30,605 nucleotides of DNA from a virus: IMG/VR virus record IMGVR_UViG_3300041809_003448, positions 1-30,605 of that record; one strand, 5' to 3'. The position numbers were made by a program, and so were the translations under genes. Numbering within the stretch: the stretch's first letter is position 1; the number at the start of each line of letters is the position of its first letter. The notes under the pieces were generated by a model. That model searched no databases. It had not been told where the DNA came from and saw only the letters and a list, made by a program, of their open reading frames with translations. Below are positions 1 through 30,605 of the stretch, piece after piece.

Positions 1-936
1 CGCTTTTCCGTCCCAGCCCCAGGCCGCGTCGGGCCACCTGTCGCCGGGCGCCAGTTCCGAGGCCGATGCCTGGAGACACGCACTCGGCGAACTCAGCCGC
101 TCCCCCACCCACGCGAATACGGGCACGCTGACCGCGTTGCCGACCAGCTTCCAACGTCTGCCGAGGGACCTGGCCCCAAGCTGCTCGACAGGCCGAGTCC
201 AGTCCGCCGGGAAACCTTGCATGCGCTCGGCGTCGCGAATGTCGGGAGTCACGAGTCTGCCGTCGGGCATGAGGATCGCGGGAGGTGACGGTATGCCAAT
301 GGTCGACCCCCCCTTCAACGTCGGCACCGCGTCGATCGCCCAGCCGAGTCCGCGCAGGCCCTCGGTCCAGTAGAACCCGCATGCCCACCCGTTCGGCGAG
401 TCTGGTTCCGGCTCGCCTTCTTCGTCAGCCATGAGCACCTGGCGTGGGTCGCCATCGCGTGCCGCAACCATGATCACGCGCCTGCGTCGTTGAGGAAGGC
501 CGAACGCTCGCGTGTCGACGATCCTGTACGCCCACGCATACCCAAGCTCGCCCAGCGAGTCAGTGAGAAAGCGCATGGCCAGCCCACGATCGAGTTGCAG
601 CATGAAAGGCACGTTCTCAAGCAGAAGCCAGGGAGGCCTCCGGCTGCGCACTAGGCGGAACAACTCTGACACGAGACCTGAGTTCCCGCCGGCGATGCCA
701 GCCGTCTTGCCGGCTTGGCTCAGATCCTGACAAGGGAAGCCGCCGGCCACCAAGTCGACATCGGGAAGGTCGCGCAGAATGCGCACGTCTTCGCTGATTG
801 GAGTCCCAGGGAAGCGTTCGGCTAGAACCACTTGCGCAGCTTCCGCAACCTCGCATAACAGCTCGGTCTCGTGACCAGCGGCATGCAGCCCGAGTTCGAT
901 GCCACCGATTCCCGCGAAGAGTCCGGCCACTTTCAA
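1..936 (-). CDS. DNA (cytosine-5) methyltransferase, 3' end beyond window
   Basis: Reading the minus strand from a TTG at 936 gives 312 open codons that run off the left edge, so the gene is partial. It should transfer a methyl group from S-adenosylmethionine to C5 of cytosine in a specific DNA site. The standard motif order is visible: motif I FAGIGG near residues 7-12, motif IV GGFPCQDLS with the catalytic Cys near residue 69, motif VI ENV, motif VIII QRRRRV, then a target-recognition region, motif IX (RMQGFP) and motif X (GNAVSVPV). An in-frame TAG lies four codons upstream of the TTG, so the start is TTG 936 or GTG 930; neither has a good Shine-Dalgarno. It may be a phage self-protection enzyme or half of a restriction-modification pair. 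No restriction gene is visible here. Confidence 0.93.
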   Translation of the reverse strand, partial: MKVAGLFAGIGGIELGLHAAGHETELLCEVAEAAQVVLAERFPGTPISEDVRILRDLPDVDLVAGGFPCQDLSQAGKTAGIAGGNSGLVSELFRLVRSRRPPWLLLENVPFMLQLDRGLAMRFLTDSLGELGYAWAYRIVDTRAFGLPQRRRRVIMVAARDGDPRQVLMADEEGEPEPDSPNGWACGFYWTEGLRGLGWAIDAVPTLKGGSTIGIPSPPAILMPDGRLVTPDIRDAERMQGFPADWTRPVEQLGARSLGRRWKLVGNAVSVPVFAWVGERLSSPSACLQASASELAPGDRWPDAAWGWDGKA

Positions 937-1200
937 GGCACGGCCCCGCTAAGGCATCGGTGCTCGATGTGGACAGCCGCGAGGTTCACACTCAGAAGGC
1001 TATCAGTCGGCCCGGTCGGACTCCAGACCGCTGGTCGGAATCCCTGGGCGTGAGAGGCGCGTCCGCAGTCAGGGTGGGGCGGGTCAATCACTGCCATGCG
1101 CGACCCCGACCCTGCCCGCCCTGCGCCCGCGCGAAATCCCGAATCTGGGGTTTTCGCGGCGTGACGAGTTCAGTCCCCCCCGTGTGACGGGTTTTCGGGG
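937..1200. other. Intergenic region, no gene seen
   Basis: About 260 bases lie between the divergent upstream side of the methyltransferase and the 3' end of the first lipoprotein. I see no convincing protein or tRNA gene. The right half (1147-1200) is rich in short repeats: GGGTTTTCG occurs at both ends of it, and two related copies of a GTGACGRGTT sequence flank a C7 run. These repeats recur on the other side of the lipoprotein gene. Confidence 0.5.
1171..1194 (+). repeat. Direct repeat, left copy, flanking lipoprotein 1
   Basis: CAGTCCCCCCCG followed after 2 bases by TGACGGGTTT. The same two blocks, separated by 5 bases, lie at 1868-1894 on the far side of the lipoprotein gene. A further imperfect copy, GCGGCGTGACGAGTT, lies just left at 1156-1170 and matches 14 of 15 bases with 1879-1893. 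Confidence 0.75.
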
Positions 1201-1779
1201 TTAGCTCGCGTTTCCCGGCCGACCGTCGAGCTTGATCGCCAGGCAGTAGAACCTCAACGTCGGATGCTGACGGCTGCTCTGTAACGTGAGGCGCAGGTCG
1301 CCGATGCCGCCGCCCGATTCGGAGGGGGCGGTCCCGATGAAGTACTCCTGCTCCCAGCAGTCGGACGTGGAGCCGTCGGCCCACACCGGCGTTCCCCCCC
1401 ACGCGGTCCCCGAAGCGACGGCACGTTTCGGAAGCTCCGACTCCCCCTCCTGCGAGGCCACGGACGCGGCCTTAATGTCGCAACTGAGCGAGATCGTCCT
1501 TCCCGAGACTTGAACAGCGATAGAGCCCGGCTTGCTCATCTCTACGAAATGTACCTGCTGGAGCGGCGTCGCTCGCCCATGGGATATGGCCTCCAGCAAG
1601 ACGGTCCCGCTCTGGGCGCCTGTCGGCACGAGTTGGAAGACGCTGACGGTGCTCGTCGCGAACTGGAGCTGCGGGCCGACGTTAACGGACATGGGGGCCT
1701 GACTCTGCTGAGCGTGACCCCCGCACGCAGCGAGCGCGCCACACGCAAGGAACACTAGGCACAGCGCCAGTGACTTCAT
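1201..1779 (-). CDS. Small secreted lipoprotein (phage cargo gene)
   Basis: 192 aa from ATG 1779. I chose this start because it opens a classical signal peptide: MKS, a hydrophobic stretch, then the lipobox LAAC with the lipidated Cys at residue 19. A longer frame exists upstream but would bury the signal. The mature part is about 170 aa, polar, with three further Cys (SLSC, SDCW, FYC) that could form disulfides. I do not recognise a domain. It is transcribed against the head genes and is bracketed by direct repeats, which marks it as an inserted cargo (moron) gene. Surface lipoproteins of prophages sometimes block superinfecting phages (known examples are TP-J34 Ltp and T5 Llp). That role is only a guess here, as no similarity to those proteins was tested. 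Confidence 0.8.
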   Translation of the reverse strand: MKSLALCLVFLACGALAACGGHAQQSQAPMSVNVGPQLQFATSTVSVFQLVPTGAQSGTVLLEAISHGRATPLQQVHFVEMSKPGSIAVQVSGRTISLSCDIKAASVASQEGESELPKRAVASGTAWGGTPVWADGSTSDCWEQEYFIGTAPSESGGGIGDLRLTLQSSRQHPTLRFYCLAIKLDGRPGNAS

Positions 1780-1867
1780 CGACCGCCCCCACGTCAAAGA
1801 CACGCCCTCAGATCGCCGCCATACTACACCCCCCACACGCCCTTACGCAGTCGCCTCCGAAGTCGCA

Positions 1868-1894
1868 CAGTCCCCCCCGCGGCGTGACGGGTTT
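1868..1894 (+). repeat. Direct repeat, right copy, flanking lipoprotein 1
   Basis: CAGTCCCCCCCG, 5 bases (CGGCG), then TGACGGGTTT. It pairs with the copy at 1171-1194. Its right half is also one member of the dispersed GGCGTGACGG motif and ends about 8 bases before the ATG at 1909. Confidence 0.75.
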
Positions 1895-1908
1895 CTCATG
1901 ATGCGGGC

Positions 1909-2256
1909 ATGGTCACTTGTGTTCACTGCCATGGGCCGCTTCCGGCGCGGCGGTCGCGCGGGCCAGCGCCATCCTATTGCTCGGCTCGCTGCCGCCAGAC
2001 GGCGTACCTCGCGCGTCGCCGCGAACACGCCGACCTCGCCCTCGTCGGCATCGAGCTCCCGCCAACGACTATCCCGGCGCTGCGCCCGGCGGACACCGAC
2101 TCCCAGGTCGCGCAAGCCATCCTCGACGGGCGCGGCGTCGCCGGCGCCTTTGTCCGCCTGGGGCGCGAGGCGCGCATCGAGTTCGCCTGGCGCTGCGGCA
2201 AGGTCGGCGAAGCGATGCTCGACGCCATGGATCGCTACTTCCCGGAGGTACGTTGA
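1909..2256 (+). CDS. Small zinc-ribbon protein
   Basis: 115 aa. The N-terminus has a four-Cys cluster (CVHC at residues 4-7 and a second pair in YCSARCRQTAY) followed by basic residues. This pattern is common in small actinobacterial and phage proteins that bind zinc and probably nucleic acid. The rest is Ala-rich helix with no known domain. The stop TGA overlaps the ATG of the ParB-methyltransferase by one base, so the two are co-translated and it may be an accessory to that enzyme (inference). It is the first plus-strand gene of the packaging operon and starts just after a GGCGTGACGG motif. Confidence 0.75.
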   Translation: MVTCVHCHGPLPARRSRGPAPSYCSARCRQTAYLARRREHADLALVGIELPPTTIPALRPADTDSQVAQAILDGRGVAGAFVRLGREARIEFAWRCGKVGEAMLDAMDRYFPEVR

Positions 2257-3524
2257 TGTCGCTGACCTTGGAGACCGTGCCGGTGGGCGCGCTGTCGCTC
2301 GACCCCGCCAACGCGCGCAAGCACGGCACGCGCAACATCGACGCGATCGCCGGCAGCCTGCGCCAGTTCGGCCAGCGCCGGCCGCTGGTCTGTCGGCGCG
2401 CCGGCGGGGCGACCATGGTCATCGCCGGCAACGGCACGCTCGAGGCGGCGCGCTCGCTGGGCTGGACCGAGGTGGTCATCACCGTCGTGCCCGACGACTG
2501 GACCGCCGAGCAGGCGAAGGCGTACGCGCTCGCCGACAACCGCACCGCGGAGCTCGCCACGTGGGACGAGGGCGTCCTGGCCGAGCAGCTCGGCGACTTG
2601 GACGCGCTCGGCTTCGACCTCAACAGCATCGGCTTCGACGGGCTGCCGGCGCTCGACCTCGCCGCCGGCGCCGACGACGTGGGCGAGGTCCCGCTCGACC
2701 CGGTCTCGGCGCCGGGCGACCTGTGGGTCTGCGGTCCGCACCGCGTCATCTGCGGATCTGCCACGGACGCCGCGGCGGTGGCGCGGCTGTTCGGCGACGA
2801 CCGCTGCCAGTTGGTCCTCACCGACCCGCCGTATGGCGTGGCCTACTCGTCCGGGGGCCATCGGGCGATCGCCGGCGACGACACCTCGGACGCCGAGCTC
2901 GAGGCGCTCGTGCGCGGCTCGCTCACCCTCGCCGGCGCGCACGCCGAGGAGGGCTCCGGGATCTACCTCTTTCACTCCGACTCCAAGCGCACGGTCTTCG
3001 AGGCGGCGCTGGCGCGCTCCGGCTTTGCCGTCCACCAGACGCTCGTGTGGGTCAAGCAGCGCATCGTGCTCGGTCGGCTCGACTACCAGTCGCAGCACGA
3101 GCCCATCCTCTACGGCTGGAGGGTCGGCTCGCGCCATGCCTGGTACGGCGCGCGCCGGCGCTCGGCCCTGGTGGCCGACGAGGCGCCCGACCTCGGGCGC
3201 CTGACCGGCGAGGAGGCGCTCGAGCTCCTGCGCGATCTCTACTCAGCCACCACGGTCGTCCGCCACGACCGGCCGGCCAAGTCCACCGAGCATCCCACCA
3301 TGAAGCCGGTCGGTCTGCTGGCGCGCTTCGTCGTCAACTCGTCCAAGAAGGGCGAGCTTATCTACGACCCGTTCCTGGGCTCGGGCTCGACGCTCATCGC
3401 CGCCGAGACCCAGGGCCGGCGCTGTCTGGGCTGCGAGCTCGACCCGGGCTACGTCGACGTCATCGTGCGGCGCTGGGAGAAGGCGACCGGGGGCAAGGCG
3501 GTGCTCGAGCGTGGCGAAGGGTAG
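2256..3524 (+). CDS. ParB-domain DNA methyltransferase (DPPY type)
   Basis: 422 aa. The N-terminal ~120 residues are a ParB/Srx-like domain (LDPANARKH, then GNGTLEAARSLG, then ALADNRTAE), which normally contacts DNA. The rest is an N6-adenine or N4-cytosine methyltransferase. The catalytic motif IV DPPY is at about residues 190-193, and the cofactor-binding FLGSGST is at about 373-379, so catalytic motif precedes cofactor motif, as in beta-class enzymes. TMKP near the C-terminus is also typical of the family. The ATG overlaps the previous stop. Such fusions sit next to terminase genes in many phages and probably modify the phage DNA before packaging. Whether the target is A or C cannot be told from DPPY alone. 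Confidence 0.92.
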   Translation: MSLTLETVPVGALSLDPANARKHGTRNIDAIAGSLRQFGQRRPLVCRRAGGATMVIAGNGTLEAARSLGWTEVVITVVPDDWTAEQAKAYALADNRTAELATWDEGVLAEQLGDLDALGFDLNSIGFDGLPALDLAAGADDVGEVPLDPVSAPGDLWVCGPHRVICGSATDAAAVARLFGDDRCQLVLTDPPYGVAYSSGGHRAIAGDDTSDAELEALVRGSLTLAGAHAEEGSGIYLFHSDSKRTVFEAALARSGFAVHQTLVWVKQRIVLGRLDYQSQHEPILYGWRVGSRHAWYGARRRSALVADEAPDLGRLTGEEALELLRDLYSATTVVRHDRPAKSTEHPTMKPVGLLARFVVNSSKKGELIYDPFLGSGSTLIAAETQGRRCLGCELDPGYVDVIVRRWEKATGGKAVLERGEG

Positions 3525-4014
3525 ACCGCCGGATCCCGGTCGTGAGCGCCGTGGCACAGGCAACCGAGCGACCGTCGGTAAGGCCAAGGCGGCGACGGGT
3601 CGCGCTCTGCCGGCGCCGGCCGCGGTGGTGGAGGCCGAGCCGCCGGCCGACCTGCCGGCCGCGGTCGCGCCGCTGTGGGGCGCCTGCGTTGCCGAGATGG
3701 CCGCCAACCGTCACCTGCGCGCGCCCGACCTCATCCTGCTCAAGGCTTACTGCGAGGCGATCTCGCTCCACGAGGAGTCCTCGGCGCAGATTCACCGGCT
3801 CGGCGTGCTGGTCTCCGGTCCCCAAGGGCCCATGGTCAACCCGCTCATCCGGGTGCAGAAGGACGCCGCCGCCACCATGCGCCAGCTGGCCGACGTGCTC
3901 GGCTTGAACCCGATGGCGCGGATCCGCGCCGGCCTGCAGGAGGTCGCCGGCGCCAGCCTCGTGCTCGGGATCCGCGACCGCCTGGTCGGCGAGATCGTGA
4001 AGGGCGCCAAGTGA
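3511..4014 (+). CDS. terS: Terminase small subunit, P27 family
   Basis: 167 aa, GTG start, overlapping the methyltransferase by 14 bases. It recognises the phage DNA and loads the packaging motor. Family features are the basic GRPPDPG N-terminus, a Pro/Ala linker, LPAAVAPLWG, a helical core with DLILLKAYCEA, the GPQGPMVNP segment and the C-terminal LGLNPMARIR. Length matches the family. It stands a few hundred bases upstream of the large subunit, with an HNH gene between. That arrangement is typical of HK97-like phages in which an HNH nuclease assists terminase. Confidence 0.9.
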   Translation: MAKGRPPDPGRERRGTGNRATVGKAKAATGRALPAPAAVVEAEPPADLPAAVAPLWGACVAEMAANRHLRAPDLILLKAYCEAISLHEESSAQIHRLGVLVSGPQGPMVNPLIRVQKDAAATMRQLADVLGLNPMARIRAGLQEVAGASLVLGIRDRLVGEIVKGAK

Positions 4015-4295
4015 GCCGCGCTCGGCTCTACATCTCCGTCGTGGCCGACGTACTCGAGGCGCGCGACTTTTGCTGCGAGTCCTGCGGGGCGCCGAACATC
4101 GAGCACGTCCACCACATCATCCCGGTGTCGGAGACCGGCATCTGCTCAGAGCTCGCGCTCGAGCCGGCCAACATGATGGTGCTCTGCAACGACTGCCACG
4201 TGCTCTTCCACCCGGGCTCGCGCAACCGCAACATGTGGTGGCACATGCAGTTGGTCGCCGACGCGCGTGGGCGCTCCCTGGGCGGCTTCCGATGA
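4011..4295 (+). CDS. HNH endonuclease of the packaging module
   Basis: 94 aa, GTG start overlapping the terS stop (GTGA). It has the CxxC pair CESC, the HNH core VHHIIPVSE, then the Asn of NMMVLCNDCH with the second CxxC pair and final His. The two Cys pairs probably bind a structural zinc while the HH/N/H residues hold the catalytic metal. HNH proteins beside terminase genes are known to act with the terminase in specific DNA cleavage in several siphophages, and the position here fits that role. Confidence 0.9.
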   Translation: MSRARLYISVVADVLEARDFCCESCGAPNIEHVHHIIPVSETGICSELALEPANMMVLCNDCHVLFHPGSRNRNMWWHMQLVADARGRSLGGFR

Positions 4296-4597
4296 GCGAA
4301 CGCCCCAAGGCCGGCGAGCCGCCGGACCTCACCGCACCGACCGAGGTCTTGCGCTTCCTGCTGGGCGTCGAGTGCGAGCGGCTCGTGGTGGCGCTGTCGA
4401 TCGAGGCCAAGCGCGAGCTCGTCTTCCCGGAGACCACGGTCATCATCCGCGATATTGAGCGGCTCATGGCCGAGGTCGAGCGCCGGGACGCCGACGGCGC
4501 CGGCGGAGCTGCCGGCGCGCAAAAGGGAGACCCAGAGAAAACCGCGCAAAAGCTTTCCGGCTGGGCGCCGGCGGACCTCTCGAGTCTGGGGGACTGA
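4292..4597 (+). CDS. Small protein of unknown role, packaging operon
   Basis: 101 aa, ATG overlapping the HNH stop (ATGA). I do not recognise it. The middle (PTEVLRFLLGVECERLVVAL, then a helix with IERLMAEVERRDADG) is predicted mostly helical, and the tail is Gly/Ala/Lys rich. Position between HNH and large terminase, with tight translational coupling, suggests a packaging accessory, but nothing in the sequence proves it. Confidence 0.75.
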   Translation: MSERPKAGEPPDLTAPTEVLRFLLGVECERLVVALSIEAKRELVFPETTVIIRDIERLMAEVERRDADGAGGAAGAQKGDPEKTAQKLSGWAPADLSSLGD

Positions 4598-4600
4598 CCC

Positions 4601-6103
4601 ATGGCACGCCGCACCGTCCGCGAGCTCGAGCGCGAGCAGGCTAGTCGCCTCGCTTCGTCGGTCGTCGAGCTCTTCATGGCAGAACACCTGCGCTTCACCG
4701 GCGGCGCGCTCGCCGGCCGGCCGATGCGCCTGGCGCCGTTCCAGCGCGACCAGATCGTGCGGCCGATCTTCGGCACGCTCGACGCCAAGGGCCGGCGCGT
4801 CTACCGCGAGGCACTTGTCGGGCTGCCGCGCTGGGGCGGCAAGTCGCAGCTCTCGGCGGCGCTCGGGCTCACGCTCATGTACACCGAGCCGACCTTCGAG
4901 GGCGAGTACTACGTCGTGGCGACCACGCGCTCCCAGGCCGGCATCGTCTTCGAGAAGGCCAAGCGCATGGTGCTCATGGACGATCTCCTGCGCGGCATCA
5001 CGCGGGTCTACCGCTCGGTGCTCGAGATCCAGGAGACCGGCGCGCTGTTCCGCGTGCTGCCGTGGGACGCCGACACCGCCCAGGGCTATCACCCGACGGC
5101 GGCGATCATTGACGAGTACCACGTGCACCGCGACGCATCAATGCGCGAGGCGCTCATCTCGGGCATGGTCGGCGTCGAGCAGGGGCTGCTCATCACGATC
5201 TCGACCGCCGGGCCGGAGCGCCGCGGTCCGCTGTGGGACCTACTGCGCGACATGCTCGGCGAGCCGGGGCCGCACGTCGGGCCGGCGCGTCGGGATCCGC
5301 GCGCCTACGTCTACTGGGCGGGCGCCGGCGCAGACGACGACGGGCACGACCCCAAGGTATGGCGCGCCGCCAACCCGCACCGCTGGGTCACGGCGCGCAT
5401 GCTGCGCGACCAGCACCGCACGCTGCCGTTCCCGGTCTTCGAGCGGCTCCATCTCAACCGCTTCCCGTCGAGCGGCACGAGCCGCGCCTACCCGGCCGAC
5501 CTCTGGGATCCCGGCTCGGCGCTGCCGAGCTTCGACGAAGACTCACCGACCATGCTGGCGCTCGACGCCTCGTGGACGCGCGACTCGACGGCGCTCGTGG
5601 TCGACCAGCGCTCGCCGGCCGGCCTGCACAACGTCGAGTGCTACATCTGGCGCAAGGACGGCGCCATGGGTCACATCGACCACGAGGCCGTCGAGGCCAA
5701 GATCGTCGAGCTCTGTCGGGAGCTCAACGTCGTGCGGGTGGGCTGCGACCCGAACTACTTCACGCGGTCGATGCTCCGCCTGGAGCACGACTTCAAGGTG
5801 CCCATCGAGGAGTTCCCGCAGGAGAACAAGCGCATGAGCTCGGCGGCCATGACGCTGTTCGACGTGCTGCAGGAAGGGCGCCTGGCGCACGGCGGCGACC
5901 GCCGGTTGCGCTCGCAGGTGCTCAACGCCGGCGTGAAGGCGACTCCCTACGGCTGGCGCCTGACCAAGGTCACCGACGACGCCAAGATCGATGCCGCGGT
6001 GGCGCTGGCCATGGCGGTCTACCTGGCCGAGTCGGAGGCCGACGCCTTCGCGCCGTCGTTTGCGCGGACAGGTGGGGTGTGGAGCATCCCGCTGGGGCGC
6101 TAG
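4601..6103 (+). CDS. terL: Terminase large subunit
   Basis: 500 aa. ATPase motor and headful or cos nuclease that pumps DNA into the prohead. The N-terminal ATPase has a degenerate Walker A LPRWGGKS at residues 75-82, Walker B ending in IIDEYHVH (Asp171, Glu172) and a motif III-like ITISTAG near 199-204. The C-terminal RNase H-like nuclease shows LDASWTRDST (Asp322), GCDPNYF (Asp383) and DDAKIDAAVALAMA (Asp464), the three acidic metal ligands. Length is normal. It is the last gene of the packaging operon: the next gene is on the opposite strand and convergent. Confidence 0.95.
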   Translation: MARRTVRELEREQASRLASSVVELFMAEHLRFTGGALAGRPMRLAPFQRDQIVRPIFGTLDAKGRRVYREALVGLPRWGGKSQLSAALGLTLMYTEPTFEGEYYVVATTRSQAGIVFEKAKRMVLMDDLLRGITRVYRSVLEIQETGALFRVLPWDADTAQGYHPTAAIIDEYHVHRDASMREALISGMVGVEQGLLITISTAGPERRGPLWDLLRDMLGEPGPHVGPARRDPRAYVYWAGAGADDDGHDPKVWRAANPHRWVTARMLRDQHRTLPFPVFERLHLNRFPSSGTSRAYPADLWDPGSALPSFDEDSPTMLALDASWTRDSTALVVDQRSPAGLHNVECYIWRKDGAMGHIDHEAVEAKIVELCRELNVVRVGCDPNYFTRSMLRLEHDFKVPIEEFPQENKRMSSAAMTLFDVLQEGRLAHGGDRRLRSQVLNAGVKATPYGWRLTKVTDDAKIDAAVALAMAVYLAESEADAFAPSFARTGGVWSIPLGR

Positions 6104-6149
6104 GTGATTCTGCGGACCCCGGCAGACAATCAGCAGCTGTGGCCGGGAG

Positions 6150-7238
6150 CTACTGGCCCGGGAGCTTCTGCTTGGTCCACGTCTCACCGCCGCTTGTGGT
6201 GGCCAGCAAGACGCTGCTCACGAAGTTGCCGTTGCCGTCGTCGGTCTCGCCCGCAATCCAGCCGTGGCGCGCGTCCGCGAACGAGACGCTCCCGAGCCAG
6301 GCAGCCGTGGCGGAGCGCTGCTGCTGCCAGGTCCGCCCACCGTTTGAGGTGGCGAGGATCAAACCGTCCCCGCCGACTGCCCAGACGCGTTTGGCATCGA
6401 CGACGGCGACGCTGACGAGGTTGTGGGCCCAGTTGGTGGAGCTGTAGGGGATTGGGAAGGTGCGATTCAACTGCCTCATCCAGGTGGCGCCCCCGTCAGT
6501 GGTCGCGAAGATGGTGGCGCGCTCCCCAAGGAAATCCGTGCCCACCGCCCAGCCGTCGCGAGGGTTGGCGAACGCGATGTCCTCGATGTCTGAGTAGCCG
6601 GGGAGGGACTCCTTCTTCCACGTGGCGCCGCCGTCGGTCGTGGCGAAGATGTGCCTGTGGCCGGAGACGCCTTCGGCGATCCAACCTTGTCTGGTATTCA
6701 GGAAGAAGGGCGCGAAGGGGGCCTCTCCGGGCGCAGGCCGCTTGGTCCAGGTGGCACCACCGTCGGTCGTGGTGAGCAGATGAGGAGCGCCTCCCCCCCA
6801 ACCCCAGGTGCCGACCGCCCAGCCGTGGTCTGCATCGATGAACTCGAGGTCGGCAAGGCCCACAACGCCTGAATACTGCTTCACCCAGCGAGCGCCGCCG
6901 TCGGTGGTCGCCAGAATGAAGCTGCGATTCAGCGTCTCGCTCAGCACCCAGCCGTCCTTTGCGTTGACGAAGGCGACCGCGTCGGGAATCCCGGCCGCAG
7001 CCATCCTCCAGGTCTCCCATGTCGCGCCGCCGTCGTGAGTGGTGAGCACGACGCCGTTGCGGTAGGGGCCGCCGCCGTGTGCGTATTGGCCAGCGATGCA
7101 ACCACAGCTGGGGTTTGCGAAGCTGACGTCCTGGAGGCTCATGGTCTTGGTGGAGTATGAGGCGGCGCACCCGGCGAGCAGCAGGGCGGCGGCCAGAACG
7201 CCAAGGGCTCTCCCAATGCCGGCAGCAACTCCTTTCAT
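6150..7238 (-). CDS. Lipoprotein with Asp-box (BNR/Ycf48-like) repeats
   Basis: 362 aa from ATG 7238, chosen because it begins a signal peptide with lipobox LAGC (Cys24). The body has about seven repeats of the type TTDGGATW, each followed by a GWAVG- or GWIAG-like segment 20-40 residues later. This is the Asp-box signature of a seven-bladed beta-propeller such as Ycf48 or BNR proteins, so an exported, membrane-anchored propeller is likely. On the minus strand a TATAGT hexamer ends six bases before the ATG, which fits a leaderless promoter. It sits between terL and the portal gene and faces the other way, so it is almost certainly acquired cargo. Ligand and purpose are unknown. Confidence 0.85.
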   Translation of the reverse strand: MKGVAAGIGRALGVLAAALLLAGCAASYSTKTMSLQDVSFANPSCGCIAGQYAHGGGPYRNGVVLTTHDGGATWETWRMAAAGIPDAVAFVNAKDGWVLSETLNRSFILATTDGGARWVKQYSGVVGLADLEFIDADHGWAVGTWGWGGGAPHLLTTTDGGATWTKRPAPGEAPFAPFFLNTRQGWIAEGVSGHRHIFATTDGGATWKKESLPGYSDIEDIAFANPRDGWAVGTDFLGERATIFATTDGGATWMRQLNRTFPIPYSSTNWAHNLVSVAVVDAKRVWAVGGDGLILATSNGGRTWQQQRSATAAWLGSVSFADARHGWIAGETDDGNGNFVSSVLLATTSGGETWTKQKLPGQ

Positions 7239-7357
7239 ACTGGCACTATAGTCCCATCGCCCACCTGCTGGGCATGAAGAGCAAGTCCAAGGCATCCCGC
7301 TCGGCTGAAGGCGTGACGGCATTTTCATGCTAGGGCCGTCGATCGGCTCGAGGTGAG
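7239..7357. promoter_or_regulatory. Divergent region between lipoprotein 2 and portal
   Basis: 119 bases separate the two divergent genes. On the minus strand TATAGT (about 7245-7250) stands six bases before the lipoprotein ATG, as expected for leaderless transcription. I could not find a good -35 element at 17-bp spacing. On the plus strand the GGCGTGACGG motif (7310-7330) lies about 28 bases before the portal start. A promoter for the head operon is plausible here but not clearly visible. Confidence 0.35.
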
Positions 7358-8926
7358 GTGCCTGTGAACCTGAACCCGCTGCGCCTCTTCGGCGCTCGCC
7401 CACACAAGCGTGCGCTGGACGAGTCCAGCGAGCTCTACCGCGCGCTCGCCGTCTACGCGCAGACCGCTTCCGGTTTTTCGGTCAACGACGAGACCGCGCT
7501 GACCTCGGTCGCCGTGCTCGGCTGTCTCCAGGTCCGCGCCGGCTCCTTTGCCGCGCTGCCGCTCCAGGTCCGCCAGCGCGTGGGCCGCGATCGCCTCGAG
7601 CGCGACGACCATCCCGTCTACCGGCTGCTGTCGGTGGCGCCCAACCCGATCCTCACCGCTCCCCAGTTCTGGCGCTGGAAGCAGCTCCAGGAGGACCTCA
7701 CCGGCAACGCTTTCGCCCGGGTCATCTGGTCCAAGGGCGACCCCATCGAGGTCTGGCCGATGACCGGACCGCTGCCCACCATGCGCGTGACGAGCGCCGG
7801 CCTGGCCTACGCCTACGGCGGCGACGTCTGCGTGCCGGCCGGCGTCTACCCGGCCGACCAGATCCTGCACTTCAAGGGTCAGATCCTGCGCAACCCCTAC
7901 TGGGGCCGCTCGATCGTCAACCTCGCCCGCGACACGATCGGCCTTGACATCGCCTCGGGCCAGTTCTTCGCCCGCTTTCTCTCCAACGGCAATCACTTCC
8001 CGGGCTATCTGTCGACCGACCAAGACTTAACCGACGAGGACTACGAGGCGCTCAAGGAGCAGTTCAAGGGCTCGGGCGGCGTGCTCACCGCCGGCGAGCT
8101 GCGCATCTTCGACCGCGGCCTGAAGCTCCTGTCCAACGCCATGTCCCTGAAGGACGCGCAGCTCGTGGAGGAGCAGCGCTGGCTGCTCGAGCAGTGCTGC
8201 CGGCTGTTCCGCGTGCCGCTCCCGCTCCTGCAGGACTGGACGCACGGCACTTACACGAACGCCGAGCAGGCCGGCATCTGGTTTGGCCAGCACACCCTCA
8301 TGCCGCTGGCCGTCGACACCGAGGCCACGATCGCCCAGCGCATGTTCCTGCCCAGCGAGATCGCCGCCGGCTTCTTTACGAAGTTCAACATCGACTCGCT
8401 GCTGCGCGGCGACTTCGCGGCGCGCTCGGCTGGCTACTCCATCCTCATCCTCTGCGGCGTGCTGGCGCCCAACGAGGCGCGCGCCTTCGAGGACTGGAAT
8501 CCCTACCAGGGCGGCGACGACCACAGACTGCCGCTCAACACCGCGCCGGCGGGCTCCGAGCTCCTGCAGCCGGCGCCAGTCGCCGCTCCCGACAAGGCCA
8601 AGGCGCAGGAGGTCGAACCGACTGGCGACGCCGCGCGCAACCTGCTCGCCGGCGAGGCGGCGCGCTTCGCCGTGGCCACCATGATCCGCAACGCCGGCGA
8701 TCTCATCGCGCGCCGGCTGGTCGAAGACGAGAGCCGCGGCCGACCGACGACCGAGACCGAGGCGTTCGCGCACCGCGTGCTGGCGCCGGTCTGTGAGTCG
8801 GCGTGTCACCTCGGGATCCAGCTTGCCCCGCAGATGCTCGTCGACCATTTCGTGGGACGGCGTGACGGCGCTTTCACAGTGGGGCCAGGTTCGCCGGTCG
8901 CACGCGACGAGGAGGGCGCTTCATGA
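7358..8926 (+). CDS. Portal protein, HK97 type
   Basis: 522 aa, GTG start at 7358 (a second GTG at 7364 has GAGGTGAGG at better spacing). It forms the dodecameric DNA gate at one capsid vertex. The family pattern is visible: early VAVLGCLQVRAGSFAALPLQV, the DHPVYRLL..PNP..TAPQFW segment, LTGNAFARV, a middle ADQILHFKG..YWGRS block, then LSNAMSLKDAQLVEEQRWLLEQCCRLFRVPLPLL and the C-terminal Asn-Glu-Ala-Arg segment (LAPNEARAFEDWNP). The last ~120 residues are an Ala-rich extension longer than many family members. Its stop overlaps the protease start (ATGA). Confidence 0.95.
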   Translation: MPVNLNPLRLFGARPHKRALDESSELYRALAVYAQTASGFSVNDETALTSVAVLGCLQVRAGSFAALPLQVRQRVGRDRLERDDHPVYRLLSVAPNPILTAPQFWRWKQLQEDLTGNAFARVIWSKGDPIEVWPMTGPLPTMRVTSAGLAYAYGGDVCVPAGVYPADQILHFKGQILRNPYWGRSIVNLARDTIGLDIASGQFFARFLSNGNHFPGYLSTDQDLTDEDYEALKEQFKGSGGVLTAGELRIFDRGLKLLSNAMSLKDAQLVEEQRWLLEQCCRLFRVPLPLLQDWTHGTYTNAEQAGIWFGQHTLMPLAVDTEATIAQRMFLPSEIAAGFFTKFNIDSLLRGDFAARSAGYSILILCGVLAPNEARAFEDWNPYQGGDDHRLPLNTAPAGSELLQPAPVAAPDKAKAQEVEPTGDAARNLLAGEAARFAVATMIRNAGDLIARRLVEDESRGRPTTETEAFAHRVLAPVCESACHLGIQLAPQMLVDHFVGRRDGAFTVGPGSPVARDEEGAS

Positions 8927-9807
8927 ACACCGAGCTGCGCACGAGGGTCGCCGCCGACCTGCGCTTCCTCGCCGCCTCTGGCGATATCCCGGACCGCATC
9001 CAGGCCAAGGCGCTTCTCTACGGCGCCGTCTCTGAGGACATGGGTGGCTGGCGCGAGGTCTTCGCGCCGGGCTCTGCCGAACTCGATGGCGACCTGCGCA
9101 TGCTCTTCGACCACCAGACCTCGATGGTCATCGGCCGCAGCTCCGCCGGCACCCTGGACGCCACAGACGACGGAAGCGGCATCGTGGCGACCGGCTACCC
9201 GCCGGACACCACGTGGGCGCGCGATCTGCGCACCTCAATGGAGCGGGGCGACATCAACCAGATGTCCTTCCGCTTCCAGGCGCTCGAGGACGACATCGCG
9301 TGGGTGCCCAGCGAGGCGGCGACCGATGGCGGCTACGTCCTTCGCACCGTCCTGCGGGCGCTGGTCATGGAGGTCTCCGTGGTGGCCATCCCGGCTTACC
9401 CGCAGACCCTCGCGCTGGCGCGGGCCAGCGTGAGCGGCGAGCTTCGCCGCCGGGTGTGGGCGGCGCTGCCGGGCGAGAAGCGCGAGGGCAAGGTGCTCTC
9501 CCAGGAGAACATGGCCGCGCTCATCCAGATCCACGACCTCACGGAGACCGTGCTCTCCGGCGCCGACCCGAACTGGGCGGACGCCGGCGTGGCGGCCGGC
9601 GAGGACGGCGGTGACGAGGACACCGGCGACGCTGGCGACGACGGCCAGCGCGCAAACGATTCCTCGAAATCTGAGGTCACTACGGGTCCCGGCGGATCGC
9701 CGGACGACTCGTCTCGCGCCGGATCGGCGCCGCAGGTGCCCGACTCGCAGTCGCTCTGGCGGCTGGGGCTCGGGCGTTACCGTCGTCTCAAGGAGAGCTC
9801 GAAATGA
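8923..9807 (+). CDS. Prohead protease with acidic C-terminal extension
   Basis: 294 aa. HK97-family (U35) serine protease that matures the capsid by cutting the scaffold part of the major capsid protein. The likely catalytic residues are His64 in LFDHQTSMVIGR and Ser115 in NQMSFRF, and the VMEVSVVAIPAYP segment is characteristic. From about residue 195 the protein becomes acidic and low-complexity (GEDGGDEDTGDAGDDG), which could serve as extra scaffold (inference). A GCGCAAACGATT motif copy sits in this linker. It overlaps the portal gene by 4 bases and the capsid gene by 4 bases. Confidence 0.93.
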   Translation: MNTELRTRVAADLRFLAASGDIPDRIQAKALLYGAVSEDMGGWREVFAPGSAELDGDLRMLFDHQTSMVIGRSSAGTLDATDDGSGIVATGYPPDTTWARDLRTSMERGDINQMSFRFQALEDDIAWVPSEAATDGGYVLRTVLRALVMEVSVVAIPAYPQTLALARASVSGELRRRVWAALPGEKREGKVLSQENMAALIQIHDLTETVLSGADPNWADAGVAAGEDGGDEDTGDAGDDGQRANDSSKSEVTTGPGGSPDDSSRAGSAPQVPDSQSLWRLGLGRYRRLKESSK

Positions 9808-10973
9808 GCACCGACTACCGCGAGCTGGACCGGCGCGCCAGCGAAATCCGCGCCGAGATGGAGGTCGTCCTGGCCAAGGGCGCCGAGATGACCCCCGAGG
9901 ACCGCGATCTCGTCAACCAGCGCACTGGCGAGATGCAGACCCTTGAGCGCATCGCGCTCGAGCTGCGCGACTCGCAGATCGACGACCTCACCCGCCAGGT
10001 GGCCGCCGGCGCGCCCGTGCTCACCGGCACCTCGCCGGAAGACCAGGCGAACGTCGACGACTTCCGCGCCTACGTGCGCACCGGCGAGCAGCGCGCTGGC
10101 CTGGTGGCCGGCACGGGCAGCGCGGGCGGCTTCATCGTGCCCGAGCCGGTCCACGCGCCGCTCATCGAGAAGTACCGCCGCCACTCGCCGGTCCTGCAGG
10201 ACTGCACGACCTTCGAGATGCAGGGCAACACGAGCATGTATTTGCCGTTCAAGTCGGCGCACGGTGTGGTCACGTCCACGACCGAGACCGGGGCGCGCTC
10301 CGAGCAGACCGAGCCGACCTTCGCGGGCGGCGCCGCCTCGCAGCTCCAGGCGTTCGATCACTACACCGACCAGAGGGCCACGCAGCAGCTCTTAGACGAC
10401 GTGCCGGGCTTCGAGGAGACCCTGCTCGAGTGGGTCTACGAAGACTTCATGGAGACGCTCAACACGGAGGCTTGCGTGGGCGCCGGCGCGGCTTCGGAGC
10501 AGCTCGCCGGCATCTACGCCGCCAGTGGGACCTACCTGACCACGCTGTCGGGCTCGGCCGGGGCGATCGCCAACACCTCGTTCCTCACGCAGTTCTTCAA
10601 GCTGCCGTTCAAGTACCGCCCGAACGCGAAGTGGTACCTGTCGCCGCTGACCCTCGCGGTGGCCATGGGCTTCACGATGCCCAACCTCGTCAACACGCCG
10701 CTGGTCCAGCCGAACGCCAACGACGGCTCGTTCTCGATCCTCGGCAAGCCGGTGGTCGAGGTCGACGACGCTCCGGTCATCGGTGCGGCGAACTACCCCA
10801 TCGCGCTGGGCGACCTCTCGGCCGGATATGCGGTGGGCATCCACAAGCAGCCGACCATCCTGCGTGATCCCTTCACGGCCAAGCCGCAGGTGATCTTCTA
10901 CGGCTTGGGTCGCTTCGGCGGCATCCCGTGGGATCCCAACGCGGTCGTGCTGATGAAGTCGAACAACGCCTAG
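9804..10973 (+). CDS. Major capsid protein, HK97 gp5-like
   Basis: 389 aa. N-terminal ~70 residues are a charged helical region (delta or scaffold domain) that the protease should remove. The mature part probably begins near residues 90-105, before GTGSAGGFIVP. The typical HK97-fold elements follow: an E-loop region (SAHGVVTSTTETGARSEQTEP), a spine helix (PGFEETLLEWVYEDFMETLN) with a conserved acidic end, and the A-domain with PVVEVDDAP and a final GRFGGIPWDPNAVVLM. The ATG overlaps the protease stop (ATGA). Expected to be among the most expressed proteins; a strong hairpin ends this operon section after the next small gene. Confidence 0.95.
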   Translation: MSTDYRELDRRASEIRAEMEVVLAKGAEMTPEDRDLVNQRTGEMQTLERIALELRDSQIDDLTRQVAAGAPVLTGTSPEDQANVDDFRAYVRTGEQRAGLVAGTGSAGGFIVPEPVHAPLIEKYRRHSPVLQDCTTFEMQGNTSMYLPFKSAHGVVTSTTETGARSEQTEPTFAGGAASQLQAFDHYTDQRATQQLLDDVPGFEETLLEWVYEDFMETLNTEACVGAGAASEQLAGIYAASGTYLTTLSGSAGAIANTSFLTQFFKLPFKYRPNAKWYLSPLTLAVAMGFTMPNLVNTPLVQPNANDGSFSILGKPVVEVDDAPVIGAANYPIALGDLSAGYAVGIHKQPTILRDPFTAKPQVIFYGLGRFGGIPWDPNAVVLMKSNNA

Positions 10974-10986
10974 TCGGGCGGCTGTC

Positions 10987-11316
10987 ATGACTGACGAGGA
11001 GATCCGGGAGGAGGGCGGCGCCGAGCAGGCGCCGCCCGAGGCTCCCGCCGAGGAGACCGGCGAGCCGAGGGTGGCCGCGCCGCTTCACCCCGACCGCCAG
11101 GTGACCGTGCGCTTCGTGCACGAGACCGCCTGGCAGACGGCGACGGGCGACGGCATCCTCACCGAGGTCATCGCCGAGGGCGACGAGCGCGAGCTGCCGC
11201 GGGAGACCGCCATGGTCTTCGTCGGCATGGGCGCCGCCGTGTGGGCCGGCGACGAGGAACTCGCCGTTCAGGCCGCCGGCGAGGTGGCGACGCGCAGTCG
11301 CCGCCGCCGCAAGTAG
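10987..11316 (+). CDS. Small acidic protein after capsid gene, unknown
   Basis: 109 aa. The N-terminus is very acidic and Pro/Ala rich, then comes a compact beta-looking part (QVTVRFVHETAWQT..GILTEVIAEGDERELPRETA) and a basic Arg-rich tail (SRRRRK). I do not recognise the family. In this position phages often encode a capsid decoration or head-completion protein, so that is the best guess from context. It starts 13 bases after the capsid stop. Confidence 0.75.
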   Translation: MTDEEIREEGGAEQAPPEAPAEETGEPRVAAPLHPDRQVTVRFVHETAWQTATGDGILTEVIAEGDERELPRETAMVFVGMGAAVWAGDEELAVQAAGEVATRSRRRRK

Positions 11317-11328
11317 GACACCTCAAGA

Positions 11329-11364
11329 GGCCGCGGGAGCGTTCGGACGGGCGCTCCCGCGGCC
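11329..11364 (+). terminator. Strong hairpin after the capsid genes
   Basis: GGCCGCGGGAGCG and its exact complement CGCTCCCGCGGCC form a 13-bp perfect stem with a 10-base loop. It lies between the capsid-linked small gene and the connector gene. There is no T-run after it, so it may be a GC-only terminator or a partial terminator and mRNA-stabilising structure that sets capsid expression above the tail genes. Confidence 0.7.
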
Positions 11365-11386
11365 GTGCTTGGCTAGGGAGGCCGCC

Positions 11387-12283
11387 GTGGACCGCATCAG
11401 GCAGCAGAGCTCCGGGGACTACGCGCTCTCTGTCGTCACCATCGACCCGGCAACCGAGGCGCCCTGCAACGCGACCGGCGACCTCGGGCTTGTCGTCTAC
11501 GACGGCGACGGCGTGCAGGTCTTCGCCGGCGAGGCGGTCTCCGGCCCATGCCAGCTCGGCGCCGCCGTTCCCGTTGCCAGCATGCCGCTCCTGGACACCT
11601 ACGTCTGTGCCTGGACCGGCTCCGCGTCGGGCGGTCCGACGAGCTGGACCAGCCGCGTCGAGGTCTGCGGCGGCTACGCCTACGAGATCGCCGACTTCCG
11701 CGCCTACTACCCCGAGTTTGCCGACGCCACGAAGTTTCCGGCTCAGATGCTGCGTGCCGCGCGCGTCGCCGGCGAGCAGCGCTTCGAGTGCCACGCTCGC
11801 GTGGCCTACGTGCCGCGCTGCGGGCGCTGGTCCGGCTACGTCAAGGGTCACCCCGTGCCCATCGGCTACGGCATCGGCTACGACGCCGGCTGCCAGCGCT
11901 TGGAGACGCAGTTCAACGCGGTGCGCTGTCTGCGGGCCGTGCTGCAGAACGGCGTGCCCATGGCGCCGGGCGACCTCGCGCTCCTGCATCCGCTGGAGTG
12001 GGGCGCGATCGACCGCCAGCCGGGCGACTACTGGCTTGACGGGCAGCAGATCAAGGTGACCCTCGAGCATGGTTACGACGCGCCGCCGCAGCCGGTCTCC
12101 ACGGCCGTCATGATCCTGGCCCGCGAGTACGTCTTTCGCACCGCGCTTTCGAGCCGCGCCACGGTGGAGTCGACCGACGTCGGGTTCTTCCGCCTCTCGG
12201 TCGCCGGTCCGGGCCGCCCGACCGGGATCCCGGACGTGGACACGGCCATCCTCGAGTTTGGCCGGCGTCGGCCGCGCGTATGA
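11387..12283 (+). CDS. Head-tail connector protein (putative)
   Basis: 298 aa from GTG 11387, chosen for the GGGAGG six bases upstream. The first ~100 residues look like an all-beta domain (YALSVVTIDPATEAPCN..GDLGLVVYDGDG). The rest is mainly helical with YEIADFRAYYPEFADATKFPAQMLRAARVAGEQRF, which resembles head-tail adaptor proteins that begin by binding the portal. Position after capsid and before the tail genes supports a connector role. The family is not firmly recognised. Its stop overlaps the next start (ATGA). Confidence 0.7.
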   Translation: MDRIRQQSSGDYALSVVTIDPATEAPCNATGDLGLVVYDGDGVQVFAGEAVSGPCQLGAAVPVASMPLLDTYVCAWTGSASGGPTSWTSRVEVCGGYAYEIADFRAYYPEFADATKFPAQMLRAARVAGEQRFECHARVAYVPRCGRWSGYVKGHPVPIGYGIGYDAGCQRLETQFNAVRCLRAVLQNGVPMAPGDLALLHPLEWGAIDRQPGDYWLDGQQIKVTLEHGYDAPPQPVSTAVMILAREYVFRTALSSRATVESTDVGFFRLSVAGPGRPTGIPDVDTAILEFGRRRPRV

Positions 12284-12720
12284 GCGGCTACCGCACCCTC
12301 GCGCCGGCGGTGCAGGCCGCGCTGCTGGCGGCGATCGCCGCCGCGGTGCCGGACACCACGTCGGTCTCGCTGGGCTACCCGCCGGGTGGCCTGGCCGCCG
12401 AGCAGGTTTGGGTGGAGGGCGACTTCGAGTTCGACGTGTCGCTCGAGACGAGCGGCTGGACGCAGCGCGAGGAGGACGGCACCACCGAGGTGCGCATCGC
12501 CGTCACCCAGACCTGCGACTCGTTCCTCGGGCCGCAGAGCCGCGCGCTCGAGCTCGCCGCCGTGGTGGAGGACTGTCTGGCCGCCGACCGCACGCTGGGC
12601 GGCCTCTGCGATCGTTGCGCGGTCTCTAAGGGCAAGGGCCAGGAGGCGATTCCCGAGGAGCACACCCACCAGTTCGGCATCATCTTGACCGTCACCTGGG
12701 CGGGCACCGCCACGGCGTGA
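12280..12720 (+). CDS. Probable tail terminator / head-tail joining protein
   Basis: 146 aa. Helical N-terminus (APAVQAALLAAIAAAV), then beta strands (EFDVSLETSGWTQREEDGTTEVRIAVTQT), a helix with LAAVVEDCLAAD, and a final strand QFGIILTVTW. This order of secondary structure fits tail-terminator proteins (gpU or DUF3168-like), and the location just before the tail tube gene agrees. Assignment rests on order and fold pattern, not on a clear motif. Confidence 0.65.
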   Translation: MSGYRTLAPAVQAALLAAIAAAVPDTTSVSLGYPPGGLAAEQVWVEGDFEFDVSLETSGWTQREEDGTTEVRIAVTQTCDSFLGPQSRALELAAVVEDCLAADRTLGGLCDRCAVSKGKGQEAIPEEHTHQFGIILTVTWAGTATA

Positions 12721-12745
12721 CAGTCCTTTCACCATGGGGGCTGTG

Positions 12746-12967
12746 ATGAGGCACAAGTTCACCATCGCGCAGAAGGTCTGGGGCGAGTTCCACGGGGAGC
12801 AGTTCTCCGGCTCTTTCTCCTACGAGGCGGGCACGCACGTCGCGCGCACCGCCGGAGAGGAGGAGCTGTTCGAACACCTCGTCGGGCTCGGGCTGGCCGC
12901 TCGCGCGAAGCGCACGCCGGCGTCGCGCCGGCCGTCGCCGGCGCAAACGATTACCTCGGAGGTCTGA
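12746..12967 (+). CDS. Small protein before the tail tube gene, unknown
   Basis: 73 aa from ATG 12746, preferred over ATG 12734 because GGGGG stands about six bases before it. Contains KFTIAQKVWGEFHGEQFSG and an EEELFEHLVGLGLAAR helix. The C-terminal part is Arg/Pro rich and carries one of the GCGCAAACGATT repeats. Such short proteins next to tail genes are common and rarely characterised. I cannot assign a function. Confidence 0.65.
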   Translation: MRHKFTIAQKVWGEFHGEQFSGSFSYEAGTHVARTAGEEELFEHLVGLGLAARAKRTPASRRPSPAQTITSEV

Positions 12968-12969
12968 CC

Positions 12970-13950
12970 ATGGCTGGCGCTCTGCAGATCGGTAGGGACA
13001 TCATCGGTGTCGCCAAGCAGTCGGGGCTCGGCTCGCTGGCCGCGCAGCCGACCTTCGCCCACGGCGCCTCGACGGCGTCCGACCCGTCGATTGCCATCAA
13101 CCAGGCCGACGACCCGCAGACCTCTGCGGCGCCGACCGCGCCGGGCGCCTACCGCTCGTCGGTCGAGGAGAAGTTCACCTTCGACTGCCGCGCCTGGCAG
13201 AAGGCCATCGGCCTCTACCTGCTCGGCATCCTCGGCAACGACTCCGTGAGCGGCACCGGGCCGTATGTGCACATCCTCACCCAGGCGCTCGCCGTGCCCT
13301 ACCTCTCGATGTTCGCAAAGAAGGGCGACGGCCAGATCATGGCCGTGCGGGACTGCAAGGTCTCCAAGCTCGAGTGGGCCTGGACCGACAACCAGCCGGT
13401 GACGGTCTCCATCGAGGTCGACGGCTGCGTGCTCTCGTTCCCGGTCTCCTTCACGCCGGGCACCGACGAGTCGGGCACGCTTGCCTACTACACGCCGGTC
13501 GGCGGCACCTTCAAGTACGACGTGGCTTCGGCCGTGCCGGCGGTGGCCGCGGTCACCGGCGGCAAGATCACCATCGCTCGCGACATCAACACGCCTATCT
13601 TCTCCGGCGCGATCGAGGCCGGCGACGCGATCGAGGGCAACCTCGCAGTCGACGTCTCCTTCGACTGCATCCCCACCGACACCACGCTCTGGCGCAAGAT
13701 CGTCACCGGCGCCGTGGGCGGCGCCGGCATCGCCCAGGCTCCGCAGTACGGCTCGTTCGAGATGACCTTCGCCAAGGGCGCCGACTCGATCAAGTTCGGC
13801 GCCTACCAGGTCGGTTTTTTGGCCGACCTTCCCGGCGCCGACGCCAAGGGCGGCGGCGCGCAGATGACCGTGGCGGGCTCCGCCTACCCGGCCACGCCGG
13901 GCGGCACGCCTATCACCGCCACGCTGACCAACACCGTCGCGTCCTACTAG
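12970..13950 (+). CDS. Major tail tube protein
   Basis: 326 aa with a GGAGG before the ATG. Beta-rich protein with repeated strand patterns: VDGCVLSFPVSFTPGTDESG, GGKITIARDINTPIFSGAIEAGDAIEGNLAVDVSFDC, GSFEMTFAKGADSIKFGAYQVGF, and an Ala/Thr/Gly-rich end. Size, composition and place (after tail terminator, before the frameshifted chaperone pair and tape measure) identify the tube subunit that polymerises around the tape measure. No catalytic residues are expected. Confidence 0.85.
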   Translation: MAGALQIGRDIIGVAKQSGLGSLAAQPTFAHGASTASDPSIAINQADDPQTSAAPTAPGAYRSSVEEKFTFDCRAWQKAIGLYLLGILGNDSVSGTGPYVHILTQALAVPYLSMFAKKGDGQIMAVRDCKVSKLEWAWTDNQPVTVSIEVDGCVLSFPVSFTPGTDESGTLAYYTPVGGTFKYDVASAVPAVAAVTGGKITIARDINTPIFSGAIEAGDAIEGNLAVDVSFDCIPTDTTLWRKIVTGAVGGAGIAQAPQYGSFEMTFAKGADSIKFGAYQVGFLADLPGADAKGGGAQMTVAGSAYPATPGGTPITATLTNTVASY

Positions 13951-13958
13951 GAGGGTCC

Positions 13959-14339
13959 TTGAAGCGCATCATCGTCCGCTACATCGACGGCTCGCAGGAC
14001 GAAGCCTGGCTCCAGCCTTTCGACGACATGCTCAAGAACCGCGAGCTCACCCGGCCGGTCTACCGCGACCCAGACAGCGGCGAGTCATGGGTCACCGACG
14101 CCGAGCGCATGGCATGCCAGGTCTTCTTCGCGCTGCAGCGCGCCGGTCGCGCGCCCGAGGGCGAGTTCATGACGTGGTACCAGCGGGTCGATGAGCTCGA
14201 GCCGCACATGAAGCACCGCGAGGTCGACGAGCTGCTGGCAACCGGCGAGGTCGACGCCAAGACCGCCGCCTACCTGCACAAGCGTGTCGAGGAGCTCGGT
14301 GACGGCGAGGGGGAATCTCCAGCGCCGCGTTCGCACTAG
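13959..14339 (+). CDS. Tail assembly chaperone, short form (gpG-like)
   Basis: 126 aa, TTG start with AGGAGGG just upstream. Acidic helical protein (DDMLKNRELTRPVY, then WVTDAERMACQVFFALQRAG, then VDELLATGEVDAKTAAYLHKRVEEL). Position between tail tube and tape measure genes is that of the phage lambda gpG/gpGT pair, whose products bind the tape measure during tail assembly. A G-run slippery site near codon 118 allows -1 frameshifting into a second frame (see next entry). Confidence 0.8.
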   Translation: MKRIIVRYIDGSQDEAWLQPFDDMLKNRELTRPVYRDPDSGESWVTDAERMACQVFFALQRAGRAPEGEFMTWYQRVDELEPHMKHREVDELLATGEVDAKTAAYLHKRVEELGDGEGESPAPRSH

Positions 14340-14488
14340 CGGACGCGGCGCTGGCCTGTGGTTTCGGGCTTGACCTGCAGCACTGCGACGGCGAGGTCTT
14401 CGCGGCGCTGACGGAGCGGCTCGACGAGGCAGACCGCGAGCGGCGCCGCGAGGAGCTGCTGGCGCGATTCAAGGAGACGAAGGCGTGA
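13959..14488 (+). CDS. Tail assembly chaperone, frameshifted long form (gpGT-like)
   Basis: Near the end of the short form the sequence GAG GGG GAA (14307-14315) contains the in-phase heptamer G GGG GAA. After a -1 slip the ribosome would read GGA at 14312 and continue for 58 codons to a TGA at 14486-14488, giving about 176 aa. The added part (ALACGFGLDLQHCDGE, then a charged helix ELLARFKETKA) has coding character. Its stop overlaps the next gene's GTG (GTGA), so the frame is functionally spaced. A conserved frameshift in this pair is well known across dsDNA phage tails. The exact slip site is inferred. Confidence 0.75.
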
Positions 14489-15006
14489 GCGGTATCTCGA
14501 GCAAGGTTGTCGGCGTCGGCCGGGGCGGGTTCTCGGCCGAGCTCCGCGTCGACGGGCTCGAGGAAACCATGGCCGCGCTGCGCGCGCTGGCGCCAGAGGT
14601 CGACAAGGGCTTCAAGAGGAAGTTTCGCCTCATCGGCACGCGCCTCGCCGGCGAGGCCGAGGGCATGTCGCCGGTGAACGCGCACGGCGGCTACGGCTCC
14701 CGCCTCACCATCCGCGGCAAGCGCGTCGGTCTCAAGATCTTTGCGAAGGCCGGCTCGCCGGCCGGCAAGAACGCCGCCATCTTCGAGTTCGCCGGCACGC
14801 GGATGCAGTCCAAGGACGGCGGGCCTATCACGGGCCAGGGCGCGGCCATGGTGCGCTGGCTCGACGGCTACGCCAAACCGGGCCGCTTCCTCTGGTACGC
14901 CTGGGACTCGAACCGCGAGGTCGTCCGCTCCGAGATCGCCGATGCCATGCTCGAGGTCGAGCGCGTCGTCCAGGAGAAGCTCGACGCCGCCGGGGAGACG
15001 TACTGA
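14485..15006 (+). CDS. HK97 gp10-like tail protein
   Basis: 173 aa, GTG start overlapping the frameshifted chaperone stop. Recognisable pattern: an early beta strand (AELRVDGLEETMAALRALAPEVDKGFKRKFRLIGTRLAGEAEGMSPV shortened here), then GPITGQGAAMVRW and a C-terminal helix with ARG/ALA content. This matches the head-tail or minor tail family named for HK97 gp10. It usually sits before the tail tube; here it follows the chaperones, a modest rearrangement. Confidence 0.7.
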   Translation: MSGISSKVVGVGRGGFSAELRVDGLEETMAALRALAPEVDKGFKRKFRLIGTRLAGEAEGMSPVNAHGGYGSRLTIRGKRVGLKIFAKAGSPAGKNAAIFEFAGTRMQSKDGGPITGQGAAMVRWLDGYAKPGRFLWYAWDSNREVVRSEIADAMLEVERVVQEKLDAAGETY

Positions 15007-16727
15007 TGGCGGTCGTGATCAACGTGTACGGCAAGGCGTCGCTCGCGCAGATCGAGAAGGCGCAGGCGCAGCTCGCCGGTATGCGCAAGGAGGCGCAGGC
15101 GCAGGCCGGTCCCTGGAAGACCATGGGCTCGGCGATCTCTTCGACGTGGGCCAAGATCGGCTCGACGCTCGCCGCCGTCATGGTGGCCAAGTGGCTCAAG
15201 GGCTCGCTCGAGGCCGCCCGGGCCTACCAGCTCGGGCTTGCCCAGTTGCGCACCGCCGTGGTCAATACGACGGCCGGCGGCTCCGCCGCCTGGGCCGGCT
15301 ACGAGGCGCGCATGCAGCGCGTCGTGGCCGCGCAGAGCCAGCTCTCCGCCTACTCCAAGGGACAGCTCGAGGGCGCCCTCACGACGCTCACCCAGGTCAC
15401 GGGGTCCTCGACCAAGGGCTTGAATCTTCTAGGGCTGGCGACCGACCTCGCGCGGGCCAAGAACATGGACCTCAGCACCGCCGCCAAGCTGGTCGGCAAG
15501 GTGGCCGACGGCAACACGTCGGCGCTCTCACGCTACGGCATCATCTTGAAGAAGGGCGCGACCGCCACGCAGGCGCTGGGCGCCTTGCAGCAGCGCTTCG
15601 CCGGCGCCGCCAAGACCTACGGCGACTCGTCTGCCGGCGCCGCGGATAAGTTCCACAACTCGCTGCAGCAGCTCCAGATCACCGTGGGTGTGGCGCTCCT
15701 GCCGGTCGTCAACAAGCTCATGGGCTACCTCAACACCGGGCTCGGGCTGTTCCAGAAGCTGCCGGGTCCGGTGAAGAGCGTCGTGGTGGGCCTGGGCGCG
15801 CTGGCCGGCGTCGCCTTGCTCATGGCGCCGTTCGCCTCGGGGATCCTCGCCGTGACCAAAGCCATGCAGCTCGCCAAGATTGCCCAGGCCGCCTGGACCG
15901 CCGTGCAGTGGCTGCTTAACGCCGCCATGTCCGCCAACCCCATCGGCATCGTCATCGTGGCGATCGCCGCGCTGGTGGCCGGCATGATCATCGCCTACAA
16001 GAAGTCGCAGACCTTCCGCGACGTCGTGCTCGGCGCCTGGACCGCAATCAAGACCGCCACCAGCACCGTCTTCAACTGGATCGTCGCGTTCCTCAAGCGC
16101 TGGGGGCCGCTCGTGCTGGGCGCCTTCACCGGCGGGCTGGGGCCGGCGGTGCTGTGGGTGGTCAACCACTGGTCCCAGATCCGCAACGCCGCCTCGGATG
16201 CCTTCGGCGCCGTGGTCTCGCTGGCCAAGGGCTTCGGCGGGCGCATCCTCTCGGCAGTTGGCAACCTCGGGTCGCTGCTCTACGGCGCCGGCCAGGCGAT
16301 CGTCCACGGCCTGGTCAACGGCATCACGAGCGTCTGGCATTCGGTCACCGACAAGATCAGCTCGCTTCTGTCCGGGCTCTCGAAGGCCGCGAAGAAGCTG
16401 CTCGGCATCAACTCGCCTTCGAAGGTCTGGGCGCAGCTCGGCAAGTACATGGGGCTCGGCATGGCCGCCGGCCTGGACAGCTCGCGCGCCGCGGTGGCAG
16501 CGGCCGGCAACCGTGTCTTTTCCGCCGCGGCCGGCGGCTCGCCGGGCTTCGCCGGCGCCGGCTTCGGCGCGCAAAGCGTTGTTATTTCGCCGGGCGCCGT
16601 GGTGGTCCAGCTCACCGTGGGCGGGGGCGCCGGCTCGCCGCAGGCGATCGGTCAGGCGGTCTCTGCGGCCGTCTCTCCTGCGCTCGACTCACTCGCGCGT
16701 GAGGTCCGCCGGGTGGTGAGGCGCTAG
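15006..16727 (+). CDS. Tape measure protein
   Basis: 573 aa, overlapping the previous stop by one base (ATG at 15006). It sets tail length and may form a channel for DNA. The N-terminal part is helical with repeated Ala/Lys/Gln (IEKAQAQLAGMRKEAQAQAG). The middle has hydrophobic stretches such as NPIGIVIVAIAALVAGMIIAY. Near the C-terminus comes a segment (KKLLGINSPSKVWAQLGKYMGLGMAAGLD) typical of siphophage tape measures. 573 aa is short for the family. At about 0.15 nm per residue it predicts a tail of roughly 85 nm. Confidence 0.92.
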   Translation: MAVVINVYGKASLAQIEKAQAQLAGMRKEAQAQAGPWKTMGSAISSTWAKIGSTLAAVMVAKWLKGSLEAARAYQLGLAQLRTAVVNTTAGGSAAWAGYEARMQRVVAAQSQLSAYSKGQLEGALTTLTQVTGSSTKGLNLLGLATDLARAKNMDLSTAAKLVGKVADGNTSALSRYGIILKKGATATQALGALQQRFAGAAKTYGDSSAGAADKFHNSLQQLQITVGVALLPVVNKLMGYLNTGLGLFQKLPGPVKSVVVGLGALAGVALLMAPFASGILAVTKAMQLAKIAQAAWTAVQWLLNAAMSANPIGIVIVAIAALVAGMIIAYKKSQTFRDVVLGAWTAIKTATSTVFNWIVAFLKRWGPLVLGAFTGGLGPAVLWVVNHWSQIRNAASDAFGAVVSLAKGFGGRILSAVGNLGSLLYGAGQAIVHGLVNGITSVWHSVTDKISSLLSGLSKAAKKLLGINSPSKVWAQLGKYMGLGMAAGLDSSRAAVAAAGNRVFSAAAGGSPGFAGAGFGAQSVVISPGAVVVQLTVGGGAGSPQAIGQAVSAAVSPALDSLAREVRRVVRR

Positions 16728-18400
16728 TGCCGACGTACACGATCAAGCCGATATCCGGGGTCAGCCTCGGCAGTTCGGTCGCGCTCGCACCAACCGGCAC
16801 AAGCGACGCGATCGCGGCGCTCGGCGACGCTTCCGATACCACCTACGACAAGGTGCCCTCGGCGAGCCTGCCGGCCTACGCGACCGGCCAGTGGCTCACC
16901 GGCGTGCCGGCGGCCTTCGAGCGCATCGTGTCGATGGTTCCCTACGCGCGCGCCAAGGCGCCGGGCGGTCAAGTGCCGTCGGTCGCCGTGGGATCGCTCC
17001 AGGGCGCTCCGCCGTACGGCTACGCGCTGGGCGTTGCGCTCTCAATTCCGGCGGGGCAGTCTGCCGCGGCTAACTACGCCGTGCTGCCGCACCTCGGGCA
17101 GCTCCTCGATCCGCTGAGCGGCGGCGAATGGCTCGGCGCCGGCTCACAGTACCAACACACGCCGCTGCTCGCCTTCCGCGATCCTAACTACGCGAGCAAC
17201 CCGACGCTCTTCTACGAGGCTGGGTTCACCGTCTACACGCTCAAGCCGGCGACGATCGCCGCGCCGACGGTCTCCCCGACGAGCGGCGGCACCAACAACA
17301 CCTCGCAGTACCCGACCTTCGCCGCGGTCGTCTCGGCGCTTGTGGAGAGCTGGCAGCTCCGCGCCGGGGGCGAGTTCTGCACCACCGGCCGGGTCGAGTT
17401 CTCGGTCTATCGCTCCGCCGACGCCGGCGCCGGCGCCTCGCCGCCGGCCGGCGTTACGCCGGTCATGCTCCAGGTCGTGCCGTTTGACCTGGACACCTAC
17501 ATCGACGGCATCACGCTCTCGACGCTCACTGTCTCGCTCAAGGCGCCGGCGCCTCTGCCCGACGACAGCTACGTGGTCTACGCGCGAGTCGTGCGCGACC
17601 ACCCGAGCGGGCTCGACACCCTGCCGAGCGGCACGAGCGCCTGGAGTGCCTACCAGCGCCTCGCCTGGACGCAGGCGGTCGGTGGGCCGTATGCGCCAAG
17701 CGGCCTGACGATCGCCACCGCTTCACTACAGGCCATGGAGCTCGACGTGCTGTGCACGGGGCCGGCCGCCTACAACCCGGCGAGCTGCGTCGTCTACGTC
17801 GAGCGCCTCGTGGGTGGCGTCTGGCGGGCGGTGCGCGGCATGACCGGCGTGCCGGTCGCCTACAACACGACCGTGCCGCTCGGCTACGACTACGAGTGCG
17901 ACCGCGCGGTCACCAACACCTATCGCTTCCGGCAGACCATGGTGCTCAGCGCCGACGGCACGCTGGCAAGCTCGCCGTGGAGGACCTACACGGTCGCCGG
18001 GCCGAACCCCATCGGCACCGGCTGGAATCTCAAGGCCGTGAACCTGCCGGCGGCGTCGTGGCTTTCCGCCGGGATCCTCACCGAACCTGCGGAGTCCGAC
18101 CAGACCCAGGCGACGATCTTCTACCCGCTCGACCGGGACTACCCGGTTGTGGTCAAGGGCTCGGCCGGCGGCTGGACTGGCAGCTACGACTTCATCGCCT
18201 CGGGCGTCGCCGCGGTGGCGGCGCTGCGCGCGCTCATCGACTACGAGGGTTTGATCCTCATGGAGACCGCCTTCGGCGACGCCTTCTACTGCTCCGAGAC
18301 AGGCTGCTCCATCAAGCGCCAGGGCACCTCGCCCTCTCCGCGCCTGGCCGGCACGCTCACCTTCGCCCAGGTCGACTGTGACCTCCTAACGGAGAGCTGA
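16727..18400 (+). CDS. Minor tail protein (large tail-tip component)
   Basis: 557 aa, GTG start sharing one base with the tape-measure stop. Rich in Ser, Thr, Pro and Gly with repeated beta patterns, e.g. PTVSPTSGGTNNTSQYP (one Ig-like or fibronectin-like stretch) and PAPLPDDSYVVYARVVRD. No catalytic motif seen. Placement directly after the tape measure, and its composition, indicate a distal tail or tail-tip structural protein. Exact family not recognised. Confidence 0.75.
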   Translation: MPTYTIKPISGVSLGSSVALAPTGTSDAIAALGDASDTTYDKVPSASLPAYATGQWLTGVPAAFERIVSMVPYARAKAPGGQVPSVAVGSLQGAPPYGYALGVALSIPAGQSAAANYAVLPHLGQLLDPLSGGEWLGAGSQYQHTPLLAFRDPNYASNPTLFYEAGFTVYTLKPATIAAPTVSPTSGGTNNTSQYPTFAAVVSALVESWQLRAGGEFCTTGRVEFSVYRSADAGAGASPPAGVTPVMLQVVPFDLDTYIDGITLSTLTVSLKAPAPLPDDSYVVYARVVRDHPSGLDTLPSGTSAWSAYQRLAWTQAVGGPYAPSGLTIATASLQAMELDVLCTGPAAYNPASCVVYVERLVGGVWRAVRGMTGVPVAYNTTVPLGYDYECDRAVTNTYRFRQTMVLSADGTLASSPWRTYTVAGPNPIGTGWNLKAVNLPAASWLSAGILTEPAESDQTQATIFYPLDRDYPVVVKGSAGGWTGSYDFIASGVAAVAALRALIDYEGLILMETAFGDAFYCSETGCSIKRQGTSPSPRLAGTLTFAQVDCDLLTES

Positions 18401-18403
18401 GCC

Positions 18404-19525
18404 GTGGTGACCGACCTCGGGACGCTCGCCACCCAGGGCGCGCAGACCGTCCTGGTGACCTGCCAGGCGACGCTTGGCGGCGTCGTCATGGCAGACCTGC
18501 ACGTCGTCGCCGGCCAGGTCACCGCCGACTGCCGGCGCGCGGCGACCCGCGACGCCACGGTCACGATCGCGCCGGCGCCGGGCCAGAGCTACGAGGGGCT
18601 CTACGACCTGCTGGCCACACCGGGGCTCGAGCTCGCCGTCTCGCGCGGCTTCGCGCTTCCGGACGGCTCGCAGGTCATGGCGCCGCTCGGCGTCTTTGCC
18701 ATCGACGAGCTCACCTACAAGCGGGTCGGGGCAGGGGCGGGTTGGGAGCTCACCGCGGCCTGCACCGACCGCTCGCAGCGCGTGACCCGGGCGCGCTGGA
18801 CGCAGCCGTACCAGATCGCCGCCGGCACCGCGCTGGCCGATGCGATCAACGCCGCGGTGCTCAACCGCTGGCCAGGCGCGCAAAGCGTTGTCTCCGGCGC
18901 GGGCGTTCCCAACTCACTCGGCGCCCAGGCGGTCTTCGACGCCGGCGCCGACTCCGACCCGTGGGCGGACATCTGCTCGCTGGCAACCTCGTTCGGCTAC
19001 CTGCTCTCGTTTTCCGCGTCCGGGATCCTGCAGGCGCAGGTCGTGCCGACGCTCGCCAGCCAGGCGCCGGTGTTCACCTTCGCGACCGGCTCGGCGGCGA
19101 TCATGACCAGTCAGTCGAGGGTCGCCGCTGCCGACCAGACCTACAACGGCGTCATCGTCACCGGCGAGGGCTCCGACACCGGCGACGCACCGCCGCGCGG
19201 CGAGGCTTGGGATCTCAACCCGGCGTCGCCGACCTACCTCTACGGGCCGTTTGGCTCGGTGCCGACCTTCTACAGCTCGCCGCTCATCACGACGACCGAC
19301 CAGGCCGCCGCTGTCGCCGCCTCGATGCTGGCGCAGACGCTGGGCAAGGTCGAGCAGCTCTCCTGGGAGCAGGTCACGCATCCCGGCCTTGCGCCGCTCG
19401 ACGTCGTGGCGGTGCAGTTCCCGGACGGCACCACGCCGACCTTCATCCTGGACGCGCTCACCGTGCCGCTCAGCGCCACGGACGTCATGACCGGCACGGC
19501 GCGCTCGACCTTGGGGCCGTGCTGA
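18404..19525 (+). CDS. Minor tail protein (DUF5047-like hub candidate)
   Basis: 373 aa from GTG 18404 (GTG 18407 is an alternative). The N-terminal region (VTADCRRAATRDATVTIAP, GLYDLLATPGLELAVSRGF, PLGVFAIDELTYK) resembles the conserved tail-protein family often called DUF5047 in actinophages. The C-terminal part has LDVVAVQFPDGTTPTFILDALTVPLSA, a typical strand-loop end. The role is probably in the tail hub or tip, adjacent to the fibre gene. The family match is from recollection of the pattern and was not searched. Confidence 0.65.
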   Translation: MVTDLGTLATQGAQTVLVTCQATLGGVVMADLHVVAGQVTADCRRAATRDATVTIAPAPGQSYEGLYDLLATPGLELAVSRGFALPDGSQVMAPLGVFAIDELTYKRVGAGAGWELTAACTDRSQRVTRARWTQPYQIAAGTALADAINAAVLNRWPGAQSVVSGAGVPNSLGAQAVFDAGADSDPWADICSLATSFGYLLSFSASGILQAQVVPTLASQAPVFTFATGSAAIMTSQSRVAAADQTYNGVIVTGEGSDTGDAPPRGEAWDLNPASPTYLYGPFGSVPTFYSSPLITTTDQAAAVAASMLAQTLGKVEQLSWEQVTHPGLAPLDVVAVQFPDGTTPTFILDALTVPLSATDVMTGTARSTLGPC

Positions 19526-20286
19526 TGGACTTACACGAGGTCGCTGCGATCATCGCCCGGGCGAGTCGGGGCTCCGACTTCCGCCTGCGGCTGGGCACCG
19601 TCACGGCCGTGGCCGGCGACGGCACCTTCTCTGCCACCATCGCCGGCTCGACGACGGTGGTCTCCGGGATCCGCGCCTTCGACAGTGTGAACCCCGCGGT
19701 CGGTCGCGGGATCTGGCTTGCCGTGCAGGGCGCCGACGTCTTCGGCGTCGGAATGATCGGCGCGCCGGCGGTCGCCGCCTCGATTCCCTCGGGGCTTATC
19801 GCCATGTGGAAGGGCTCCATCGCCTCGATTCCGGCCGGCTGGGCGCTCTGCAACGGCTCCAACGGCACGCCGGACCTGCGCGACAAGTTCGTGGTGGGCG
19901 CCGACGCCGACGTGGGCGGCGTGGCCAAGAGCACCGTGGCCGGCGCCGCGGCGCAGGCGGGCGGCGCCTCGAACGTCACGTCGGGCGCCGAGGCCGGTCA
20001 CACCCACGCCACGCCGGCGCACAAGCACCTTCTGCCGTTCTCTGTCGGCTCGGGCGCAATCCGCTGGTCGTCGTCGCAGGGCAACAACCCGTACGGCGCG
20101 GCCGGCGCCCAGACTCGCGATAACTACCTCACGGCCACCACGGGCGGCTCGACTAGCATCGGCTACGGCTACACCGACGACGGCTCGGCGAACGGCCTGC
20201 CGTCGACGGGAGCCGGCACGAGCCACACCCATTCGGTGGCCACGCTCCCGCCGTGGTACGCGCTCGCGTTCATCATGAAGCTCTAA
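19525..20286 (+). CDS. Tail collar / fibre protein
   Basis: 253 aa, ATG overlapping the upstream stop (TGATG). Residues ~90-125 hold the collar-domain pattern: GLIAMWKGSIASIPAGWALCNGSNGTPDLRDKFVVGA is seen as separate pieces (AGWALCNGS, TPDLRDKFVVGA). His-rich motifs follow (GHTHATPAHKH and SHTHSVATLPPWYAL), which in tail fibres bind metal in a trimer. It is likely a receptor-contact protein at the tail tip and the last gene of the structural operon. Confidence 0.85.
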   Translation: MDLHEVAAIIARASRGSDFRLRLGTVTAVAGDGTFSATIAGSTTVVSGIRAFDSVNPAVGRGIWLAVQGADVFGVGMIGAPAVAASIPSGLIAMWKGSIASIPAGWALCNGSNGTPDLRDKFVVGADADVGGVAKSTVAGAAAQAGGASNVTSGAEAGHTHATPAHKHLLPFSVGSGAIRWSSSQGNNPYGAAGAQTRDNYLTATTGGSTSIGYGYTDDGSANGLPSTGAGTSHTHSVATLPPWYALAFIMKL

Positions 20287-20297
20287 AAGGACCCGCC

Positions 20298-20648
20298 ATG
20301 ACCGACGACGCCACGCAGCCAGCCGCCGGCTCGGTGCCTGAGTTCACTCCCCAGCAGGTTTGGGTCCTCGACGTGGTGGCCGAGCGCGCCGCCAACAAGG
20401 TCGTCGATCGCCTCACGCAGCGCGAGTGTCCGCTTCCCTGCCCGAAGATGGACGCCGTGGCGAAGTTCTGCTTCGGCAAGGCCGAGGACGGCCTGGCGGG
20501 CGTCGACACGCGCCTGCTGGCCAACGAGGCCGCGGTGGCGCGCCTCACCGAGAGCATCACGTGGCTCAAGCGCACCGTCGCCGGCGCGATCGCCAGCGGG
20601 GCCGTCATCTTCGCCGTGTGGGGGCTCGAGCAGCTCGCGCGGCGCTAA
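20298..20648 (+). CDS. XhlA/BhlA-like lysis membrane protein
   Basis: 116 aa, with AAAAGGA before the ATG. The C-terminal part reads ITWLKRTVAGAIASGAVIFAVWGLE, a single membrane helix preceded by a basic anchor and by a helix with AAVARLTESITWLK. This order, short helix then WLKRT then membrane span, is that of hemolysin XhlA-like holin accessory proteins. Four Cys lie in the middle (RECPLPCPK, KFCF), unusual for the family. Stands at the front of the lysis region; its stop begins a 16-base sequence repeated after the peptidase gene. Confidence 0.7.
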   Translation: MTDDATQPAAGSVPEFTPQQVWVLDVVAERAANKVVDRLTQRECPLPCPKMDAVAKFCFGKAEDGLAGVDTRLLANEAAVARLTESITWLKRTVAGAIASGAVIFAVWGLEQLARR

Positions 20649-20658
20649 GGCCGTTCAG
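20643..20658 (+). repeat. Boundary direct repeat, left copy
   Basis: CGCTAAGGCCGTTCAG including the TAA stop of the XhlA-like gene. The identical 16 bases occur at 23181-23196, again across a stop codon, 2.5 kb away. Both are followed by CTCGCG (here with one extra G). Confidence 0.8.
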
Positions 20659-20678
20659 GCTCGCGGGTGCAAGTTCGT

Positions 20679-20701
20679 GACTATGAAACGCGACTATGAA
20701 A
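20679..20701 (+). repeat. Tandem GACTATGAAA repeat before the SANT gene
   Basis: GACTATGAAA occurs at 20679-20688 and again at 20692-20701, three bases apart. Each copy contains an ATG; the second is the annotated start of the next gene. It could be an operator or a small duplication. Too short to say more. Confidence 0.5.
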
Positions 20702-21202
20702 TCTGGGTCATGGACCACCACTGAGGTTGCTTATCTGCGGGCCAACGCCGAGCTCGGCGCCGCCGTGCTGGCCGAGCTCATGGACCGCAGCGAATGGTCC
20801 GTCCGCGGCGCCGCCAAGCGCGCCAGGATCTCGCTGCGCCGACCGCGCGACGCGCGCGGACGCCTCTTCGGCGAGCTCGCCGTCGTCTGTCTCGAGGATC
20901 TGCGCGCCGCCGTCAACGAGGCGCCATCTCACTGCTCCGCCCGCATGGACGAGCGCCGCGACGCCGAGCTCTGTTGCCAGTGCGGGCACCGACCCGTCCA
21001 GGTGGCGCGCGCCGGTCTCTGCGGTCCCTGCTACGCGCGGGTCATGGCCTGCCGGGCTCGCGATGCCCGCGACGAGCTTGAGCAGGTCAAGCTCCTGCTG
21101 GCCGAGCTCATCGAGGAGTACGGCACCGCGCTCGACCTGCCGCGCCTGGCCGCGCAGATGCGCAGCCGCCGCAGCCGCGCTCGCCTGCGCGAGGGCGCGT
21201 GA
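20696..21202 (+). CDS. SANT/Myb-like HTH protein with zinc ribbon
   Basis: 168 aa. The N-terminal ~50 residues (GSWTTTEVAYLRANAE.., RSEWSVRGAAKRARISLRR) fit a Myb/SANT-type helix-turn-helix for DNA. A four-Cys zinc ribbon follows (CCQCGH and LCGPCYAR, about residues 93-116), and then a helical tail. It lies inside the lysis region immediately before an HNH gene and overlaps its start (GTGA), so it may guide or regulate that nuclease. No Shine-Dalgarno is obvious for the ATG at 20696. Not a typical lysis gene. Confidence 0.7.
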   Translation: MKSGSWTTTEVAYLRANAELGAAVLAELMDRSEWSVRGAAKRARISLRRPRDARGRLFGELAVVCLEDLRAAVNEAPSHCSARMDERRDAELCCQCGHRPVQVARAGLCGPCYARVMACRARDARDELEQVKLLLAELIEEYGTALDLPRLAAQMRSRRSRARLREGA

Positions 21203-21663
21203 GCGGCTTCGCGCGGCCGTGCCGCGTCTGCGGCGCGCGCTCGGCGCCAGGCAAGGATCGCTGCGCTCGCCACGCCGCGGGTTCGGGCCGCGCCTCGAGC
21301 TGCCGTAGATGTGGCGCGCGTACAGCAGGCGCCGGCTACTGCGCTCCCTGTGCGGCGATCGTCGAGGCCGAGCGCCAGGCCGAGCAGCCTTACCGCGAGG
21401 AGTACAACCGGGCCGAGTACCTGCGCAATCGCCGGCGGCGCTTCGAGCTCGCCGGCGGGCGCTGCGAGGTCTGCGGCCAGGAGCTCGACCCGAAGCGCTT
21501 CGAATGCCACCACGTCGTGGCGCTCTGCGACGGCGGGCACTCCGAGCTTGCCAACCTGCGCGTGACGCACGGGCGACCATGCCACCAGGCACTTACGGCG
21601 ACGCAGCGCCGCCGGCGATCTATCAGGAGGGGTCATCGTGGCGACACCAGCACAGCTCATTGA
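21199..21663 (+). CDS. HNH endonuclease with extra zinc ribbons
   Basis: 154 aa. Three Cys-rich parts: CRVCG with a later Cys and His, CRRCG with YCAPC, then the HNH domain with CEVCG, ECHHVVALCDGG (the HH pair), the Asn of LANLRVTH and a final CH. The Cys pairs likely bind zinc. The basic C-terminus (RRRRSIRRGHRG) would contact DNA. It overlaps the SANT-like gene upstream and the endolysin gene downstream (by 26 bases). It may be a free-standing homing-type nuclease or a partner of the SANT protein. Confidence 0.85.
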   Translation: MSGFARPCRVCGARSAPGKDRCARHAAGSGRASSCRRCGARTAGAGYCAPCAAIVEAERQAEQPYREEYNRAEYLRNRRRRFELAGGRCEVCGQELDPKRFECHHVVALCDGGHSELANLRVTHGRPCHQALTATQRRRRSIRRGHRGDTSTAH

Positions 21664-22399
21664 ACGCAAGAAGGCCATGGCGGCGTTCGGGCGCGCCGCC
21701 GCCCTGCCGGTGCCGGCGGGCTTCAACGCAAGCCTGGGCACCTTCGGCGCGCCGGCCAAGCGCTTCCTCGTCGAGATCCAGAACACCATCGGCGTGCCGC
21801 GCAGCGGCGCCTGGGGGCCGGCCGTGCAGACGGTGCTGTTCGCCCGCAGCTCGCAGGCGATCGGCACGCGCTACGAGCACGCCGTGCGGCGCTCCGGGGC
21901 GCGCTCCCTGTCGGCGGTCAAGCTCTACGTCTTACACGACATGGAGAACACCCACGAGCTCCAGGCCGCGGAGGAGACCGGCTCGTTCTTCGAGTCGAGC
22001 TCGGCGACCGGCTCGTCTCACTTCGGCTGCGACGACGATTCGATCGAGCAGTACCTGCCGCTCGACGTCGTGCCGTGGGGCGCGCCGCACGCCAACACCG
22101 ACGGCATCCACATCGAGCAGATGGGCGCCGCCGCGTGGTCAACCCACGAGTGGTACCAGCGGGGCGCTGGCCTGCTCATGAACACCGCCTGGCTGCTGGC
22201 CTACCTCTACCACCACGTCGCGCCGCACGTGCCGCTCCAGGAGCTCTCCGACGAGCAGCTGCGCGCCGGCGGTCGCGGCATCGTCACGCACCGCCAGGTC
22301 ACGCGGGTCTTCGGGCCGGCCGGTGGCCACACCGACCCGGGGCCGAACTACCCGCTCGGCTACGTCATCCGGCGGGCGCACGCCTTCGCCGGGATCTAG
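21638..22399 (+). CDS. Endolysin, N-acetylmuramoyl-L-alanine amidase (Amidase_2/PGRP-like)
   Basis: 253 aa, GTG start with a strong AGGAGGGG. It should cut the amide bond between muramic acid and peptide in peptidoglycan. The N-terminal ~75 residues resemble a peptidoglycan-binding fold (RFLVEIQNTIGVPRSGAWGPAVQTVLF). The catalytic part shows the first zinc His in LYVLHDMEN, the SSHFGCDDDSIEQYLPLDVVPWGAPHAN core and the closing THRQVTRVFG..GGHTDPGPNYP with the second His and Asp, the classical HTDPGPNYP signature. Fusion of binding and catalytic domains is usual for endolysins. Confidence 0.9.
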   Translation: MATPAQLIERKKAMAAFGRAAALPVPAGFNASLGTFGAPAKRFLVEIQNTIGVPRSGAWGPAVQTVLFARSSQAIGTRYEHAVRRSGARSLSAVKLYVLHDMENTHELQAAEETGSFFESSSATGSSHFGCDDDSIEQYLPLDVVPWGAPHANTDGIHIEQMGAAAWSTHEWYQRGAGLLMNTAWLLAYLYHHVAPHVPLQELSDEQLRAGGRGIVTHRQVTRVFGPAGGHTDPGPNYPLGYVIRRAHAFAGI

Positions 22400-22412
22400 C
22401 AAGGAGGGCACG

Positions 22413-23186
22413 TTGATCTACCGTCTGGGCAAGCTCCCGAAGGTCACAGACGAGCGCACGCTGCAGCTCGCGGCCTACCTTCCCGCCGCGGCCACGCTGC
22501 CGGCGCCGCCGGCGGCGGTGGACTACTCCGCCGCGGTCTCCGCCTGGGGCATGATGGGCAACGATCGCGTCGGTGACTGCGCCCTGGCCGGCATGGGCCA
22601 CGCCGACCTGCTCTGGGCAGCCAACGCCGAGCGCCGCCGGCTGCGCATCACCACGGCCATGGTCATCGCCGCCTATGCGAAGGTGACCGGCTACGTGCCG
22701 GGCGAGGAGAGCACCGACCGCGGCACGAGCCTGCTCGCCGCCCTGCGCTTCTGGGGTAAGCAGGGCATCGCTGCCCAGACCATCCGCGCCTTCGTCGAGG
22801 TCGACCCGCGCGACACAGAGAACGTCAGGCGCACCATCGACTGGTTCGGCTGCGCGTATGTCGGCGTCGAGCTCCCCAACGCCGTGCTGCCGACCTCACC
22901 GACCTCGCTGCCGAGCTGGACGTGCTCGCCGGACGGCTCGCCGGCGCACCAGCCGAACCCCCACAACGGGCACTGCGTCATCTACTGCGGCTACAACGCC
23001 ACGGGGCCGGTCGCCGTGACATGGGGCACCACGGTGCAGTGCTCGTGGGCCTTCCATGACGCCTACTGCGACGAGCTCTACGCGCTGCTTGCGCCATCTT
23101 GGCTGAAGACCGGCTGGCTTGCGCAGATCAACCCGCTGTTCGACGCAGCGACCCTCACCGCCGACCTGCAGGCGATCGCTCGCTAA
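22413..23186 (+). CDS. Putative papain-like cysteine peptidase
   Basis: 257 aa, TTG start selected because AAGGAGG stands right before it. Features point to a papain-like fold: a Cys at 56 in MGNDRVGDCALAGMGHAD, a His at 187 in HNGHCVIYCGYN, and W204 in VTWGTTVQ, in the order Cys-His-polar or aromatic residue. Proteins with this WGMMGND..GDC pattern occur in many phages and bacteria as uncharacterised members. In the lysis region a second wall-cutting enzyme or a protein-processing peptidase are both possible. Catalytic assignment is inferred from spacing only. Confidence 0.65.
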   Translation: MIYRLGKLPKVTDERTLQLAAYLPAAATLPAPPAAVDYSAAVSAWGMMGNDRVGDCALAGMGHADLLWAANAERRRLRITTAMVIAAYAKVTGYVPGEESTDRGTSLLAALRFWGKQGIAAQTIRAFVEVDPRDTENVRRTIDWFGCAYVGVELPNAVLPTSPTSLPSWTCSPDGSPAHQPNPHNGHCVIYCGYNATGPVAVTWGTTVQCSWAFHDAYCDELYALLAPSWLKTGWLAQINPLFDAATLTADLQAIAR

Positions 23187-23196
23187 GGCCGTTCAG
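23181..23196 (+). repeat. Boundary direct repeat, right copy
   Basis: CGCTAAGGCCGTTCAG, identical to 20643-20658 and likewise containing the TAA stop of the upstream gene. It leads directly into the large hairpin. Confidence 0.8.
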
Positions 23197-23237
23197 CTCG
23201 CGCGTGAGCGCAGCACTACGCTGCGGTCACGCGCGAG
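23197..23237 (+). terminator. Large near-perfect hairpin before holin gene
   Basis: An 11-bp outer stem (CTCGCGCGTGA with TCACGCGCGAG), one G-G mismatch, a 6-bp inner stem (CGCAGC with GCTGCG) and a 5-base loop (ACTAC). The flank after it is GGGG, not T-rich, so it is not a classical terminator. It may reduce read-through, protect the mRNA end, or bind a protein. It sits 40 bases before the holin-like ATG. Confidence 0.75.
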
Positions 23238-23277
23238 GGGTCGCCATCTCCCACGTCCTACCTCTAAGGAGGAGACC

Positions 23278-23520
23278 ATGTTCTGGAAGCACGTGAAGGC
23301 GGGGGCGGTCGTGCTCTACCGCTCGTTCATCGCCGGCGCCATCGGCGGCGCCAGCGCGTACCTCACGAGCGGGACCGGAGGCGGCATCCAGGCCGGTCGG
23401 GCGATCGCCTACGCCGCGATCGGGGGCGGCGTCGCCGCCGCGGCCGTTGTGGTCGAGCAGTGGCTTGACCCGAGGCAGCTCTCGTTCGGGCTGGGCTCGC
23501 GGGCGCAGCTCAGGGCTTAG
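23278..23520 (+). CDS. Holin-like small membrane protein
   Basis: 80 aa with AAGGAGGAG before the ATG. Two hydrophobic stretches (about residues 7-30, and 43-62: GRAIAYAAIGGGVAAAAVVVE) are linked by a glycine-rich turn, and the C-terminus is short and charged. Topology and location next to amidase and peptidase genes suit a holin that opens the membrane for endolysin. No family motif can be named. Its TAG stop lies at the edge of the IS element, so the original C-terminus may have been different. Confidence 0.7.
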   Translation: MFWKHVKAGAVVLYRSFIAGAIGGASAYLTSGTGGGIQAGRAIAYAAIGGGVAAAAVVVEQWLDPRQLSFGLGSRAQLRA

Positions 23521-24461
23521 GACCCATGCCGATAGGAGTCTCGTAGCAGCTGTCGAATCTGTTGATCGGGCCGGCCGTCGTGCCACCCGATCAGGAGGTC
23601 CGTGATGGGCTACATGGTCAGTCGTGATGACGGCTGGCGGATGCCGGATTGGCTCTGGGAGCAGATCGAGCCGCTGCTGCCGGCGCCGCCGCCCCACCCT
23701 CTGGGCTGTCATCGCCCCCGGGTCCCCAACCGCAGCGCGATGAACGCCATCTTGTTGATCCTGCGCACCGGCATGCAGTGGAACGCCCTCGATGCGACCG
23801 GGATCTGCTCCTCGAGTTCGGCGCATCGCCGCTTTCAGGAGTGGGAACGGGCCGGCGTCTTTGCCGAGATGTGGCGTCGGGGGCTGCTTGCCTACGATGC
23901 GGCGGCCGGCATCGACTGGTCCTTCCTCTCCGCCGACGGCGCCATGACCAAGGCGCCGCTGGGCGGCGAGCAGACAGGCGCAAACCCCACCGATCGAGGC
24001 AAAAAAGGGCGAAGCGTTCGCTTCTCTGCGAGGCAAGCGGGGTACCTCTCGGGTTGGCATGCGACGGCGCCAACCGCAACGACCACAAGCTGCTGAAGGC
24101 CACCCTCGACGCGCTCCCCGTCGCCCGGCCGAAGCCGACCGCAAGCTCACCCCAGGGTCTCTGCCTCGATGCCGGCTACGACAACGCGGAGAGCCGCCGG
24201 CTCGTCGACGACTACGGCTTTACGGCCCACATCCGCAGCCGCGGCGAGGAGATCGCGGAGAAGCTGCAGACGCCCGGCTGGAAGGCGAGGCGCTGGGTGG
24301 TGGAGGCCTGCCACTCCTGGCTCAACCGCAACCGCGGCCTGCTCGTGCGCTGGTCGAAGAAGGCCGAGAACCACCTGGCCCTGCTGATGCTCGCCTGCGC
24401 CCTGATCGCCTTCAAGAAAGCACACACGGCGATGCTCACCAAGGCCCTATCGGTATAGGCT
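23520..24461 (+). mobile_element. IS5-like insertion sequence (IS427-type)
   Basis: Boundaries estimated from a terminal inverted repeat: ATGCCGATAGG at 23526-23536 matches, at 10 of 11 bases, the complement of CCTATCGGTAT at 24446-24456. Outside them the flanks are TTA on both sides, possibly the 3-base target duplication, though the left TTA includes the holin stop region. About 940 bases, one transposase read in two frames. The element sits just past the holin-like gene and directly before a pair of palindromes. Confidence 0.75.
23602..24458 (+). CDS. IS5-family transposase, two frames joined by -1 frameshift
   Basis: First frame 23602-24096 carries the N-terminal DNA-binding part (PDWLWEQIEPLLPAPPP, RSAMNAILLILRTGMQWNALD) and the first catalytic Asp (SADGAMTKAPLGG). 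Second frame, read after a -1 slip at the A6G run (24001-24007), has the rest: RAKRSLLCEASGVPLGLACDGANRNDHKLL, with the second Asp in CLDAGYDNAE and the Glu in WVVEACHSWLNRNRGLLVRW, the DDE end. The joined product is about 285 aa, the normal length for this group. Members of this IS group are known to use such A-run frameshifting. A simple disabling frameshift cannot be excluded. Confidence 0.85.
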
Positions 24462-24502
24462 CTTAAGGACTCCTTAAGTGTAAGGCTCGACGGTAGCCTT
24501 AC
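24462..24502 (+). promoter_or_regulatory. Two adjacent palindromes, probable operator
   Basis: CTTAAGGACTCCTTAAG is a perfect palindrome with 8-base arms (24462-24478). Immediately after it comes GTAAGGCT-N7-AGCCTTAC (24480-24502), a second 8-base inverted repeat. Both are AT-richer than the surroundings. They stand just upstream of a likely promoter and the early genes, where a repressor or activator of the lytic switch would be expected to bind. The left one touches the presumed IS edge. Confidence 0.6.
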
Positions 24503-24533
24503 CTCAGAAGCGCCGTTTTCGTCTGGTTTTCGC

Positions 24534-24562
24534 TTGCAGCTTATTCACGTCCTGGATAGGGT
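24534..24562 (+). promoter_or_regulatory. Probable early promoter
   Basis: TTGCAG, 17 bases, then TAGGGT. Spacing is ideal for a housekeeping sigma factor and both hexamers are reasonable in a GC-rich genome. Predicted transcription start is near 24569, about 80 bases before the first early gene (ATG 24650). No other convincing pair was seen between 24459 and 24650. Confidence 0.45.
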
Positions 24563-24649
24563 CCCGTGGTCACCAACGGTTTTGGGGTTCAACGCGTCAC
24601 GGGGGTGTCGATGTTGCACGAAGTCCTCTATCCACTCCAAGGGGGCCTT

Positions 24650-24913
24650 ATGGCGGCAAACGGCGTCATGCTGAGCACCAAGGATGCAGCCGACAGGCTG
24701 AAGGAGCGCTACGGTGTGCCGGTCGTGCCGGCCGCCGTGCGCGGCTGGTGTCTCGAGGGTCTGCTCACCCACCAGACGGTCGGTGGGCGCATCATCATCG
24801 AAGACGAGCATCTCGACGGCTTCATCGAGGGGCTCATCGAGCAGGCGTGGCGGCGGGTCACAAGCGTCCGTCGCTCGCGCCCGCAGAACAACGAAGGAGC
24901 CGGCGCCGCCTGA
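24650..24913 (+). CDS. Small HTH (excisionase/MerR-like) protein
   Basis: 87 aa from ATG 24650, chosen for the AAGGGGG Shine-Dalgarno; an upstream frame from 24566 lacks one. The pattern LSTKDAADRLKERYGVPVVPAAVRGWCLEGLL followed by the strand-rich GGRIIIEDEHLDGFIEG is the winged-helix layout of excisionase or MerR-like phage regulators: helix-turn-helix then a wing. It is the first early gene after the operator-promoter region, so a regulator or recombination directionality factor is likely. Its TGA lies in the loop of a strong terminator. Confidence 0.7.
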   Translation: MAANGVMLSTKDAADRLKERYGVPVVPAAVRGWCLEGLLTHQTVGGRIIIEDEHLDGFIEGLIEQAWRRVTSVRRSRPQNNEGAGAA

Positions 24914-24928
24914 CGGCGCCGGCTCCTT
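24894..24928 (+). terminator. Intrinsic terminator after first early gene
   Basis: AAGGAGCCGGCGCCG pairs perfectly with CGGCGCCGGCTCCTT (15 bp), loop CCTGA, followed by a single extra T. The stop codon of the HTH gene is inside the loop. Read-through must occur for the replication genes unless another promoter exists. Its right flank takes part in a competing inverted repeat (24927-25004). Confidence 0.75.
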
Positions 24929-25004
24929 TGGCGAGAGGAGGTGGTCATCTGACGATCCGGTAACGTCAACCCTCGCGCAAGGGGGAAACCTTGCTCTCGC
25001 CAAA
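24927..25004 (+). promoter_or_regulatory. Competing 11-bp inverted repeat around a TTG start
   Basis: TTTGGCGAGAG (24927-24937) and CTCTCGCCAAA (24994-25004) are exact complements. The left arm starts in the terminator tail, the right arm covers the first codons of the next gene (TTG 24991). Formation would unfold the terminator edge or hide that start. It may be an antitermination or translation-control element; not tested. Confidence 0.4.
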
Positions 25005-25296
25005 ACGAGAGCGCCCGGTCCTGGAAAGAAGGGGCGCTCCCCAATCGCTCTCGCAGCGATCGTTTCGTAGTATCGGCGCACGTTCGCGCGTAGTCAACGC
25101 AATTGCGCGCACACGTGCCCGGACGATTATCTACGGACTCGTCTCCTTCGGCGTTATCTCGGGAGCCGGTCTCTACCTCATCTGCCAGGTCCTGGCCGCG
25201 AGCGGCGGCCGGCGCGGATCCGCACTGGTCATGCTCGCCAGCTGGTGGCTCACCCTCCTCGCGCTGGCGACCTGTTCGAGCGGGCGGCGGCGTTGA
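24991..25296 (+). CDS. Small two-span membrane protein, early operon
   Basis: 101 aa from TTG 24991 with AAGGGGGA before it. The first ~40 residues are basic and hydrophilic, then IIYGLVSFGVISGAGLYLICQVLA and ALVMLASWWLTLLALATC form two membrane helices. I do not know the family. Early phage membrane proteins often affect host division or exclude other phages, but that is only a possibility. The stop overlaps the next TTG (TTGA). Confidence 0.6.
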   Translation: MLSPKRERPVLERRGAPQSLSQRSFRSIGARSRVVNAIARTRARTIIYGLVSFGVISGAGLYLICQVLAASGGRRGSALVMLASWWLTLLALATCSSGRRR

Positions 25297-25538
25297 CCGC
25301 CGGCAAGCGCGCTGGCGCTCACCCGACGATCGAGCCCGCCAACCTGCGCGACCTTCCCTCGGTGCTCGACATCAAGGACATCATGTCGGCGCTCCGTCTC
25401 AACGAGGTGGCCTGCCGCGAGCTCGTCGACGCCGGGCTCATCCAGAAGCTCCCGTACCATGGCCGGCTCCACGTCGCCAACGACGAGGTCGCCCGGTTCC
25501 TGCGCGATCAGACCGAGCTCGGGCGGGCGGCGTCATGA
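25293..25538 (+). CDS. Second small HTH (excisionase-like) protein
   Basis: 81 aa, TTG start overlapping the previous stop. LDIKDIMSALRLNEVACRELVDAGLIQKLPYHGRLHVANDEVARFLRD gives helix-turn-helix then wing with RLHV, the same layout as the gene at 24650 but with little residue identity. Such pairs may be a directionality factor plus a regulator. Its stop overlaps the ATG of the next gene (ATGA). Confidence 0.65.
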   Translation: MTAGKRAGAHPTIEPANLRDLPSVLDIKDIMSALRLNEVACRELVDAGLIQKLPYHGRLHVANDEVARFLRDQTELGRAAS

Positions 25539-25945
25539 GGTACGACGAGGAGTACCGGCTCGCGCTTCGGCGCCATCGTCTCCGCCGCGAGACCGAGCGT
25601 CTGCTCGCGCCGCGGTTCTCGCGCCGGCTGGTCATGGAGACCAACCTGCGCCGCACACACCTCTTCTCCGACGCCGAGGTCCGCGCTCGCGTTCTCGCCG
25701 AGCTCGGTCCCGTGACCGACGAGGAGCGCGCCTTGGACGCGCGCATCGACCGTGAGCACAAGCTCACCGACCGTGCTCTCCGCGCTTCGACCGCCCGGGA
25801 GACCATGCGCTCGCTCGCCCAGCACATCGAGCGCGCCTACGGCGTTCCCTACGTCAAGGACCTCACCGACGACCAGCTCGACGCCTTCGAAGCGTGGGTC
25901 GTGCGGCGCGAGGAGCTTAAGGAGAGGAGGGAGCGTCGTGGTTGA
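25535..25945 (+). CDS. Helical protein of unknown role, early operon
   Basis: 136 aa. Very rich in Arg, Glu and Leu, with a long helical pattern (RLALRRHRLRRETERLLAPRFSRRL and RETMRSLAQHIERAYG). No catalytic motif or zinc ligands. Overlaps the ERF gene's start by 8 bases, so translation is coupled. It may bind nucleic acid or a partner protein. No family recognised. Confidence 0.7.
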   Translation: MRYDEEYRLALRRHRLRRETERLLAPRFSRRLVMETNLRRTHLFSDAEVRARVLAELGPVTDEERALDARIDREHKLTDRALRASTARETMRSLAQHIERAYGVPYVKDLTDDQLDAFEAWVVRREELKERRERRG

Positions 25946-26741
25946 CCTGCAGCGCTCTGAGCCATTCGCCGCGATCGCCGCGGCGGTCGCCGACTTTAAC
26001 AAGGCGATTCGCAACCCGGCTGCCGATCAGACGGCGCGTGTGCAGCCCAAGGACCACACTAAGCCAGCCTACACCTACCCCTACGCCGACCTCGGCGGCA
26101 TCATGGACCACGTCCGCCCGGCGCTGGCCGAGGCCGGTCTGTGGCTCTCACAACAGGTCGTGACCGACCCGGGTCATCCGGGCGATCTCGGCGCCGAGAC
26201 CTACCTGTTCCACGCATCCGGCGAGTGGCTGGGCTGGGAGCCTGTCTGGATCCCGGCCGGCGACACCGCCAAGGACGTCGGCTCGGCCATCTCCTACTCG
26301 CGCCGCTACGGCGTGCTCGCCGCGCTCGGCTTGGCCGCGCGCGAGGAGACCGACGGGCAGCAGGCTCGCCGCCAGGCGCCTCGGGCGCAAACGGTTGCTC
26401 CGAAATCCGCTCCGTCGGCGGCGCCGGCGGTTCCTGCGGCGATCGGCCAGACGCGCGCCGCGGCACTCATCGCGCTGGGCAATCGCAAGGGCAAGACCGC
26501 CGAGGACCTGCTCACCTTTGCGCAGGCGCTCGGGCTTCCGAAGGACAAGGAGCTCCGCGAGGCCACGCCGGTGCTGGGCGATCGCATTGGCCGGCGCCTC
26601 GAGGCGCTGGCCGACCGCTTCGACGAGAACGGCGTCGAGATCCCGGAGGCACCGGCGGTGCAGGAGACGCTCGGCGCGCCGTCGCCGGCTCCCGGCGACG
26701 ACACCGACCCGCCGTTCGTCGACGACGGCGACCCGTCGTGA
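25938..26741 (+). CDS. ERF-family single-strand annealing protein
   Basis: 267 aa from GTG 25938, chosen because AGGAGGG is right upstream. Recombinase that anneals complementary strands during phage recombination and repair. The ERF core is clear: FAAIAAAVADFNKAI, then YPYADLGGIMDHVRPALAEAGLWLSQQVV, GEWLGWEPVWIPAGDTAKDVGSAISYSRRYGVLAALGLAAREETDG. The C-terminal ~110 residues are a Pro/Ala linker and an acidic tail (DDTDPPFVDDGDPS), similar to the tails that contact single-strand-binding protein in other recombination proteins. A GCGCAAACGGTT motif lies in the linker. Confidence 0.88.
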   Translation: MVDLQRSEPFAAIAAAVADFNKAIRNPAADQTARVQPKDHTKPAYTYPYADLGGIMDHVRPALAEAGLWLSQQVVTDPGHPGDLGAETYLFHASGEWLGWEPVWIPAGDTAKDVGSAISYSRRYGVLAALGLAAREETDGQQARRQAPRAQTVAPKSAPSAAPAVPAAIGQTRAAALIALGNRKGKTAEDLLTFAQALGLPKDKELREATPVLGDRIGRRLEALADRFDENGVEIPEAPAVQETLGAPSPAPGDDTDPPFVDDGDPS

Positions 26742-26959
26742 TCCTCTGCTCGCTCAAGGACATGGTGACCGTCGAGGCGCGCGAGGTCCTCGACCCCTGC
26801 GGCCAGCAGCGCTGGTACAAGCGCGACGGCGACAACAAGGTCCTGCGCGTGGCATCGGTGCAACCGTGGGGACTCCGCTGGGTCAAGGTGACCGTCGAGG
26901 ACGGTCGCAGCTTCGTCCAGCCGAACACGCGCCACGTCTTCGTGCTGGGGCGGCCATGA
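26738..26959 (+). CDS. Small beta-rich protein of unknown role
   Basis: 73 aa, GTG start overlapping the ERF stop (GTGA). Pattern VTVEAREVLDPCGQQRWYKRDGDNKVLRVASVQPWGLRWVKVTVEDG looks like a compact beta barrel. No family recognised. It sits tightly between the annealing and initiator genes, so a replication accessory or nucleic-acid binding role is possible. Confidence 0.65.
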   Translation: MILCSLKDMVTVEAREVLDPCGQQRWYKRDGDNKVLRVASVQPWGLRWVKVTVEDGRSFVQPNTRHVFVLGRP

Positions 26960-27822
26960 GCGCCGCCGAGCACGTCTACTGGCGGGTCTCGCCGCGCGTC
27001 TGGGACGAGCAGTGGAGCGAGGACGCGCGCGTCCTGTGGCTCTACCTGCTCACCAACCGCCATCGCATCGCCGAGGGGCTCTACCGCCTGCCCAAGGGCT
27101 ACATCGAGTCCGACCTCGGGTGGTCCGTACAACGGTTAGCCAAACCCTTCGGGGAACTGCTCGCCGACGGTTGCGTGCGCTACGACGAAACGGCTTCGGT
27201 CGTGCTCATCGTCGGCGCGCTCGCATACCAGGCGCCCGACAACCCGAACTGCCAAAAGGCGGCGCTCCGCAAGCTCGCCGAGGTCCCGTCGACTCCGCTC
27301 CTGGCGGAGCTCGTAGCCTCGGCGGCGCGCCTCTGTCCAGCCTTCGCGGAACGGTTGCGCGAACGGTTCGCGGAACGGTTGGGCGAATGGTTGGCCTACT
27401 CTCCTTCTCCTACTCCTTCTCCTACTCCAGCTCCCGCTCCAGAAAACCTCTTGTCGGCGCCGCCGGCACCGACGTTTGCAGTCCCATTCGACGACTTCTG
27501 GTCGATCTACCCCGACCGCACGAAGGCCAAGGAGGCTCGGCGCCGCTGGGCTTCGCTTTCGAACGTGAGCCGCGCCAAGGCGGTCGCCGCCGCGGTGATC
27601 GTCGCTGAGGCAGTGAGCTGCGGGCGCGTCGAGCTGCGCTACGTGCCGGGTGGCGCCGTGTTCTTAAACGAGCGCTGGTCTGAATGGCTCGACGGCATCC
27701 CAGCTCGCTACGGGCGCCGGCGTCCGGGCTTCTCCGACTTCGAGCGCATCGCCCGCGAGGCCGAGCTCGCCGGAGAGCTCGCCGCCGGCGCCGCTCCGCT
27801 CCAGATCGGAGGTCCGCAGTGA
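26956..27822 (+). CDS. Replication initiator (HTH/DnaD-like)
   Basis: 288 aa, ATG overlapping the previous stop (ATGA). The N-terminal ~110 residues (WRVSPRVWDEQWSEDARVLWLYLLTNRHRIAEGLYRLP..) form a winged-helix-type domain like those of phage replisome organisers. A Pro/Ser/Thr linker with repeats (SPSPTPSPTPAPAP) follows. The C-terminal domain (FDDFWSIYPDRTKAKEARRRWASL) is the pattern common to phage replication proteins that recruit the host or phage helicase. The DNA of the region just before and inside the linker carries four direct repeats (see iterons), as in lambda O, where the origin lies inside the initiator gene. Confidence 0.8.
   Translation: MSAAEHVYWRVSPRVWDEQWSEDARVLWLYLLTNRHRIAEGLYRLPKGYIESDLGWSVQRLAKPFGELLADGCVRYDETASVVLIVGALAYQAPDNPNCQKAALRKLAEVPSTPLLAELVASAARLCPAFAERLRERFAERLGEWLAYSPSPTPSPTPAPAPENLLSAPPAPTFAVPFDDFWSIYPDRTKAKEARRRWASLSNVSRAKAVAAAVIVAEAVSCGRVELRYVPGGAVFLNERWSEWLDGIPARYGRRRPGFSDFERIAREAELAGELAAGAAPLQIGGPQ
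27346..27393 (+). repeat. Four tandem 12-bp iterons, putative replication origin
   Basis: Units GCGGAACGGTTG, CGCGAACGGTTC, GCGGAACGGTTG and GGCGAATGGTTG lie head to tail. All share the core GAA(C/T)GGTT. They encode a four-residue repeat inside the initiator, but with GAA and TTG codons, whereas the surrounding genes prefer GAG and CTC or CTG. This suggests the DNA, not only the protein, is under selection. A pyrimidine-rich, AT-richer stretch follows at once (27394-27450). Confidence 0.65.
27394..27450 (+). repeat. Pyrimidine-rich 12-bp repeats beside iterons
   Basis: Repeats of CCTTCTCCTACT at period 12 run through the linker codons, using third-position T, which is unusual here. Together with the iterons on the left this resembles the duplex-opening part of an origin: one strand is almost pure pyrimidine. 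The repeats can also be explained as a coded Ser/Thr/Pro linker. Confidence 0.5.
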
Positions 27823-28232
27823 CCCTTGCTACTCTCATCCGCATGCTGGGCGCAGCGAACGCCTGCTACCGCGGACGCTTTGGCTTCCAGGACTCAGAGG
27901 ACGTCGCCACCACGGCCAAGGTCTGGGGCGCCGTGCTCAAGAGCGTGGACGACGCCGACGGCGTCGCTGCCTTCCTCGAGCACTTCAGGCAGTCCGTCCA
28001 TCCCCCGACGCCAGCCGACATCATGGATGGCGCCGAGCTTGCGCGGGCGCTCGCACCGCAGCACTGCGCACGATGCGAGAAGCTCCTGTCCGCCGATGAC
28101 CTGCTGGACGGCGAGGCGCTCGACGACGGCTCGCGGCACTGCTTTGTCTGCTACGTCGAGACCCACGGCGGGCTTCCCCAGGGCGGCGCCGTGCCGCTCC
28201 TGATGCCCGCTCTCAAGGCGGTGGAGCTGTGA
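27819..28232 (+). CDS. Replicative helicase loader-like protein (G39P-like) with zinc pair
   Basis: 137 aa, GTG start with GGAGG at good distance, overlapping the initiator stop (GTGA). The N-terminal part (TLIRMLGAANACYRGRFGFQDSEDVATTAKVWGAVLKSVDDADGVAAFLEHFRQSVHPPTPADIMDG) resembles helicase loader/inhibitors such as SPP1 G39P: the FPP/HPPTPADI segment and spacing fit. The C-terminus adds two Cys pairs (CARC and CFVC). Order initiator then loader is the usual one in such replication modules, though the match to G39P is by eye. Confidence 0.65.
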   Translation: MTLATLIRMLGAANACYRGRFGFQDSEDVATTAKVWGAVLKSVDDADGVAAFLEHFRQSVHPPTPADIMDGAELARALAPQHCARCEKLLSADDLLDGEALDDGSRHCFVCYVETHGGLPQGGAVPLLMPALKAVEL

Positions 28233-28471
28233 TCGCCTCAGTCGTCGTCATGGTGGCGCTCGCCTTCGTGGCTGGCCTTGTGTTCGGGGTCGCGACTGAG
28301 TCGGCGATCGCCGACGGACGCGCTCGGCGCCGCTGCACCGACTGCATCTTCCGCAACCGCGAGGTCTGCCAGCGTTGCGGCAAGCTCGAGGTGGTCGATC
28401 GCCACAAGGGCCGGCGCCTCTGCCGCTCCTGCCACATCCGGGAGCACCGTCGCGAGGAGGCCGTCTCGTGA
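28229..28471 (+). CDS. Small membrane protein with zinc ribbon
   Basis: 80 aa, GTG start overlapping the previous stop. The first ~25 residues form one membrane helix (IASVVVMVALAFVAGLVFGVA). The rest has CTDC, then VCQRCG, then LCRSCH: several Cys pairs for zinc. A single-span protein with a cytosolic zinc ribbon; function unknown. It could tether replication to the membrane, but nothing shows this. Confidence 0.65.
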   Translation: MIASVVVMVALAFVAGLVFGVATESAIADGRARRRCTDCIFRNREVCQRCGKLEVVDRHKGRRLCRSCHIREHRREEAVS

Positions 28472-28734
28472 GCCGGCGCAGACCGCGTCGCTTGGGGCCG
28501 GTGGTCATCACCTACCACGCCCTCGACAGCTACCTCAACCGCGTGCCGGGCGTCTCCGTGCACGCCGCCAAACAGCAGATCCAACGCCTCGCCTGCCGCG
28601 CCGTCTGGGACCGCTCGACGTGGTCCGGCGCTCAGGTGTACCGCGCCGGTGACGTCGAGCTTCTGGCGCATCCCGTCGCGCGTCGCAGCGCGATTCTTGT
28701 AACCATCGTCTTCCGTGGAGGCCCCCGTGTCTGA
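28468..28734 (+). CDS. Small protein of unknown role
   Basis: 88 aa, GTG start overlapping the previous stop. Basic N-terminus (SRRRPRRLG), a central helix (SVHAAKQQIQRLACRAVW) and short strands near the C-terminus. No motif recognised. Tight spacing shows membership in the replication operon. Confidence 0.6.
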   Translation: MSRRRPRRLGPVVITYHALDSYLNRVPGVSVHAAKQQIQRLACRAVWDRSTWSGAQVYRAGDVELLAHPVARRSAILVTIVFRGGPRV

Positions 28735-28993
28735 CGACATGCTGTTCCCCATGACCGCCGCCGACGTCCTGGCCAAGCCGCGCTCCGCGTTGCTCGCCGC
28801 CGTCAGCAAGGCTGAGACCGCGCTCGAGAAGGCGGAGGAGAAGGTGGATAAGGCCAAAGCCGCGCTGGCCGACTTCGACCTCGGCATCGAGATGCAGGAG
28901 CGCGAGCACCAGCAGGCGCTCGCCGAGCTGCGGCGCGACCTGAGGCGCGCCATGGCCGATGGCGCCGATCCCGAGACAGGGGAGGTGCAGTGA
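28727..28993 (+). CDS. Coiled-coil protein of unknown role
   Basis: 88 aa from GTG 28727 (GGAGG upstream); a longer GTG start at 28715 is weaker. Residues ~20-75 form one long amphipathic helix (SKAETALEKAEEKVDKAKAALADFDLGIEMQEREHQQALAELRRDLRRAM). The end reads DGADPETGEV, an exposed acidic tail. Looks like an adaptor or dimer; no known domain. Confidence 0.65.
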   Translation: MSDDMLFPMTAADVLAKPRSALLAAVSKAETALEKAEEKVDKAKAALADFDLGIEMQEREHQQALAELRRDLRRAMADGADPETGEVQ

Positions 28994-29460
28994 TGGGCGA
29001 CGCTCTCGACGTCTCCAGAGTAGTGGCCGACGCACGCGACGCGCTTGCCCGCTTGGTCGACGACGTGGTCGTGCTCGCTCTGGCTCCCGGCGGCCTCGAG
29101 GCGCTCCACGCCGCCGTGCCGTCTTTGGCGTGCTCGGCAACCGAGCAGACTGTGCTCGAGCTCACGGCGACGGTCGCGCCGAAGAAGCTCGAGGAGCGCC
29201 CGAACATCGAGATCGGCGTCGACGGCGCTCCCGACCGGGCGATCGACTGCAACGACGCCGGTTACGTCGCGAAGCTGTTCTCCGTCTCGCGCGTTCCGGC
29301 AAGTCAGGCGAAGCGGTCAGGCTTCAACTTAAAGCAGGTGACCTGCTCGGTCTGTGGCGGCGTGTTTCTCGCCAAGAAGGTGACAGCGGACCGCTGCAGC
29401 GCCGTCTGTAGCCGCGAGGCCGACCGGCGCCGCAACCACCACGGCGGGGCTTTGGCGTGA
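28993..29460 (+). CDS. Zinc-finger protein of unknown role
   Basis: 155 aa from ATG 28993, chosen because GGGGAGG is spaced well; GTG 28990 also fits. The first ~100 residues are helical with LDVSRVVADARDALARLVDD. The C-terminus has a four-Cys motif: CSVCGG, then CSAVC with basic residues and HH (RRRNHH). Likely DNA- or RNA-binding zinc protein. No closer family seen. Confidence 0.65.
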   Translation: MGDALDVSRVVADARDALARLVDDVVVLALAPGGLEALHAAVPSLACSATEQTVLELTATVAPKKLEERPNIEIGVDGAPDRAIDCNDAGYVAKLFSVSRVPASQAKRSGFNLKQVTCSVCGGVFLAKKVTADRCSAVCSREADRRRNHHGGALA

Positions 29461-29479
29461 ACGGCGACGACAACTGCCG

Positions 29480-29893
29480 GTGATCCCGCGACTCGAGGTC
29501 ATCCTGCCGCTCCCGCCGAGCGTCAACCACTCGCACCGCAACATCGTGCTGCGTTCCAAGCGCACGGGACGCCGCTATACCGCGCAGTCGCCGACCCGCC
29601 AGTGTCGCTCATGGCGGTCAACGGCGGGTCTGCTCATCAACCGAGCCCGAGGTGACGTGCGCTGGGAGACGATCGGCAGGCCGGCGCGCGTCGTCGTCGA
29701 GGTCCGCTACTTCTGGCCGGACCGCCGGCGTCGCGACACTCACAACCGCGTGAAGGAGCTCTGCGATGCGCTCCAGCGGTCGCAGGTCTTCGAGGACGAC
29801 TGCCAGGTCGTGGTGCGTGAGCTGGGCTTCGAGATCGATCGCGCAAACGGCCGTCTGGAAATCGCGGTCTTCGTCGAGGACGACGCGCGGTGA
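29480..29893 (+). CDS. rusA: RusA-type Holliday junction resolvase
   Basis: 137 aa from GTG 29480 (no strong Shine-Dalgarno). It cuts four-way DNA junctions as a dimer with Mg2+. Family features: PLPPSVNHS at the N-terminus, then the metal-binding region RRRDTHNRVKELCDALQRSQVFEDDCQV, where RusA normally has D..N..K...D and a DD pair. All of these acids are present. The typical basic loop follows (RRRR). Helps process recombination products of the ERF pathway before packaging. Confidence 0.88.
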   Translation: MIPRLEVILPLPPSVNHSHRNIVLRSKRTGRRYTAQSPTRQCRSWRSTAGLLINRARGDVRWETIGRPARVVVEVRYFWPDRRRRDTHNRVKELCDALQRSQVFEDDCQVVVRELGFEIDRANGRLEIAVFVEDDAR

Positions 29894-30189
29894 CTGGCAT
29901 CACCGGAGTGCTCGACGCCTACCTCGAGGCGAGCGGCGGCCAGGATCCCGAGCGGCTGCGCGTGCTAATCGAGGGCATTGATTACGACCTGCCACGCTAC
30001 GAGCTCCTGCCGCAGCATCCCATCACCCGGCGGCGCCGGCTCGAGCTGTGGGCCGAGCGTGAGGCGCTTCAGAGGCGCCTGGCGGAGATCACTCCGCCAG
30101 GCGCCGGCCGGGGTCGGCTCGCGCGCTACCGCCGCTATCTCGAGGCGGCCGGCTACACGGTCGTCGAGCCGACCCGGGGTCGCCGCTGA
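29890..30189 (+). CDS. Small helical protein of unknown role
   Basis: 99 aa, GTG start overlapping the RusA stop. Contains LPQHPITRRRRLELWAEREALQRRLAEI and a basic tail. No motif recognised. Its TGA overlaps the probable CTG start of the last gene. Confidence 0.6.
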   Translation: MTGITGVLDAYLEASGGQDPERLRVLIEGIDYDLPRYELLPQHPITRRRRLELWAEREALQRRLAEITPPGAGRGRLARYRRYLEAAGYTVVEPTRGRR

Positions 30190-30605
30190 ACACGGCGTTT
30201 GCGCCGGGGGCCGTCTGCGCGCGCTGCGGAGCCACGCTGGCACGTGACCACGCCGTGGCGGCTCTGTGCTCGCCGTGCGCCGCCACGGCAAACGCCGGCG
30301 CCGTGGACATCGCCATCCTGCCGACCGACCGCCTGGCGCGCTGCGTCGGCGGCGTCCTGCTTCTCTACAGCGGACTGCACCCGAGCCGGCGGGCGCCAGT
30401 CCGCGGCATCCTCGCCCAGATCGGCGTCTCGGCCGAGACGTGGGAGATCCATCACGCGGTCGACACCTTGCGCGCGCATGGCCTCATGATCGATGCGACA
30501 GAGCGCCGCCGCGGCTATCGCTTCACCGACTTCGCACTCGTGCCGCTGACTCGCGGGTTTCGCCGGCGCCGGCGCGCACCGTCTGACCAGATCCCACTCC
30601 TGTAG
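30186..30605 (+). CDS. Zinc-ribbon protein of unknown role, possible CTG start
   Basis: Reading from CTG 30186 gives 139 aa, ending with TAG at the last bases of the window. I prefer it to GTG 30255 because the frame between them already encodes the first half of a four-Cys ribbon (CARCG), completed by CSPCA downstream. CTG overlaps the previous TGA exactly as the GTGA and ATGA pairs in this operon do. The C-terminal part is helical (GILAQIGVSAETWEIHHAVDTLRAHG) and could be a winged helix (next to YRFTDFALV). Use of CTG as start is rare and needs support. Confidence 0.6.
   Translation: MNTAFAPGAVCARCGATLARDHAVAALCSPCAATANAGAVDIAILPTDRLARCVGGVLLLYSGLHPSRRAPVRGILAQIGVSAETWEIHHAVDTLRAHGLMIDATERRRGYRFTDFALVPLTRGFRRRRRAPSDQIPLL

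Follow-up and report, generated by a model that had tools for sequence, protein, structure and literature searches.

A candidate split replication origin within the initiator gene of a tailed phage

We found that the replication initiator gene of a tailed phage probably carries a split in-gene iteron origin of the lambda/SPP1 kind, with one iteron cluster placed in the codons of the DNA-binding domain. The DNA analysed (hereafter the window) was a 30.6-kb IMG/VR virus record encoding terminase, portal, and HK97-type head and tail genes. The initiator gene contains the whole of the candidate origin, which is divided between 27130-27173 and 27349-27393, the latter followed by a tract at 27396-27442. 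The original prediction had placed a likely origin at the downstream array and tract; this reading of the region as a candidate origin was supported and proved incomplete, since a second cluster lies in the recognition-helix codons. Repeats were present in both regions, both clusters and the tract were under selection at the DNA level, and the two clusters shared a sequence that co-varied between lineages. Furthermore, homologues other than phage initiators, and homologues that have no C-terminal part, lacked both clusters together. Binding, melting and helicase loading are the steps of this reading that we infer.

The initiator gene (26956-27822, + strand, 288 aa) is located in an early region of the window together with genes for an Erf-like single-strand annealing protein (25752-26741, + strand; PF04404, E=4.8e-16) and a RusA-like resolvase. 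The protein comprises a winged-helix N-terminal domain, a linker and a C-terminal domain that starts at an FDDFWSIYP motif (27487-27822, + strand) and showed profile matches to primosomal/initiation protein families. Residues 10-117 matched phrog_1701, 'DnaD-like helicase loader' (E=1.3e-19). AlphaFold2 predicted a winged-helix fold (codons 27019-27213, + strand) with H1 at residues 22-33, H2 at 47-54, H3 at 58-71 and the two strands of the wing at 74-77 and 82-85, with pLDDT mostly >90; the predicted recognition helix H3 is encoded at 27127-27168 (+ strand) by the rarest codons of the domain (z -5.4). The top Foldseek matches to this model were mostly winged-helix proteins, all weak and none significant, and no PDB sequence was matched significantly in a profile search. 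Pfam likewise gave no match for the initiator with E values up to 1, and hence none to the DUF1376 (PF07120) profile. The next gene (27819-28232, + strand) encodes a possible helicase loader with a weak match (phrog_2289 helicase loader, E=0.0028), and in relatives a DnaC gene adjoins the initiator.

The linker contains four head-to-tail 12-bp units with the core GAA[C/T]GGTT at 27349-27393, GAACGGTT at 27349, 27361 and 27373 and GAATGGTT at 27385. As defined by TRF and motif count, the iterons themselves, all on the + strand, are GAACGGTTG at 27349-27357, GAACGGTTC at 27361-27369, GAACGGTTG at 27373-27381 and GAATGGTTG at 27385-27393. The four units described in the original prediction were thus present, and the window has no other match to GAAYGGTT (expected number 0.57; at least four in 0/100 shuffles). 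TRF reported a period of 12/24 at 27343-27393 and of 6/12 at 27400-27442. The second of these corresponds to the pyrimidine-rich, G-poor tract (CTCCTT CTCCTA; 27396-27442, + strand; codon z -7.2), a candidate duplex-opening element that adjoins the linker iterons and had been described beforehand as AT-richer with a period of 12. This held, with a period of 6/12 and a GC content of 56% against 68% for the gene, a tract that is not AT-rich in absolute terms. Among the 40- or 60-bp segments of the window, computed stability ranked the tract third from the lowest, which makes it predictably easy to melt and a candidate melting region. Its strand asymmetry was unique, no other 50-bp stretch in the window having at least 84% pyrimidine. 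GC skew was negative almost throughout the window and had no turning point at 27.3 kb, so it was uninformative as origin evidence. In segments of 40-100 bp, the least stable duplex of the window was at 24447-24550, where one ORF ends and ahead of a reverse-strand ORF; this may be the early regulatory region.

The second cluster, three clear units and one degenerate unit at 27130-27173, occupies the codons of the predicted recognition helix and of the first part of the wing, about 219 bp from the linker cluster. Its cores are AACGGTT at 27131, AACCCTT at 27143, the degenerate GAACTGCTC at 27154 and GACGGTT at 27166, spaced by 12, 12 and 11 bp. Two upstream copies, at about 27131 and 27166, had been noted before and both were present; the cluster as then described was missing two further units. 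On the + strand, iteron 1 is CAACGGTTA (27130-27138; sequence and codon rarity). Iteron 2 is CAAACCCTTC (27141-27150), whose core AACCCTT is AAGGGTT in the opposite orientation and is conserved in two relatives (L005 and L006). The degenerate iteron 3, GAACTGCTC (27154-27162), is GAACTGTTC or GAACTGTTR in five others (L298, L303, L319, L360 and L361), and relatives have AACGGTTTC/GACGGTTTC in the column of iteron 4, CGACGGTTG (27165-27173).

We then compared codon use in the initiator with that of 14 other window genes. The genes of the window use GAG at 92%, CTC and CTG together at 86%, TTG at 3% and CGG at 20%. The initiator codons were ordinary except in two troughs, one spanning residues 45-80 (z falling to -5.4 at residues 53-68) and covering the recognition helix and wing start, the other spanning residues 121-176 (z falling to -7.2 at residues 149-164) and covering the linker array and tract. 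The unusual GAA, CGG and TTG codons had been taken to point to selection on the DNA, and the codon usage of the window genes bore this out. When codons were resampled 5000 times from window usage, at least four core motifs in the linker were never obtained (0/5000) and at least two in the HTH codons were obtained in 0.02% of resamplings. In the window alone, a blind within-gene shuffle gave no significant HTH-linker match (z 0.8) because the rare codons of the initiator sit almost only in these clusters; this null was replaced by the window-wide codon-usage null. We conclude with very high confidence that the iteron clusters are selected as DNA.

Homologues from viruses and from a genome collection were compared; in the scan of genome contigs a 3-sequence alignment found nothing and an 8-sequence alignment found relatives. 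Two close virus relatives (75-76% identity) kept both iteron clusters. Another 80 loci came from enterobacterial phages, with 69-99% identity to a Klebsiella phage protein; the Klebsiella-type DNA-binding domain is about 44% identical to that of the window. These loci carried GAAAGGGTT units with an 11-bp period in both the HTH codons and the linker. Owing to this period successive units are read in different frames, and iterons were found in all three reading frames within one gene: the enterobacterial relatives encode them as KGS-ERV-EPF in frames 0, 2 and 1, compared with ERL/ERF in frame 1 in the window. Relatives in the genome collection, among them a Bacillota bin, Halanaerobium, Phycisphaerae, Armatimonadetes and Burkholderiales, showed the pattern too (gene GC 37-68%). 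Divergent homologues, with 40-45% identity in the DNA-binding domain, kept the DNA repeat while residues and frame changed; the main refuting outcome named in the original prediction, a protein repeat kept with no conserved DNA repeat, did not occur. The tract was likewise unstable with a period of 6 in most relatives. Its sequence and strand bias varied, from pyrimidine CTCCTA in the window to purine CAGGAA in enterobacteria and AACTGT/ACCTGT in Phycisphaerae.

Synonymous codon identity was then determined in 16 diverged enterobacterial members. It reached 0.83-0.91 in the HTH codons and 0.81-0.95 in the linker iterons and tract, compared with about 0.45-0.65 in much of the remaining gene, the gene start also being high; the window and its two close relatives showed similar peaks. 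At the start of the enterobacterial gene the synonymous codons of the first 12 residues were highly conserved (0.87; L015:2941-2976 and relatives L017-L096), a sequence pattern that suggests a further DNA or RNA element there.

To quantify the sites, the core motif AANSGTT/AACSNTT was counted in 21 lineage representatives and in 500 synonymous shuffles. The 22 codons of HTH and wing contained 47 sites compared with 11.3±2.7 (shuffle maximum 19), and the linker 61 compared with 17.6±3.2 (maximum 27). Counts were near expectation in the first 56 residues (2 versus 1.5) and the C-terminal domain (9 versus 7.2), and slightly above it at residues 79-121 (10 versus 3.4±1.6, maximum 9). Since the motif was defined from sites in both regions, its enrichment is by itself circular in part, which does not apply to the shuffles, reading frames, controls or motif-free tests. 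These data also bear on a protein-level cause, in which the ERL/ERF and PT/PS repeats and conserved helix residues would produce DNA similarity that has no function as DNA. The linker units of the window do all share one frame, and the AlphaFold2 model has helices along the linker repeat. However, the motif was lost in synonymous shuffles, which leave the protein unchanged, codon-usage resampling gave P of 0.0002 or less, and relatives encode the iteron in three frames as different residues. A protein-only repeat was rejected on these grounds, and we regard such a cause as extremely improbable.

In most relatives the first units of the two clusters were 219, 221, 232, 243 or 254 bp apart, distances that often differ by steps of one unit (11-12 bp), suggesting a joint nucleoprotein structure. 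Both iteron sets were missing from homologues in integrative elements and from those without the C-terminal part, and no HTH site was found in nine sequences of SXT/R391-like-element homologues and short rhizobial homologues. The former elements were putatively assigned as SXT/R391-like by host range and the pR997 record. A homologue of about 40% identity in Vibrio, Shewanella, Proteus and other genomes (L218, L304-L305, L358, L362 and similar) has lost both clusters and the tract, indicating that the gene can persist without this origin. In five relatives (L223, L300, L302, L367 and L372) linker iterons were present and HTH copies absent.

The findings above were extended to a second family, the DUF1376 (PF07120) initiators, whose loci came from a viral-contig scan; an earlier family search in one bacterial class had given few. 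For these genes we used a motif-free test, in which the strongest DNA match of the N-terminal domain to the linker was set against within-gene synonymous shuffles. The results revealed that 29 of 54 non-redundant genes passed at p≤0.04 (about 2 expected), sharing DNA between the HTH codons and the linker. In every passing gene (29/29) the N-terminal match started at residues 37-58 of the 95-residue domain, in which the domain model places helix 2 at 41-47 and the recognition helix at 54-64; the offset kept the reading frame in 11 genes and broke it in 12, and the match was inverted in the other 6. DUF1376 proteins thus resemble the window initiator in carrying iterons in the HTH codons and the linker of a predicted winged-helix protein, but they form a separate family with other iterons, for example ATGCGAACGCAT and AACCCAGTSGGTT. 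In both families the iteron sequence differed between lineages and agreed within a gene. HTH segments matched their own linker better than other linkers (12.3 versus 9.4 in DUF1376 and 13.0 versus 11.1 in the window family), a preference that none of 5000 permutations reached in either family (P<0.0002), whereas a helix-1 control segment showed no such preference (P 0.18 and 0.38).

The co-variation also bears on whether another protein, such as a ParB-like one, might bind the array for partition or operon regulation. A ParB/RepB family gene does lie upstream of the initiator in the Klebsiella phage (L015). Nevertheless, the array tracks the initiator gene family and not ParB, no ParB-type gene was identified near the array in the window, and the sites change together with the HTH codons of the initiator itself. 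We consider an array of this type quite improbable.

When FDDFW-type initiators were examined more widely, a universal rule was not supported: 19 of 65 random genes passed and several matches lay in or near the linker itself. No iteron copy was found in the N-terminal domain of lambda O, whose four annotated iterons share nothing with the codons of that domain, or of the Burkholderia DC1 and Vibrio D160 O-like genes, and in SfV and AsXd-1 the repeats are located around the linker. Iodobacter phage phiPLPE has TGCTAGCAGAGCGCTAGC in an N-terminal helix (L479:682-699) that precedes the HTH, and a similar copy 173 bp further on, out of frame (L479:855-872); L160 and L162, related to the phiPLPE initiator, have TGCTAGCA copies too. 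In an unrelated initiator family (L145), CGTAACGCGTTACGTAACG occurs in the 'VTRYVTV' codons (gene nt 377) and again in the linker (680), possibly a further case of the split layout. The lambda-type genes without HTH copies, the phiPLPE placement and the linker-only members show that HTH placement is common in two families and not universal.

These exceptions raise the alternative that the origin consists of the linker array and tract only, as in lambda, with the HTH cluster serving separately in autoregulation, titration or handcuffing. The O-type genes that have no N-terminal copy, together with the five relatives that have linker iterons only, are consistent with it. On the other side, the integrative-element and truncated homologues have lost the HTH copies along with the linker copies, the two sets change sequence together, and their unit-stepped distances of 219-254 bp suggest one structure. 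We therefore judge a linker-only origin unlikely, while giving it real weight, and lean towards the HTH cluster being functionally part of the origin and not a separate regulatory site.

Both clusters are likely to act as initiator-binding origin elements, with binding and origin activity as the inferred part. In the split-origin model the winged-helix domain of the initiator would bind the 11-12-bp units of both clusters, the initiator-iteron complex would open the adjoining tract, and the initiator, together with a partner loader, would load the helicase of host or phage onto the exposed strand.

A few model phages are known to have origins within their initiator genes, and such origins are hard to find because their repeats hide in coding sequence. 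They lie in lambda gene O (PMC6022878, PMC7466680), SPP1 gene 38 (oriL; PMC6316719) and P1 repL (oriL; PMC9948254). Like the window, the lambda ori (L474) has four iterons and an easily melted neighbour inside the initiator gene, between the DNA-binding domain and the C-terminal part (PMC6022878, PMC7466680). The lambda iterons, however, are 18-19-bp inverted repeats about 20-24 bp apart and the opening region is AT-rich, whereas the window has 9-bp imperfect palindromes 11-12 bp apart and a pyrimidine-rich tract. A lambda ori proper, with such inverted-repeat iterons confined to the linker, was rejected in view of the 11-12-bp units and the cluster in the HTH codons. SPP1 oriL also has direct repeats in the initiator gene and an unwinding element, and its initiator works with a helicase loader, but its second site, oriR, is about 13 kb away and the second cluster of the window about 0.2 kb away in the same gene (PMC6316719). 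P1 oriL likewise lies inside the initiator gene; this was shown by synonymous substitutions in an AT-rich region of repL, which is the published determinant, and the abstract describes no cluster in HTH codons (PMC9948254). Iteron plasmid origins resemble the window in having iterons beside an opening region of ordered short repeats, but theirs are AT-rich 13-mers and the window has a hexamer-period tract inside coding sequence (PMC4081077). Repeated DUE elements in these plasmids are bound as single strands by Rep (PMC4081077), by analogy a possible precedent for the tract. Judged against the open-access literature, what differs from known in-gene origins is the second cluster, in DNA-binding-domain codons about 0.2 kb upstream.

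We tentatively suggest, at somewhat below even chances, that the DNA-reading helix of the initiator binds its own codons, a self-referential code. With reader and site in the same bases, a change in the iteron would also change the recognition helix, and whenever recombination transferred the DNA-binding domain its origin would go with it. If true, such a code would keep initiator and origin matched while specificity diverges, and how the two can change specificity without losing each other would become directly testable. The HTH codons may have been used because the protein varies between lineages there and can absorb DNA constraints, or because a linkage that stays matched through recombination is favoured. 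As two families co-vary, a phiPLPE-like third type uses the preceding helix and lambda-type genes have none, this solution would be widespread and not universal. Matched iterons in HTH codons and linker could offer a sequence-only route to locating origins, and to predicting initiator specificity, in uncharacterised phages and prophages.

We also observed that the Klebsiella phage initiator (L015) and four others (L224, L231, L249 and L298) have near-identical or related DNA-binding domains, iterons and tracts and different C-terminal domains, and that the C-terminal domain of the former recurs in SfV and other O proteins. From these sequences, the N-terminal part plus the origin looks like an exchangeable cassette.
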